A stretch of 64,000 nucleotides of DNA from Photorhabdus khanii NC19. Lineage in GTDB: Bacteria; Pseudomonadota; Gammaproteobacteria; Enterobacterales; Enterobacteriaceae. A program made the translations under genes and the position numbers. The notes below the pieces were generated by a model. That model saw only the letters and a program-made list of their open reading frames with translations. It was not told the origin of the DNA and did not search any database. How positions within the stretch are numbered: the first letter of the stretch is position 1; each line of letters begins with the position of its first letter. Positions 1 through 64,000 of the stretch are shown here, one piece after another. Location of the stretch: assembly GCF_000517265.1 (NCBI RefSeq), contig NZ_AYSJ01000017.1, forward strand, positions 1 through 64,000. The letters run 5' to 3'.

Positions 1-320
1 GGGGGTGTTTGCGTTTTTTGGGATGATTTGATTTACTGATTTAACCTTAGATTTGCATAAGATAGCCCACCTCAGAGGGGGTAGGTTAAGACTCAGTTTT
101 TTGGGTTCGAAAGTATAGGGGAGCAACCCAGCTATGACCTCAAGAAGTAGGTTTAGAGGGTTTCGGTGCCGTGTATGCTCTATGTGTGAGATGTTTTTTA
201 ACTGATCAAAGAGCATTTCTATCCAATACTATTTTCTTAGCATAATTCGGTTCCATAGAGAAATATCTTTAAGTTTCATATTATTACGCGTATTTATCAC
301 CAGGATGATCTCTTGGAGCC
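1..320 (-). pseudogene. IS982-type transposase C-terminal remnant
   Basis: Read on the minus strand, about 305 down to 20, this encodes the C-terminal part of an IS982-family transposase: a TRNNMK motif, then FDQLKN, IEHTRHR and YTFEPKK in order, as in the end of that family's DDE domain. An in-frame TAG interrupts it just before YWIEMLFDQLKN, and no N-terminal half is attached in frame. The fragment may continue beyond the left edge. It is a dead remnant. Family assignment rests on remembered motif order, not on a search. Confidence 0.6.
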
Positions 321-344
321 AGTTCATTATTCAGAGACTGTGAG

Positions 345-470
345 ATATCCCCTTTGTCGCCATAGATTTTATTGGGGTCGCCGCAGGCCTAATCGCTTAT
401 ACATTCCAACCTAAAAAAACCGAGCTTGAATTTATGGGATTCTGATATCGCTATTCTTAAACGAAGTTGA
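345..470 (+). pseudogene. IS982-type transposase C-terminal remnant, opposite orientation
   Basis: A second transposase tail lies on the plus strand. One frame reads GVAAGLIAYTFQPKK; after a slip in the run of seven A near 413-419 another frame continues KKPSLNLWDSDIAILKRS and stops at TGA 468-470. Just upstream a third frame reads CRHR, matching the TRHR of the neighbouring fragment. At least two frameshifts make it non-functional. It abuts the minus-strand fragment that begins at 473, so the two pieces meet end to end. Confidence 0.5.
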
Positions 471-472
471 CG

Positions 473-730
473 TTAGCTAATAAGTTTAGGGAACTCGGTC
501 CGCAAGCAGATCTTAACGTATTGATTATATAAATATTTAAAATCACGAAAACGAGACATGTGGAACAGAATAAGGAGAGTCATGACCTCATCATAGGAAA
601 GTGTTGAATGACGATGCTGCTGACTTTCACTGTTGTCGAGTAACCGTTGCTGCCTAAGGGAAGAAATGTTTGGCAAAAATCGTCGATTTCACAATAAATT
701 TCGTCTAAATTATTCGTACCTGAGGATTCC
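473..730 (-). pseudogene. IS982-type transposase N-terminal remnant, frameshifted
   Basis: On the minus strand one frame reads NNLDEIYCEIDDFCQTFLP, the typical start of an IS982 transposase. After a frameshift near 660 it continues with LSYDEVMTLLILFH and FRDFKYLYNQYV, ending LRTEFPKLIS before a stop at 473-475. These are the family's N-terminal helical region. The catalytic DDE half is missing from this piece. Together with the two fragments to the left it marks an old, rearranged insertion site. Confidence 0.6.
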
Positions 731-888
731 GTGAGCAACTTAAACTATAACTAACGGTAATCTTACTGATTAATAGCTATTTTGATGAAATAGCTCCTTT
801 ATCATCAAAAGATAGCTTGTTTAATTTTAATCCAAATAGAATCCCTGATTTGGATAAGAATTTACTAATAAGTTTATGGCGAATATTT
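731..888. other. Non-coding stretch next to the IS remnants
   Basis: I see no gene here. A short inverted repeat, AGCTATTT around a 5-base loop (about 775-795), lies downstream of the lipoprotein gene but has no T-run, so it is not a convincing terminator. Confidence 0.4.
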
Positions 889-1302
889 TTATTTTCCATA
901 GTAACCAGCCTCGTAAGAATTGATGACTCCTTTAATTAATGCTTTTATCTTCTTATCTGAAATCTGACTATTGTCAATTTTTTCTATATGTACTTTTGGT
1001 GAAATGAATGTTTCTGACATGTCGATTTCTTGAATGAAATTATCACTATTAAAATAACTAATTCTTTGCTCAAATTCCTGTGAGCTGATATTGTCCATTC
1101 TATTCTTAACTTCCTCTCTATAAAATTGTTCAAAGAAAGGCGTTAGAAGTTTAATAGAATTATTCACATGTGTTTTAAAGTTAGGGTCAAAATCATCATT
1201 AGAACGATAAACGTAATGCCTGGCTTCCCGTTCATACGGAGGGAGATTTACTGAACAAGCGGATAAAAATAAGAGAACAGGTAAAAAATATAAAGAGCGC
1301 AT
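889..1302 (-). CDS. Exc2-family outer-membrane lipoprotein
   Basis: This encodes a small lipoprotein of 137 aa. The N-terminus is a lipoprotein signal peptide, with hydrophobic residues 4-14 and the lipobox LSAC (Cys16). The mature part carries REARHYVYRSNDDFDPNFK and later QRISYFNSDNFIQ and SYEAGYYGK, which resemble the Exc2 family, named after plasmid ColE1 entry-exclusion proteins and also found on enterobacterial chromosomes. The start is supported by AGAGGA a few bases upstream. It stands alone beside IS scars, so it may have been brought in horizontally. A role in entry exclusion is not shown by the sequence; the family assignment is from memory. Confidence 0.6.
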   Translation of the reverse strand: MRSLYFLPVLLFLSACSVNLPPYEREARHYVYRSNDDFDPNFKTHVNNSIKLLTPFFEQFYREEVKNRMDNISSQEFEQRISYFNSDNFIQEIDMSETFISPKVHIEKIDNSQISDKKIKALIKGVINSYEAGYYGK

Positions 1303-1592
1303 AAAAAATCCTCTACAATACTAATAGTCAATTAAATAAATTGATAATGAAGAGAAATTGCTAGAAATTAATTTCAAAGTATCTGTTTGATTAACATATC
1401 TATTGCACTGGATATTACCAATAATATCCTGAAAATTTTCAATATTATTATTTTCCATAGCTATATTGTTCTCTTCTTTAGAAAATGACAATGAGGTTCA
1501 AAACTCCTAAACCGAAATTCAATGAAATAAGAATCCCCTGAGATTACATGCGCTACAAGGGATTTAAATGATAATCAGCTTTATCGATTCAA
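1303..1592. other. AT-rich intergenic stretch
   Basis: No gene is visible. It separates the lipoprotein gene from the 3' end of pssA and probably holds the promoter of the former. Confidence 0.4.
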
Positions 1593-2948
1593 TTACAGAA
1601 TACGATTAATCAGCCTGTCTACCCGGATACGGCGTAAGCGACGGATAAGTTTACGTACTTTGACTGGGTAAAGCTGGATACTGTCCAGTTCCTGATAATG
1701 ACTGACAATCGTAGTATGAGTACGGATACAATTTAGTTCTTTTGCACGTTGTTCCTGCATTTCTTTATTAGGATCGTGGATAAGAATTGCATTTTCTAAA
1801 TCCAGTCCCCAGGCACGAGGATTAAGATTATTTCCTGTAATCAACTGCCATTGATTATCTATCCACACACCTTTCAGATGGTAGCTATTATCACCATCTT
1901 TCCATAGTCGTACAGTGAGTTGGTCGCTATCCACATAGCGCTGTAGTCTGCTGATAAAACGGCGCAGGTTGATTTCATATAGATAGGGTAATGCACCGAT
2001 AATTCTAAATGGCTCTTCCGGTGGAATATAAAAATCGTTGGCAGTTTTATCGCCAACAATAATTTCGACTTGTTTACCCTGACGAAGTAGATGAATAATC
2101 AGTCGGACAATGATAGCTGGAAGGTTAAAATACGGAGTACAAATAATCAGCTTTTGTTCTGTGCTGGCGATAAGATGACTGATGGTTTTATTTAGAAGAT
2201 TTTTCTTCCCCAGACCGGCAAGCGGAGTGACAGACAATTCATCGTTCGTTGCCTGATTATTTATCTGATAAGTCGTGTGTCGCAGAGAAGAACGAAATTG
2301 ACGGATCAGAGTTTTAATTTCAGGGCTACGGGGGCGATTCTTACAATTCAGTTTTTGTACAGCACCTGTAGCGATAATGTAATTATCAACAAAGTGCTTC
2401 ATTGCTTCTGCAAGTTTTGCATTGCGAAACAAATGGTAGCGATCATAACGATATTTATCATGTTGGTGGAGATAAACATCATTAATACTCGCTCCGCTAT
2501 AAATCACCGTGTCGTCAAAGATAAAACCTTTTAAATGTAAAACTCCCAGTGCTTCACGGGTATTTACTGGTACACCTAATACTGGAATTTTTACATCAGA
2601 ATATGTTTCTGTCATGGAACAATACCAATCGGCATTAGTTGCCATTGCAGCATCACCAATTCGTCCACGTTGTGCTCGATGCCAATCAACAAGAACTTTA
2701 ATGTCTAGGTTCGGGCGTTGTTGTTTAGCCAGATAAAGTGCATTAAGGATATCTCTTCCTGCGTCATCGTTTTCCAGATAGAGAGAGATGATATAAATAT
2801 GTTTTTCAGCGCTAGCAATTTTTTCCAGCAGGGTGCTGCGGAACACTTCTGGTTGATAAAGTGTTTTAATATCAGCAACTGACTGAGGTAGCTTAGGCAG
2901 TTGTGCAAGGTGTTGTTGGTGTTTAGCTTGTTTGAATTTAGACAACAT
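1593..2948 (-). CDS. pssA: CDP-diacylglycerol-serine O-phosphatidyltransferase
   Basis: This enzyme makes phosphatidylserine from CDP-diacylglycerol and L-serine, the committed step to phosphatidylethanolamine, at the membrane-cytosol interface. It belongs to the phospholipase D superfamily. Two HKD-type motifs are visible: His138-x-Lys140 with Asp145, and His357-x-Lys359 followed by GNNLNPRAW. From the ATG at 2948 it has 451 aa, the usual length; a GTG directly in front is an alternative start. It lies next to pat as in E. coli and is transcribed in the same direction, 163 bases downstream of it. Confidence 0.95.
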   Translation of the reverse strand: MLSKFKQAKHQQHLAQLPKLPQSVADIKTLYQPEVFRSTLLEKIASAEKHIYIISLYLENDDAGRDILNALYLAKQQRPNLDIKVLVDWHRAQRGRIGDAAMATNADWYCSMTETYSDVKIPVLGVPVNTREALGVLHLKGFIFDDTVIYSGASINDVYLHQHDKYRYDRYHLFRNAKLAEAMKHFVDNYIIATGAVQKLNCKNRPRSPEIKTLIRQFRSSLRHTTYQINNQATNDELSVTPLAGLGKKNLLNKTISHLIASTEQKLIICTPYFNLPAIIVRLIIHLLRQGKQVEIIVGDKTANDFYIPPEEPFRIIGALPYLYEINLRRFISRLQRYVDSDQLTVRLWKDGDNSYHLKGVWIDNQWQLITGNNLNPRAWGLDLENAILIHDPNKEMQEQRAKELNCIRTHTTIVSHYQELDSIQLYPVKVRKLIRRLRRIRVDRLINRIL

Positions 2949-3111
2949 CACAGTGCGCTTTTTCTCTTATGTTGGATGGCTGAAATACGACTATATAAAG
3001 CAATGAATCAAATGATCTGGCGATAATACCATTAGTTTGGCTAATTGTGAGCATGATTTAACGCTCTGCTACCTAATGATTCAAGTCTGTGCGATTCATC
3101 ACGTAGTTGAT

Positions 3112-5754
3112 TTAAAGTTCGAGGGCTAAGTTTACAATACCATCCTCAAATTGAACATCTATGGTAAATCCAAGTTTTTTAGCCAGTTTTATCATAGTAC
3201 GGTTTTCTGGCATTGTGATGGCGTTGAGGCGGCTTATGCCATGTTCCCGCGTATAATTAATCAGCTTAATCATAAGCTGATGTCCAAGGGTAATCCCTTT
3301 TAAATCAGAGCGTACCAGTACAGCGAATTCTGCTTCGACATTATCAGGATCAGCTATGGCACGGGTGACACCGATAATTTCCGGGTTAGTCTTAGGATGA
3401 CGCACGGCAACAAATGCCATTTCACGATCGTAATCAATTTGAGTCATATTTGCTAAATCATCGTGGGTGAATTCGCTGATTTCACTGAAGTAGCGGTAAT
3501 AAAGATCTTCTTTGGTAACCTGACCAATAAAATCTTTCAGCAGTGGCTCATCTTCTGGCAGAATTGGACGCAGAAGGCATTCTGCACCACTTTTCAGTTT
3601 TATGGTTTCTTCCAGTTCGCTTGGATATGGGCGGATAGCCAATCTGGTCCGTGGATCGCCTTCTATCGAAGATAATTCCATTGAAACATCCAGTAGTGTG
3701 AACTCATCGCCAGAAGCCAGTAATGGATGAATATCGAGTCGTACAATTTGTGGGCAATCAAGTAATAGGTTAGATACTTGAACCAAAAGTCGGCTAAGTG
3801 CCAGCACATCTAATGATTGAGGGGAGCCCCTGAGTTTAATTTTCCTGCTTTTTGTGGCTTGAATAACCAGGTATCGCGCTAATGCCATATTAAGCGGCGG
3901 TAATGCTACGGCTGCTTGTGTTTCATGTGACCATTCAACACCACCTTCTCCCAGCATAATCAGTGGACCAAATACTTCGTCTTGTTCTACTGCGATACGC
4001 AACTCTTGTGCTCCGGCACGATTTGCCATGCTCTGAACTAACAGTCCCTGAACTCTTGCTTGAGGGAAGTTTTGATTGACTCGTTCGATAATCGCTTGAG
4101 CTGAAGTTCTGACTTCATTTGCGTTTCGCAAATAGAGCATAACCCCCTGAACTTCTGATTTATGTGGGATATCTGGTGAACGTAATTTCAGGGCGACAGG
4201 ATAACCGATCTGTTGGGCAATATTGACTGCTTCATCACTGTTATGCGCAATCCAGGTTGGAAGTGTATTGAGGCCATAGGCTTCCAAAATAGGTTGAACT
4301 TCATGGGTATCCAGACGCGAATTCCCCTGTTCCAGAGCTTGTTGTATGCACTGATGGACGCGGGCCGTATTGGCTGTGATGTTTGCTGATAGTGCTGGTG
4401 TTTCTGTTAATTGTTTCTGATTGCGGCGATATTCCACCATATGCATAAAAGCAGTAACGGCACCTTCCGGGGTTCGGTAAGTTGGAATACCTGCTTCACT
4501 GAACAGACGGCGGGCTTCTTGTGAAGAATACTCTCCGCACCAGTTGGTGAAGATAGTCAGCCATTTTCCCCGTGGATGTTTACGGATTGTTTCAATGACT
4601 TTTGTGGCGGTCTGAATGCCGGGAGCAATTGCGCTAGGAGAATGAATAAGTAACAGAGCATCATGGTCATGGCTGTCTAGCAAAGGTTTTAGTGCGGAGA
4701 CGTAACGTTCCACCGTAGAGTCATCTTTTAAATCCAGTGGATTGTGTAAGGCGATAGTTTCTGGCAGGTGTGTTTTCAATGTTTTCGTTGTTTCTTCACC
4801 TAACGTTGCTAACTTACCGTTACGACGGAATAACTCATCCAGCGCCATTGCTGCTGGAGCAGCACCATTGCTGATGATAAATAGTCGCTCTCCCCGTAAA
4901 GGTGACATATGGCTTAACGTTTCTACAGCAGAAAACATTTCATGTGTATCTTGCACCCGCAATAATCCAGCTCGCTGAATTGCTGCGTCATAGGCAGCAT
5001 CCAGGTTTTGTTGTTCACCAAGTAATTTCTGGGCCCGCTTGGTGCGGCCGCTTTTAACCACCAAAATAGGTTTATTGCGGGAAGCACTTCTGGACGCTGA
5101 AAGAAAGCGACGGGCGTCATGAATATGCTCCAGATAGAGCAGGATAGCGCTGGTTTTACTGTCACGAGCCAGAAAATCAAGCAGATGATCAATATCAATA
5201 TCTACACTGTCGCCCAATGCGATAAAGTAGGAAAATCCGACTCCTCGGTGTTGAGCCCAGTCAAGAATCGTATTTGATACTGCCGCAGATTGAGAAATAA
5301 AGGCTAGTTTCCCTTTGAGTATTGGAACTGGAGAAAAGCTGGCGTTTAATCCTTGCCAGGGGGCTAATAATCCCAAACTGTTTGGTCCAAGTAGCCGGAT
5401 ACTATAGCGCTGGCAACACTGTTTTAGCTCAGTAAATTGGGGCTTTGGTGAGGAAAGAATAATAACTGTTTTGCAACCAAGTTGCCCCAGTTGTTCCAGA
5501 CTTTGCAAATTGCGGCTATGATGAGTACAAATAACAGCCAAATCTGGTGTAATCGGTAATTTATCTATTGAAGGATAGGCTAAAACCCCTTGAACGGAAC
5601 TGCTATTGGGTGTTATCGGCAGTATTGGTCCGGCAAATCCTCCTGCAAGTAGGTTGCGCATCATAACGGAACCCGCTCGTTCTGGTTTTTCTGAGGCGCC
5701 AATTACCGCAATGGATTTAGGGCGTAATAAAGCTTCAAGTCCGCGCTGGCTCAT
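3112..5754 (-). CDS. pat: Protein lysine acetyltransferase Pat (PatZ/YfiQ)
   Basis: This 880-aa protein uses acetyl-CoA to acetylate lysines of target proteins, classically acetyl-CoA synthetase, and so dampens acetate activation. The order is a CoA-binding/NDP-forming acyl-CoA synthetase-like region (SIAVIGASEKP near the N-terminus, RLLGPNSLG near 140), an ATP-grasp-like region (YPVALKLRSPDIPHKSEVQG near 515) and a C-terminal GNAT domain, about 725-880, with RSDLKGITLGHQL as the acetyl-CoA-binding motif. Length and domain order fit enterobacterial PatZ. The start lies seven bases after CCTCCTG-complementary AGGAGG-like sequence. The wrecked tapT gene lies just upstream, the usual neighbour. 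Confidence 0.93.
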   Translation of the reverse strand: MSQRGLEALLRPKSIAVIGASEKPERAGSVMMRNLLAGGFAGPILPITPNSSSVQGVLAYPSIDKLPITPDLAVICTHHSRNLQSLEQLGQLGCKTVIILSSPKPQFTELKQCCQRYSIRLLGPNSLGLLAPWQGLNASFSPVPILKGKLAFISQSAAVSNTILDWAQHRGVGFSYFIALGDSVDIDIDHLLDFLARDSKTSAILLYLEHIHDARRFLSASRSASRNKPILVVKSGRTKRAQKLLGEQQNLDAAYDAAIQRAGLLRVQDTHEMFSAVETLSHMSPLRGERLFIISNGAAPAAMALDELFRRNGKLATLGEETTKTLKTHLPETIALHNPLDLKDDSTVERYVSALKPLLDSHDHDALLLIHSPSAIAPGIQTATKVIETIRKHPRGKWLTIFTNWCGEYSSQEARRLFSEAGIPTYRTPEGAVTAFMHMVEYRRNQKQLTETPALSANITANTARVHQCIQQALEQGNSRLDTHEVQPILEAYGLNTLPTWIAHNSDEAVNIAQQIGYPVALKLRSPDIPHKSEVQGVMLYLRNANEVRTSAQAIIERVNQNFPQARVQGLLVQSMANRAGAQELRIAVEQDEVFGPLIMLGEGGVEWSHETQAAVALPPLNMALARYLVIQATKSRKIKLRGSPQSLDVLALSRLLVQVSNLLLDCPQIVRLDIHPLLASGDEFTLLDVSMELSSIEGDPRTRLAIRPYPSELEETIKLKSGAECLLRPILPEDEPLLKDFIGQVTKEDLYYRYFSEISEFTHDDLANMTQIDYDREMAFVAVRHPKTNPEIIGVTRAIADPDNVEAEFAVLVRSDLKGITLGHQLMIKLINYTREHGISRLNAITMPENRTMIKLAKKLGFTIDVQFEDGIVNLALEL

Positions 5755-5819
5755 CAGGAGGCTCCTTGTTGGCGATTAATGTGGTCACTGTAACGGATTT
5801 TGTTGGTCATTGCTGTGAT

Positions 5820-6094
5820 TTACGCTATCGGGTGATGAGGTTTACCTGCCAGATATTGTTGATGAAAATAGCTAACAATTTACCTGTATTACTGGGTTTC
5901 ATTGGTTCGGTATCAAACATGATAAGACAAAATCGGCTGGTGGCATTCGCCAGTTCGATTGTATCGCACAGACAACTTTTTTATGGCAGTAGACAGTAAG
6001 AGCAACGTTCTATACGGCAACCACGGGCACGAAAGGGACGAGTAGAGCGAGCGAGGCGCTGCTGGCGCAGTTGGAAGACGGCATTATCATTCAT
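5820..6094 (-). pseudogene. tapT: tapT (yfiP) pseudogene: nonsense codon and large internal deletion
   Basis: Read on the minus strand from the ATG at 6094, this encodes the start of the DTW-domain tRNA-uridine aminocarboxypropyltransferase YfiP/TapT: MNDNAVFQLRQQRLARSTR, then the zinc-type pair CSYCLLP and CLC, then SRFCLIMFDTEPMKPSNTG. An in-frame TAA (5981-5983) stands where homologues have a residue between LLP and K. After about 65 codons the reading jumps frame directly to QYLAGKPHHPIA and a stop at 5820-5822, which is the end of the normal protein. Roughly 150 central codons, including the DTW motif, are gone. The enzyme normally makes acp3U in tRNA. Confidence 0.85.
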
Positions 6095-6231
6095 AAATCA
6101 GGAACCTGGGTCCTTCAGGTAAAAGGTAGGAAAAAAATTAAAGGCATATTTTAATGGATTGTAGGTGTCAGAGGTAGCTTACCATGCACACATCAGGTAA
6201 TCTTCGCGCCATAAAGTAGTTGGAGAGACGA
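6095..6231. other. Short gap at the usual position of trxC
   Basis: In E. coli trxC (thioredoxin 2) lies between yfiP and yfiF. Here only about 135 bases remain and neither strand encodes a thioredoxin CGPC motif. Confidence 0.5.
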
Positions 6232-7248
6232 ATGAACGATTCATACAGTGGTAAAAATGGCAAAGTCAAAGTGATGTATGTCCGTAGTGAGGACAGTAAT
6301 GACAGCCGCAGCAATAACAAACGTCCGTCGGGCAAAGGACGCGATCAAGGTCAGCGTCGTCGGGACAATGAGCGATCATCCCGTTCTCCGCGTGTTACTG
6401 AGCGTGAAAGATCGCCTTGGAAAACAGTTTCTCGCCCTGAGAGTGATTCTTTAACGCCAGAGCATGGCGGTATCAGTGGGAAAAGTCAGATTGATCCAGA
6501 GCAGCTTCGTCGTCAGCGAATGGAAGAAACCCGGATTTATGGTGAAAATGCTTGTCAGGCGATGTTTAAGAACCGTTCTGAGGCGATAGTTCGTGCTTGG
6601 TTTGTTGAGTCAGTGACACCACGCTTCCGTAATGCTCTAAAATGGATGGCTGCCAACCGCAAAGCTTATCATGTTGTGGATGAAGCTGAACTGGCGAAAG
6701 TGTCAGGTACTGAGCATCATGGTGGTGTTTGTTTTCTGATTAAAAAACGCAGTGGTTTGGATGCGGAGACCTACCTGAAAAGTGCTCCGGTAAAAGACTG
6801 TGTTCTGGCTCTTGAAGATGTGGGTAATCCACATAACCTCGGTGCTATTATGCGAAGCTGTGCGCATTTTGGTGTGCAGGGTGTGATTTTGCAGGATGTG
6901 GCTTTGTTAGAATCTGGTGCGGCTATTCGTACAGCAGAGGGTGGCGCTGAACATATTAAAGGTATTGATGCTGATGGTTTTACCACCACACTGAATAAAT
7001 TTCGTGAAGCTGGTTATACCATTGTGACAACATCCAGCCATAAAGGCAGCACCAATTTAGCTAAAGCTAAATTACCCGAAAAAATGGTTCTGGTACTTGG
7101 TCAGGAACATGATGGCTTGAGTGACAGTGCTTGGGAACATGGCGATATGAGTCTGTTCGTCGGCGGCACAGGTTTGATTGAAAGCCTGAACGTTTCTGTT
7201 GCAACTGGCGTTATGCTGGCAGAGTGGTGGCGACAGAATAGAGCCTGA
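6232..7248 (+). CDS. yfiF: TrmH/SpoU-family RNA methyltransferase YfiF
   Basis: This is a SAM-dependent 2'-O-ribose methyltransferase-like protein of the SPOUT class, 338 aa; its RNA substrate is not firmly known. The first ~95 residues are a basic, Arg/Ser-rich low-complexity extension. A small substrate-binding domain (about 100-180) follows, then the catalytic knot with motif 1 ([13 protein letters not shown]), motif 2 ([11 protein letters not shown]) and motif 3 ([11 protein letters not shown]). The ATG at 6232 is preceded by GGAGAG. It is convergent with emrB and separated from it by a bidirectional terminator. Confidence 0.88.
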
Positions 7249-7250
7249 TG

Positions 7251-7284
7251 GAAAAAGCGGGAGCCGTGGGTGCTCCCGTTTTGC
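7251..7284. terminator. Bidirectional intrinsic terminator between yfiF and emrB
   Basis: The stem CGGGAGC/GCTCCCG (7258-7264 and 7272-7278) is followed by TTTT on the plus strand and preceded by AAAAA, so a T-run follows it on the minus strand too. It sits between two convergent genes. Confidence 0.75.
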
Positions 7285-7294
7285 TATTTAAGAT

Positions 7295-8833
7295 TCAGTG
7301 GGCTCCGCTAACACTCTCTTTACTGCCTTGTATGAATGGGGGTTTCGCTAACCAGACGAGTATAATTAAAATCAGGAATACACAGGCGGAGAGCCAGAAT
7401 ATTTCATTTGCTGAAATTATGAGTCCCTGATGGGTAATTTCTTTTGCCAGATAACCCGAAATTTGCTGGTTATTCATTCCCAAGGCCGATAATTGCTGAT
7501 AAATCTGTTGAGTATCGGGGCTATAAGGATTGATGTGTTCTGTAAAATGAGCGTGATGCATTGATTCGCGTTGAGTCCACATGGTCGCTGTTAGTGATGT
7601 TCCTATTGAGCCTGCCAATGTTCGGATAAAGTTAGACAAACTGGATGCAGATGCCACACGTTCTGGTGGTAAGCCAGAAAGGGTAATGGTTGTTAGCGGC
7701 ATAAAGAAACAGGCGATAGCAAATCCTTGAATAAATTGAGGCCATGCAGAGGCGGCAAAATCCATTCCTGGTTCGAATGTATATGCACGCCAGTAATAAC
7801 AGACAGAGTACATTACAAAGCTGAATGTCACTATGTAGCGCATATCTACTCTATTGCCGAACTTACCAATCAGCGGAGATATTATCAATGGCAACAATCC
7901 TACTGGCGCTAATGCAAGTCCTGCCCAGGTTGCGGTATAGCCAAACACTTCCTGTAATAATTGAGGTAACAAAACGATTGTGCCGAAGTAGAGTAGATAA
8001 GCCAAACTCAAACAGAGGCAACCAATAGTAAAATTGCGTTCTTTGAACAGCGACAAGTCAATAATTGGATTGTCATCGGTCAATTCCCATACTGTCAAAA
8101 ATACCAATGAGATTACGGCGATAACAGCCAATACGATAATTTCGGTAGAATTAAACCAGTCCAGTTCTTTACCCTGATCCAGCATAATTTGCAAACAACT
8201 CACCCCGACAACCAACAACACGAGTCCTATTGTGTCGATAGGTTTGATCTGTGTTTGGGTTTCACGTCCTTTCAGCGTTTTCATCGCAATTAGAATAATC
8301 GCTATACCAACAGGGACGTTGATAAAGAAAATCCATCCCCAATGATAGTTATCACTGATATAGCCGCCCAGAATAGGGCCAAAAATCGGTGCGACAATAA
8401 TAGTGATTGACCATAACGCAAGCGCCATATTTCCTTTGGCGGGGGGATAATTATTCAGTAACAGGCTTTGCGAAAGAGGAATAAGAGGACCAGCAACTAA
8501 CCCCTGAATAACCCGGAAGAAGATTAGCATTCCAAGGCTGTTGGAAATCCCGCATAACCAGGAAGCTATAGCGAACAGGGCTGTTGACCAGATGAATAGC
8601 TTAACTTCACCGATGCGCTTTGCCAGCCATCCGGTAATCGGGATGGAAATTGCATTTGCAACACCGAAAGAGGTAATGACCCAAAGTCCCTGAGAATTTG
8701 ATGACCCCAGATTACCTGAGATAGTGGGTATCGCTACGTTAGCAATTGTGGAATCCAAAACTTGCATGAAAGTTGCCAAAGATAGCGCAATGGTCATCCA
8801 TGCAAGTTTGACCCCTGTGAGCGGCTGTTTCAT
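7295..8833 (-). CDS. emrB: Multidrug efflux MFS transporter EmrB (DHA2 family)
   Basis: This is the inner-membrane proton-driven pump of the EmrAB-TolC tripartite system, which expels hydrophobic uncouplers and antibiotics. From the ATG at 8833 it is 512 aa, as in E. coli. It has 14 predicted membrane segments; the motif LDSTIANVAIPTI in the first segment is typical of the 14-helix DHA2 group, and GWIFFINVPVG after segment 5-6 is also diagnostic. It follows emrA by 27 bases and is transcribed with it. Confidence 0.93.
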   Translation of the reverse strand: MKQPLTGVKLAWMTIALSLATFMQVLDSTIANVAIPTISGNLGSSNSQGLWVITSFGVANAISIPITGWLAKRIGEVKLFIWSTALFAIASWLCGISNSLGMLIFFRVIQGLVAGPLIPLSQSLLLNNYPPAKGNMALALWSITIIVAPIFGPILGGYISDNYHWGWIFFINVPVGIAIILIAMKTLKGRETQTQIKPIDTIGLVLLVVGVSCLQIMLDQGKELDWFNSTEIIVLAVIAVISLVFLTVWELTDDNPIIDLSLFKERNFTIGCLCLSLAYLLYFGTIVLLPQLLQEVFGYTATWAGLALAPVGLLPLIISPLIGKFGNRVDMRYIVTFSFVMYSVCYYWRAYTFEPGMDFAASAWPQFIQGFAIACFFMPLTTITLSGLPPERVASASSLSNFIRTLAGSIGTSLTATMWTQRESMHHAHFTEHINPYSPDTQQIYQQLSALGMNNQQISGYLAKEITHQGLIISANEIFWLSACVFLILIILVWLAKPPFIQGSKESVSGAH

Positions 8834-8860
8834 CACTGTTGCCTTCTGTCTGTATTGTTT

Positions 8861-10039
8861 TTAAGCGTTATTATTAATTATGTCGTTGACTATTTTATTT
8901 GCAGGGGACATATCTATTGTCAGCGCAGAGGTGTGATAAGCCGATTTGGTGCGTGTTCTGTCAGACAGAACAGGGCCATCAGAACGGGTGGTATCTACTC
9001 TTACTTTAGTCGAGAGGCCGATACGTAATGGGTATTTTTCTAATTGTCCAGGCTCCAGTGTAATGCGGACGGGTAAACGTTGAACAACTTTAATCCAGTT
9101 TCCACTGGCATTCTGGGCAGGCAACAAAGAGAAAGCACTGCCTGTACCCATATCAAGACCAGTGATTTTGCCGCTGAATATTTTGCTTCCACCGTAGAAA
9201 TCGCTGGTGATTTCGACGGATTGGCCAATACGCATATCGGCAATTTGAGTCTCCTTGAAGTTAGCTTCTATCCACATATCGTTTGCTGAAACTATCGCCA
9301 TTAGAGGTGTGTTTTTATTGATTTGTGCGCCAACCTGTACACTGCGGCGTGAGACATAGCCATCAATTGGGCTGACTATTTTAGTGCGTTGGAGCGCCAG
9401 CCAGGCGTTACGGACCTCTGTTGCTGCTTGTTCAACGGCCGGTTGTTTTTCTAGTGGCGTATCACGAATAACTGCCTGATTGGCGTTATATTGCTCGATA
9501 GCGATATCCAGAGCGGCCCGGGCACTGGCAACGGCTTCCTGTGCATGTTGCAGCTCTTCTTTACCAATCACTTTCTGAGCGCTAAGTATTTCACGACGGC
9601 TGAGATCATTTTGAACTCTGGTCAATTCAGAGCGGCGCAAAGCGATATTAGCCTGATATTGTTTACTGTTGACTATTTGCTGATGAGTCTGGCGAACACT
9701 GTTAGCCAGTGCTGTTTTTGCTTTTTCCAATGTTAACTCTGCATCTCGGGGATCGAGTTGTACTAATACACTGCCGCTTTTCACAAAGTCAGTATTATCG
9801 AAGTTAACTGTAATTACACTGCCGGTAACTTGCGACATAATCTGAACTTGATTGCCTGTAACGTAGGCATTATCTGTTTCTTGATGGTGGCGTAAGATGA
9901 GAAACCAATAAAAAGAGTAGGTAACACCAAGCAGAGTAAATACAAGAGTTAGTAATACTAAGGCACGACTGCGTTGTCTTTTTTTGTTATCGGTTGGATT
10001 TTGTGGTGCTGGTACTTCAATTTCCTCATTTGTGCTCAT
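8861..10039 (-). CDS. emrA: Multidrug efflux periplasmic adaptor EmrA
   Basis: This is the HlyD-family membrane-fusion protein that links EmrB to TolC across the periplasm. Its 392 aa comprise a short cytosolic tail, one membrane segment (about 28-48), ETDNAYVTGNQVQIMSQVTGSV (start of the lipoyl/barrel region), a long coiled-coil hairpin rich in Gln, Ala and Glu (about 100-200), and a second half-barrel with VSPIDGYVSRRSVQVGAQI. The ATG at 10039 follows GGAGATT with good spacing; another ATG 12 bases upstream is less likely. It is the second gene of emrRAB. Confidence 0.93.
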   Translation of the reverse strand: MSTNEEIEVPAPQNPTDNKKRQRSRALVLLTLVFTLLGVTYSFYWFLILRHHQETDNAYVTGNQVQIMSQVTGSVITVNFDNTDFVKSGSVLVQLDPRDAELTLEKAKTALANSVRQTHQQIVNSKQYQANIALRRSELTRVQNDLSRREILSAQKVIGKEELQHAQEAVASARAALDIAIEQYNANQAVIRDTPLEKQPAVEQAATEVRNAWLALQRTKIVSPIDGYVSRRSVQVGAQINKNTPLMAIVSANDMWIEANFKETQIADMRIGQSVEITSDFYGGSKIFSGKITGLDMGTGSAFSLLPAQNASGNWIKVVQRLPVRITLEPGQLEKYPLRIGLSTKVRVDTTRSDGPVLSDRTRTKSAYHTSALTIDMSPANKIVNDIINNNA

Positions 10040-10092
10040 AGTAATCTCCATGCTTGTTATCTATCTTTTGGCCACTATCATCTTTCGGCTCA

Positions 10093-10127
10093 CTTTCCAG
10101 TAGTGGTATGTCATCACTACTGGAAAG
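10093..10127. repeat. Perfect 13-bp inverted repeat in the emrR-emrA gap
   Basis: CTTTCCAGTAGTG (10093-10105) and its exact complement (10115-10127) flank a 9-base loop. There is no T-run on either side, so it is not a standard terminator. It lies between emrR and emrA on the transcript and could be a processing or attenuation hairpin or a protein-binding palindrome. Confidence 0.6.
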
Positions 10128-10272
10128 ATGAATCACACAGAATCCAATGTTATCGAAGAATAATAGTTAGCTTTTGGCAGAAAAGATCATCTTGGCTAAC
10201 AAGGAAATTTTTTTCGAACAATTTAACCAGAAAATTATTGTTTGGATGAAAATCGCTCGATCAAACAATAAG

Positions 10273-10800
10273 TTATTTTTTGATACAATCGCCCATTGTA
10301 TCAAGTCTGACCAGTAATTTTCTCATTAACTTCTCTAACTGTTTTTGTTCCTCCTGGTCAAGGCATGACCAAAGTCTTCTCAAGCAATCATGTTGAGGTG
10401 GAAGTAAACTATTTAAAAATTTTGTACCTTGATCTGTCAGGTGAAGGTGAAGACAGCGACGATCGTTATGACTTTCCTTTCTTTCAATCCACTCCTGCTT
10501 TTCTAATTCATCAGCAATACGCGTGGCATTAGTACGGGAAGAACCTAATGCGGCACTTAATTCTGATGGTTGGATGCTGTGGCTTTCTTTAGTATCAAGG
10601 ATCATCAGGGCCATGAACAAAGTCTCATTGATTCCTTGAGCTTTCAGCATATTATTACGGTTTTCAAGCAATTTGCTTTGGACGTGCATTGATAACCTAG
10701 TCAACAGGATCTCTTGATAAGGGATATCTTTATTTAATTTGGCTTGCTGTGCTGCACGAATATTCAGTAATTCTTCGGTAGGCGTAAACGAACTTTCCAT
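10273..10800 (-). CDS. emrR: MarR-family repressor EmrR (MprA)
   Basis: This is a drug-responsive repressor of the emrRAB operon. The 175-aa protein has a MarR winged-helix core: the recognition region is around [21 protein letters not shown] and the wing is [19 protein letters not shown]. In E. coli it binds its own promoter and is released by CCCP, salicylate and similar ligands. It is the first gene of the operon, with a 233-base gap containing a hairpin before emrA, longer than I remember for E. coli. Confidence 0.92.
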
Positions 10801-10929
10801 TATTTAGATACCTTATTAGTTTCAACTGGTAAGATAACTTTTGTTATCAAACATCCAAATGGTATATTAAAAGATAAATTTAGCAATTGTAGTTATTTAT
10901 TATCATCATATTTCTTTTGATATTGATAC

Positions 10930-11268
10930 CTAATTCATAAATATTTTGAATGTTAGTCCAAAAAGCAGTGCGCCGAATAGTGTTGCGAGTATAATTTTCT
11001 TTGTTTTGTAAAAAATTAAACAGATAGTTAAAAAGCCCACCAGGGTAGGAAATAGCTTTTTACTGTCTCTCATTACATCAGGTACACCTGATACGATGAG
11101 TAAAGCGCAAATAGATGCAATGCCAATGCTGTCAAGAATAATGCCTGTTTTTCCGCCTTGTTTGCCACCAGACTGACGCGCTTTACCAAAACGCAGTGGC
11201 AGATAGCGGAATAAAAAGTTAGCTAATCCAACAAATAGCCCGATGAGCAAAATTCTACTGTCAATCAT
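10930..11268 (-). CDS. ygaH: L-valine exporter small subunit YgaH (AzlD-like)
   Basis: This is the small membrane partner of YgaZ in a branched-chain amino acid exporter. The 112-aa protein has about four hydrophobic segments and the family pattern NFLFRYLPLRFG near the N-terminus. Its start overlaps the end of ygaZ by four bases, so the two are translationally coupled. Gene order ygaZ-ygaH-emrRAB matches E. coli. Confidence 0.88.
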   Translation of the reverse strand: MIDSRILLIGLFVGLANFLFRYLPLRFGKARQSGGKQGGKTGIILDSIGIASICALLIVSGVPDVMRDSKKLFPTLVGFLTICLIFYKTKKIILATLFGALLFGLTFKIFMN

Positions 11269-12023
11269 TGTGTTTCCTTTTGTTCATAAGTGTCACTGTA
11301 ACTGTTTCGTGGTTGTAACAATGCGGCGATACAGCCACCGACAATACCTGCCAGAATGGCAACAGGGATTGAAAAAAGAGTTATTCCCAACAGTGCCCCA
11401 ATTAGCGCTGCTGCAACACAATAACTGTTTTGTTTTCTACAAGATGCAAGCAGAAAACTGAGAAATAGTGCCGGTAACATGAAAGTCATGGCAGCTTCTA
11501 TCGCAGGGTAGGATTCCAGATAACCGTTGCCAAGAAATGCGCCGGCTGCTGTACCAACAACCCAGGCAAGCCAGGAACAGCTTGCAATAGCCACCATCCA
11601 GTTTTCACTCCAACTACGTTGGTTCTTAATCAGTTTTGCGGTGGCTGCGGCAAAAACTTCATCTGTCAGACCAAAAGCCCAGATAAGGGTTTTTTTCTCT
11701 GTTAGTTTATCTTTGATACGATGTCTTAAAGATGGACCATACAGGATATGGCGAACATCCATTGCCAGTATTGTCAAGGCAGAAACCCATAATGACATGC
11801 CCGCGCTCAGTAAGGCCGTGATAACGAACTGGCTTGCACCGGCGTAGATGATGCATGAAAAGAAAATGGCTTCTATTGGGTTGAAGCCAAGTTTTACCGC
11901 GCTAAGACCAAAAGCAAAAGCGACGGGAATGTACCCGATTACGATGGGTAAACTGTCCATGATTCCCTCAGTAAAGGAAGATTTTTTACTGGACAAAGGC
12001 GTTAATGCGTCAGGAGCAGGCAT
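11265..12023 (-). CDS. ygaZ: L-valine exporter large subunit YgaZ (AzlC-like)
   Basis: This is the AzlC-family large subunit of a branched-chain amino acid (and methionine) exporter, 252 aa with seven to eight hydrophobic segments. The family motif FGLSAVKLGFNPIEAIFFSCIIYAGASQFV (segments 1-2) and the segment with DVRHILYGPSLRH are clear. It works with YgaH encoded directly downstream. It is expected in the inner membrane. Confidence 0.9.
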   Translation of the reverse strand: MPAPDALTPLSSKKSSFTEGIMDSLPIVIGYIPVAFAFGLSAVKLGFNPIEAIFFSCIIYAGASQFVITALLSAGMSLWVSALTILAMDVRHILYGPSLRHRIKDKLTEKKTLIWAFGLTDEVFAAATAKLIKNQRSWSENWMVAIASCSWLAWVVGTAAGAFLGNGYLESYPAIEAAMTFMLPALFLSFLLASCRKQNSYCVAAALIGALLGITLFSIPVAILAGIVGGCIAALLQPRNSYSDTYEQKETQ

Positions 12024-12115
12024 ACAAAATATCCGGTTATATAAATGTTATGTAACATTAACAAAAGGAAATCAAATAGAAAATATTATCCTTAATAAAT
12101 GTTTCATAAATGTTT

Positions 12116-13339
12116 TTATTTAGACATTTTTTTGCCATAACTTGTTTCTTGCAACGTTTTTGGCTCATGCTTTTTGCCTAAGAACCACACGATCAGGCTG
12201 ATTATACAGATGGTCATTCCGGCGGCGGCAACGCCATACCAACCCGAATGTTTATAAGCATAACCTGAAACGAGAGAGCCAAGAGCGCCACCAATAAAAT
12301 AGCTGGTCATGTAAGCAGAGGTGAGTCGGTTTTTGGCTTCTGGCATGATACGGTAGATCGTACTTTGATTGGTAACGTGAACACCCTGAACCGCAGTATC
12401 GAGGAGCAGAATACCAATCAAAAAGCCGATTAATGATTCTTTGGCGAAGCCAATCGGTATCCATGAAATAAGTAGTAGCACCAGAGAAATGCTGGTGGTC
12501 AGAGAACCTTTTCCTTTATCAACCAGTTGCCCGGTTTTAGTTGCCATCAGTGCTCCTGCGGCACCGACTAACCCAAATAAACCGATTATCCCTTCGGAGT
12601 AGTTAAAAGGAGGTGCTGAGAGCAGGAATGCCATTGATGTCCATAGAAGACTAAAATTGGCAAATGTCAGTGCTCCCAGTATGGCACGTACTCTTAGAAG
12701 GGGAGTTGTGGCGACGAGTTTTACAATAGAGCCAAGTAATTGGCAGTAATTGAGAGTGGTCACTTGTTTGTAACGAGGCAGGTAGCGCCATAATGTTAGG
12801 GAGAGAATCACCAATAAGACGCTGGCAACCCAAAAAATAGTTCGCCAGCCACCAAGCGTAGTCATTGCTCCGGAGATGGTTCTTGCCAGTAATATTCCAA
12901 GTAGCAACCCACTCATAATTATACCAACGGCTTTTCCTCGTTGATGGGGAAGAGCAAGTGTTGCCGCCAGGGGGACCAGTACTTGGGCAACAACTGAAAA
13001 TAAACCTGTCAGTGCAGTTCCCAGCAACATTTGCCAGATATTCTGCGATATAGCGGTAATCAGCAATCCAACAGCGGCTAACATTGTCATTGAGACAATC
13101 AGGCTGCGTCGTTCAAACATATCACCTAATGGTACAAGGAATATCAGGCCAACGGCGTAGCTCAACTGAGCTGTGGTCACAATAAACCCCGCTTCGCTGA
13201 CAGTCAGGTCAAATTGTAACGCGATAGTATCAAGCAGCGGTTGTGCATAATAGTTACTGGCAACAACCAAACCTGTGGCAATTGCTATCAAAGCAATCAA
13301 CCCTGGATTTAACGGTGTACGGGAAATATTTTCTTCCAT
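12116..13339 (-). CDS. ygaY: MFS transporter YgaY
   Basis: This is a 12-helix major facilitator of unknown substrate, 407 aa. Membrane segments run from LIALIAIATGLVVASNYYAQPLL through the end; LGDMFERRSLIV after helix 2 is the MFS loop motif. It sits between proX and ygaZ, the position of ygaY in E. coli, where the gene is usually broken; here the frame is intact. A drug or metabolite efflux role is plausible but not shown. Confidence 0.8.
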   Translation of the reverse strand: MEENISRTPLNPGLIALIAIATGLVVASNYYAQPLLDTIALQFDLTVSEAGFIVTTAQLSYAVGLIFLVPLGDMFERRSLIVSMTMLAAVGLLITAISQNIWQMLLGTALTGLFSVVAQVLVPLAATLALPHQRGKAVGIIMSGLLLGILLARTISGAMTTLGGWRTIFWVASVLLVILSLTLWRYLPRYKQVTTLNYCQLLGSIVKLVATTPLLRVRAILGALTFANFSLLWTSMAFLLSAPPFNYSEGIIGLFGLVGAAGALMATKTGQLVDKGKGSLTTSISLVLLLISWIPIGFAKESLIGFLIGILLLDTAVQGVHVTNQSTIYRIMPEAKNRLTSAYMTSYFIGGALGSLVSGYAYKHSGWYGVAAAGMTICIISLIVWFLGKKHEPKTLQETSYGKKMSK

Positions 13340-13515
13340 AAATGTGTTTCCTTATGCTCGAACGGCAGGTTTAGAGGGAGTGGGTAACTCACTAAAAGTG
13401 AGCGCATTGTAGTGAGTTTTTATTATTAGATTCAACGATAAAACCGAGAGGATGGTAGAAAGAAACCTGCAAATATTGATTGAGTTATCCAATTCGGTGT
13501 AAGGGAAAATAGACA

Positions 13516-13549
13516 TAAAAAATAGTGAATTGGTATAGGCCAATTCACT
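13516..13549 (-). terminator. Intrinsic terminator after proX
   Basis: A perfect 10-bp stem, AGTGAATTGG/CCAATTCACT (13524-13533 and 13540-13549), has a 6-base loop. On the minus strand ATTTTTT follows. It lies 15 bases past the proX stop and ends the proVWX transcript. Confidence 0.8.
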
Positions 13550-13564
13550 GTGGTATTCAGAATG

Positions 13565-14563
13565 TTAATTATTTCTGGCGGCTTTCGCGGCAGTTTCAAT
13601 CCAGTTATCAAATAATTTTTGGTGAGCTTTGAGCCAATTGTTTGCGTGGCGTTCGATATCTGCTTGCGATGCTTCACCATTATGCATCCGCAGGTTTTGG
13701 GCGTTAATATCAGCAAGCGGTATTTTCATAATAGAAAACAACTTAGCTGCTGCTGGGTTATCTTCTGCCCATTTTCTATTGGCGGCAATATGCATAATAC
13801 TTGGCGGGAAACCGTAATTAGCGCTGTTTGGTAGTTTGGTATCTATTTTTTCACCGTCAGGCATAGCCGAGAAAGGCACTTGTAGCCAGACAACATCTCT
13901 GCCTGGTTTCAGCACATCACTGATCCAGTAAGGTGTCCATGTGTAATATAAGATGGGTTTACCTTCTTTATAGCGAGTCATGGTATCCGCCATCATGGCG
14001 GCATAATTTCCTTGATTATGTTCAACACTATTGTTCAAGTCATAAGCTTTAAGGTGATGGTTAATCGCGGCTTCACAGCCCCACCCTGGGTTACAGCCGG
14101 TAAGATCGGCTTTGCCATTACCGTTGGTATCAAATAATTTGGCTATTTTCGGATCTTTCAGTTGGACAATATTCGTGATGTGGTATTTTTCTGCTGTTTT
14201 TTTGTCGATCAAATAACCTTGAGCAGCATTTTCTACGTAATTACCAACACGGTAAAATTTGGCATCTCCCCCTGCTGCCCGATATTGGTTGTTGTGTAGT
14301 GGTTCCCAGCTTACCGCCATAAAAGTCGCATCACCGGAAGCGATAGAGGAGTAGGCAACATTGTAGTCTACTTCTTTGATTGGTTTGACATCATAGCCAA
14401 GTTTTTCCAGTGCTTTATTGACGATAAGAGTCTGAAATGTTTCTTCGGTAATGGTGCTTTGTACTGGCTGTACACTGATACCTTTACCCGGTAACTCGAC
14501 AGCGAATGATTGAGAGCTTATCAGTGATGACAAGGTTATAGCCCAGATAACTATTTTGCGCAT
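13565..14563 (-). CDS. proX: Glycine betaine/proline-betaine binding protein ProX
   Basis: This is the periplasmic ligand-binding protein of the ProU osmoprotectant importer. From the ATG at 14563 (AGGAGG seven bases upstream) it is 332 aa. Residues 1-21 form a signal peptide ending in SFA. The mature protein carries the Trp residues that form the betaine aromatic box, in contexts such as [18 protein letters not shown] and [10 protein letters not shown], and Cys residues in [11 protein letters not shown]. It is the last gene of proVWX. Confidence 0.95.
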
Positions 14564-14635
14564 AGTTTTTCCTCCTGTAGTCGTCATCATAATTTTTTAT
14601 TAAAAATTTGCGGTTTGATATATGCCTTTGCAAGG

Positions 14636-15721
14636 CTATGCTTTTTTGCTGAATAAATGGGTAACTAATCCAATTGGCCCGGAGGTATACCAATGATTTC
14701 CTCCTTTGGTACGGCTGTCGCGGCCAAGAGATTGTGTCAGACGGTCAAGGAGAATCGCGAGAATAACGATCCCGACTCCACCTACCGCGGCAAGGCCCAT
14801 ATCAAGACGACCAATACCCCGCAGAACCATTTGACCTAAACCACCGACGGCAATCATTGAGGCGATAACAACCATTGACAGCGCGAGCATCAGAGTTTGG
14901 TTTATACCGGCCATAATTGTCGGCATAGCCAGCGGTAACTGAACTTTAAACAGCATTTGGCGAGGGCTGGCACCAAAAGATTCGGCTGCTTCTATCAGAT
15001 CTGGCGGAACCTGTTTGATACCCAAGATTGTCAGACGGACAATTGGGGGTAAGGCGAAGATAATGGTGACGATAACTCCAGGTACGTTACCGATACCAAA
15101 TAGCATGACGATCGGCACCAGATAGACAAACGCCGGCGTGGTTTGCATAGCATCAAGCAGAGGCCGGATGATTTTGGCGGCCCTTCCACTGCGTGCCAAC
15201 CAGATACCCAGTGGTAAGCCAATGATGATACAAAACAGCAGAGATGTCAGAGCCAATGCCAGAGTGACCATAGCTTCAGACCATGCCCCGATTGTACCAA
15301 TAATTGTCAGTGAAACAAGTGAGGCAATCCCCATACCAAGGCCTGATAACTGCCAGGCAATCAGAGCAAAAAACAGGATTGCAACGGGGGCGGGCATTGA
15401 GGTTAGAAATTGCTCAAAATTGCTGAGAACAAAATCAATTGGGACACGCATTCCCTGAAATGCCGGGCGAAAATTCAGTACAACCCAGTCAATAGCATGG
15501 GTGACCCATGAGTCTAAGGGTATAAGGGGGTGTTGGAATGGATCCATGATATTGAAATGTTCAGGCTGTACGGTTGTTGTTGGTGCATCCAGCCAGTCAG
15601 AACCAGCTGAATTATCAACACTGGCTTCGCTACTCCAGGGGTCTATGCTATCAACTGAGGAGGGATGGGGATCCCTCGTATCCTGTGTAGGTTGAGTTTG
15701 ATGTTCGTTTTGATTACCCAT
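14636..15721 (-). CDS. proW: Glycine betaine ABC transporter permease ProW
   Basis: This is the inner-membrane channel subunit of ProU, 361 aa. A long hydrophilic N-terminal tail of about 100 residues precedes the membrane region, typical of ProW. The cytoplasmic EAA loop that docks to the ATPase reads [19 protein letters not shown]. Its start overlaps the end of proV by eight bases. Confidence 0.95.
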
Positions 15722-16913
15722 TTGGTGTCTCCTTATCTAAAGCCTGCAACAGCATCCCTTTGGAAATAACGCCGATGTATTTGTTGTTATCCCCAACAAC
15801 CGGAACCGCACAAGGTGATTGTGCTACAACAGAAATCAATTCATTGAGAGGCATATCCGCAGCAACGGCGGCTGGCTCTGTCAGTATGGCGTGTTCGATC
15901 GGTTTTTTTCCCCGTAATGCTTTTTCCAATGAATTTACGGAAACCACACCCGCGAACTTTTGCCCACGTTCGATCAGATAACCATAATTCCTGTTCTCGT
16001 CATCCAGGACTTTCAATGCGGAAAGAGGGCCAAAACCTGGCGCAACATGAAGAAGCGAGTCTGGGCGGCGGCGAGCGACATCTTTGGCGCTGAATACATG
16101 GCTGATATCTACGCCCCGGAAAAAGGTTTTCACATAGTCGTTTGCCGGATTATTTAGGATTTCATCAGGTGTCCCGACTTGTATAACCACACCGCCTTGC
16201 ATAATGGCAATTCGATCCCCGATACGCATTGCCTCATCTAAATCATGAGAGATAAAGACGATGGTTCGTGGCTGATTACCTTGCAGACTGAGTAACTCGT
16301 CCTGCATTTCTGTACGAATTAATGGGTCAAGGGCAGAAAATGCTTCATCCATCAGCAAAATATCCGGGTTATTAGCCAGTGCTCTGGCAAGCCCGATACG
16401 CTGGCGCATTCCGCCTGAAAGTTCATCAGGGTAGGATTGCGTATAACTTTCCAGATTTACCTGTTTCAGTGCATCCAACGCTTTTTTGTGGCGTTCTTGC
16501 TTGGGGATGCCAGCAAGTTCCATGCCAAAAGCCGTATTTTCCATGACGTTTAAATGTGGCATCAGTGCGAATGATTGGAAAACCATACTGATTTTGTTAC
16601 GGCGAACGTCTCTTAACGCTGTTTTTGAAATCTCAGAAATATCTTCCCCATCAATTAATACCTGACCGCGAGTCGGTTTTATCAGACGATTGAGAAGGCG
16701 TACCATGGTGGATTTGCCTGAGCCTGACAATCCCATGATGACAAATATTTCGCCTTCTTCAATGGCCAGATTGGCATTTTGTATACCAATAGTCAGACCT
16801 GTCTTTTCAAATATCTGATCTTTATTCAAGCCAGAATTCAGCAATTTGAATGCATATTCTGGATGCTTGCCAAATATTTTATAGAGGTTTTTAACTTCGA
16901 GTTTAATTGCCAT
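15714..16913 (-). CDS. proV: Glycine betaine ABC transporter ATPase ProV
   Basis: This is the ATP-hydrolysing subunit of ProU, 399 aa. It has a Walker A motif (GLSGSGKST, about 58-66), signature [15 protein letters not shown], Walker B ([13 protein letters not shown]), and a C-terminal pair of CBS domains (about 275-399) that sense ionic strength in related importers. The ATG at 16913 lies downstream of GAAAGGAAAG. It is the first gene of the osmotically induced operon. Confidence 0.96.
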
Positions 16914-16992
16914 GAAATAGTTACTTTCCTTTCAATGGTTATTTAATAATTTTATGCATTATTCATCTCTGCATGATTCTTTGAAGATATAT

Positions 16993-17020
16993 ACCCTAAC
17001 ATACTGAGAGAGCCTGACAA
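16993..17020 (-). promoter_or_regulatory. proU P2-like sigma-70 promoter
   Basis: On the minus strand TTGTCA, a 16-base spacer containing CTCTCAGTATGT, and the unusual -10 TAGGGT lie about 80-105 bases before proV. The -10 and spacer match my memory of the E. coli proU P2 promoter (TTGCCT-16-TAGGGT), whose poor -10 is linked to osmotic control. Confidence 0.7.
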
Positions 17021-17373
17021 CCCTATGTTAATGTTAATTAATGTAAAAAATAGTGATATGAAATTAATTGGAGTAAATGTATTTGGCGTTATTTCATTAT
17101 TATTAGCAAATTATTTTCTATGAATTGATTCTACTGTCGGAAGGGTGATTTGTTTCTATATTATTGTTATTAATATGTTTTTGTGACTTAAAGGTAATAA
17201 TTAGGCAATTGTATTTTAGATGGAATTGGTTATTAATTTATAATATTGATTATATCTGATTAGAATGAAATTTAATTCATTATTAATTAGACTTATTAAT
17301 GTTTTTTGTCGTTTGAGATGAGGAGAATGGCTGTTTCTGGCAAAAAATGTTCACAGGAATTCGTTGCAACTGT

Positions 17374-17406
17374 AAAAAACACCATAAAAATATAAGGATT
17401 TTATGG
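17374..17406 (-). terminator. Likely terminator of nrdHIEF
   Basis: An 8-bp AT-rich stem, CCATAAAA/TTTTATGG (17382-17389 and 17399-17406), is followed on the minus strand by TGTTTTTT. It lies about 105 bases past nrdF. Confidence 0.5.
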
Positions 17407-17511
17407 CATTTTGTCGTTTAAAAAACAGGCTTAATGATATTGTTTTTGAATATTATCGTATTATGGTTATCTGATGTTCGAAATATTTTATATAAAATAA
17501 ATTCATTTTCT

Positions 17512-18486
<975 letters not shown>

Positions 18487-18492
18487 TTAATT

Positions 18493-20622
18493 TTACAGTG
18501 AACATGAAACACAGCCTTGTACTTCTGTACCTTCCAGTGCGGTTTGCCTCAGACGAATGTAATATAGTGTTTTGATCCCTTTACGCCAGGCATAAATTTG
18601 GGCTTTGTTAATGTCACGGGTAGTGGCATCATCTTTAAAGAAAAGTGTCAGTGATAATCCCTGATCAACATGTTGAGTCGCTGCGGCATAAGTATCAATA
18701 ATCTTTTCCGGCCCTATTTCATAAGCATCTTTGTAATATTCAAGATTATTATTGGTCATAAATGGAGCAGGGTAATATACTCTTCCTGTTTTGCCATCTT
18801 TACGGATCTCAATACGGGATACAATCGGGTGAATACTTGAGGTTGAATTGTTGATATATGAAATAGAACCAGTGGGAGGAACAGCCTGAAGATTCTGATT
18901 GTAAATACCATGAGCCATCACTGAGGTTTTTAATTCAAGCCAGTCTTGTTGTCTGGGAATAGTTATTCCTGCTTGTTCAAATAGTTGACGGACTTTTTTT
19001 GTCTGAGGTTGCCATGATCTTTCCGTATATTTATTGAAAAATTCACCACTGGCATAACGGGAATTTTTAAAACTTTTAAAGTAGCTATTTCGCTCAATTG
19101 CAATCTGATTTGAAGTACGCAAAGCATGATAAGTGACGATATAAAAATAGATGTTTGTGAAATCAATTCCCTCTTCAGAACCATAATGAATGCTTTCCCT
19201 TGCCAAATAGCCGTGAAGATTCATTTGACCTAAACCAATTGCATGAGAATCCTGATTTCCTTTCTCGATAGAAGGAACTGAACCGATATGGCTCATATCT
19301 GATACGGCAGTTAAGGCGCGAACAGCTGTTTCAATAGAAAGGGCAAAATCAGGTGAATCCATTGTATGAGCGATGTTCATCGATCCCAGATTACAACTAA
19401 TATCTTTCCCGATGTGGAGGTAATTTAAATCATCTTCATATTCACTGGCACTGTTAACCTGTAAAATTTCGGAACATAAATTACTCATATTGATCCGACC
19501 TTTAATTGGGTTTGCATGATTCACGGTGTCTTCATACATAATATAAGGATAACCGGATTCGAATTGGATCTCAGCTAATGTCAGGAAGAATTCACGGGCA
19601 TTGATTTTTGATTTGCGAATTTTTTTGTTATTTACCATCTCAGCATATTTTTCTGTAATGCTAATTTCAGACATTGGCACGCCATAAACCCGCTGAATAT
19701 CATAAGGTGAGAATAGATACATTTCTTCATTGTGTTTAGCCAATTTAAAAGTGATATCAGGAATGACGACGCCAATGGAGAGTGTTTTTATACGGATCTT
19801 TTCGTCGGCATTTTCCCGTTTTGTATCCAGAAAATGAAGAATATCAGGGTGATGGGCATGGAGATAAACGGCACCTGCACCCTGGCGTGCACCGAGTTGA
19901 TTGGCATATGAAAATGCATCTTCCAGCATTTTCATTACTGGAACGACACCTGATGACTGATTTTCAATCATTTTTATTGGTGCACCGGTTTCCCGCAGAT
20001 TACTTAGTAAGCAGGCGACACCGCCGCCACGTTTTGAAAGCTGTAATGCTGAATTGATTGAACGCCCGATGGATTCCATATTATCCTCAATTCGCAGCAG
20101 GAAACAGGAAACCAGTTCTCCACGCTGCTTCTTACCACAATTAAGGAAAGTTGGTGTTGCTGGTTGAAAACGGCCACTGATAATTTCATCGACCAAACGG
20201 TCAGCCAATACCTGATCGCCTTGAGCTAAGGTCAGTGCTACCATGCATACCCGATCTTCATAGCGTTCCAGGTAGCGTTTATTATCGAAGGTTTTCAGTG
20301 TATAGCTGGTGTAATATTTAAATGCGCCCAAAAAAGTTTGAAAGCGGAATTTTTTGCTATAAGCTTGCTGAAAAAGCTTTTTAACAAAAGTAAAATCGTA
20401 TTGTTTTAGTACTTCAGTTTCGTAATATCCCTTTTGCTGAAGGAAATCGAGTTTTTCTTTCAGATCATGAAAAAAGACCGTGTTCTGATTTACATGTTGG
20501 TGGAAATAGCGATGAATGGCCAGTTTGTCTTTATCAAACTGAATATGTCCTTCATTATCGTACAGATTGAGCATGGCATTGAGAGCATGATAATCCTGCC
20601 GCTCGTTAATTTGGAAAGTCAT
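18493..20622 (-). CDS. nrdE: Class Ib ribonucleotide reductase large subunit NrdE
   Basis: This is the catalytic subunit, 709 aa, that reduces NDPs to dNDPs. Visible motifs are the active-site Cys contexts [13 protein letters not shown] and [27 protein letters not shown] of the barrel, and the C-terminal redox pair CVSC in the tail, which NrdH re-reduces. Its start overlaps the nrdI stop by four bases. No N-terminal ATP-cone is present, as expected for class Ib. Confidence 0.96.
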
Positions 20623-21047
20623 GGTTGCATATTCTCTGGTGAATAATGTTGCCAGAATCTTTGGATACCCTGGCGTACTTGATGTACATCTTCTTCAGTA
20701 CCCAATAGTTCAAAACGGTATAGGAGTGGTATCCGACATTTTTCTGAAATTATCCGTCCGGCGATACCGTAAGCTTCGCCAAAGTTTGTATTCCCGGCGG
20801 CGATGACTCCCCGAATCAGCGCCCGGTTTTTGGCAACATTTAGAAACTGGATCACTTGTGGTGGAACCGCGCCTTTAGCACTTCCACCACCATAACTTGG
20901 TATTAGTAAAATGTAAGGTGAAGTTACATTGAGCAGATTACCTGATTGGTTTATCGGAATACGAAGAGCTGGCATCTTTAGCTTCTGGACAAATCTGTAG
21001 CTATTTCCGGATGAACTGGAGAAGTAGACCAGCGGATTCATGTTCAT
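20619..21047 (-). CDS. nrdI: Flavodoxin-like maturation protein NrdI
   Basis: This FMN protein of 142 aa supplies superoxide/oxidant for assembling the dimanganese-tyrosyl radical in NrdF. The FMN phosphate loop is [13 protein letters not shown] near the N-terminus, and [19 protein letters not shown] follows in the second flavin loop. It lies between nrdH (7 bases upstream) and nrdE (overlap). Confidence 0.95.
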
Positions 21048-21054
21048 AATAAAC

Positions 21055-21285
21055 CTACAAATTCTCAGATAACGTATTGATTTTATCAGGGCGGAACCCT
21101 GACCAATGCTGTGTACCTGCGACTACGACGGGAACTTGCTGGTAACCCATAGTGTGGACAGCCGCTAAAGCTTGTTGGTTTTCGGTTAAATCAATAATCT
21201 GATAAGGAATATTTCTTTGGTTTAGAGCCTGATAGGTTGCGTCGCATTGTACGCAGTCAGGTTTGCTATAAATAGTAATGCTCAT
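21055..21285 (-). CDS. nrdH: Glutaredoxin-like electron donor NrdH
   Basis: This small redoxin of 76 aa reduces NrdEF and is itself reduced by thioredoxin reductase. The redox motif is CVQC (Cys11-Cys14) after YSKPD; WSGFRPD near the C-terminus is also conserved. The start at 21285 has AAGGAG upstream; an in-frame extension upstream is unlikely to be translated. It is the first gene of the operon, downstream of two NrdR boxes. Confidence 0.95.
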
Positions 21286-21370
21286 TAATGACTCCTTATT
21301 CAGTTTGTGGGTGTGTAATGACGAAATTTGGTTCACAGGTAACCGTTTCCCGAAAGGCTACAACTTGATT

Positions 21371-21417
21371 TATACTATATGTGGTGAAATCTTATTTCAA
21401 CCATACTATATATAGTG
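21371..21417 (-). promoter_or_regulatory. Tandem NrdR boxes upstream of nrdH
   Basis: Two 16-bp near-palindromes, TATACTATATGTGGTG (21371-21386) and CATACTATATATAGTG (21402-21417), are spaced 31 bases start to start, about three helical turns. Sequence and spacing fit NrdR repressor sites. They lie 86-132 bases upstream of the nrdH start. I see no other gene in the 21286-21619 gap. Confidence 0.8.
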
Positions 21418-21619
21418 TTAATTTTACATTGAGTGACTGTCATCAAAATTACGGTGTTGTTTATTCTCTATTGTCCGGGAGACTTTTCCCCTATTGGGGA
21501 AATTTAAGTTTTCTAGTCGGTGGTAAGGGAGCAACTGAATTCATCATTGCAATTTATTAAAAAGACGATTTACTCTAATCCCTATAATAATTGATATTTT
21601 TTCAATGGAGGAGGTGGCT

Positions 21620-22081
21620 ATGTATCATCAGTATTTTGATACACCTAAAGGATTCCCGAAACCGTATGTTCATATCGCTGCGGATGATAAGGGAGTAACC
21701 AGTCTGTATTTTGTTGATGAAAAAACAGCGCTTGAAGTGAAAAATGATATCACTAAACAGTGCGTGAAGGAGCTACGGGGGTATTTCACGGGTAAACGTA
21801 CCGGGTTTGCTGTTCCACTCAATCCGGCAGGAACTGAATTCCAGCAGCGTGTATGGTCGCAGTTATGTAAGATCCCGTTTGGCGAAGTGCGGAGTTATAA
21901 GCAGCTATCATTGGCACTAGGTTCAGTCAATTATTGTCGTGCTGTAGGAATGGCTAATTCTCGTAATCCTATCTCATTAATTGTACCTTGCCATCGTGTT
22001 ATTGGACATGATGGTAAATTGGTGGGATATACTGGTGGCCTGAATATTAAAAGCTGGTTACTGGAACATGAAAAAGCATAA
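21620..22081 (+). CDS. ogt: Methylated-DNA-protein-cysteine methyltransferase Ogt
   Basis: This suicide repair protein removes methyl groups from O6-methylguanine in DNA. Its 153 aa include the helix-turn-helix region around PFGEVRSYKQLSLALG with NSRNPISLI and the acceptor Cys124 in VPCHRVIGHDG. From the ATG at 21620, GGAGGAGGT lies directly upstream; an in-frame ATG at 21605 is less likely. It is a single gene between nrdH (divergent) and cspE. Confidence 0.88.
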   Translation: MYHQYFDTPKGFPKPYVHIAADDKGVTSLYFVDEKTALEVKNDITKQCVKELRGYFTGKRTGFAVPLNPAGTEFQQRVWSQLCKIPFGEVRSYKQLSLALGSVNYCRAVGMANSRNPISLIVPCHRVIGHDGKLVGYTGGLNIKSWLLEHEKA

Positions 22082-22300
22082 TAGTTTGTTTGTTTAATAA
22101 ATTGCCTGATAAAAGACCAGGGAAGGTGATAGAATATTTACATATGTGCATTATTTGGCAGCAAAACTAAATAAAAGATAAGATCTATTGTATTTTATTA
22201 TGCTTTTCGTGATCTTGGTTATAGACAATCAACCAATTTATTTGCTGTACTGTATATGACACAGGTTTTGTGTCTTATTTTCACGTTAAAGGTAAGTTTG
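22082..22300. other. cspE leader and promoter region
   Basis: No gene is visible. The stretch is AT-rich and should hold the cspE promoter and 5' UTR; AAGGTAAG lies just before the cspE start. Confidence 0.4.
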
Positions 22301-22510
22301 ATGTCAAAAATTAAAGGTAACGTTAAGTGGTTTAATGAATCCAAAGGATTCGGGTTTATCACTCCAGAAGATGGTAGCAAAGACGTATTTGTGCATTTCT
22401 CTGCTATTCAGAGCAACGGATTTAAAACTCTGGCAGAAGGTCAAAAGGTAGAGTTTGAAATCACTGACGGCGCTAAAGGTCCATCTGCTGTAAACGTTGT
22501 CGCTATCTGA
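22301..22510 (+). CDS. cspE: Cold-shock-family RNA chaperone CspE
   Basis: This 69-aa single-stranded nucleic acid-binding protein melts RNA structure and antiterminates transcription. It has the RNP1 motif KGFGFITP and RNP2 motif VFVHFSAI. The sequence is nearly identical to E. coli CspE, and its convergent neighbour is fluC (crcB) as there. A strong terminator follows 20 bases after the stop. Confidence 0.95.
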
Positions 22511-22528
22511 TTTTAACTCCGTATTTTG

Positions 22529-22560
22529 AAAAACCCGTTGATACAACGGGTTTTTTTTGA
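22529..22560 (+). terminator. Intrinsic terminator of cspE
   Basis: AAACCCGTTG, a 3-base loop, CAACGGGTTT and then a run of T (to 22558) form a textbook terminator. Confidence 0.9.
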
Positions 22561-22588
22561 TTTTTGTGATGTGTGTGTAATTTTAAAT

Positions 22589-22975
22589 TTAAAGCTCGTT
22601 CATCAATGCGAAAGCTAAAATTGTCATCAGTAGTGAGCCGAAAAGATTAAGCAAAACTGTTCCCAATGCCCATCCTAGTTTTCCATCCAGTAACAAATAG
22701 GCGACTTCTACAGAAAACGTGGAAAAGGTTGTTAAACCTCCGCAAAAACCGGTGGTTAGCATGAGTTTCCAGACCGGATCAAGATGGATGGATTTATTAA
22801 AATAGGCTAACCCTAGCCCGATGATCAATGCACCGATACAGTTAACGGTAAGGGTACCAACCGCGATATTAGTAGAAATACTATTAAGGTGGAGGCTGAT
22901 AAACCAGCGTAATACACTGCCTAAGCCACCACCAATAAATACAGCCAACATAATATTAATCATAGTAAATCTCAT
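22589..22975 (-). CDS. fluC: Fluoride ion channel FluC (CrcB)
   Basis: This small dual-topology membrane protein of 128 aa exports fluoride. It has four hydrophobic segments and the family motifs [23 protein letters not shown] and [13 protein letters not shown]; the Phe and Thr/Ser of the last line the fluoride path. The ATG at 22975 lies just past the lipA stop, suggesting coupling; ATG 22963 is an alternative. Confidence 0.92.
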
Positions 22976-22977
22976 GA

Positions 22978-23943
22978 TTATTTGACTTCTTCACCTCTGG
23001 CTTGCAAATCAGCGTGATAAGAAGAACGAACAAATGGTCCACAGGCAGCGTGGGTGAATCCCATAGCCAGAGCTTCTTCTTTCATTTCATCAAATTCCTG
23101 TGGGCTAACGTAGCGTTGTACCGGTAAATGATGGCGGCTGGGTTGTAAATATTGGCCCAGAGTTAGCATGGTGACACCATGGCGGCGTAAATCACGCATA
23201 ACATCAAGAATTTCTTCGTTGGTCTCACCAAGACCTACCATCAGGCCAGATTTGGTCGGAATATCGGGATGGGCTTCTTTGAACTTTTCGAGCAATTTCA
23301 GTGACCATTCATAATTTGCGCCAGGGCGTACCTGACGGTAAACCCGTGGTACGTTTTCCAAGTTATGGTTAAATACGTCAGGGGGTGTCGCTGTCAATAT
23401 TTCAAGTGCACGATCCATACGTCCACGAAAATCAGGAACCAAAGTTTCAATTTTAATGGATGGATTTTTTTCACGAATAGCAGAAATGCAGTCAGCAAAG
23501 TGTTGAGCGCCGCCGTCACGCAGGTCATCACGGTCAACGGAGGTGATGACGACATAGCGCAGTGCCATATCTTTGATGGTTTGTGCCAGTTTTACCGGTT
23601 CGTTGGTATCGGGCGCCATTGGGCGGCCGTGGGCTACATCACAAAAAGGACAACGGCGGGTACAGATTGCGCCAAGGATCATAAAAGTTGCTGTACCGTG
23701 GTTAAAACATTCAGCCAGGTTAGGGCAGGAAGCTTCTTCACAGACGGAATGCAGACCATTTTTGCGCATGGCCGATTTGATACCCTGAATGCGGCTGGAA
23801 TCCGCAGGAAGTTTGATTTTCATCCACTCAGGTTTACGCAAGATTTCTGTACGTTCGGTAATCACTGTTTTGACAGGGATCAGCGCCATTTTGTCTGCGT
23901 CACGGTACTTAACTCCGCGTTCCATCTGAATTGGTTTACTCAT
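22978..23943 (-). CDS. lipA: Lipoyl synthase LipA
   Basis: This radical-SAM enzyme inserts two sulfurs into protein-bound octanoyl groups to make lipoyl cofactors. Both Fe-S clusters are visible: the auxiliary cluster Cys68, Cys73, Cys79 ([12 protein letters not shown]) and the radical-SAM cluster Cys94, Cys98, Cys101 (CTRRCPFC). The start at 23943 ([15 protein letters not shown]) matches E. coli and gives 321 aa. LipB, which supplies the octanoyl group, is encoded next. Confidence 0.97.
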
Positions 23944-24054
23944 AATCGTGCTGGTTCCAGTGTTAAATTCATCAGGTTGAGACTTATCATTCAGCCTATT
24001 GCATGATAAATCCATTAAAAAATTTTTGAAAAATATTAAAAAATTATAACATCT

Positions 24055-24696
24055 TTAACTATTCAGTTTAAATCCTAACTGTTGGCAGAATTCTTCTACC
24101 AAAATAGGTTGTACCTGCTCAACAGTAATTCCGGGAACTAAATCACTGAGTTGAATCATTCTCATACCGGCATAGCCACAGGGATTAATACGCAGAAATG
24201 GTTCTAAATCCATGGCGATATTAAGTGCCAGCCCATGGAAAGAGCAGCCTTTACGTATTCGTAATCCTAGAGAGCAGATTTTAGCTTCCTCGACATAAAC
24301 ACCTGGAGCATCCGGACGGGCATAAGCTTGTACATCAAAGTGAGCGAGTGTTTTAACCACGGTATCCTCTATTGCTGTAACCAGTTGCCGTACACCAATT
24401 TTGGCGCGTTTGATGTCAATCATGATATACATGACCTGCTGGCCGGGACCATGATAAGTGACTTGTCCACCGCGATCGGATTGAATAACCGGGATATCAC
24501 CGAGAGATAGCAGATGTTCAGACTTACCTGCTTGTCCTTGAGTAAACACTTTTGGATGTTGTACCAGCCAGATTTCATCGGATGTATCAGTATTTCGCTG
24601 CTCAGTAAACAAGTGCATTGCATCAGAAATCGGCTCGTAGGGTTGTATTCCTAATTGGCGTAAGAAGATCGTTTTATGTTGCAATTGAAACATCAT
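24055..24696 (-). CDS. lipB: Octanoyltransferase LipB
   Basis: This enzyme transfers octanoyl from acyl carrier protein to lipoyl domains, the first step of lipoate synthesis. The 213-aa protein has the substrate loop [13 protein letters not shown] (74-86) and the catalytic pair Lys139 ([11 protein letters not shown]) and Cys173 (INPCGYAG). Two ATG codons stand side by side at the start. It is transcribed toward lipA. Confidence 0.96.
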
Positions 24697-24787
24697 TTGA
24701 TAGCTATAAGATTTGGTCAGTATAACCCTCAGAAGAGATTCTCACCAGTTTAGTCCACTTGAAACTGTGGTGTTTCTGATAGATAAA

Positions 24788-24818
24788 GGATCCCCCGTGA
24801 AATTACAGGGGATTTTTC
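24788..24818 (+). terminator. Hairpin with plus-strand T-run between lipB and ybeD
   Basis: ATCCCC (24790-24795) pairs with GGGGAT (24808-24813), followed on the plus strand by TTTT. It lies past the ybeD stop on the minus strand, where the T-run is poor (CCTTTATC). It could stop ybeD weakly or stop antisense transcription. Confidence 0.4.
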
Positions 24819-24827
24819 TGGTTTGTA

Positions 24828-25091
24828 TTACAACACTACCCGTACCAGTTCAAGGTTACCTAACTCTTCATACAGAGTTTCTACCTGTTCAATATGAGTT
24901 GCATTAATAGTAATGGATACTGAGTGGTAGTTGCCTTTGCTGCTTGGTTTCACTTGTGGAGAGTAATCGCCCGGTGCATGGCGCTGAACTACTTCAACGA
25001 CCTGATTGACTAACTCAGGTTCAGCCAGGCCCATCACTTTGTAAGTGAATGAACAAGGGAACTCAAGCAGTTCATTTAATTTCGTTTTCAT
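24828..25091 (-). CDS. ybeD: DUF493-family protein YbeD
   Basis: This is a small cytosolic protein of 87 aa, very similar to E. coli YbeD ([31 protein letters not shown]). Its structure resembles the regulatory ACT-like domain; its function is not established. ATG 25091 with GGAG upstream gives the E. coli length; GTG 25097 is an alternative. It sits between lipB and dacA as in E. coli. Confidence 0.92.
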
Positions 25092-25152
25092 GGGCACTCC
25101 TGTTTTGCTTTCCGCAATACGTACGGTCAGTCTCTTCTGTAAAATTTGATAT

Positions 25153-25184
25153 CTTCCCCCCGCTTTTAAATCGCGGGGATTTTT
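25153..25184 (+). repeat. GC-rich hairpin between ybeD and dacA
   Basis: CCCCGC (25158-25163) pairs with GCGGGG (25173-25178), with a T-run following on the plus strand only. It is downstream of dacA on the minus strand. It resembles the hairpin on the other side of ybeD. Confidence 0.4.
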
Positions 25185-25253
25185 ATTGCGGTCAGGCTGT
25201 AGCCTGGTTCGCTTCTTGGGTTATGTTTTTTTGTAGTTTAACTATTTCAAGGA

Positions 25254-26465
25254 TTAGCCAAACCAATGATGAAATAGCAGTTTGATGTAATCGATAAAAC
25301 GGCTGAAGATGCTGCCTTCTTTCACTTCGTTCATAACGACTAATGAGCGCTGTTCGACAGTCTTACCATCAAGTTGAAAATTGATGGTACCGACGACCTG
25401 ATTTTTCGCTAGCGGTGCATGTAGTTCAGTATTATTCATGACATAGCTGGCTTTCAAATCTTTCAGACGACCGCGGGGAATAGTCAGATAAACATCTTTA
25501 TCAACGCCTAGCTGAACCCTATCGTTGTCTCCGAACCAAACCGGTTCAGAAGCGAATTCTTTGCCAGCTTTCAGTGGCGAGACAGTTTCAAAGAAACGGA
25601 ACCCCCAAGTCAGCAGTTTCTTGCTCTCTGTTTCACGGCCCTTATAAGTATGGCCGCCTAATACCGCAGAAATCAGACGCATATCGCCTTCGGTTGCAGA
25701 AGCGACCAGATTATAGCCTGCGGCATTCGTGTGGCCGGTTTTTATACCATCTACATTTAGGCTTTTATCCCATAATAAGCCGTTCCGGTTTGTTTGACGG
25801 ATATTATTGTAGGTAAATTCTTTCTCTTTATAGATAGCATACTCTTCAGGAACATCGCGGATCAGTGCTTGACCAATTAACGCCATATCACGGGCAGAGC
25901 TGTATTGGCCTTCCGCATCCAGACCATGAACAGTTTTGAAATGTGTATTCTGTAAGCCAAGGGATTTTACATAACCGTTCATTAGATTAACGAAAGATTC
26001 TTGGCTACCGGCAACATAATCTGCCATTGCAACACAGGCATCATTACCGGATTGCAGGTTTATACCGCGAGATAACATAGAAACCGAGACCTGATCTCCT
26101 GGTTTGAGGAACATCAGGGAGGAGCCTTTAAATACCGGATTACCTGTTGCCCATGCATCAGTGCCAACAGTGACCATATCATTTGGGCCGATTTTGCCTG
26201 ATTTGATTGTCTGGCCAATAACGTAACTGGTCATCATTTTTGTCAAGCTGGCAGGGTCACGATGTGCATCTGCATTCATTTCAGCCAGAACTTTTCCTGA
26301 GTTATAGTCGATAAGAATATAAGCTTCAGCATCGATCTGAGGCACACCTGGGATCATCGTTTTCAGGTTTACATCGTTCCCATCGGCAAAGGCAGAAGCA
26401 CTTATTGCCAGCGCAATACTTAGGGTGGCACTTTTTATAAAACGAGAAGTGATTGTATATTTCAT
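25254..26465 (-). CDS. dacA: D-alanyl-D-alanine carboxypeptidase DacA (PBP5)
   Basis: This periplasmic enzyme trims the terminal D-Ala from peptidoglycan pentapeptides. Of 403 aa, residues 1-28 are a signal peptide. Active-site motifs are SLTK (Ser73, Lys76), SGN (138-140) and KTG (241-243). The last ~18 residues, [17 protein letters not shown], form the amphipathic membrane anchor. The start at 26465 (MKYTITSRF) is chosen because it begins the signal peptide; the frame is open further upstream. Confidence 0.95.
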
Positions 26466-26581
26466 GGTCGGTTGGACAACATCCGTGAGAAAAGGTTGAT
26501 ATCGGGCCACATAATAGCAAATGAAAAAAAATACTGACATTGGCAAATTTTAACAAGCAACAGGTTTACATTTTTTTACCT

Positions 26582-26622
26582 CGCTTGCTGATATCTGCGT
26601 TAAAGCCAGATATCAGCAAGCG
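26582..26622. repeat. Perfect 16-bp inverted repeat after rlpA
   Basis: CGCTTGCTGATATCTG (26582-26597) and its exact complement (26607-26622) flank a 9-base loop. It starts six bases past the rlpA stop. There is no T-run in either direction, so it is probably a 3'-end-stabilising or Rho-linked structure rather than a plain intrinsic terminator. Confidence 0.65.
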
Positions 26623-26627
26623 AACAA

Positions 26628-27635
26628 TTAAGGGCTGACGATAAAGGAGGATTGCTGTATTTGATCAGCCAGCTTCTGTTGTAAATCGGTAGCTTGCTGG
26701 CGATTGTTGAATGGCCCCAATTGTACACGATAAACGTTGCTATATTGGGTTATTCGTCCTTGAACATTAAAGCGTTGTTCCAGGGTATGTTGCCACTCTT
26801 TTGCCCGTTGTTCACTGCTAACAGCACCAACCTGAACCATAAAACCATTTTTCGTAGAGGTTGGGGCAGCGGTTGTTGACGTACTATTTGTCACAGGTTT
26901 AGGCGGTTGTAACTTCATTGCGGGTAGTTGCCCAGTGACTTCCGACTGTACAGTCAACGGTTGCGTTTGCTCCACCGATTGATTTGCCAAGGGCTGGTTG
27001 CCCGTTTGATCCGGAACATGCTCCATTGTGGGTGTTCCTAGTGGCCCTGTTGTTAGAACTGGCCTGCTGGGTAGCGCATAACTCTGCTTAACTATCTTGC
27101 TGCCGACAGTACCGGGACCAGATAAAGAGCCATCTTGGGCAACTTGAATAAAATCAATCTTAACTTTGGTACTTTGAGTCAGGTTCAGGCGTTCAGCAGA
27201 AGCTTTTGACAGATCGATAATCCTCCCCTGTTTATAAGGACCACGGTCATTGATTCTGACAACCATCATACGGCCATTACTCAAGTTGGTCACGCGGACA
27301 TAGCTTGGAATTGGTAGGGTGGGGTGGGCTGCTGTCAGAGCATAAGGATTGAAACGTTCACCAATCGCTGTCATTTTGCCATTGGATTCTGCGCCATACC
27401 AACTGGCATAACCCGTTTCACTGAATTGAGATGGGTCTTGAACAATATGATAAGTATGTCCATTCATCTGATAATCATTATTAGCGCTGGGGTGATAAGG
27501 CTCATAATGAGGTTCAGCACCCAAAACATCCTGTGTTGGTACTGCTGGTAACGGGGAAGATTTTTGCTCGTCAGGAGTGGTACAGCCGGATAATGAAGCC
27601 ACAATCATGCCGAGTATAAGCCAGTGTTGACGCAT
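26628..27635 (-). CDS. rlpA: Septal-ring lytic transglycosylase RlpA
   Basis: This outer-membrane lipoprotein of 335 aa cleaves denuded glycan strands at the septum in some bacteria. It has a signal peptide with lipobox LSGC (Cys18), the double-psi beta-barrel (about 75-165: GYASWYGAESNGKMTAIGE, RINDRGPY) and a C-terminal SPOR domain (about 260-335: FMVQVGAVSSEQRAKEW, YRVQLGPFNNRQQA) that binds septal glycan. A Pro/Thr/Gln-rich linker joins them. It lies between mrdB and dacA as in E. coli. Confidence 0.94.
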   Translation of the reverse strand: MRQHWLILGMIVASLSGCTTPDEQKSSPLPAVPTQDVLGAEPHYEPYHPSANNDYQMNGHTYHIVQDPSQFSETGYASWYGAESNGKMTAIGERFNPYALTAAHPTLPIPSYVRVTNLSNGRMMVVRINDRGPYKQGRIIDLSKASAERLNLTQSTKVKIDFIQVAQDGSLSGPGTVGSKIVKQSYALPSRPVLTTGPLGTPTMEHVPDQTGNQPLANQSVEQTQPLTVQSEVTGQLPAMKLQPPKPVTNSTSTTAAPTSTKNGFMVQVGAVSSEQRAKEWQHTLEQRFNVQGRITQYSNVYRVQLGPFNNRQQATDLQQKLADQIQQSSFIVSP

Positions 27636-27648
27636 TGAAACCTCTTCT

Positions 27649-28761
27649 TTATAAACTTTTAGACAATAATTTTCGGTGTGTGTGAATCGACATTATAATG
27701 CCGAAACCGGCCATTAAGACGATTAATGCTGAACCGCCATAACTGACAAATGGCAGAGGAACCCCTACCACAGGTAGAATACCGCTCACCATGCCGATAT
27801 TTACGAAGATATAAACAAACAAGATTAGCATTAGGCCGCCAACCATGACCCGGCCAAAAGTATTCTGTGCTCTGGTTGCGATAACCAGCCCGCGCATAAT
27901 TAATAACAAATATAATGTTAATAACAGTAGTACGCCAATCAAACCAAGCTCTTCCGATAGCACGGCAAATATGAAGTCAGTATGGCGTTCTGGAAGAAAT
28001 TCCAACTGAGATTGTGTCCCGAACAACCAGCCTTTACCTGATAAGCCACCGGAGCCAATAGCGATTTTCGATTGAATGATATGGTAACCCTTACCCAATG
28101 GATCAGTTTCTGGATCAAGTAACATCATTACGCGATCACGCTGGTATCCATGCATCAGAAAGAACCACAAAATAGGGATAAAGCAGGCTAATAGTAGAGC
28201 CGCAATACCAATCAGCCGCCAGCTCATTCCTGCAAGGAACAGGACAAATAGACCGGAAGCCGCGACCAGAATTGAAGTACCCAAGTCTGGTTGGGCGGCG
28301 ACCAGTAAAGTGGGTAGAAAAATCAGCATTAAAGCGATAGTGGTATTTTTCAGCGATGGCGGACATAAATCGCGGTTCATAAAACGGGCAATCATCAGTG
28401 GTACTGCAATTTTGGCAATTTCAGAAGGCTGGAAACGGATGATCCCCAGATCAAGCCAGCGTTGTGCCCCTTTACTGATCTGCCCGAAAGCATCGACAAA
28501 AATCAGTAAAATGACACAAACAATATAGAGATAAGGTGCCCAGCTTTCATAAACTCTTGGTGGGATCTGCGCCATAATGATCATGACAACAAATCCGGCA
28601 CCAATTTGGCCGATTCTGCGCTCCATCATCCCCATATCTTGACCGCTGGCGCTCCACATAACAAAAGCGCTGTATACCAGTAGTGCCAGAATGCATAGCA
28701 GCAATGGCGGGTCGATATGTAATCTGGTCCAGAGAGGAACCTTTTTCTGGTTTTCTGTCAT
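27649..28761 (-). CDS. mrdB: Peptidoglycan glycosyltransferase MrdB (RodA)
   Basis: This SEDS-family polymerase builds glycan strands for cell elongation with PBP2. The 370-aa protein has about ten membrane segments; [26 protein letters not shown] near the C-terminus is the SEDS signature, and [22 protein letters not shown] lies in the central helices. It follows mrdA by eight bases. Confidence 0.95.
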
Positions 28762-28769
28762 AGTGTTAT

Positions 28770-30665
28770 TCAGTCACTTTCTGTTCCGGGTGGTGCAGGG
28801 GCAGCATCCGGTAATATTGTATTGTTATCCCCTAACAGTACATGGTCGAGGATTTGGCGGACAAGGGTTCCCACTGTTGGACCTGCACCACCATTCTCTA
28901 AAATAATGGAAAGGGCTACTGTCGGATTCTCATAAGGGGCGAAAGCAATCATAAGTTTGTGATCCCGTAAATGTTCAGCAATTTTACTGGCATTGTAAGT
29001 TTCATAACTATAGACCTGTGCTGTTCCTGATTTGGCGGCAGCTTTATACGGTGTGCCGGTAAAACTCTTGTGACCGGTACCATTTGGCAGGTTAGCAACA
29101 CCATACATGCCACTTTTCGCCAGTTCCCAGTACCCTGAATGGATATCACCTATCTGAACATTTTCTGTTTGTTGATAAGGGATCATCTCACCTTTCAACT
29201 TTTTACCCAGTAACAGATGCGGCGTTTTCACATTACCGTCATTAATTAAGGTTGTCAGCGCCTTGACCATTTGAATGGGGGTTGCTGTCCAGTATCCCTG
29301 GCCGATACCTACAGGAATAGTATCTCCTTGATACCAAGGTTTTTTATATTTTTTTTGCTTCCATTCGCGGGTCGGCATGATCCCTGAGCGTTCTTCAGCC
29401 AGGTCGATTCCGGTGTATTCGCCATAACCAAATTTGGTCATCCACTCAGACAGACGATCAATGCCCATATCATAGGCAACTTGATAGAAGAAAGTATCCG
29501 CAGATTCCACAATGGCTCTATATGCATTGAGACTACCATGTCCCCAGCGTTTCCAGTCACGATAGCGTTTTTCTGAACCTGGCAATTGCCACCAGCCCGG
29601 ATCAAAAACAGTTGTATTTTTATTGATAACGCTTGTGCTGAGTGCTGCAACGGTAATGAAAGGTTTAACCGTTGAAGCAGGAGGATAGATCCCTTGAGTC
29701 GCACGATTAATAAGCGGTCGGTCAGGGTTGTTTAATAATTCCTGATAGTTCTTATTGGAGATACCGTTTACAAACAGGTTTGGGTCATAACTTGGGTTAG
29801 ATACTAAGGCCAGAATTTCCCCGTTACGTGGATCACTGACAACGACTGCGGCACGGCTGGTTGTGAGAAGTTTCTCAATATAGATCTGCAATTCAAGATC
29901 GATAGTCAGGTAAATATCCTGTCCAGCCTGTGGCGGTTGTTCATGTAATTGACGTATCACACGGCCACGATTATTGACTTCGACTTCTTCATAACCAGTT
30001 CTGCCGTGTAAAACAGACTCATAATAGCGTTCAATACCTAGCTTACCGATATCATGGGTAGCTGCATAATTGGGTAAAATCCCTTCCTTATCCAACCGTT
30101 CTACATCTTTATCATTAATTTTGGCGACATAGCCAATGATATGAGTCAACGCTGAACCATAAGGGTAGAAACGGCGTTGGTAGCCCTTTATTTCAAGGCC
30201 GGGGAAACGATACTGGTTAACAGCAAAACGTGCCACTTGAATATGATCAAGCGACGCTTTCAGTGGAATAGAGGTAAAGCGGCGTGAACGCTTACGTTCT
30301 TTTTCAAAGTTGGCAATGTCTTCGTCAGTCAGATCGATAACATCCCGTAAATCATTGAGCGTTTGCTCAAGTTTTTCTACCTTTTCAGGTACGATTTCCA
30401 ACTGGTAAATTGTTCGGTTAAGCGCCAATGGTGTGCCTTTACGGTCATAAATAATACCCCGGCTTGGCGCGATTGGAACCAGTTTAATGCGGTTTTCGTT
30501 TGAGCGGGTTTGGTAGTCTTCGTGGCGGGTGATTTGTAAATGATAAAGATTGGCAACCAAGACACCAGTCAGTACCAGGATAACAATAAACGCCACCAAT
30601 GCGCGGCGGGCAAACAGGGCTGATTCAGCCGTGTAATCACGAAAAGGGGTACGTTTATTTTTCAT
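28770..30665 (-). CDS. mrdA: Peptidoglycan transpeptidase MrdA (PBP2)
   Basis: This class B penicillin-binding protein cross-links peptidoglycan in the elongasome. From the ATG at 30665 ([15 protein letters not shown]) it is 631 aa: one membrane anchor (about 22-45), pedestal domain with [17 protein letters not shown], and transpeptidase domain with Ser331-TVK, an SAD motif (ESADTFFYQ) and KSGT. The frame is open further upstream, overlapping rlmH, but E. coli starts at the chosen position. Confidence 0.95.
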
Positions 30666-30703
30666 CCCATTGCCAGAATTCGCTTTATCCGTTGGTAACC
30701 AAA

Positions 30704-31174
30704 TTATTCCCGATGATAGGGATGATTGGTGGTAATACTCCATGCCCGGTACAGGCTTTCTGCAACTAAAACCCGGACTAAAGGATGGGGCAAGGTCAGT
30801 GGCGACAGTGACCAGCTTTGTTCTGCGGCGGCTTTACATGCTGGCGCAAGACCTTCTGGTCCGCCGATAAGCAAACTGACATCTCTGCCATCCTGTTTCC
30901 AATGTTCAAGCTGTTGCGCCAGTTGAGGTGTTTCCCAACGGGAACCAGGAATATCCAGAGTGACAATACGGTTGCTTTTGCCGACAGCGGCCAGCATTTG
31001 TTCACCTTCTTTTTCCAGAATGCGTTTAATATCCGCGTTTTTGCCTCGTTTCCCCGCCGGAATTTCTACCAGATCAAATGGCATGTCTTTTGGAAAACGG
31101 CGCAAATAATCTATAAAGCCGGCCTGTATCCAGTCCGGCATTTTTGTACCTACAGCGACTAATTGCAGCTTCAA
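30704..31174 (-). CDS. rlmH: 23S rRNA pseudouridine-1915 methyltransferase RlmH
   Basis: This SPOUT methyltransferase N3-methylates pseudouridine 1915 on assembled ribosomes. The C-terminal knot reads [45 protein letters not shown] and the protein ends HPYHRE, both diagnostic. I place the start at a TTG (31174), with GGAG six bases upstream, giving 156 aa; a longer reading would overlap rsfS. It follows rsfS directly. Confidence 0.95.
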
Positions 31175-31176
31175 AC

Positions 31177-31494
31177 TCAGCTCCAAAGCTTTTCAAGTTC
31201 ATACATGCGGCGACTCTCTTCCTGCATGACATGTACAATAACTTCACCGAGGTCTACGACAATCCAGTCAGATATGCCCTGTCCCTCAACACCAAGTGGA
31301 GCCAAACCGTTCGCACGACAGTCATCAACCAGATTATCTGCGACGGACATCAGATGGCGGTTGGAAGTTCCTGTGCAGATAATCATGCAATCGGTAATGC
31401 TGGATTTTCCGTGAACATCCAGAGAAATAATATCCTGTGCTTTGGAGTCTTCAAGTTTATCAATAACAAACTGTTGGAGTTCTTTACCTTGCAA
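31177..31494 (-). CDS. rsfS: Ribosomal silencing factor RsfS
   Basis: This protein binds L14 (uL14) and blocks subunit joining in starvation. From TTG 31494 it has 105 aa, as in E. coli, and AAGGA lies eight bases upstream; an ATG nine bases earlier is the alternative but would have no spaced ribosome-binding site. Conserved segments are [20 protein letters not shown] and [20 protein letters not shown]. It precedes rlmH with a two-base gap. Confidence 0.93.
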
Positions 31495-31602
31495 AAGGCT
31501 CATCCTTATTTTTTATCAAAATTGATCAAATAGTGCGGAATAATAGCATGCCAGGTCACTCAAGGGTAAGGCCAACTAAGTGACTAATCGGGGCAGATTT
31601 CG

Positions 31603-32280
31603 CTATTGGCGATATAACCCCTGTGAATCTATATACTTTTGTACTGAAGGGGATAGCAAATCATCACAACTTAGCCCTTGCTGGTGGCGTTGCCGGATAT
31701 CTGTTGCTGAGATGCGTAACAGCGGTGTATTAGCCAGATAGATATAACCGTTAGGTTTGTTACTAAGTAGAGTGGGATTGTCGATTTGATGTTGCGTAAG
31801 CCATTGCTGCATTTCGATTGTAGAAAGCTGGGTTTGATAACTGGGACGAGCACAAACCAGCAAATGGCAAATATTCAGCAGTTCTTGCCAGCGATGCCAA
31901 GTATGCAGTGATAACAAAGAGTCCTGGCCGATTATAAATGCCAGTGGTTGATTTTCACCAAACTCCTGACGGAATGATTCCAACGTATCTATTGTGTACG
32001 ACGGGGTGGTACGCTCCAGTTCACGGGTATCGACAGTGAATAGTGGATTGCCCTGTACCGCCAGCCGAACCATTTCTAGCCGTTGTTGTGCGGTGGCTTC
32101 TGGCTGTGGGCGGTGGGGGGGAACGTGATTTGGCAGTAGAATCACTTGCTTTAGGCCAGTTTGGTGTGCCAGAGCTTCAACCGAATGCAGGTGCCCATAA
32201 TGAATTGGATCAAATGTTCCACCAAATAATGCCTGAATAACGGGATGTGTCGGACAAATAGAATCAATGGCGTGAGGCAT
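31603..32280 (-). CDS. nadD: Nicotinate-nucleotide adenylyltransferase NadD
   Basis: This enzyme converts nicotinate mononucleotide and ATP to deamido-NAD, the penultimate step of NAD synthesis. The 225-aa protein has the nucleotidyltransferase motif [12 protein letters not shown] near residue 20 and the C-terminal [16 protein letters not shown]. The start at 32280 has GAGAG upstream and overlaps the end of holA by 17 bases. Confidence 0.95.
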
Positions 32281-33304
32281 TAAAAAAGCTCTCAGGTAAT
32301 GTTTTCCCACATAACAACATGGAAATTGTTTCTAAATCTGGCCAGACAGACTGACCGTAATCCTGTTTAATCCGGAGTTCCATCTGTACAAGTAAATGGA
32401 CTGCTAGCTGTAAATCATGCTGAGTTAAGCGTTGCAGTGCATTTGTTAGTAATGGGCGGCGGTTTTGCCATATTCGATGTTGATCTAACAGAGTTTTTAT
32501 AGCAATTGTGGTGCTTTGGCGCTTTAGTGTAAGTAGCAGCAGCAATTCACGCTGTATGATACGTAACAGAATAACGGCCTCACAATCTTCCTGTTGTAAC
32601 TGTTTCAGAATATGCCAGGCTCGTTTTGCCTTACCTGATAATAGAGAGTCTACCCAGTGATAAGGTGTAAAGTGAGCCGCGTCATTCACCGCATTTTCAA
32701 TACGGTGTAAGGTCAGTTTACCATCTGGATATAGCAGGGAGAGCCGCTCAAGAGCCTGAGTCAGTGCTAATAAGTTCCCTTCATAGCAGTAACACAGCAG
32801 TTGATTGGCTTGCGCTTCCAGAGTCAGTTTCATGACTTTGGCCCGTTGCGCGACCCATTGAGGCAGACGGTTCAATTCAGGCGTTTGACAACTGATGTAG
32901 ACACCGTTTTTCCCTAATGTTTTAAACCAGCTACTGTTCTCCTGAGCTTTGGTCAATTTCAAACCGCGCAATATCAGCAGTATATCTGGATGAAGTAATT
33001 CCGCTAGTTTTACCAGTTGTTCAACCATTACTGCGTTAGGGCCATTTTCCGGCAACAGTAAAGTGAGTGTTTGACGACTGGCAAACAGGCTTAATGACTG
33101 GCAAACACTAAATACTTCATCCCATTCGGTATGATTATCCAGAGTATAAGTGAAGTGTTCAGTGAAAGAGTGCTGTTCAGCCGTCTTGCGAATATGATCC
33201 TGGCTTTCCTGTAATAGCAGGGGTTCATTGCCCCATATCAGATAACAGTTTCGCAGCCCTTCATTGAGCTGCGAAATCAGTTGTTCGGGATAGAGTTTGA
33301 TCAT
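32264..33304 (-). CDS. holA: DNA polymerase III delta subunit HolA
   Basis: This clamp-loader subunit opens the beta sliding clamp, 346 aa. The N-terminal segment [24 protein letters not shown] and [19 protein letters not shown] match the delta AAA+-like domain; no Walker A is expected in delta. It overlaps lptE by four bases and nadD by 17, so lptE-holA-nadD is one transcript. Confidence 0.94.
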
Positions 33305-33849
33305 TGTGCCCGCGTAGCTTGCTGTTCCGCTTGTTTTTCTCTGGTTTTCTGTTTTTCTGCACTGTGAACAGTCAGTAACTGGCGAACTAACTGACGTGCC
33401 GCCTGTTCGCGCATTTCTTGATTGATCATCTCGTTTTCAGCATCTTTTGCCAATGCTTCTAACGGGTTGTCGAAGAAAGAGCGGTCAACTCTGGATTGAA
33501 GCGGGTAGATGCTACCGTTTGGCATAATAACCTGTGCATCGACATACAGTGTCAATTGGCGCTCAGCCGCCTTACCATCCTGGAAAACGGAAACGGTATC
33601 TTTATTTTCTGAAGAACCGATTAGCCTCAGAATAGGGATTTCGGCGCTACCATTTTCAAGGATAGTGACGTTATTCAGACGAAGTTGTTGGCGAACAGAA
33701 CGGGTCAGAGGCCCATATGGATCACTGCTCGTTAATTGCAGCTTTTTGAGTTCCGGTGGTACCTGAGTGGTACCGCGCAGATGAAAACCGCAGCCAGCGG
33801 TGACCAGTACCGCTAACCCCAGCAACAACGTTAAAATACGATGCCGCAC
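33301..33849 (-). CDS. lptE: LPS assembly lipoprotein LptE
   Basis: This outer-membrane lipoprotein plugs the LptD barrel and helps insert lipopolysaccharide. The 182-aa protein has a signal peptide with lipobox TAGC (Cys20) followed by [11 protein letters not shown], the family's first conserved motif. The C-terminus is a charged Gln/Lys/Arg-rich tail. It lies 14 bases after leuS, as in E. coli. Confidence 0.94.
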
Positions 33850-33863
33850 ATTGCCTCCTTTTA

Positions 33864-36446
33864 TTATCCGACGACCAGATTCAGCAGTTTGCCTGGTACA
33901 TAGATGACCTTACGAATAGTGACGCCTTCAAGGTATCTCGCCACTCCATATTCTTTTGTTGCCATATCATGAACATATTCTTTAGTAGAATCTGTCGGTA
34001 CGGTAACACGACCACGTACTTTACCGTTAACTTGAATGACTACCAGTTTGGTGTCATCAACCATTGCCTGCTCATCAGCTTGCGGCCAGTCAGCCGTATC
34101 GATATCACCTTCACCGCCCAGAGCTTGCCACATAGTAAAACAAGCGTGAGGCGTGATGGGTGACAACATACGGACAACCGCCAACAGCGCTTCCTGCATC
34201 AGAGCGCGATCCTGCTCCGTTTCCTGTGGTGCACGAGTCAGTTTATTCATTAATTCCATCACGGCAGCGATGGCTGTGTTGAATGCCTGACGGCGACCGA
34301 CATCATCGGTAACTTTAGCGATGGTTTTGTGCAGATCACGGAACAGATCTTTCTGTTCTGCGGTCAGATTTGTGATCTCCAGCGGTTGAGTTACTCCTTT
34401 ACTGCTATGTTCATAAACCAGGCGCCATACACGTTTCAGGAAGCGATTTGCGCCTTCAACACTGGACTCTTGCCATTCCAGAGTCAATTCTGGTGGAGCA
34501 GCAAACATCATAAACAGTCGGACGGTATCGGCACCGTATTTTTCCACCATCAATTGTGGATCAATACCGTTGTTTTTGGATTTAGACATTTTGCTCATGC
34601 CGGTATAAACCAGCTTATGGCCTTCTTTGTCTGTCGCTTTGATGATACGACCTTTATCATCACGCTCTACAAGGGTATCAACTGGGGAAACCCAAATTTT
34701 TTCGCCATTTTTGCCGATATGATAGAAAGCATCGGCCAGAACCATTCCCTGACACAGAAGACGTTTTGCGGGCTCATTAGAATTGACCATACCAGCGTCA
34801 CGCATCAGTTTGTGGAAGAAACGGAAATACATCAAGTGCATGATCGCATGTTCGATACCACCGATATATTGATCAACTGGCAGCCAGTAATTAGCCGCAA
34901 CCGGATCAAGCATACCTTTGTCATATTCTGGACAGGTGTAACGAGCGTAGTACCAGGAAGATTCCATAAAGGTATCGAAGGTATCTGTTTCACGCAGCGC
35001 TGGCTGACCGTTGATAGTGGTTTTCGCCCACTCAGGATCCGCTTTAATCGGGCTGGTGATACCATTCATGGTGACATCTTCCGGCAGAATAACCGGCAGT
35101 TGATCTTCTGGAGCCGGAACAACGGTACCATCTTCTAGCGTAGCCATTGGAATAGGGGCACCCCAATAACGCTGACGGGAAACTCCCCAATCACGCAGGC
35201 GATAGTTGACTTTACGTTTACCTACGCCCATTTCGACCAGTTTATCAGCAATGGCGTTGAAACCAGTTTCGTGATTCAGGCCGCTGAATTCTCCGGAGTT
35301 GAACAGGACATTCTTGTCTGTCACTGGCGCTTCATGAACATTCGGTTCGTTGCTTTCACTGTCCAGAATAACGGCTTTGATTGGCAGGTTATATTTCGTC
35401 GCAAATTCCCAATCGCGTTGGTCGTGACCAGGAACGGCCATGACAGCACCGGTGCCGTATTCCATCAAAACAAAGTTTGCAACCCAGATTGCCACTTTCT
35501 CTTTGGTTAACGGATGAATAGCAAACATGCCGGTTGCCATGCCTTTCTTCTCCATTGTTGCCATATCTGCTTCAGCAACTTTGGTGTTACGACATTCATT
35601 AATGAAAGCGGTCAGTTCAGGGTTGTTTTCTGTTGCTTGTTTTACCAGAGGATGACCTGCGGCAACCGCGACATAAGTGGCACCCAGGAATGTATCAGGA
35701 CGGGTGGTATAGACGGTCAGTTTCTCCTGACTGTCAGCCACATCGAAAGTAATTTCTACACCTTCAGAACGTCCAATCCAGTTGCGTTGCATGGTTTTGA
35801 CTTGCTCAGGCCACTCTTCCAGCGTATCCAAATCGTTTAGCAACTCTTCGGCATAATCAGTGATTTTGATAAACCACTGTGGAATCTCTTTACGTTCAAC
35901 TTTGGTGTCACAACGCCAGCAGCATCCGTCAACCACTTGTTCATTGGCCAGAACAGTCAGATCGTGGGGGCACCAGTTAACAGCGGAGGTTTTTTTATAA
36001 ACCAGGCCCTTTTCATACAGTTTGGTGAAAAACCACTGTTCCCAACGGTAATATTCAGGCGTACAGGTAGTGACTTCACGATCCCAGTCGTAACCAAAAC
36101 CCAGTGTTTTCAACTGACCTTTCATATACTCGATGTTGGCATAGGTCCATGGAGCCGGTGCGGTGTTATTTTTCACCGCCGCGCCTTCTGCGGGCAGGCC
36201 AAATGCATCCCAGCCAATAGGTTGCAGGACATTTTTGCCAAGCATACGCTGGTAACGAGAGATAACATCACCAATAGTGTAGTTACGTACGTGACCCATG
36301 TGTAGTCGGCCAGAAGGGTAAGGTAGCATGGACAGGCAGTAATATTTTTCTTTGCTGTTGTCTTCTGTCACTTTAAAAGTTTGCTTCTCTTGCCAGTGAA
36401 GCTGAACTTGCGGCTCTATATCTTCTGGACGGTATTGTTCTTGCAT
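33864..36446 (-). CDS. leuS: Leucyl-tRNA synthetase
   Basis: This class I synthetase charges tRNA-Leu and edits mischarged tRNA. The 860-aa protein has the HIGH-type motif HMGH (49-52), a CP1 editing domain (about 225-415, with [14 protein letters not shown]), and KMSKS near 620. A zinc-type pair, CPHDLT and CCWRC, lies near 160-180. It is the first gene of leuS-lptE-holA-nadD. Confidence 0.97.
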
Positions 36447-36565
36447 GACACCGATGATCCTATGGTGAGTAAAAAGCTACGCTTGTAGCAATCATTTAGT
36501 TGGTGAAATATGAGGTCGGCATAGCATATCTGATTTGATACGCAAGCAACAGGGGTTCTGAGGGA

Positions 36566-36595
36566 AAATCCGGTGGCGACGGGCACCACCACCGG
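36566..36595 (-). terminator. Terminator of gltIJKL
   Basis: The stem CCGGTGG/CCACCGG (36570-36576 and 36589-36595) is followed on the minus strand by ATTTT. It lies 14 bases past the gltL stop. Confidence 0.65.
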
Positions 36596-36608
36596 AAATG
36601 AGATAATA

Positions 36609-37337
36609 CTAATGAAGAATTTTAGCCAGAAACTCTTTAGCGCGATCTGATTTTGGATTGGCAAAGAAATCTTCTTTCTTGCTGTCCTCAACAATTTTGC
36701 CTTCATCCATAAAGATAACCCGATTGGCTACTTTACGGGCAAAACCCATTTCGTGGGTAACAACCATCATGGTCATACCTTCGTCCGCCAGCTTAACCAT
36801 GACGTCGAGCACTTCATTGATCATTTCAGGGTCGAGTGCGGAAGTGGGTTCGTCGAACAACATAGCAATAGGGTCCATGCAAAGTGCACGGGCGATTGCC
36901 ACGCGTTGTTGCTGACCACCGGAAAGTTGTGACGGGAATTTGTTAGCCTGACTGGCAAGCCCGACACGTTCAAGCAGTTTCAGCCCCTTTTCTTCTGCCG
37001 CTTTTTTATCACGGTTAAGCACTTTAACTTGAGCCAGAGTAAGATTCTCAATGATGGAGAGGTGTGGGAACAGCTCAAAGTGCTGGAACACCATGCCGAC
37101 TTTTGAACGTAACTGCGCCAGATTGGTGTTTTTGTCATTGACTTTAATGTCATTAACCAGAATTTCACCCTGTTGGATGGATTCCAGACCATTGACCGTC
37201 TTTATCAGGGTGGATTTACCGGAGCCAGATGGGCCACAGACCACAACGACTTCACCTTTTTTAACTTCAGTTGAGCAGTTAGCAAGAACCTGAAATTGGC
37301 CATACCATTTGGATACATTTTTCAGGGAGATCATCAA
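36609..37337 (-). CDS. gltL: Glutamate/aspartate ABC transporter ATPase GltL
   Basis: This is the ATPase of the GltIJKL importer, 242 aa. It has Walker [10 protein letters not shown] (35-43), signature [15 protein letters not shown], Walker [15 protein letters not shown] and the switch His in VTHEMGFA. Its start overlaps gltK by four bases. Confidence 0.95.
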
Positions 37338-38008
37338 ACAGTCCTTTTCTTCAAATAGTTAACCAGCATAGATGCGGCAAAACTAATAATAAAATAAATA
37401 AAACCAGCAAACAGGATCATTTCAACCTGAGTGCCATCACGCTCACCGATATTCGCTGCGGTACGGAAAAAGTCCGCCAGACTGAGTACATACACCAGTG
37501 AGGTGTCTTGAAACAGCACGATACCCTGTGTCAGTAACAGCGGGGTCATCGCACGGAATGCCTGAGGCAGAATCACCATTCTCATGCTTTGCATTGACGT
37601 CATCCCCAATGCCAGTGCTGCCGAAGATTGCCCGCGGGAAATACTCTGAATGCCTGCACGGATAATTTCTGAATAGTAAGCCGCTTCGAAAAATGCAAAC
37701 GCGACCATGGCTGAAATTAAACGAATATCCGTTTTGGGTGAAATACCGAGAACATCCTGCAATAGGCTAGGCACAATCAGATAGAACCATAACAGTACCA
37801 TGACCAATGGCACAGAACGGAACAGATTGACATATAAAGTTGCAAACCAGCTCAGGGCTTTTACAGAAGAGAGGCGCATGACGGCCAGTGCCGTTCCCCA
37901 GAGGATACCGATAACAACAGCAATAATGGTGATTTTTGCTGTAATGACTAAGCCTTGCAACAGAAAAGGGATACTGGGGATAATAGAACTCCAGTCAAAC
38001 TCGTACAT
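37334..38008 (-). CDS. gltK: Glutamate/aspartate ABC transporter permease GltK
   Basis: This is one of two inner-membrane permeases of the glutamate/aspartate importer, 224 aa with about five membrane segments. The polar amino acid permease motif [12 protein letters not shown] and the ATPase-docking loop [23 protein letters not shown] are visible. It starts right at the gltJ stop and overlaps gltL. Confidence 0.95.
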
Positions 38009-38749
38009 TTATCGACCTCCAATATTACCCGGTAAACGCACTTTCTTCTCAAGCAAGTGCATGGCAAGCATAATCGCCAGATTGATTCCGACATAGGCCA
38101 GTGTGATCGCAGTAAATGATTCATAAGCATGTGCTGAATAGTCGAGTAATTTACCTGCCTGTGCCGCCATATCCACGAGGCCAATAGTGGAGGCGATAGC
38201 GGAATTTTTTACCAGATTCATCATTTCTGATGTCATGGGTGGAATGATGACCCGGTAAGCATTTGGCAGCAGGACGTAGCGATAGGTTTGTGGCAGGGTT
38301 AATCCCATTGCCAACCCCGCTGCTTTCTGACCGCGTGGTAATGATTGTATGGCGGCCCGAACCTGCTCACATACACGAGCAGCGGTGAAAAGACCTAAAC
38401 AGATAGTGGAAGAAATGAAAAACTGGATGTTAGGATCCAGTTCAATTTTAAACCATATACTGATTTTTTCCGGCAACAGCTCAGGCATAACCAGATACCA
38501 GGTGAAAAACTGAACAATCAGTGGTACGTTACGAAAAAGCTCAACATAACAGGTACCTATCCCAGACAATATTTTATTGGGAACAGTACGTAGGATGCCG
38601 AAGAGCGAACCGACAACGAAGGCGATAATCCAGGCGCAGATAGACAAGGCAATTGTGACTTGAAATCCGGCTATCAACCAGCCGAGATAAGTGGTATTGC
38701 CGAAAGGGGCAGCTTGCAAAAAGATGTCCCAGTTCCAATTGATTGACAT
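38009..38749 (-). CDS. gltJ: Glutamate/aspartate ABC transporter permease GltJ
   Basis: This is the second permease of the importer, 246 aa. FRNVPLIVQFFTWY and AAGLAMGLTLPQTYRYVLLPNAYR are the family motifs. The ATG at 38749 (MSINWNWDIF) matches E. coli; the frame is open upstream into the gltI-gltJ hairpin region but is not expected to be translated there. Confidence 0.95.
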   Translation of the reverse strand: MSINWNWDIFLQAAPFGNTTYLGWLIAGFQVTIALSICAWIIAFVVGSLFGILRTVPNKILSGIGTCYVELFRNVPLIVQFFTWYLVMPELLPEKISIWFKIELDPNIQFFISSTICLGLFTAARVCEQVRAAIQSLPRGQKAAGLAMGLTLPQTYRYVLLPNAYRVIIPPMTSEMMNLVKNSAIASTIGLVDMAAQAGKLLDYSAHAYESFTAITLAYVGINLAIMLAMHLLEKKVRLPGNIGGR

Positions 38750-38882
38750 AATAATACTCCCTGCAAGGGTATGGCTTGATCCCTTGAAAACACTTGATTG
38801 GCCGGGAAAAAAAAGCGAGGTAGGGAACGACCACCTCGCACCCAGTAGTGCCAATCAAATTGTCATTTTTTTAATTATATTT
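38750..38882 (-). ncRNA. gltI-gltJ intercistronic region, possible SroC-type sRNA end
   Basis: In E. coli and Salmonella the sRNA SroC, a sponge for GcvB, is processed from the gltIJKL mRNA at this boundary and ends at an internal terminator. Here the same boundary holds a strong internal terminator (38807-38839). Position and terminator are seen; that a SroC-like RNA is made is inference. Confidence 0.35.
38807..38839 (-). terminator. Internal terminator/attenuator between gltI and gltJ
   Basis: GCGAGGT and ACCTCGC (38833-38839 and 38815-38821 on the plus strand) form a 7-bp stem with an 11-base loop; eight T follow on the minus strand. It lies within the operon, so it would make gltI more abundant than gltJKL. 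Confidence 0.85.
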
Positions 38883-39776
38883 TTAGTTAAGTGCCTTATC
38901 ATTCGGCGATTTAAATAGTGCTTTCATTTCATCAGACAAAGAAAAGTTCAAGTTCAGATTCTTGGGAGGAATCGGGTGTTTGAACCAGCGATCAAATGAT
39001 TTCTCTGCCACGCCGGAGGCTTGTGCCTGAATAATGGTTTCATCGATCAGTTTTTTAAACTCAAGATCGTCTTTGCGTAATATACAACCGTAAGCTTCTT
39101 TAGATTGAGCTTTACCCACGATCTCCCATTGGTTAGGTTTTTTCGCTTTTGCGCGTTCACCAGCTAATAGAGCATCATCCATCATAAAGGCTATTGCGCG
39201 GCCGGATTCTAAAGTACGGAATGCGTCACCATGATCTTTTGCGCTGATGATGCGCATTTTCATGTTTTTCTCATCGTTGAGTTTATTCAGCAATATTTCA
39301 GAAGTCGTACCGGAGGTGACAACGACGTTTTTACCAACCAAATCTGGGAAATCTTTTACGCCGGAATCTTTTTTAGTCAGCAAACGAGTATTAACAACAA
39401 AGATGCTGTTAGAGAAAGTGGCTTGTTTCTGGCGCTCAAGGTTATTGCTGGTGGAACCGCATTCGAAATCATAAGTCCCATTTTGAAGTAGAGGGATACG
39501 ATTTTGAGAGGTCACGGGTATCAATTTTATTTGCAGATTTGGCATGCCCAGTTTCTTCTTCACGGCCTCAACAATCAGATTGGAATAATCCTGTGAGTAG
39601 CCGACGACTTTTTGTTGATTATCGTAGTAAGAAAAAGGCACGGAGGATTCACGGTGTCCCACAATGATCACGCCATCATCTTTTATCTTTTTCAGTGTCC
39701 CTGTTAATTCTTCGGCTTGAGCAGCACCTGCCGCGCCAAGTAACATCATGGTTAATACTAGGTTACGCATTCGCAT
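38883..39776 (-). CDS. gltI: Glutamate/aspartate periplasmic binding protein GltI
   Basis: This solute-binding protein captures L-glutamate and L-aspartate for GltJKL, 297 aa. A signal peptide ends around AAQAEE. The ligand-binding motifs VGHRESSVPFSYYD and GYSQDYSNLI lie at the N-terminus of the mature protein. The ATG at 39776 has AAAGGAG six bases upstream. It is separated from gltJ by an internal terminator. Confidence 0.95.
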   Translation of the reverse strand: MRMRNLVLTMMLLGAAGAAQAEELTGTLKKIKDDGVIIVGHRESSVPFSYYDNQQKVVGYSQDYSNLIVEAVKKKLGMPNLQIKLIPVTSQNRIPLLQNGTYDFECGSTSNNLERQKQATFSNSIFVVNTRLLTKKDSGVKDFPDLVGKNVVVTSGTTSEILLNKLNDEKNMKMRIISAKDHGDAFRTLESGRAIAFMMDDALLAGERAKAKKPNQWEIVGKAQSKEAYGCILRKDDLEFKKLIDETIIQAQASGVAEKSFDRWFKHPIPPKNLNLNFSLSDEMKALFKSPNDKALN

Positions 39777-40228
39777 ATACAACTCCTTTGATGTGGTTAT
39801 CGTTTGCGATGTTATGTTTGCAAAAGTCTCTCTGGTGATTTGTTTTTAACCAAGGATCATTTGCTGTTATATGTATATATAGTGTTAAAAAATAGTACAA
39901 AAGGGTTAGTCAATGAAAATGAATTGTTTCTATTTCGGGAGCTGTCTCGCACTATAAATGAACAATTCTACTTATCTTGCACAATTAAGGTGTGTGATTA
40001 TCACTTTTTTGGTGCATTTTCCCGTTTTTATGAGTTAAACAGGTATTTCCCTTTTCATTCATGGAGATAATAGCAATTAACGTGCCAAAGTAATAAGGAG
40101 GGCTAAAATTAAGGCCAATAAATCATTCAATCAAATTATTTTTGTAACATCAATCATTGAGGATTGGCATGGTTAACTATCAGTGACAGTTGTTTGGCGT
40201 TATTACAGAATAACCATGCCGGATTGTA
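39777..40228. other. Gene-free stretch with gltI promoter region and an inverted repeat
   Basis: No convincing gene lies in these ~450 bases; the open frame on the plus strand has no recognisable protein. The gltI promoter must lie near the left end, in AT-rich sequence. A 10-bp inverted repeat, GGCATGGTTA (40166-40175) and TAACCATGCC (40211-40220), with a long loop, lies just past the stop of the AhpD-like gene. Confidence 0.45.
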
Positions 40229-40690
40229 TCAGGGGTGATCAATGGTGGGATTGGGCAAAGTATATTTCATACCAATTGCCAGACGATTCCAGAGATTGAT
40301 AAGGCCGATCAATAACGTCAAATCGACAATCTCTTTTTCATCAAATTCAGCCAATAATGGGGTGTAATGTTCATCATTTGCTTCAATTTCGGCAATTCGG
40401 GATAAAACATCTGTCCAACCTAAAGCGGCACGTTCCCGTGATGTGAAAATAGTGGCTTCTTTCCAGGCGCTCAGGAGGTAGAGTTTTTGCTCGTTGCTTC
40501 CTGCTTTACGGGCAGCTTTGGAATGCATATTAAGGCAAAAGGCACAGCCATTGATTTGGGAGGCTCTTACCTTGACGAGTTCGATAAGCTCTTTACCGAG
40601 GGTTGATTTGTAAGTTAATTCATCGACCTTGGCTACTGCGCTATAAAGTTCTGGTGAAACTTCCGCTGGCCGCGGACGGTTTGCTTGCAT
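40229..40690 (-). CDS. AhpD/carboxymuconolactone decarboxylase-family protein
   Basis: This 153-aa helical protein belongs to the AhpD-like peroxidase family. The redox motif is CAFCLNMHSKAARKAG (Cys-x-x-Cys near residues 50-53, with the following His), typical of the subgroup that acts as alkylhydroperoxidase or thiol oxidoreductase. AGGAGTAACAAGTT precedes the ATG. It stands alone between gltI and lnt, where E. coli has no such gene. The substrate is unknown. Confidence 0.8.
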   Translation of the reverse strand: MQANRPRPAEVSPELYSAVAKVDELTYKSTLGKELIELVKVRASQINGCAFCLNMHSKAARKAGSNEQKLYLLSAWKEATIFTSRERAALGWTDVLSRIAEIEANDEHYTPLLAEFDEKEIVDLTLLIGLINLWNRLAIGMKYTLPNPTIDHP

Positions 40691-40816
40691 AACTTGTTAC
40701 TCCTTTGTGCTTTTTCTATCAATTGAATGAAAAAATGGATTGAAAGTTAATTTGCTTCTGAATGATATAAAGGAGCTATTTCATTTCGCTCCCTTTTGTT
40801 TGTATGGATATTTGGA

Positions 40817-42346
40817 TTAAGATTGCCGACGGTTATAGATCAGTGCAAATAGGGTAAACAATACCGTGATTCCCCATACTGGCCAATTACCCCAGTGTGC
40901 ATACGGTGTCATCCCGGTTGCGGGTGTCACCTTAGCGTTTAAAACACGGCGGGTAAATTGTGGGAGTGCCTCCTGCACTTTCCCATCTGGGCCGACAACG
41001 GCTGTAATGCCATTATTTGTACCACGCAACAATGGGCGTCCTAATTCGAGGGAGCGCATACGTGCCATCTGGAAATGCTGCCAGGGGCCGATTGAGTGCC
41101 CAAACCAGGCATCATTGGAAACAGTCAGCAAGAATTCGGTATCTGGTTTGAAATTAGCACGAACTTGCTCACCAAGTATAATTTCATAACAAATGGCGGC
41201 GGTCAGATTATATCCGGCAACAGAAAGTTGTGGTTGAGTGTAGTTACCACGGCTGAATGAAGACATTGGCAAATTGAAGAATGGCGCCAGAGGTCGGAGC
41301 AGAGACTCCAGAGGAACAAACTCGCCGAAGGGTACCAGATGATATTTATCGTAGCGGATGGCCGCGGGATATTGGTAAGGTATTTTATCACCAAGGACAA
41401 TCAGACTGTTATAGGTCTTATAGCTGTTGCCGACTGCTCTTTCATCAACAATACCGGTAATAAGGCTGGTGTGCTGACTGCGTAATAGCATATCCAATTT
41501 TGCCAGAAAATTACGTTGGTAATTTTCCAGTGAAGGAATTGCAGATTCCGGCCAGATGATTATCGGTATTTTACCGATGTATGGCAGGCTATCACCCATA
41601 TAAATATCGAGGGTTTCACTGAGCATTTTTGGGTCCCATTTCAGGGATTGTGGGATATTCCCTTGAACCAGTGCCACATTGACGGCTTTTTCAGGCAGTA
41701 GGTTGTACCACTGATAATGGCGCATTGGCCACGGTAATAGCAGAATGGCGGTAGCGATGATACCCGCGACAATTTTTCGGTGCGTGACAGCCAGAACTAA
41801 TAACCCGCTGACAGCCATTAACAGGAAAGTGATGGCTTCAACACCTAAGATAGGTGCGATGGCTTCCATCGGGCCATCTAATTGGCTGTAGCCGAACTGT
41901 AACCAGGGAAAACCGGTCAAAACCCAGCCACGCAAGAATTCGGTGAGTTGCCATAATGCAGGTGCTGCCACTGCGAGTCTCAACCAGTTCGTTTTTGCGA
42001 AAAAACGGTTGAGTAAGCCAGCAAATAAAGCAGGATAGAGTGAAAGATAGGCAGCAAGTAAAATGACCAGCAGAATATTAACAGCGGTTGGCATGCCACC
42101 AAAATTGGCAATACTGACATATACCCAGTTTATACCCGTGCCAAACAGACCAAACCCCCAGCAAAAAGCGATAAAGGCTGCTTGCCGGACTGTTCTGTTT
42201 AACGTCAGAAGTTGCAGCCCAAATAAGGAGATAATGGCGGCAGGCCAGAAGCCAAAAGGTGAAAAAGCCAGTGTTCCACTGGCTCCGAAAGATAGTGCCA
42301 GTAAGGCACGAAGCCGCTGGCAATTTAATAATGAGACTTTGTTCAT
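40817..42346 (-). CDS. lnt: Apolipoprotein N-acyltransferase Lnt
   Basis: This inner-membrane enzyme adds the third acyl chain to lipoproteins. From the ATG at 42346 (MNKVSLLNC) it is about 509 aa: roughly eight membrane segments, with a periplasmic nitrilase-like domain (about 225-480). The catalytic triad contexts are [11 protein letters not shown] (Glu), [15 protein letters not shown] (Lys) and [10 protein letters not shown] (Cys). The frame is open upstream into corC, but the chosen ATG lies seven bases after the corC stop. Confidence 0.95.
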
Positions 42347-42353
42347 CCAGACT

Positions 42354-43235
42354 CTATTCTTCTTCAAGGTTAGGCATTGGAGCATCGTTTGGTATCGTAA
42401 CATGAACCTGAATAATTCTCCGGCTATCGGACATAGCAACTTTAAAGAGATAACCGTTGATATCAACAGACTCTCCTCTGGCGGGTAAGTGACCGAATGC
42501 CTGCATAACCAGACCACCAATAGTATCCACTTCCTCGTCGCTGAATTGGGTACCAAAGGCTTCATTAAAGTCTTCAATCTGAGTGAGCGCTCGCACCGTA
42601 TAGGTATGACGGCTCAGAGCCCGAATATCGACATCTTCTTCTTCATCGTATTCGTCTTCAATTTCACCGACGATCAGTTCAAGAATATCTTCGATAGTGA
42701 CCAGACCCGATACACCACCAAATTCATCAATGACGATTGCCATATGATAACGCAGAGAACGGAACTCTTTTAGCATGCGGTCAACCCGCTTACTTTCAGG
42801 TACAACGACAGCCTGACGCAGAACTTTATCTATGCTGAATGGTGGGGCATCGGTGCGCATAAATGGCAACAAGTCTTTTGCCATTAAAATCCCTTCAATG
42901 TGATCTTTGTCTTCACTGATCACAGGGAAACGTGAATGAGCCGAATCGATAATCACATCCAGACATTCGTCCAGGGTTTGATTACGTTTTAAGGTAACGA
43001 TTTGGGAACGGGGGATCATGATATCGCGGACACGTTGATCAGAAATATCCATTACCCCTTCGAGCATATCGCGGGTATCAGGATCAATCAGATCGTTTTG
43101 TTCAGAGTCACGGATCAGTTCCACCAGTTCATCACGGCTTTTTGGCTCACCGTGAAAGAGCTGGTTAAGAAGAAGAGTAAAAAAACCTTTCTTAGGGCCA
43201 GGGTTATCGTTACTTGAAGAATGGTCGTCGCTCAT
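42354..43235 (-). CDS. corC: CBS-domain protein CorC (YbeX)
   Basis: This 293-aa cytosolic protein is linked to Mg/Co efflux with CorA and to ribosome metabolism. Two CBS domains (about 70-190: [25 protein letters not shown] and [24 protein letters not shown]) are followed by a CorC_HlyC domain. It lies between ybeY and lnt as in E. coli. No membrane segment is seen. Confidence 0.93.
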
Positions 43236-43307
43236 GGCGTTTTAATGAAAATTTCCCATTAAATAAGTTGTTGTCGGTATTTTTTAGCATAAAAATGGTG
43301 AGAGTGG

Positions 43308-43775
43308 TTACTCTTTTTCTGCAAGATAGGGATCAGCATAACCTAGCTTTTGCATAATTTCTGTTTCCAGAGATTCCATTTCTTCTGCTTCATCATCTTC
43401 GATATGGTCATAGCCCAGCAGATGCAGGCAGCCGTGCACAACCATATGTGCCCAATGCTCTTCTACGGTTTTTTGTTGCTCCTCCGCTTCTTTTTCAACG
43501 ACCTGACGACAGATAATTAGATCGCCAAGCAGGGGTAAATCAACCTCTGGTGGTGCTTCAAATGGAAAAGATAACACATTTGTTGGCTTATCTTTACCGC
43601 GATAAGTCAGATTTAAGTCTTGGCTTTCTGCCTCATCAACAATGCGGATTGTTACTTCACTTTCAGATTGAAATTGGGGTAAAACCCCATCCAGCCATTG
43701 CTGGAACAGGGTTTCTTCAGGAAGACTTTGTGAGCTCTCACAGGCAATTTGTAAATCAAGTATGACTGAACTCAT
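43308..43775 (-). CDS. ybeY: Endoribonuclease YbeY
   Basis: This metallo-RNase matures the 3' end of 16S rRNA and takes part in ribosome quality control. The zinc motif [21 protein letters not shown] (His-x3-His-x5-His) is intact, with [19 protein letters not shown] upstream; 155 aa is the normal length. Its start overlaps ybeZ by four bases. Confidence 0.96.
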
Positions 43776-44821
43776 TGTGCTTCCTGTTTGCGTTGTTCAC
43801 TGAGTGTCTGCTTACGTTTTTGCTCCGTTGCTTCCCACTCTTCATAAGCGATGACCACTTTGGCAACAACCGGGTGACGGACAACATCATCACTGTGGAA
43901 AAAGTTAAAACTCAATTCACTGACCCCTGACAGAACCTCAATCGCGTGGTGCAGGCCGGATTTCTGTCCACGAGGCAGGTCAATCTGTGTAACGTCGCCT
44001 GTGACAACCGCTTTGGAGTTGAAGCCGATACGGGTCAGGAACATCTTCATCTGCTCTATGGTTGTGTTCTGGCTCTCATCCAGAATAATAAACGCGTCAT
44101 TAAGAGTTCGTCCACGCATATAAGCTAATGGGGCAACTTCAATAACGTTTCGTTCGATCAGCTTCTCAACTTTTTCAAAACCCAGCATTTCAAACAAGGC
44201 GTCGTAGAGCGGGCGCAAATATGGATCAACTTTCTGGCTCAGGTCGCCAGGCAGGAAACCCAGCTTTTCGCCCGCTTCTACTGCCGGGCGGGTTAGCAGG
44301 ATACGGCGAATTTCCTGACGTTCTAGCGCATCAACGGCAGCGGCAACAGCTAAATAAGTTTTTCCTGTGCCGGCAGGACCAACTCCGAACGTAATATCAT
44401 GGCTAAGAATATTGGCAATATACTGTGCCTGATTGGGCGTGCGTGGTTTCACCATGCCACGTTTGGTTCGGATATTAACAGATTTGCCGTACTCAGGTAT
44501 GTTTTCGGCAGCTTGCTCCAGAACCCGGCTCTCTGTAATCTCTAGGTGAATTTGCTCTGGTTTGATATCAGGGATAACACCACGGACAGGGGCCGTTTGC
44601 ACATATAAATGGCGTAGGATATTGGTGGCGGCACTAACGCTTAACGGTTTGCCCATCAATTTAAAACGGTTGTCTCGACGGCTGATTTCAATGCCCAACC
44701 GGCGCTCAAGCTGCTTCAAATTGTCATCAAACGGGCCGCATAGGCTCATCAGGCGTTGATTGTCGGCCGGTTCGAGGAAAATTTCCTGGGTTGCGACTTG
44801 TGAATGAGTTTGTTGAATCAC
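43772..44821 (-). CDS. ybeZ: PhoH-like ATPase YbeZ
   Basis: This P-loop ATPase of 349 aa is a partner of YbeY in RNA metabolism. Walker A is [11 protein letters not shown], Walker [12 protein letters not shown], with [18 protein letters not shown] downstream. An N-terminal KH-like region precedes it. It lies 15 bases after miaB. Confidence 0.94.
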
Positions 44822-44836
44822 TGATTATCTCTATAT

Positions 44837-46267
44837 TTAAGGCTGATAACTGCCGACCCCGATTTCATCTTCTTTGCGGGTACGGGCTATAACGGACTCA
44901 GGTGATTCGTGTATACGAAGATCCATCTGATCTTCTGTACGGATGACTTTACCGCGCAGTGAGTTGGCGTAGACATCAACAATTTCAACATCAACGAATT
45001 TACCAATCATATCAGGTTGGCCTTCAAAGTTGACGACTCGATTGTTTTCAGTACGGCCGGAAAGTTCCATCACATTTTTACGGGAAGTTCCTTCAACCAG
45101 AATACGTTGTACACTACCCAACATAGCACGGCTGTAGCCCATAGCTTGTTGATTGATGCGTTGTTGCAGTAGATAAAGACGCTGTTTTTTCTCTTCTTCG
45201 CTGACATCATCAGGCAGATCCGCTGCTGGCGTTCCCGGACGGGCAGAATAGATGAAGCTGTAGCTCATATCGAAATTGACATCAGCGATCAGTTTCATTG
45301 TTTTCTCAAAGTCATCTTGGGTTTCACCGGGGAAGCCGATGATAAAGTCAGAGCTTATTAGGATCTCTGCCCGTGCTTTACGCAGTTTGCGGATAATACT
45401 TTTATATTCAAGGGCCGTGTGTGCACGTTTCATCAGTGTCAGAATACGATCAGAACCACTTTGTACCGGTAAATGCAGGAAGCTAACCAATTCTGGTGTA
45501 TCTTCATAAACAGCAATAATATCGTCTGTAAATTCAATTGGGTGGCTGGTGGTAAAACGAATACGATCAATACCATCTATAGCAGCGACCAAACGGATTA
45601 ACTCAGCGAAAGAGCAGATATCGCCATCATAAGTTGCACCACGATAAGCATTCACGTTCTGCCCTAGAAGATTAACTTCACGTACACCCTGTGCGGCAAG
45701 CTGAGCGATTTCAAACAAAACATCATCACTCGGGCGGCTGACTTCTTCACCACGGGTATAAGGTACGACACAGAAAGTACAGTATTTGTTGCAACCCTCC
45801 ATAATAGAAACGAATGCAGATGGACCTTCAGCACGTGGTTCAGGCAGACGGTCAAATTTCTCAATTTCCGGGAAGCTGATATCAACAACCGGACTGCGGG
45901 TGCCTTTCACCTGGTTGATCATTTCAGGTAAACGGTGCAGTGTCTGTGGCCCAAAAATAATATCTACACACTGGGCGCGCTGACGGATGAAATCGCCTTC
46001 CTGAGAAGCTACGCAGCCACCGACGCCAATAATGATATCTGGGTTGGTGTCTTTCAAATTTTTCCAGCGGCCTAATTGATGGAAAACTTTTTCTTGTGCT
46101 TTTTCACGGATTGAACAGGTATTCAATAGTAAAATGTCTGCTTCTTCGGCGACATCGGTTAACTGATAACCGTGAGTACTTTCGAGCAGGTCGGCCATTT
46201 TAGATGAGTCATATTCATTCATCTGACAGCCCCAGGTTTTAATATACAGTTTTTTTATCGTCGACAT
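44837..46267 (-). CDS. miaB: tRNA-2-methylthio-N6-dimethylallyladenosine synthase MiaB
   Basis: This radical-SAM methylthiotransferase modifies i6A37 to ms2i6A37 in tRNAs reading U-starting codons. Two Fe-S clusters are visible: auxiliary Cys14, Cys51, Cys85, and radical-SAM Cys159, Cys163, Cys166 (CNKYCTFC). A TRAM domain ends the protein. From ATG 46267 it is 476 aa; an ATG 12 bases upstream is an alternative start. Confidence 0.96.
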
Positions 46268-46456
46268 TTTCTTGTGCATCCGGGCTTTCTACAGTGCTTA
46301 AAGAGATTATTGCACTGCAAAAGCAGTTGTGTATTAGGCATAAAGTTGCCGGATATTGTAGTCATTTGAGGGAGCAGTGACCAGACTGTTAAACAGGATA
46401 TTCTCTACCGAAGGATTAAAAATCCGGTACACTGTGCCAATCAATGAGTTAATAGC

Positions 46457-47647
46457 ATGACTGATATGAATAATTCACAACAGATTTTTGATGTAGTGGT
46501 AGTCGGCGCTGGCATGATTGGTGCTGCAATAGCATTGGGGCTGGCGCAGGAAGGCTGGACAGTTGCTTTGTTGGATCATCAGCCACCACAATCTTATGAT
46601 GCACAGAGTTGCCCAGATGTGCGCGTATCGGCAATCAGTTGTGCTTCTGTAGATTTGCTCAAACAACTTGGTGCATGGGATGCGGTATTACAGATGCGCA
46701 GTGCGCCGTATCGTAAATTGGAGACCTGGGAGCAGAATGATTCCAATTTGGTGTTTGATGCACACAGTCTGGGTCTGCCTGAACTGGGCTATATGGTTGA
46801 AAACCGTATTTTGCAGCTGGCGCTGTGGCGGCAGTTTGAAAAATATCCCAATTTGACTTTGCTGTGTCCGGCGGAACTGCAATCAATGCAGCGGCAGAAA
46901 GCGGGCTGGTTGGTCACTCTGGATAATGGCATTGAAATTAATACCCGTCTGATTGTTGGGGCTGATGGTGCTCGTTCTCAGGTTCGGCAAATGGCTGGGA
47001 TTGGCAGCCATGGCTGGCAGTACAGACAGTCTTGTATGTTGATTACAGTAAAAACAGAGCAGCCACAGCAGGATATTACCTGGCAGCAGTTTTTTCCTTC
47101 TGGCCCAAGAGCATTCCTTCCGCTATTTGATCAATGGGCTTCGTTGGTGTGGTATGACAAACCGGCACGTATACGGCAGTTACAGGCAATGCCAATGGCT
47201 CAACTTGAGCAGGAGATTTTTCAGGCCTTTCCTGTGCGGTTAGGTCAAGTGACTCCTGTTGCCGCCGGCTCATTTCCTTTGGCTCGTCATCACGCTAACA
47301 GTTATGTGCGTGAAGGATTAGTCTTGTTGGGTGATGCGGCTCATACCATTAATCCGCTGGCAGGGCAGGGGGTAAATCTTGGTTATCGGGATGTGGATAC
47401 GTTGCTTAATGTTTTGGTGAAGGCCAGAGAATTAATAGAAAAATGGGATTCACTGGAAGTGCTTATGCGTTATCAGCGTTACAGAATGCCGGATAACTTG
47501 ATGATGCAGGTTGGAATGGATCTGTTTTACACCGTGTTCAGTAATGAGTTACCGGGGCTGAAAGTTGCACGTAATCTGGCATTGATGGCAGCCCAACGAG
47601 CTGGAGTAATGAAAAAAGCGGCGCTTAAGTATGCGTTGGGATTGTAA
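46457..47647 (+). CDS. ubiF: 3-demethoxyubiquinol 3-hydroxylase UbiF
   Basis: This FAD monooxygenase carries out the last ring hydroxylation in ubiquinone synthesis. The 396-aa protein has the N-terminal dinucleotide fold VVVGAGMIGAAIALGLA, the middle VGADGARSQVRQMAGI and the flavin motif LLGDAAHTINPLAGQGVNLGYRD. It is divergent from miaB. A related alternative would be UbiH or UbiI, but gene position favours UbiF. Confidence 0.92.
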   Translation: MTDMNNSQQIFDVVVVGAGMIGAAIALGLAQEGWTVALLDHQPPQSYDAQSCPDVRVSAISCASVDLLKQLGAWDAVLQMRSAPYRKLETWEQNDSNLVFDAHSLGLPELGYMVENRILQLALWRQFEKYPNLTLLCPAELQSMQRQKAGWLVTLDNGIEINTRLIVGADGARSQVRQMAGIGSHGWQYRQSCMLITVKTEQPQQDITWQQFFPSGPRAFLPLFDQWASLVWYDKPARIRQLQAMPMAQLEQEIFQAFPVRLGQVTPVAAGSFPLARHHANSYVREGLVLLGDAAHTINPLAGQGVNLGYRDVDTLLNVLVKARELIEKWDSLEVLMRYQRYRMPDNLMMQVGMDLFYTVFSNELPGLKVARNLALMAAQRAGVMKKAALKYALGL

Positions 47648-47762
47648 CTTATAGATCAGCAGATCATAAACACGTCGTAAATCTATTTATGGTGTAGACA
47701 TTTTACTCTTTTTTTATATATTTCCATGTATAAGCAAGGGGAGTGTAGGGGACTTGGAAAGC

Positions 47763-47787
47763 AAAAACCTGCTCGAAAGCAGGTTTT
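47763..47787 (-). terminator. Terminator of the tRNA operon
   Basis: A 10-bp stem, AAAACCTGCT/AGCAGGTTTT, with a tight 4-base loop (TTCG on the minus strand) is followed by T-rich sequence. It lies eight bases past the last tRNA. It may also stop ubiF from the other side. Confidence 0.85.
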
Positions 47788-47794
47788 CAGAATT

Positions 47795-47869
47795 TGGCTG
47801 GGGTACCAGGATTTGAACCTGGGAATGCCGGAATCAGAATCCGGTGCCTTACCGCTTGGCGATACCCCA
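47795..47869 (-). tRNA. tRNA-Gln (anticodon CTG)
   Basis: The 75-base cloverleaf has acceptor TGGGGTA/TACCCCA, encoded GCCA 3' end, and anticodon loop TTCTGAT between CCGGA and TCCGG. Last gene of the operon; it corresponds to glnV/glnX of E. coli. Confidence 0.95.
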
Positions 47870-47875
47870 AGAAAA

Positions 47876-47952
47876 TGGTGGCTACGACGGGAATCGAACC
47901 TGTGACCCCAGCATTATGAGTGCTGTGCTCTAACCAGCTGAGCTACGTAGCC
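47876..47952 (-). tRNA. tRNA-Met (elongator, anticodon CAT)
   Basis: The 77-base cloverleaf has acceptor GGCTACG/CGTAGCC, CTCATAA anticodon loop and encoded CCA. It lacks the unpaired C1 of initiator tRNA, so it is an elongator. Confidence 0.95.
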
Positions 47953-48011
47953 ATTTTATTTACGACGCAAGAGATTTTATCGCAAAATAACAGTGGAGGA
48001 CATTCAGCTAA

Positions 48012-48086
48012 TGGCTGGGGTACCAGGATTCGAACCTGGGTATGCCAGGATCAAAACCTGGTGCCTTACCGCTTGGCGATACCCCA
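48012..48086 (-). tRNA. tRNA-Gln (anticodon TTG), copy 2
   Basis: The 75-base cloverleaf has anticodon loop TTTTGAT between CCAGG and CCTGG, and encoded CCA. It is identical over the visible body to the copy at 48130-48204. Confidence 0.95.
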
Positions 48087-48129
48087 ACTGAAAGTAGTCA
48101 CTGCTCAACGTGTTGCGTCATCAAAATGG

Positions 48130-48204
48130 TGGCTGGGGTACCAGGATTCGAACCTGGGTATGCCAGGATCAAAACCTGGTGCCTTACCGCTTGGCGATAC
48201 CCCA
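48130..48204 (-). tRNA. tRNA-Gln (anticodon TTG), copy 1
   Basis: This 75-base gene has the same sequence and anticodon as the next copy, with encoded CCA. It corresponds to glnU/glnW. Confidence 0.95.
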
Positions 48205-48233
48205 TCTACATGATGACAACTTGATGAAAGAAA

Positions 48234-48318
48234 TGGTGCGGGAGGCGAGACTTGAACTCGCACACCTTGCGGCGCCAGAACCTAAATCTGGTGCGTCTAC
48301 CAATTTCGCCACTCCCGC
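48234..48318 (-). tRNA. tRNA-Leu (anticodon TAG)
   Basis: The 85-base type II tRNA has a long variable arm, anticodon loop TTTAGGT between CCAGA and TCTGG, and encoded CCA. It corresponds to leuW. Confidence 0.95.
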
Positions 48319-48323
48319 AAAGA

Positions 48324-48400
48324 TGGTAGCTACGACGGGAATCGAACCTGTGACCCCAGCATTATGAGTGCTGTGCTCTAACCAGCTGAGCTACGTAGCC
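48324..48400 (-). tRNA. tRNA-Met (elongator, anticodon CAT), first gene of the operon
   Basis: The 77-base gene is like the second Met copy, but the 3' acceptor strand reads CGTAGCT, so the first acceptor pair is G-U instead of G-C. It corresponds to metT. Confidence 0.94.
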
Positions 48401-48437
48401 ATCTTTTTGCATTACCTTCATCGGCGTTGCGGGGCGC

Positions 48438-48466
48438 ATTATGCGTATATCAGCTAAATGCGTCAA
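48438..48466 (-). promoter_or_regulatory. tRNA operon promoter (sigma-70, stringent type)
   Basis: On the minus strand TTGACG, a 17-base spacer and CATAAT are followed by a GC-rich discriminator (GCGCCCCGC). A GC-rich discriminator is the mark of ppGpp-controlled stable-RNA promoters. It lies about 38 bases before the first tRNA. Confidence 0.85.
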
Positions 48467-48550
48467 CTGCTTTTTTATTGAAATTTGCTTAAGGTCGCTT
48501 GTTTGTTTGGCTTATAAGCATTTTGATGACAAAACCAACAAAAATGAATA

Positions 48551-49774
48551 TTACCCTTCGAGTAAGTGTTGTAACAATACCCCATTAAGCATAGCACGTT
48601 TAGTCAGAGCGAAGGCGCCAATAGCGGAACAGTGAACTAATTCAGACACAACGATTGGCAGGTCTTCACGAAATTCTTTTAAAACCTGAGTATTGATACA
48701 ACTTTGAATAGCGGGTAAGAGCACTTGTTGAGCTTCAGTAATTTCCCCCGCCAGAACAACTTTCTGTGGGTTAAATAAATTGATGGCGATAGAGATGGCC
48801 CTACCAAGATAATGGCCGACATTTTTTATAACCTCAGATGCTAATGGATCATGCTGATTTGCGGCCTGACAGATGGCTCTGATATTGCAGTTATTCAATG
48901 TTAGTTGACTTGGAAAACCTTGTTTTAATTGATGCTGAACCCGCGCTTCAATTGCTGAATTAGAGGCAATAGTTTCCAGACAACCAAAATTGCCGCAATG
49001 ACAACGTTCACCGAGGGGATCAATTTGAATATGGCCAATTTCACCTAAGTTCCCTCTATTATTGAGGAATATCTGGCTGTTTATAATCACCCCAGCACCG
49101 GCACCTCGATGGATACGTACCAATATCGAGTCTTCACAATCACGGGTGGCGCCAAAATAGCGTTCAGCCAGCGCTAAACTACGGATATCATGACCAACGA
49201 AACAGGTCATATTGAAATGTTTTTTCAGGTTATCGACCAGAGTCCAGTTAGTCACTTTAATATGAGGCATATAACGGACAATGCCGGTATTTGGATCAAC
49301 CAATCCGGGCAGGATAACTGAAATGGCGATTAATTCACGGATCCTACGCTGATTTTGTTGAATAAAGTTTTCTATTGCGCTGATAAGCAAGTTTTCGACT
49401 TTTTGCTGGGTGGATTCAGGCAGTGGATAATGCTCTTCAACCAATGCCTTGCCACTCATGTCATAAAGAGCGAGAGTGGCATCATGGCGGCCAAGGCGGA
49501 CACCGATAGTATGGAAATGACGATTTTCTGTAACGATTGAAATTGCGCGGCGACCTCCGGTAGAGGCTTGTTGATCGACTTCTTTAATCAGGCCGCGTTC
49601 AAGTAACTGACGAGTAATTTTAGTCACGCTGGCGGGTGCAAGTTGACTTTGCTCTGCAATTTGAATCCGGGATATTGGCCCTTGTTGATCAATTAACCGG
49701 TATACCACAGCGCCGTTAAGTTGCTTTACAAGGTCAATATTACCAATTTGCTTTTGTGTGCTGCTATAACTCAT
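48551..49774 (-). CDS. nagC: N-acetylglucosamine repressor NagC
   Basis: This ROK-family regulator of 407 aa represses nag genes and is induced by GlcNAc-6-phosphate. It has an N-terminal winged helix-turn-helix (about 15-75, SRIQIAEQSQLAPASVTKITRQLLE) and a sugar-kinase-like domain with the zinc motif CHCGNFGCLE. It is the last gene of nagBAC, 15 bases after nagA. No nagD follows. Confidence 0.94.
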   Translation of the reverse strand: MSYSSTQKQIGNIDLVKQLNGAVVYRLIDQQGPISRIQIAEQSQLAPASVTKITRQLLERGLIKEVDQQASTGGRRAISIVTENRHFHTIGVRLGRHDATLALYDMSGKALVEEHYPLPESTQQKVENLLISAIENFIQQNQRRIRELIAISVILPGLVDPNTGIVRYMPHIKVTNWTLVDNLKKHFNMTCFVGHDIRSLALAERYFGATRDCEDSILVRIHRGAGAGVIINSQIFLNNRGNLGEIGHIQIDPLGERCHCGNFGCLETIASNSAIEARVQHQLKQGFPSQLTLNNCNIRAICQAANQHDPLASEVIKNVGHYLGRAISIAINLFNPQKVVLAGEITEAQQVLLPAIQSCINTQVLKEFREDLPIVVSELVHCSAIGAFALTKRAMLNGVLLQHLLEG

Positions 49775-49789
49775 CGGTTATTTTGTTCC

Positions 49790-50950
49790 TCAAAGGTCAG
49801 TTTCTTTTCCGTTAACAATGGTCTTGCAGATTTTAAAGTCGTGACTGAGAACGGTGAGGTTAGCAATTTTACCGGCTTCAATAGTGCCGAGATATTGATC
49901 AACACCAATCGCGCGGGCTGGGTAGAGTGCTGCCATCCTCAGTGTTTCATCCAGAGCAATACCAACGTGTTCAACGCTATTTTTAACGGCGTCTATCATA
50001 GTGATAGAAGAGCCGCTTAAAGTGCCGTTTTCATCGACACACAATCCATCTCGATAGTATATGGTTTTACCGGCAAAGGTGAAATGCTCCATTTTATTGA
50101 TAGAAGTATCCATCCCGGCGGGAAGTATGGCATCTGTTACCAGAATCAACTTATCTTTTTTCAGACGTTTCGCATGACGAATGTTTGGCCATGAAACATG
50201 AAAACCATCGGAAATAATACCCGCGTAAACTTCTGGTGTATCAAAGATAGCGCCAATCAAACCAGGCTGGCGACCAGAAATGTATGGCATCGCATTATAG
50301 AGATGGGTTGAGAGGGTTATGCCATTCTGAAATCCCTGCCGGGCTTCTTCATAACTGGCATTGGAGTGACCGGCAGAAACCACAATCCCTGATTCAATCA
50401 ACTGGTGAATGTATTTCTGTTCCACCATTTCCGGCGCGAGAGTCAGCTTGATGATGACATCAGCGTTATCGCACAGGAAATTTATCATTTCAGGTGTAGG
50501 CTTGCGGATACATTCTGGATTATGAGTGCCTTTCTTTACCGGATTGAGGTAAGGCCCTTCCAGATGCAGGCCCAAAGCTTGAAATTTATTATGCTTCAGA
50601 TAAGTACGCATCACCTCAACAGAGGCTATCATCAATTCATCTGTACTGGTGATCAGGGTCGGTAAATAGCTGGTACAGCCTGAGCGTTCATTGGCTTTTT
50701 GCATAATATCCAGCGTTTTTTCTGAAATATCTTCCAGCCGTTCATTAAATTGAACACCACCACAACCGTTAACTTGCAGGTCGATAAAGCCGGGGGAAAG
50801 AATTGCACCATTCAGATCACGTTTTTCAATCTGTTCGGGTAACTCTTGTGTTGGGCAAACTCGTTTAATTAAGCCGCCAGCAATGATAACAGCATGATTA
50901 TCCAGTCTGTTATGACCAGTATATATAATGCAGTTGGTTAAAGCATACAT
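49790..50950 (-). CDS. nagA: N-acetylglucosamine-6-phosphate deacetylase NagA
   Basis: This amidohydrolase converts GlcNAc-6-P to GlcN-6-P plus acetate, 386 aa. Metal and substrate motifs are [41 protein letters not shown] and LVTDAI. It acts between NagE (uptake) and NagB. Confidence 0.95.
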
Positions 50951-51033
50951 CTTAGCCTCCTATGGGGTCTGGAGATGATGATTGAGAATAATGACGATAA
51001 TCAGTCTGAGATAAGCTCAGACTGTCTGGATTC

Positions 51034-51846
51034 TTATTTTTTGCTGGCAAATATGTCGATAATGTCTGCTTCCAGTTGATGGAAGTACTTAACTGTTTTT
51101 ACTTTCAATTCCATTGTTGCTGGTTCGTCACAGACAATGATGGATTTTGGGTGCATTTGCAGGCAGCTTACTGTCCACATATGGTTGATATTACCTTCAA
51201 TAGCGGCCTGGATGGCCTGGGCTTTATTCAGACCGGTAGCCAGGATCATAACTTCTTCTGCATCCATCAAAGTGCCTACACCTACAGTCAAGGCGTATTT
51301 GGGCACCTGATTAATATCATTATCGAAGAAGCGGGAGTTGGCAGTACGGGTTTCTACAGTCAGCGTCTTGATGCGGGTACGGGAAGTCAGGGATGATGCT
51401 GGTTCATTGAACGCAATATGGCCGTCATTACCCACTCCACCCATAAACAGATGAATCTGACCATAAGACTTAATTTTGTCTTCATAACGTTGGCATTCTG
51501 CATCAATATCAGCAGTATTACCATTGAGTAGATTGATATTTTCCCTTTGTATATCAATATGATCAAAGAAGTTGTGGTGCATAAAACTATGGTAACTTTG
51601 TGGATGATTTTCGGGGATACCGACATATTCATCCATATTGAATGTAACGACATGTTTAAAACTGATTTTCCCTGCTTTGTACAGAGCAATCAATTCCTTG
51701 TAAGTTGCCAGTGGAGTGCTGCCAGTTGGCATCCCCAAAACAAAAGGGCGCTCAGTGGTTGGATTAAATGCATTGATTTTACTAACGATATAGTGTGCAG
51801 ACCATTTACCGACATCACTTGCATTTGTTAGGGGGATCAGTCTCAT
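51034..51846 (-). CDS. nagB: Glucosamine-6-phosphate deaminase NagB
   Basis: This enzyme converts GlcN-6-P to fructose-6-P and ammonia, 270 aa. Motifs are [25 protein letters not shown] and [17 protein letters not shown]. It is the first gene of nagBAC and is divergent from nagE. Confidence 0.96.
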
Positions 51847-52037
51847 AATTACCTCTTAAAACAAGAAATTATCATGATTAAATATTAGAGTTATACATTA
51901 TTCTCTTAATTAATCGTCTATAGCCTGAATACTAAAACATTTTCATTGGCAGAAACACTCTGCGCGGTATGATATTTTTAATGATAAAATAAGATTTGTG
52001 TGTTAGCTAGCATTTTGACCAAATAATTGGTGATCAT

Positions 52038-52053
52038 GGTGATATTAATCACA
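52038..52053. promoter_or_regulatory. CRP-like site
   Basis: GGTGA-N6-TCACA differs by one base from the TGTGA-N6-TCACA consensus. It lies between the divergent nag genes. Confidence 0.6.
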
Positions 52054-52065
52054 TATATCGATGAA

Positions 52066-52086
52066 TTAATTTGCGACGAAAAATAA
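52066..52086. promoter_or_regulatory. NagC-like operator
   Basis: TTAATTTGCG and CGAAAAATAA form an imperfect palindrome around one central base, like remembered NagC sites with AT-rich arms and central CG. It lies about 110 bases before nagE. Confidence 0.5.
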
Positions 52087-52194
52087 ATTTCCTACACTGA
52101 AAATTGTAGAATAAATGTTCTTATTGCTTATTTTCATAATGTAGTCATAAGTAGTAAGAGACTCCGGTAATTGAGGATATTAAGGGGGAGCAAG

Positions 52195-54219
52195 GTGAAT
52201 ATTCTGAGTTATTTGCAAAGAGTGGGACGAGCATTAATGGTACCGGTAGCCACACTGCCTGCTGCTGCAATACTAATGGGGATAGGTTACTGGATCGACC
52301 CGGTAGGCTGGGGAGCTGATAATGCACTGGCAGCTTTGTTGATTAAATCTGGTGAAGCCATTATTAAGAACATGCCAATGTTGTTTGCTATTGGTGTGGC
52401 TTATGGCATGTCTAAAGATAAGGATGGTGCGGCGGCACTGACAGGTTTTGTCGGTTTTTTAGTCGTAACGACACTGTGTTCTCCGGCAGCGGTATCTATG
52501 ATCCAGGGTATTCCGGTTGACGATGTACCAAAAGCCTTTAGTAAAATTGATAACCAATTTGTGGGTATTTTAGTTGGTGTTGTGTCTGCTGAACTGTATA
52601 ACCGCTTTAGTGGTGTTGAACTGCCGAAAGCGTTGTCATTTTTCAGCGGTCGTCGTTTGGTCCCCATCCTGATCTCTTTCCTGATGATTCTGGTTGCTTT
52701 CATTCTGATGTATGTATGGCCGGTGGTTTATAATGCACTGGTCACTTTTGGTGAAAGTATTAAAGATCTCGGTGCTACAGGTGCCGGTATCTATGCCTTT
52801 TTTAACCGCCTACTGATTCCTGTTGGCCTGCATCATGCCCTGAACTCTGTATTCTGGTTTGATGTTGCTGGTATCAACGATATTCCTAATTTCCTCGGTG
52901 GTCAGAAATCCATTGTAGATGGTAGCGCAATTGTTGGTATTACCGGCCGTTATCAGGCAGGTTTCTTCCCTATTATGATGTTTGGTCTACCAGGTGCGGC
53001 ATTAGCGATGTATCGCTGCGCACGTCCCGAAAATAAGGCCAAAATTGCCGGTATTATGATTGCGGGTTCATTCGCTGCATTTTTCACTGGTATTACTGAG
53101 CCTCTAGAGTTCTCCTTCATGTTTGTTGCGCCAGTGCTTTATGTGCTGCACGCGATCTTGACCGGTATTTCAGTGTTTATCGCAGCGACAATGCAGTGGA
53201 TTGCGGGTTTTGGTTTCAGTGCTGGCTTAGTGGATATGGTACTTTCTTCCCGTAACCCATTAGCGACACATTGGTACATGTTAATCCCACAAGGTCTGGT
53301 ATTTTTCTGCCTGTATTATTTCGTATTTAGTTTTACTATCAAAAAATTCAATCTGATGACTCCGGGACGTGAGTTGGCAACTGATGGTGAAATTGATGGC
53401 TATGATGTTGATGTGGACAAAAATGGTAAAGCAACAGCTAATAACATCCACAATGAAGCTCATCAATATCTTGCCGCAGTGGGTGGCTCAGATAACTTGA
53501 CAAGCATTGATGCTTGTATTACTCGTCTGCGTCTGTCTGTAAAAAATGTCGATCAGGTCAATGACAATCTGGTTAAACGCCTGGGTGCTTCCGGTATTAT
53601 CCGCCTGAATAAACAGAGTGTGCAGATTATTGTTGGTACTCGTGCAGAACTGATTGCCAGTGCTATGCGTGATGTTCTGGCAAAAGGTCCGGTTGCTGCT
53701 GCGACAGCAAACTATCAACATCAGACAGCGCAGAAAGCGAAGCCTGAAGGCGAACGTAAAATCCTGTTGACGCTGATTGCTCCGGTCAGTGGTGAGTTAA
53801 TCGATTTGACAGACGTACCTGATGAAGCCTTTTCCAGTAAAGTTGTTGGTGATGGTATTGCTATCAAACCAACATCAAATACTGTGCTTGCGCCAGTGTC
53901 CGGTACGATCGTGAAAATTTTCGACACCAATCATGCTTTCTGTATTGAAACTGATGAAGGTTTGGAACTGATTGTACATTTGGGCATTGATACGGTTTCT
54001 CTTAACGGTAAAGGTTTTAAACGGTTGGTGAATGAAGGCACCACGGTGAAAGTTGGAGAACCTGTATTGAATCTGGATCTTGATTATCTGAATGCTAATG
54101 CTAAATCTATGATTAGTCCGGTTATCGTCAGCAATATTGATGATTATATCGGTATCAATATCTTGGCAAAAGGTCAGGTAAAAGCAGGACAGACAAAATT
54201 ATTTGATGTGCTGAGATAA
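52195..54219 (+). CDS. nagE: PTS N-acetylglucosamine transporter EIICBA NagE
   Basis: This protein imports GlcNAc and phosphorylates it at C6. The 674-aa protein starts at GTG 52195 (GGGGGAG upstream; MNILSYLQR matches homologues). It has an EIIC membrane domain (about 1-370), EIIB with the phospho-Cys in SIDACITRLRL (about 440) and EIIA (about 520-674) with the phospho-His in LIVHLGIDT. Separate PTS enzymes supply phosphate. Confidence 0.95.
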   Translation: MNILSYLQRVGRALMVPVATLPAAAILMGIGYWIDPVGWGADNALAALLIKSGEAIIKNMPMLFAIGVAYGMSKDKDGAAALTGFVGFLVVTTLCSPAAVSMIQGIPVDDVPKAFSKIDNQFVGILVGVVSAELYNRFSGVELPKALSFFSGRRLVPILISFLMILVAFILMYVWPVVYNALVTFGESIKDLGATGAGIYAFFNRLLIPVGLHHALNSVFWFDVAGINDIPNFLGGQKSIVDGSAIVGITGRYQAGFFPIMMFGLPGAALAMYRCARPENKAKIAGIMIAGSFAAFFTGITEPLEFSFMFVAPVLYVLHAILTGISVFIAATMQWIAGFGFSAGLVDMVLSSRNPLATHWYMLIPQGLVFFCLYYFVFSFTIKKFNLMTPGRELATDGEIDGYDVDVDKNGKATANNIHNEAHQYLAAVGGSDNLTSIDACITRLRLSVKNVDQVNDNLVKRLGASGIIRLNKQSVQIIVGTRAELIASAMRDVLAKGPVAAATANYQHQTAQKAKPEGERKILLTLIAPVSGELIDLTDVPDEAFSSKVVGDGIAIKPTSNTVLAPVSGTIVKIFDTNHAFCIETDEGLELIVHLGIDTVSLNGKGFKRLVNEGTTVKVGEPVLNLDLDYLNANAKSMISPVIVSNIDDYIGINILAKGQVKAGQTKLFDVLR

Positions 54220-54265
54220 ACAACAGACAAGTCCGTAAAAGTTGATAAAAAGTTTTCAATAAAAT

Positions 54266-54300
54266 GAAAAACGGGAAGAGTGCCACTTTTCCCGTTTTTC
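54266..54300 (+). terminator. Terminator of nagE
   Basis: AAAACGGGAA and TTTTCCCGTTTTT flank a short loop, with T-run at the end. It lies about 47 bases past the nagE stop. Confidence 0.8.
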
Positions 54301-54417
54301 GCTTTAACTTTGCTCTGAATCGCCATTTGGCAGTAACAAACGGTTGTTTCTCGGCACTGCTTGTTGGATTATAGGCGGTTATGTGACGCGCTTTTGGCAT
54401 TATTGAGGTATAAAACA

Positions 54418-56085
54418 ATGAGTGAGGCAGATGCCCGCCCGACAAACTTTATTCGTCAAATAATTGATGAAGATTTGGCAGTTGGTAAACATACATCCGT
54501 ACATACCCGCTTCCCACCTGAACCCAATGGTTATCTGCATATTGGTCATGCAAAATCTATCTGTTTGAACTTTGGGATTGCAGAGGATTATCAGGGCCAG
54601 TGCAATCTGCGTTTTGACGATACTAATCCGGTTAAGGAAGATGTTGAGTACGTTGATTCTATTAAAAATGACGTTCAGTGGTTAGGTTTTGAGTGGAGTG
54701 GTGATATTCGCTACTCTTCCAATTATTTTGATACGTTGTATCAGTATGCTATTGAATTGATCAATAAAGGCCTGGCTTATGTTGATGAATTGAGCCCGGA
54801 AGAGATCCGTGAATATCGCGGCACATTGAAAGAGCCGGGTAAAAACAGCCCGTATCGTGACCGTAGTATTGGTGAAAACCTGGCACTGTTTGAAAAAATG
54901 CGTGCCGGTGAATTTGGCGAAGGTAAAGCTTGCCTGCGAGCCAAGATCGATATGGCATCACCTTTTATTGTGATGCGCGATCCGGTTTTGTACCGTATTA
55001 AATTTGCAGAACATCATCAGTCTGGTAACAAATGGTGCATCTACCCGATGTACGATTTTACTCACTGTATTTCTGATGCGCTAGAAGGTATTACACATTC
55101 GCTGTGTACATTGGAATTCCAGGATAATCGTCGTTTGTACGACTGGGTGCTGGATAATATCACCATTGATTGTCATCCGCGTCAGTATGAATTCTCGCGT
55201 CTGAATCTTGAATACACGGTGATGTCCAAGCGTAAGCTGAACCTATTGGTGACCGACAAGATTGTTGCAGGTTGGGATGATCCACGGATGCCGACTATCT
55301 CAGGTTTGCGTCGTCGTGGTTATACTGCCGCTTCCATTCGTGAATTCTGCCGTCGTATTGGTGTGACTAAGCAGGACAATAATGTGGAAATGGCCGCATT
55401 GGAGTCCTGTATCCGTGATGATCTGAACGAAAATGCCCCTCGCGCAATGGCTGTTCTCGATCCGGTCAGGCTGGTGATCGAAAACAGGCCGGAAGGGGAG
55501 CAGATGCTGAGTATGCCTAATCATCCGAATAAACCGGAGATGGGCAGCCGTGAAGTGCCATTCAACCGTGAGATCTATATTGACCGGGCAGATTTCCGTG
55601 AAGAAGCTAACCGTCAATATAAACGCTTAGTTTTGGGTAAAGAAGTTCGTTTGCGTAACGCTTATATCATCAAAGCAGAGCGTGTTGAAAAAGATGCTGA
55701 CGGCAATATCACGACAATCTATTGCCGCTATGATGAGCAGACGCTGAATAAAGATCCGGCAGATGGACGTAAAGTGAAAGGTGTTATTCATTGGATCAGT
55801 GCGTCCCATGCTGTTCCTGCTGAATTCCGTCTGTATGATCGTCTATTCAGCGTACCAAATCCCGGTGCAGAGGATGATTTTCTGGCGACAATTAACCCAG
55901 AATCACTGGTGGTCCATCAGGGCTTTGTTGAGCCAAGTTTAGCGAATGCCAAGTCAGAAAAAACGTATCAGTTTGAGCGTGAAGGTTATTTCTGTGCTGA
56001 TAGTTGTTATTCCAGTGCAGAAAGTCTGGTATTTAACCGTACTGTTGGTCTGCGTGATACCTGGACAAAAATTTCTCAGGATTAA
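54418..56085 (+). CDS. glnS: Glutaminyl-tRNA synthetase
   Basis: This class Ic synthetase charges tRNA-Gln, whose genes lie 6 kb away. The 555-aa protein has the [12 protein letters not shown] motif (HIGH at 41-44) and the VMSKRKL signature near 270, followed by the anticodon-binding beta-barrels. The ATG at 54418 ([11 protein letters not shown]) matches E. coli; the frame is open upstream but starts no recognisable sequence. Confidence 0.97.
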
Positions 56086-56095
56086 TTGAGATAAT

Positions 56096-56151
56096 GAACT
56101 GTACCCAACGAGTTGGATATGAGGCCAACAGTTGAGGTGCAGTTTTTTTGC
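56096..56151 (+). terminator. Terminator of glnS
   Basis: Outer arms AACTGTACC and GGTGCAGTT enclose a second hairpin (CCAAC/GTTGG), followed by seven T. It lies within 70 bases of the glnS stop. Confidence 0.7.
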
Positions 56152-56176
56152 TAAATATTGTTATTTCTCTATATTG

Positions 56177-57070
56177 CTATTTCTCTTGTGGAAATAAATT
56201 ATCTGCCATGAAATCGACAAAAGCTCTGACTTTGGGTAGTACCCAGCGGTTAGAGGGCCATAGGATACGGAAAGTACTCGAAGTACCCGCCCATTTGTCT
56301 AAAACTGTTAATAATGTACCGCTAGCCAATGCTTGCTTAACGGTAAAATCAGGTAAACAGGCGATACCGTGACCTTGGATCGCCATGTGAAGCAGCGTTT
56401 CGACATGATTGCTGGTCATCTTTGCCTGAAGATGTATATCTACTGAGGATTTTCCCGCGCGCAGCGGCCACTTCTCTAAAAGACCTGTAGTTGGAAAACG
56501 GTGCATCAGGCAGGCGTGATGTAATAACTCTTCGGGTTGTGATGGTTTACCGTGTTGGGCAAAATAGTTGGGAGCGCCAACATAAACGAAACGGCTGGAT
56601 CCTATACGTTTGTTCATCAATCGTGAATCATTAAGCTCTCCTGTACGAACCACCGCGTCGAAACCTTCATTAATGACATCAACTAATCGATCACTAAAGT
56701 CCAGCTCCAGTTCTATCTGTGGATAACGAGTCGCAAAAGCGGATAATACGGGCAGCATCAGATTACTGATTAATGGTAAGCTCACCCGAAGGCGACCTTG
56801 AGGGGCAGAGATGGAACTCAACAATTCATTTTCCGCCGTGGAGATTTCATCAAGGATACGTTTGCAGCGTTCAAGGAATAGTGAGCCTTCAGCAGTTAAA
56901 CTGACGCTACGGGTGCTACGCTGGAGCAGACGTACACCTAATTTCTCTTCTAATCGGGATATGCTTTTGCTGACGGACGAAGGAGATAGTCCGAGTTGCC
57001 GGGCTGCGTCTGCAAAGCTACGAGCTTCGGCGACATGAATGAAGATCATGAATCCACTCAAATTGTTCAT
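56177..57070 (-). CDS. LysR-family transcriptional regulator
   Basis: This 297-aa regulator has the winged helix-turn-helix at the N-terminus (SFADAARQLGLSPSSVSKSISRLEEKLGVRLLQRSTR) and a periplasmic-binding-like effector domain (about 90-290). It is closest in pattern to the large LysR group with DPSxLPLL-type N-termini that regulate adjacent transporters. It is divergent from the MFS gene at 57236, which it likely controls through the 165-base gap. The effector is unknown. Confidence 0.85.
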   Translation of the reverse strand: MNNLSGFMIFIHVAEARSFADAARQLGLSPSSVSKSISRLEEKLGVRLLQRSTRSVSLTAEGSLFLERCKRILDEISTAENELLSSISAPQGRLRVSLPLISNLMLPVLSAFATRYPQIELELDFSDRLVDVINEGFDAVVRTGELNDSRLMNKRIGSSRFVYVGAPNYFAQHGKPSQPEELLHHACLMHRFPTTGLLEKWPLRAGKSSVDIHLQAKMTSNHVETLLHMAIQGHGIACLPDFTVKQALASGTLLTVLDKWAGTSSTFRILWPSNRWVLPKVRAFVDFMADNLFPQEK

Positions 57071-57235
57071 CTAGGCCTCCTGGTTTTTTTAGATCACGAT
57101 TGGTGACAGAAAAGCCACTTCAGAAGTGATTGTAGGTCTATTTATCTACTATTAGCGACTCTGTAGTATGAAATAAAATACATCTTGCTCTGTCTGCCAT
57201 ATCGCGGCAAGTCACACATTACTCAAGGCTGGATC

Positions 57236-58753
57236 ATGAAAACTAAAATAAATACGGGAGCGAGTGTAAATAAAATTCCACTCGTCTTGACTGCTTGCCT
57301 TACAGCCGCTGTTATTCCTTTGAGTATCGCGGGACCCGCCGTTGTTGTGCCATCGATCAATCAAGCGCTTGGGGGCAGTGCTATAGAACTCAGTTGGGTG
57401 ATTAACGCCTACATTCTTACCTACGGTAGTGCAACAATGGCGGCGGGTAGCCTGGCCGATATTCACGGACGTAAGAAACTCTGGTTATTAGGTTTATTGC
57501 TCTTTGCTGTTGTTACTGCGGCAATACCTTATATGCCGTCCGTTTTTTGGGTTGATATTTTACGGCTTATACAAGGATTAGGGGCTGCTGCTGCCTTTGC
57601 GGGTTCAATGGCAGCATTGACTCAGGAATTTGAAGGTCATCAACGTACACGTATTTTTAGCCTGATTGGTACAACATTCGGGGCTGGCGCTGCTTTTGGA
57701 CCTTTTCTGGCGGGGCTGCTTATTGACACATTAGGGTGGCCGTGGGTTTTTTGGCTGCCCTCTCTGGTTGCATTGGCAGCAAGTATACTGGTCAGTATTT
57801 ATGCCCGGGAAACTCGTGATCCCGACGCTGAGGGGCTAGATTGGCCCGGAGCGATAACATTTACTTTGTCTTTAGCTGTTTTCACTTATGGGATCATTCT
57901 GGCGCCTGAAAAAGGATGGGGAAACAGTATAGTGCTGACGACACTAATATGTGCCGTTATTGTTTTCATCGTATTTATTGTTATTGAGCGGCAACGTTCA
58001 AAACCCATGTTAGACCTTTCTTTATTCGCAAACGCCCGCTTCGTTGGGGTACAGCTTCTCGCAATTGCGCCGGCGTATGCTTATGTTGTATTGCTTGTCA
58101 TACTGCCGGCCCGTTTTATTGGCGTAGAAGGGTACAGCGCATTAGAAGCTGGTCAGATGATGATTGCATTATCCGCACCTTTGCTAATAGTCCCCTTTAT
58201 TGCTGGTCAATTGGCTCGCTGGATTAATGTCGGTGTACTTTCAGGACTGGGGCTTATCATCGCGGCTATTGGATTATTTTGGTTAGGTTATGGAATTTCT
58301 GGTGATACAACAGCCGAAAGATTATGGCCAATGTTAGTTATTGGGATCGGGATTGGTCTGCCTTGGGGGTTGATGGATGGTTTGGCTGTGAGCGTGGTAC
58401 CTAAAGAGCGGGCAGGAATGGCGACAGGTATTTTCAATGCTGTCCGCCTGGCGGGAGACGGTATTGCATTGGCGGTGGTAGGCGCGGTTCTTTCTGCTCA
58501 TATAGCTTCGGGTTTAAATACACAGGGTAGTGTTCCAACCGATATTCTATCTGAAATATCTACGCGGCTTGCAATGAGCGATTTACATAACGCTGTTGCG
58601 ATTCACCCTTCATTAGATAAATCATTGCTTTATAAAGTATATGAAGAAGCATTTCGATATCAACTTATTGCGCTTGCAGTCGCGGCAGCCATTACCGCAA
58701 TCTTAGTGTTTATTTTGTTGGGGAAAGTAAAATCCCACAGCGAAAGTAAATAA
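57236..58753 (+). CDS. MFS efflux transporter, DHA2 family (SmvA/QacA-like)
   Basis: This 505-aa membrane protein has about 14 segments. Segment 1 holds VVVPSINQALGGSAIELSWVINAYIL, segment 2-3 GSLADIHGRKKLWLLGL (MFS motif A) and segment 5 GAGAAFGPFLAGLLIDTLGWPWVFW (antiporter motif C). Such proteins expel quaternary ammonium and other lipophilic compounds. AAGG lies seven bases before the ATG at 57236. It could also export the product of the operon downstream, but the 420-base gap and separate regulator argue for independent control. Confidence 0.85.
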   Translation: MKTKINTGASVNKIPLVLTACLTAAVIPLSIAGPAVVVPSINQALGGSAIELSWVINAYILTYGSATMAAGSLADIHGRKKLWLLGLLLFAVVTAAIPYMPSVFWVDILRLIQGLGAAAAFAGSMAALTQEFEGHQRTRIFSLIGTTFGAGAAFGPFLAGLLIDTLGWPWVFWLPSLVALAASILVSIYARETRDPDAEGLDWPGAITFTLSLAVFTYGIILAPEKGWGNSIVLTTLICAVIVFIVFIVIERQRSKPMLDLSLFANARFVGVQLLAIAPAYAYVVLLVILPARFIGVEGYSALEAGQMMIALSAPLLIVPFIAGQLARWINVGVLSGLGLIIAAIGLFWLGYGISGDTTAERLWPMLVIGIGIGLPWGLMDGLAVSVVPKERAGMATGIFNAVRLAGDGIALAVVGAVLSAHIASGLNTQGSVPTDILSEISTRLAMSDLHNAVAIHPSLDKSLLYKVYEEAFRYQLIALAVAAAITAILVFILLGKVKSHSESK

Positions 58754-59173
58754 AAATAATAGATTCAAAGTAATGGCTTTTCTATTCACTAGTTATATTA
58801 ATAATATAGATCACAGTTCTTCAGTAGCAGGAAAATGGATTGGTAATGAAACTCGAAGAGCTGACATTAATTACATAACTATTGATTATCTGTTAATTAG
58901 TGGAATTTTATTTCATTATCAGGAGAAATGTTACCATTATCTATTGTATTTATGAGCAGGATGTGGTTTTTTTACACATTTATTCATTTTAGAAAAATAA
59001 TAAACAATGTATTCTGTGAAATATCACTATACTGATTCTTGAAGCTATGAAATAAAAAATTACAGGCTGGATATTTTATAGATGCGGAAAAAAAGAGGAT
59101 ATGATAATAATAACTTGATATTAATTAATAAAAATTACCAATTGAAAAACTATTCTTTATTTTTTAGGGGATT
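58754..59173. other. AT-rich gap before the biosynthetic operon
   Basis: No convincing gene is present; an open frame at 58773-58955 has no recognisable protein. The AT-rich sequence should hold the promoter of the operon starting at 59174. I could not place one confidently. Confidence 0.5.
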
Positions 59174-60487
59174 ATGAATATGAACAAAAATATAATTAGC
59201 GTGCAAAAGGAAGCAGTTACTATCCCATCCGACAATTTTGAAACAGCCGAAATAGTTGCCAAGAGAACATATGTAAGATTAAACAATCCAAGTAAAAATA
59301 AAAGTTCTAAACGTGAAGCTTTAAATGGTCCGGTGATTTGGTTTGATACAGAAAAGCTGTCAGAACAAAGGCCAGATGACAGCATTTTCATCAGGGTAAT
59401 AAATTCTTTTTATAGTGGTATAATTTTATATCCAAATAATTTCTCAACTTTCATTGATGCAATACCCAAAAGAATGCAAATAATTTTGAGGGTTAAAACA
59501 TCTGAAGAGCTGATTAAATTCCGGGAAAGCGAACATTTCACTCTATTCAAATCTTTAGAGACAAATTCAAATAAATGTATCTGTTCTAATGATATTCTCA
59601 CTTTGAGAAAACTTAAAGAAGAGTCTATTGCTACTTGCTATGAAAGCTATGTTGATGATCAAGAAAGTTTACTTAAGACAATCAATGAAGGCATAGAATT
59701 CAACTTTCTCTGGATTCTTTTTCGTGACCCAACCAATATTCCCCTCGAATTGGTCATTGCATCATTACAATCTACCGGGACTATTTTGTTAAAAGAAATC
59801 AGAGATCCCAACGATGTCGATGATGCAATTGTATCTTATGGTGTTATGGAATATGGCGCTGAAGGCGTTATATTTTCACCCAATACACATGATGTCATGA
59901 GCGACTTTATCGATCGTTTATCATATAACAGAAAAGAATCACTGCAACTACAAGTAGGAATAATTACAGAAAGCCGTCCTGTAGGTATGGGGTATCGAGC
60001 TTGCATTGATGCATCCACATTATTCAGTGAGGATGAAGGCATGCTGGTAGGCAGTACCTCACAAGGCGCTCTATTGTGCTGTCCAGAAGTATTTTTTCTG
60101 CCGTATATGGAATTGAGGCCATTTCGTATTAACGCTGGAGCGATACATTCCTATGTATATAACTTCGGTAACCGGACAGATTATATGAGTGAATTAAAAG
60201 CTGGCTCATCGGTAATGGCGGTTAATTCGAAGGGAGAAGTACGACATATTACTGTTGGTCGTGTAAAAATCGAGCAGAGACCGCTTCGGTTAATTGAAGC
60301 AGAGTTTGCGGGGAACAAACGAGTCAATGTTTTGATGCAAGATGATTGGCATGTGCGCATTTTCTCTAGTGAGGCGAAACCTTTGAATATCTCTGAACTT
60401 AAACTTGGAGATAAGGTACTCGGATATATCACAGAGCCTGGTCGTCATGTTGGTATAAAAATTAACGAATCAATCATCGAGAAATAG
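59174..60487 (+). CDS. 3-dehydroquinate synthase II family protein (AroB'/GriH-like)
   Basis: This 437-aa protein belongs to the type II dehydroquinate synthase family, unrelated to ordinary AroB. Family blocks are clear: SRPVGMGYRACIDASTLFSE then GMLVGSTSQGALL (267-300), RPFRINAGAIHSYV (315-328) and VGRVKIEQRPLRLIEAEF (361-378). Archaeal members cyclise an amino-dideoxy-heptulosonate in an NAD-dependent step; GriH makes 3-amino-4-hydroxybenzoate. It is longer than typical members by an N-terminal stretch of ~60 residues without obvious domain. AGGGG precedes two possible ATGs (59174, 59180). First gene of the operon. Confidence 0.85.
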   Translation: MNMNKNIISVQKEAVTIPSDNFETAEIVAKRTYVRLNNPSKNKSSKREALNGPVIWFDTEKLSEQRPDDSIFIRVINSFYSGIILYPNNFSTFIDAIPKRMQIILRVKTSEELIKFRESEHFTLFKSLETNSNKCICSNDILTLRKLKEESIATCYESYVDDQESLLKTINEGIEFNFLWILFRDPTNIPLELVIASLQSTGTILLKEIRDPNDVDDAIVSYGVMEYGAEGVIFSPNTHDVMSDFIDRLSYNRKESLQLQVGIITESRPVGMGYRACIDASTLFSEDEGMLVGSTSQGALLCCPEVFFLPYMELRPFRINAGAIHSYVYNFGNRTDYMSELKAGSSVMAVNSKGEVRHITVGRVKIEQRPLRLIEAEFAGNKRVNVLMQDDWHVRIFSSEAKPLNISELKLGDKVLGYITEPGRHVGIKINESIIEK

Positions 60488-60496
60488 GTGACGATC

Positions 60497-61285
60497 ATGG
60501 GGTATATTGGAAGAAAATTAAGAGAAAGTAGATTGTTATTTCCCAATTCAAATAAAGGCTTGATCGTGCCAATTGATCATGGATTAACGATGGGGCCGAT
60601 CCCTGGTTTACAGAATATATATGCAGTTGAGCCGTGGATTAATAATAACTATGTTAGCGCTATTTTGGCACATAAAGGGGTATTAGAGAAGTTAATTTTA
60701 CGTGGCGCTTTGCGCCCATCAATTGGTGTTATTCTCCATATTAATGGTATGCCGATTATATCAGCATCGCCGGACACCAAAATATTGGTGGCGAGTATAG
60801 AGGCTGCTCTTCAGCTTGGCGCGGACGCTGTTTCTATACAGATAAATTTTACGGGAAAAAATTTTGAGCATAATTTATCGATATTAGGAATGGTGACTGA
60901 TATAGCACATGAAGCCGGGCTTCCGGTACTGACAATGTTATATGATAAAGTTATTTTCGAATCACCTGAAATAAAAATGGAAAGACTTCACCATTTAATC
61001 AGAATTGTCACTGAGCTTGGATCTGATGCAATAAAAATAGGATTTCCTGACTCGGAAACATCCATTATAGAAATTGTATCCCTTCATGGTTCTGATATTA
61101 AAATTTTCTTTGCTGGAGGAGAAAAAACTGCTGACAACATATTGATCGATAATACAAAAGTTGCTATTTCAGCTGGGGCTAGCGGATTATGTGTTGGCAG
61201 AAATGTTTTTCAAAATCTAAATCCGCAATCTCTGCTGAAAAATTTATATGAGTGCATAAACGCAGAGCTAATATCTTTGGCTTGA
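60497..61285 (+). CDS. DhnA-type class I aldolase (ADH synthase/GriI-like)
   Basis: This 262-aa TIM-barrel aldolase is the usual partner of the upstream enzyme. Known members condense aspartate semialdehyde with a sugar phosphate (archaeal ADH synthase) or with DHAP (GriI). Catalytic residues match: Asp27 in VPIDHGLTMGPIPGL, Tyr149 in TMLYDKV and the Schiff-base Lys180 in DAIKIGF. The phosphate-binding end is FFAGGEK and SGLCVGRNVFQ. I choose ATG 60497, with AGGTGA five bases upstream; GTG 60488, adjoining the previous stop, is an alternative. Which of the two reactions it catalyses cannot be read from the sequence. Confidence 0.85.
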   Translation: MGYIGRKLRESRLLFPNSNKGLIVPIDHGLTMGPIPGLQNIYAVEPWINNNYVSAILAHKGVLEKLILRGALRPSIGVILHINGMPIISASPDTKILVASIEAALQLGADAVSIQINFTGKNFEHNLSILGMVTDIAHEAGLPVLTMLYDKVIFESPEIKMERLHHLIRIVTELGSDAIKIGFPDSETSIIEIVSLHGSDIKIFFAGGEKTADNILIDNTKVAISAGASGLCVGRNVFQNLNPQSLLKNLYECINAELISLA

Positions 61286-61340
61286 TAAGAGCCTGTATAT
61301 CATAGATCTCATCAGTTGAATGTTACTAAAAGGGTTTATT

Positions 61341-62099
61341 ATGGAACTCGCTATCAACACTCAAAACGAGCCTAAACAAGAAACCGGTTATTTCTTATCA
61401 CCGTTGTGGGAAGATATTTTTTCTAAAGAGTTATTGGAAGAACTTAATTCGAATATATTTCTGGTGGCTTGTCGTTCTGGGCAGGCCAACCAAAGCTTAC
61501 TAAGAAAGTTTATGATTCAGCACCATTATTATTCACAATATTTTACCCGATATTTGTGTTCATTAATGGGAGGTTTAGCGGATCAAAAAGATTTTGTGTC
61601 ACTTTCTCATAATTTGCTGGAAGAGCTAACAGGAACTGATGCTGCAAAGATATCTCATGCAGAGTTATATAAAAAGGCGATGGCGGCTATCAATGCTGTT
61701 CCTAAAAGTGACGCAATTCTTAAAAGTACTCAGCAACTGATTGACGCGATGTTTCGCCACTGCCGGAGTGATGATTCCCTAAGAGGGCTGGCGGCGTTGT
61801 GTTTAGGTGCTGAGGCAATTGTACCTTTGGTTTATGGTCCCATCTTAGATGCATTGCGATCAATAAAGGCTTCTGATGACGCATTATATTTTTTCAAAAT
61901 CCATGTTGAGGAGGACGAAGATCATGCAATAGTGATGAGGAAAATTATTGATCGAATGATTGAAGAAAATCCTCACCGAAGGGCAGATGTTATTGCTGTT
62001 GGTGAAGAGATGGTGCGTTTTCGCATGGCAATGCTAAATGAGCTATATCAAAGTAATACCAGGGTAAATCTTAATGAATATAACGACACTATTATCTGA
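61341..62099 (+). CDS. Heme-oxygenase-like diiron oxidase (TenA/PqqC-fold)
   Basis: This 252-aa all-helical protein has the HDO (heme-oxygenase-like diiron oxidase/oxygenase) fold pattern. A full ligand set is visible: Glu94/Glu95 in NLLEELTGTD, His106, Glu158 in CLGAEAIVPL, and His188, Asp192, His195 in FFKIHVEEDEDH, a His-x3-Asp-x2-His motif like that of SznF and CADD. Known HDOs N-oxygenate amines, desaturate, cleave C-C bonds or make p-aminobenzoate. Here the likely substrate is the aminoaromatic from the upstream genes. ATG 61341 has AAAAGGG upstream. The 3' end overlaps the next gene by 26 bases. Confidence 0.75.
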   Translation: MELAINTQNEPKQETGYFLSPLWEDIFSKELLEELNSNIFLVACRSGQANQSLLRKFMIQHHYYSQYFTRYLCSLMGGLADQKDFVSLSHNLLEELTGTDAAKISHAELYKKAMAAINAVPKSDAILKSTQQLIDAMFRHCRSDDSLRGLAALCLGAEAIVPLVYGPILDALRSIKASDDALYFFKIHVEEDEDHAIVMRKIIDRMIEENPHRRADVIAVGEEMVRFRMAMLNELYQSNTRVNLNEYNDTII

Positions 62100-63780
62100 G
62101 CGTGATATAGACATTTTGCGTAATGATGACATGTTAGGCAGTGGTAATTTTCTTGACCGCTGTTTAGCGCTAAGTAATACCCCGGCGGTGGATTTTATTT
62201 TTACAGATAAACCCATAACCATTGCCGATGAACGCAATATTCAACAATTTAGTTTAAATACCCTGGCAAGTATTAGATGTGATCTTGCGGGTTGGTACTT
62301 GGCTAATGGAATTGAAACCGGAGATGTTGTCGCTGTTTGTATAGAAGATGGAATGGGGCCATTTTTGCATTACCTCGCGGTTACAAGTATTGGTGCGACA
62401 ATCGCTTTAATTAATCCGGCGATACCACCGGATATTGGTATCCCTTACATCAAAGAGAATGGTTTTAATAAACTGGTAACAGATGAGTTTTCTTTTAGTC
62501 ATAATTCACTGATCAAGAATTTACGGAATTCAGGAAATATATGTGCAATTCTGAATGTTGCAAATTTTAATACCGGGATTAAATACGATTTACCTTCTTG
62601 GTGGCCGTCTATTCCGATGGATACAACATTGCTAATGTTGAGCCATACCTCTGGTACGACAGGAATACCTAAAGCGGTAAAATTTGAACATCGTCAATTC
62701 TTTATGGGAAAACGCGCAAGACTTGGGCGTTTTGTCGAATCACCCGATGAGCGTTTGCTGACCGTTTTGCCGCAGTCACACTCCGCTGCGATTAGCCACC
62801 TTGAAACGGCTGTATTGCATGGCATCCCAACTTATGTACTCAGTAGCCAGGATGGTGAATCTGTACGGCAAGCGATAAGGGATTTTTCTCCTACAACGGT
62901 TGTTGCTTTTCCCAAAAGTTACGTTTCTTTGCTGGAACGCGGGGTATCGTATGGTGAATTTCCATCAATACGGCGATGGTTTAGCATGGGGGATGCCGCG
63001 CATCATAGTCACATTCGCCGTTTGCTGATGAGTTCTCCTGATGCACGTTATATCGATGCGTTTGGCAGTTCGGAGCTTGGCATGGCTTTGTTGCGAAGTG
63101 TCTCTACACTTGATCATATTGCGCCTCCCCGTGCTATTGGGCGTCCTGTGGATATAGTGACAGCCAAAATACTTGATATGGATTCTGGTGATGAAATGCC
63201 GGCAGGGAGTGTTGGATTACTCGCGGTATGTTCACCAACGATCACTTCTGGCTACTGGAAACAGAGTCAAAAGACCTCTGATGCCTGGCGCAATGGATAT
63301 TTTCTGACCGGAGATGTCGGATATTGCAAAGACGGTGTTTTTTATCAAATTGATCGGGTGGTTGATGTTATTCATACCCCTGGTGGTTCTTTGTATACAC
63401 TTCAACTTGAAGAAGCGATACAGACGATCGAAAGTATCTATGATGCAATAATTATTGGATTGGATTTATCTCATGCCAAGAATAGAGAAACGAAATTAGT
63501 CATATTAATTTTATTAAATGAGAAATTAACTTCGGATGTAAATATTATTGTAGAACAAGTTATTCAGCTAATGTTGGAAAAAATTGGAAGGAAATACTAT
63601 ATTAGAGAATATGCGATTATCGTTGTTAATAGCTTCGATCAAATCCCCACCGGCGCAACAGGTAAAGTTTTGAAGCGTAGATTAAAGGATATTCTCCCTA
63701 AAACTCTTGAGGAATATGAAAGAAATAAACAACTCCCCAATGGAATTTTAAAAATCGTTAACTACATATCGGCTAATTAG
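62074..63780 (+). CDS. Stand-alone AMP-forming acyl/aryl-acid ligase
   Basis: This 568-aa ANL-superfamily enzyme activates a carboxylic acid as its adenylate. Motifs in order are SHTSGTTGIPK (190-200, P-loop), DAFGSSELGM (328-337), GYFLTGDVGY (408-417), YQIDRVVDVIHTPGG (424-438) and TGATGK with catalytic Lys531. It is not part of an NRPS here and no carrier protein is visible in the window. It could load the aminohydroxybenzoate or a fatty acid onto CoA, a carrier or an amine. AGGG lies about 10 bases before its ATG. Confidence 0.88.
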   Translation: MNITTLLSERDIDILRNDDMLGSGNFLDRCLALSNTPAVDFIFTDKPITIADERNIQQFSLNTLASIRCDLAGWYLANGIETGDVVAVCIEDGMGPFLHYLAVTSIGATIALINPAIPPDIGIPYIKENGFNKLVTDEFSFSHNSLIKNLRNSGNICAILNVANFNTGIKYDLPSWWPSIPMDTTLLMLSHTSGTTGIPKAVKFEHRQFFMGKRARLGRFVESPDERLLTVLPQSHSAAISHLETAVLHGIPTYVLSSQDGESVRQAIRDFSPTTVVAFPKSYVSLLERGVSYGEFPSIRRWFSMGDAAHHSHIRRLLMSSPDARYIDAFGSSELGMALLRSVSTLDHIAPPRAIGRPVDIVTAKILDMDSGDEMPAGSVGLLAVCSPTITSGYWKQSQKTSDAWRNGYFLTGDVGYCKDGVFYQIDRVVDVIHTPGGSLYTLQLEEAIQTIESIYDAIIIGLDLSHAKNRETKLVILILLNEKLTSDVNIIVEQVIQLMLEKIGRKYYIREYAIIVVNSFDQIPTGATGKVLKRRLKDILPKTLEEYERNKQLPNGILKIVNYISAN

Positions 63781-63807
63781 AATTTATTATAAAGAAGGTG
63801 AAGTATT

Positions 63808-64000
63808 GTGAGCAAAGTTTCTCATGAAGGTCCTGTTGTCGAAGCTATAAAACAAAAATTGATCCTTGCTGAATCTTCCGATGTCTCTGAGTTTGAATGT
63901 ATGGGACGGTTATTTAACATTCATAAAAATGTGTTCCCACCCACTCATTTTCAGTCCACTGGTATATTCACTAAGAATATTCCCTATACTCAAAATACCT
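63808..64000 (+). CDS. N-terminus of a likely SAM methyltransferase (partial)
   Basis: A GTG start (63808) preceded by AAGAAGGTGA opens a frame that runs off the window: 64 residues including GRLFNIHKNVFPPTHFQSTGI. The VFPPTHFQSTGIF pattern resembles the linker before the methyltransferase domain in HemK-like class I enzymes. The catalytic motifs lie beyond the window, so the call is tentative. It continues the operon 27 bases after the ligase. Confidence 0.45.
   Translation, partial: MSKVSHEGPVVEAIKQKLILAESSDVSEFECMGRLFNIHKNVFPPTHFQSTGIFTKNIPYTQNT

What the first reader, a model, noticed from the sequence alone, without database searches (positions are those of the whole stretch)
59174..64000. 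Candidate small-molecule cluster built on an archaeal-type aromatic pathway
Five co-directional, tightly packed genes follow a sharp change from core to accessory DNA: a type II dehydroquinate synthase homologue, a DhnA aldolase, a diiron oxidase, an AMP ligase and a probable methyltransferase. The first pair is known from archaea and from 3-amino-4-hydroxybenzoate (3,4-AHBA) synthesis in actinomycetes (grixazone GriI/GriH). Enterobacteria have normal aroB, so the pair is not needed for aromatic amino acids. I infer a product in which a 3,4-AHBA-type ring is oxidised, activated and methylated. I do not recall a described product for this gene set.
Basis: partly seen in the sequence, partly recalled or inferred. 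Interest (0 to 1): 0.85.

Follow-up and report, generated by a model that had tools for sequence, protein, structure and literature searches.

The report
Photorhabdus operon for a diazo compound
A nine-gene operon in an insect-killing Photorhabdus appears to build 3-amino-4-hydroxybenzoic acid and turn its amine into a reactive diazo group; an iron enzyme, fused to the diazo-forming enzyme in relatives, stands where known pathways have their nitrite-making genes.

Summary
The five genes are real, but they are the start of a nine-gene operon (59174 to 69320 on the extended contig), accompanied by LysR and MFS genes. The 3,4-AHBA inference is supported: A and B are 56% and 43% identical to the pair in the Pyxidicoccus fallax closoxazole cluster, and an ordinary aroB lies elsewhere.

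The key correction concerns the 'AMP ligase'. It belongs to the ATP/nitrite-dependent diazotase group (CreM, AvaA6, Tri17), not to the CoA or aryl-AMP ligases. The core A-F matches the cremeomycin gene logic: 3,4-AHBA pair, flavin hydroxylase, methyltransferase, diazotase. CreE/CreD, which supply nitrite there, were not found in this genome, and it has no recognised Nar/Nap nitrate reductase. [quoted passage not shown] This HDO is fused to the diazotase in Burkholderia, Trinickia, Pseudomonas otitidis and other Photorhabdus, and to a cupin in myxobacteria. Decayed Photorhabdus loci keep the HDO and cupin under purifying selection.

Best reading: a diazo pathway from 3,4-AHBA (about 0.75), with HDO and cupin supplying the nitrosating nitrogen (inferred, about 0.35). 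No product has been shown.

The parts
56177..57070 (-). LysR-type regulator, probable cluster regulator
   Evidence: PF00126/PF03466; moves with MFS and A-I to a second site in other Photorhabdus
57185..58753 (+). MFS (DHA2/EmrB-like) transporter, probable exporter
   Evidence: PF07690, TIGR00711; co-moves with the cluster
58754..59173 (.). AT-rich (GC about 0.26) leader of the operon; 11-bp inverted repeat arms at 58906-58916 and 59047-59057
   Evidence: promoter-like sites not clearly above shuffles (8 versus 4.6 +/- 2.0)
59174..60487 (+). A: type II dehydroquinate-synthase homologue, probable 3,4-AHBA synthase (GriH/CreH/PfxD role)
   Evidence: PF01959 2e-89; 56% to Pyxidicoccus fallax and 64-67% to Burkholderia, Erwinia, Trinickia and P. 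otitidis
60488..61285 (+). B: DhnA-type aldolase, probable first enzyme of the 3,4-AHBA pair (GriI/CreI/PfxE role)
   Evidence: MJ0400 E 4e-35, DHG and Schiff-base Lys (AIKIGF) kept
61320..62099 (+). C: heme-oxygenase-like diiron oxidase (HDO), ligand set kept (E101/E102, H113, E165, H195, D199, H202)
   Evidence: PF14518; alignment A1; model pLDDT 85.7, Z 24.0 to CADD and 23.8 to N-oxygenase HrmI
62074..63780 (+). D: AMP-forming enzyme of the CreM/AvaA6/Tri17 diazotase group; fused to C in most relatives
   Evidence: best NCBIfam AvaA6 diazotase; PDB 9xb8, 8ztz and Tri17 8tf7/9bq0 at E 5e-66 to 8e-55 versus 3e-25 for CoA ligases; GDxxHxxH motif; fusion
63808..64000 (+). E: class I SAM methyltransferase (continues to 64503 on the contig)
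   Evidence: PF05175/PF13847; 52-56% homologues at the same position in Burkholderia, Erwinia and others

Best explanation
A nine-gene biosynthetic operon for a 3,4-AHBA-derived diazo (ortho-diazophenol, cremeomycin-like) metabolite. Proposed steps: B and A make 3-amino-4-hydroxybenzoate from aspartate semialdehyde and dihydroxyacetone phosphate. F, a flavin monooxygenase, hydroxylates the ring and E methylates it. D uses ATP and nitrite to convert the aryl amine into the diazo group. C, a diiron HDO acting with the cupin H, supplies the nitrosating nitrogen (nitrite or an equivalent NO+ donor) in place of the CreE/CreD aspartate-nitrosuccinate pathway. G, H and I are Photorhabdus-specific tailoring; the MFS exports and LysR regulates. 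Shown by sequence: gene content, family membership, conserved order, HDO-diazotase and HDO-cupin fusions, purifying selection. Inferred: substrates, step order, the HDO reaction, and the product.
For: A and B: closest characterised-cluster relatives are the 3,4-AHBA pair of the closoxazole cluster (PMC12118335), with aroB elsewhere. D: AvaA6 diazotase is its best NCBIfam model (259 bits versus 180 for the next), the four top PDB chains include Tri17, an N-nitrosating enzyme, and the GDxxHxxH motif is shared by all 13 proteins compared and by the PDB relatives but absent from the CoA-ligase match. F is 47% identical to the flavin monooxygenase beside a CreM-like gene in a Streptomyces cluster that also has CreE-like and CreD-like genes. 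A-F order is kept in Burkholderia, Trinickia and P. otitidis. HDO: diiron ligands invariant; one ORF with D in Burkholderia, Trinickia, P. otitidis and four other Photorhabdus; D-C-H adjacent in five Myxococcota; HDO-cupin in one 433-aa ORF in others. CreD-like query: none in this genome, control rings at 1e-200. CreE-like query: none in 15 genomes or records. This genome's Molydop_binding proteins are two FdnG-type, DmsA and, from its length, NuoG: no Nar/Nap recognised. Decayed loci keep HDO and cupin under purifying selection (omega 0.06 and 0.17).
Against: No product or enzyme activity is known. D falls far below the AvaA6 curated cut-off (259 versus 975 bits). I know of no HDO shown to make nitrite; HDO precedents are N-oxygenation, desaturation and C-C cleavage. 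Erwinia rhapontici and a Klebsiella plasmid carry D without an HDO and without CreE/CreD hits, so nitrite can come from elsewhere. Burkholderia and Trinickia have the HDO although they also have molybdenum enzymes of nitrate-reductase size. Methyltransferase E shows no BLAST similarity to the methyltransferase next to CreM in the Streptomyces cluster. The CreE query had no positive control inside that search, although it matches the second Streptomyces cluster at 71%.
Confidence: 0.5

Rival explanations
1. Same diazo pathway, but nitrite comes from outside (host nitric oxide or medium nitrate/nitrite) and the HDO does another step, such as N-oxygenation of the aryl amine to a nitroso or nitro group, or oxidation of the diazo product.
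For: Erwinia rhapontici and the Klebsiella plasmid have the diazotase but no HDO; HrmI and RohS, structural relatives of C, are N-oxygenases; alanosine clusters without ANS genes are thought to use nitrate/nitrite reductases (PMC11705231).
Against: HDO is physically fused to the diazotase and not to the hydroxylase or methyltransferase, the HDO-cupin pair also occurs without a diazotase, and this genome has no recognised Nar/Nap.
Confidence: 0.35
2. D activates the acid as an aryl-AMP/CoA ligase and the product is an amide, ester or benzoxazole built from 3,4-AHBA.
For: 3,4-AHBA genes with AMP ligases make closoxazoles in P. fallax (PMC12118335); D is in the same superfamily as acyl-CoA ligases.
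Against: Group-specific motif and nearest relatives are diazotases. No condensing amidohydrolase, carrier or acyltransferase in the operon. In Hyalangium, which does carry a BagE/FevW-type ligase beside A and B, D and C are additional genes.
Confidence: 0.1
3. Diazotisation is a cryptic step: nitrogen is later lost as N2 (as in avenalumic and p-coumaric acid) or the pathway ends in an azo or phenoxazinone product, so the final metabolite carries no diazo group.
For: ava/cma pathways; the crx cluster with 3,4-AHBA and CreM/D/E homologues yields crexazones and texazone (PMC11429834); G, H and I give ample redox tailoring.
Against: No gene was recognised as an AvaA7-type denitrification enzyme, although no AvaA7 sequence was available to search with; alkylation-repair genes beside related clusters point to a reactive product.
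Confidence: 0.25
4. Housekeeping aromatic amino acid route in an organism lacking AroB.
For: Type II DHQ synthase and DhnA aldolase are the archaeal route.
Against: aroB (PF01761, E 3e-51) is present at G000:C11:428583-428921; the operon is absent from most of the genus (diazotase in 5 of 12 genomes) and from all 394 other genomes sampled in the order.
Confidence: 0.01

Closest known systems
Cremeomycin cluster (cre, Streptomyces cremeus)
   Same: 3,4-AHBA pair, CreM-type diazotase, methyltransferase, and a flavin hydroxylase (the last from own knowledge of CreL)
   Different: No CreE/CreD found; an HDO is next to or fused with the diazotase; methyltransferase apparently of another family; extra FMO, cupin and SDR; gammaproteobacterial host
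crx cluster (crexazones, Streptomyces sp. CS057, PMC11429834)
   Same: 3,4-AHBA genes, CreM and CreN homologues
   Different: crx has CrxD/CrxE and NRPS-related genes; the word heme does not occur in the paper, so no HDO is reported
Avenalumic acid AvaA6, p-coumaric acid CmaA6 and triacsin Tri17 diazotases/N-nitrosating enzymes
   Same: D belongs to this enzyme group by profile, nearest structures and motif
   Different: About 29-38% identity to the distant group members tested; fused to an HDO in relatives; substrate unknown
Closoxazole clusters (Clostridium cavendishii clx, Pyxidicoccus fallax pfx)
   Same: Homologous 3,4-AHBA pair
   Different: No condensing amidohydrolase or PaaK-type ligases here
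SznF/StzF (streptozocin): HDO plus cupin N-nitrosating enzyme
   Same: HDO with E/H/E/H/D/H ligands paired with a cupin; the C family is fused to a cupin in Myxococcota
   Different: Here HDO and cupin are separate proteins and an ATP-dependent diazotase is present; no guanidine substrate implied
CADD (Chlamydia 4-aminobenzoate synthase)
   Same: Fold and diiron site
   Different: About 18% identity over the structure; aligned positions lack Tyr residues next to the CADD site, so self-sacrificing chemistry is unlikely

Membership tests
CreM/AvaA6/Tri17 diazotase group | Nearest to characterised diazotases rather than to CoA ligases | tested here: met
   AvaA6 model best; Tri17 structures E 8e-55, CoA ligases 3e-25
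AvaA6 equivalog (3-aminoavenalumate diazotase) | Curated NCBIfam cut-off | tested here: not met
   259 bits versus 975: D is not an AvaA6 orthologue; CreM-like proteins in Streptomyces clusters also fall short at 332-396 bits
CreM/AvaA6/Tri17 diazotase group | Mg-ATP glutamate, A3 and A10 motifs and GDxxHxxH motif kept | tested here: met
CreM/AvaA6/Tri17 diazotase group | Uses nitrite and ATP to diazotise an amine | not testable with these tools
   needs an enzyme assay
Cremeomycin-type cluster | 3,4-AHBA synthase pair, diazotase, methyltransferase and flavin hydroxylase together | tested here: met
   F 47% to the hydroxylase of a CreM/D/E-bearing Streptomyces cluster
Cremeomycin-type cluster | CreE and CreD nitrite-forming genes | tested here: not met
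   CreD-like absent from G000 with a ringing control; CreE-like absent from 15 genomes or records (no control in that run); none in the operon. So: works like, but is not filed as, a cre cluster
3,4-AHBA synthase (GriH/GriI type) | DHQS-II homologue adjacent to DhnA aldolase, aroB present elsewhere | tested here: met
3,4-AHBA synthase (GriH/GriI type) | Product is 3,4-AHBA and not dehydroquinate | not testable with these tools
   inferred from 56%/43% relatives in the closoxazole cluster
Heme-oxygenase-like diiron oxidases | Fold and six metal ligands | tested here: met
CADD family (TIGR04305) | NCBIfam TIGR04305 cut-off | tested here: not met
   52 bits versus cut-off 200
Closoxazole-type benzoxazole cluster | Condensing amidohydrolase and aryl-AMP ligases | tested here: not met
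   no such gene among the ORFs of the operon and its flanks

The most novel reading that the evidence does not exclude
The HDO, with its cupin partner, is a new self-contained nitrite or nitrosyl generator that replaces the CreE/CreD pathway and passes its product to the diazotase, in several lineages within one polypeptide.
Probability: 0.35. Interest if true: 0.82.

Novelty: new variant of a known kind. Interest (0 to 1): 0.62.

Why it matters
The diazo clusters covered by the review and papers read here are actinobacterial, and most rely on CreE/CreD for nitrite. Where the distal nitrogen comes from in clusters lacking those genes is an open question in N-N bond biosynthesis. This operon family (Photorhabdus, Burkholderia, Trinickia, Pseudomonas, Erwinia, myxobacteria) offers a compact test case in which an HDO is fused to a diazotase. 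It also suggests an unexplored reactive metabolite in an insect-pathogenic symbiont and, beside related clusters, alkylation-repair genes that could be self-protection.

Tried and rejected
Housekeeping aromatic pathway: rejected, aroB present. CoA/aryl-AMP ligase role for D: disfavoured by motif and nearest relatives. CADD-like self-sacrificing role for C: TIGR04305 cut-off failed and flanking Tyr not aligned. Sequencing error as the cause of the C/D split: rejected, P. tasmaniensis has the same split with a similar overlap. Rfam search of the region: nothing. Promoter and terminator scans: not clearly better than shuffles. Paper searches for Photorhabdus or Burkholderia with 3,4-AHBA or diazo clusters: no relevant hit in the open library. 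PDB relatives of A: none. HDO profile over 398 Pseudomonadota genomes: only this genome, so the family is rare. A second family search on the Myxococcota cluster failed on a frame error and was not repeated.
Full report
WHAT IS THERE. The window is bases 1-64000 of a 400-kb contig in a 5.23-Mb genome. Reading past the window shows four more genes on the same strand, with gaps of 27 to 57 bases from D to I: F 64544-66211 and G 66269-67993 (flavin monooxygenases, PF01494), H 68049-68519 (single-domain cupin) and I 68574-69320 (SDR). After I come ORFs recognised as chitobiase (chb), fur and fldA; before LysR comes glnS. So an accessory block sits between glnS and chb-fur.

THE BLOCK IS A UNIT. 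In P. caribbeanensis, P. luminescens DSM 3368, P. akhurstii and P. noenieputensis, LysR-MFS-A-B-C-D-E-F-G-H-I occurs in the same order at 79-90% identity. In P. caribbeanensis it is next to the deo genes, not at glnS-fur, which indicates that LysR and MFS belong to the unit. A-I show dN/dS of 0.08-0.21 between the window and P. luminescens, so the operon is maintained.

A AND B: 3,4-AHBA. A is in the type II DHQ synthase family. B aligns with MJ0400 and keeps the DHG motif and the Schiff-base lysine. The homologous pair in the characterised closoxazole cluster of Pyxidicoccus fallax DSM 14698, assigned there to 3,4-AHBA supply (PMC12118335), is 56% and 43% identical. Ordinary aroB is present. 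That the product is 3,4-AHBA is inferred, not shown.

D IS A DIAZOTASE-TYPE ENZYME. The best NCBIfam model is AvaA6, 3-aminoavenalumate diazotase (258.6 bits; next, a fatty-acid CoA ligase, 180). D is well under the AvaA6 cut-off of 975, so it is a relative, not an orthologue; CreM-like proteins from Streptomyces plasmids behave the same way (332-396 bits). The four best PDB chains (E 5e-66 to 8e-55) include 8TF7/9BQ0, which a review identifies as Tri17, the N-nitrosating enzyme of triacsin synthesis. CoA ligases start at 3e-25. A GD[A/T/S]xHxxH motif is present in all 13 proteins compared and in the top PDB relatives, and absent at that place in the malonyl-CoA synthetase alignment. The Mg-ATP glutamate region (GSSELG) and the A10 lysine motif are kept.

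CORE LOGIC EQUALS CREMEOMYCIN WITHOUT CreD/CreE. F is 47% identical to a flavin monooxygenase that sits next to a CreM-like gene in a Streptomyces plasmid cluster bearing CreE-like (FAD/NAD(P)-binding) and CreD-like (adenylosuccinate-lyase family) genes. These were named CreE-like and CreD-like by annotation and position, not by comparison with the Cre proteins themselves. CreM acts on 3-amino-2-hydroxy-4-methoxybenzoate (PMC11705231), so a hydroxylase and a methyltransferase between 3,4-AHBA and the diazotase are what the cremeomycin route needs. E shows no BLAST similarity to the methyltransferase of the Streptomyces cluster, so its methylation site is open. A CreD-like query found nothing in this genome while its control rang at 1e-200. 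Partial 41-43% matches in Burkholderia and P. otitidis may be ordinary cycloisomerases; this was not tested. A CreE-like query found nothing in 15 genomes or records; that run had no positive control, but the query matches the second Streptomyces cluster at 71%. A Molydop_binding search found four proteins in this genome. Three were identified as two formate-dehydrogenase-N type and DmsA; the fourth has the length of NuoG. None looks like NarG or NapA, while proteins of NarG size were found in Burkholderia, Erwinia, Trinickia and Roseateles. No nitrite source is therefore recognised in this genome, although host or environmental nitrite cannot be excluded.

C: AN HDO TIED TO THE DIAZOTASE. The diiron ligand set is invariant. 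The predicted structure (mean pLDDT 85.7) matches CADD (Z 24.0) and the N-oxygenase HrmI (Z 23.8), which are tied, then UndA, FlcD, HamA, BesC and RohS. A shared fold does not give the reaction. C and D form one reading frame in Burkholderia, Trinickia, P. otitidis and four other Photorhabdus (816-848 aa). In the window and in P. tasmaniensis they are split by a short overlap, so the split is not a sequencing error. In five Myxococcota the order is D-C-H, next to A and B. In other Myxococcota an HDO and cupin of the same families occur without a diazotase nearby, and in the one checked by Pfam they share one 433-aa reading frame, an arrangement like SznF, where the HDO domain N-hydroxylates and the cupin domain rearranges to the N-nitroso product. 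At the glnS-fur site of P. caribbeanensis, and at the equivalent site of P. luminescens, a decayed second copy keeps intact HDO and cupin genes while E (and in P. caribbeanensis D) are remnants and A, B, F, G and I are gone; HDO and cupin there show dN/dS of 0.06 and 0.17 between the two species. Together this says that the HDO works with the diazotase and with a cupin, and can act in trans. The simplest reading is that it supplies the nitrosating nitrogen. That step is inferred and has no direct precedent known to me.

COUNTER-EVIDENCE. Erwinia rhapontici (A-B-D-E-F-cupin-SDR-MFS) and a Klebsiella michiganensis plasmid (A-B-epimerase-MFS-D) have the diazotase without an HDO. Erwinia has a protein of nitrate-reductase size, which fits nitrite from elsewhere but shows that the HDO is not universal. 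In Burkholderia, P. otitidis, Roseateles and Erwinia a different cupin (X1; the Burkholderia one is 75-87% identical to the others) follows F, so cupins in these clusters need not all serve the HDO.

SELF-PROTECTION HINT. An Ada-type O6-methylguanine repair gene lies near the Trinickia cluster. Ada plus a PF09859 oxygenase (damaged-DNA repair) lie directly upstream of A in Erwinia. Ada-domain and methylated-DNA-cysteine methyltransferase genes flank the Streptomyces CreM/D/E-like clusters. A DNA-alkylating product is a reasonable inference; no such gene was seen beside the Photorhabdus operon.

VERDICT. Observation confirmed and extended. This is a new variant of the cremeomycin-type 3,4-AHBA/diazotase pathway, with an HDO in the place of the nitrite module. 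Confidence by step: 3,4-AHBA 0.85; D a diazotase 0.8; final product still containing a diazo group 0.5; HDO as nitrite/nitrosyl source 0.35.

Noticed in passing
L028 10001-15380 (P. tasmaniensis); L039 8116-11987 and L040 7512-11524 (P. caribbeanensis, P. luminescens): Decayed copies of the cluster at the glnS-fur site, with HDO and cupin intact while most other genes are broken or lost.
   Followed up: yes
L018 7888-9703; L020 1234-2331; L031 25167-26599; L032 27174-28595: DNA alkylation repair genes (Ada, PF09859 oxygenase, O6-methylguanine methyltransferase) next to related clusters in Erwinia, Trinickia and Streptomyces.
   Followed up: partly
L030 10723-16656: Klebsiella michiganensis plasmid from the fruit fly Bactrocera dorsalis carries a small cluster of 3,4-AHBA pair, epimerase, MFS and CreM-type enzyme.
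   Followed up: no
L072 9490-10791; L070 9384-10685: 433-aa reading frames spanning HDO and cupin in Myxococcota, in clusters with an SDR and (L072) a LuxR regulator, a DUF2817 protein and an N-hydroxylase-like flavoprotein, without a diazotase nearby.
   Followed up: partly
L041 8358-9386 (G009:C19): A second, partial diazotase-like match (39% identity over residues 13-353) in another Photorhabdus genome.
   Followed up: no
L003 2-13999 (contig 76001-90000): Downstream of the block, outside the window: a type I secretion gene set and a very large RTX-type protein gene.
   Followed up: no
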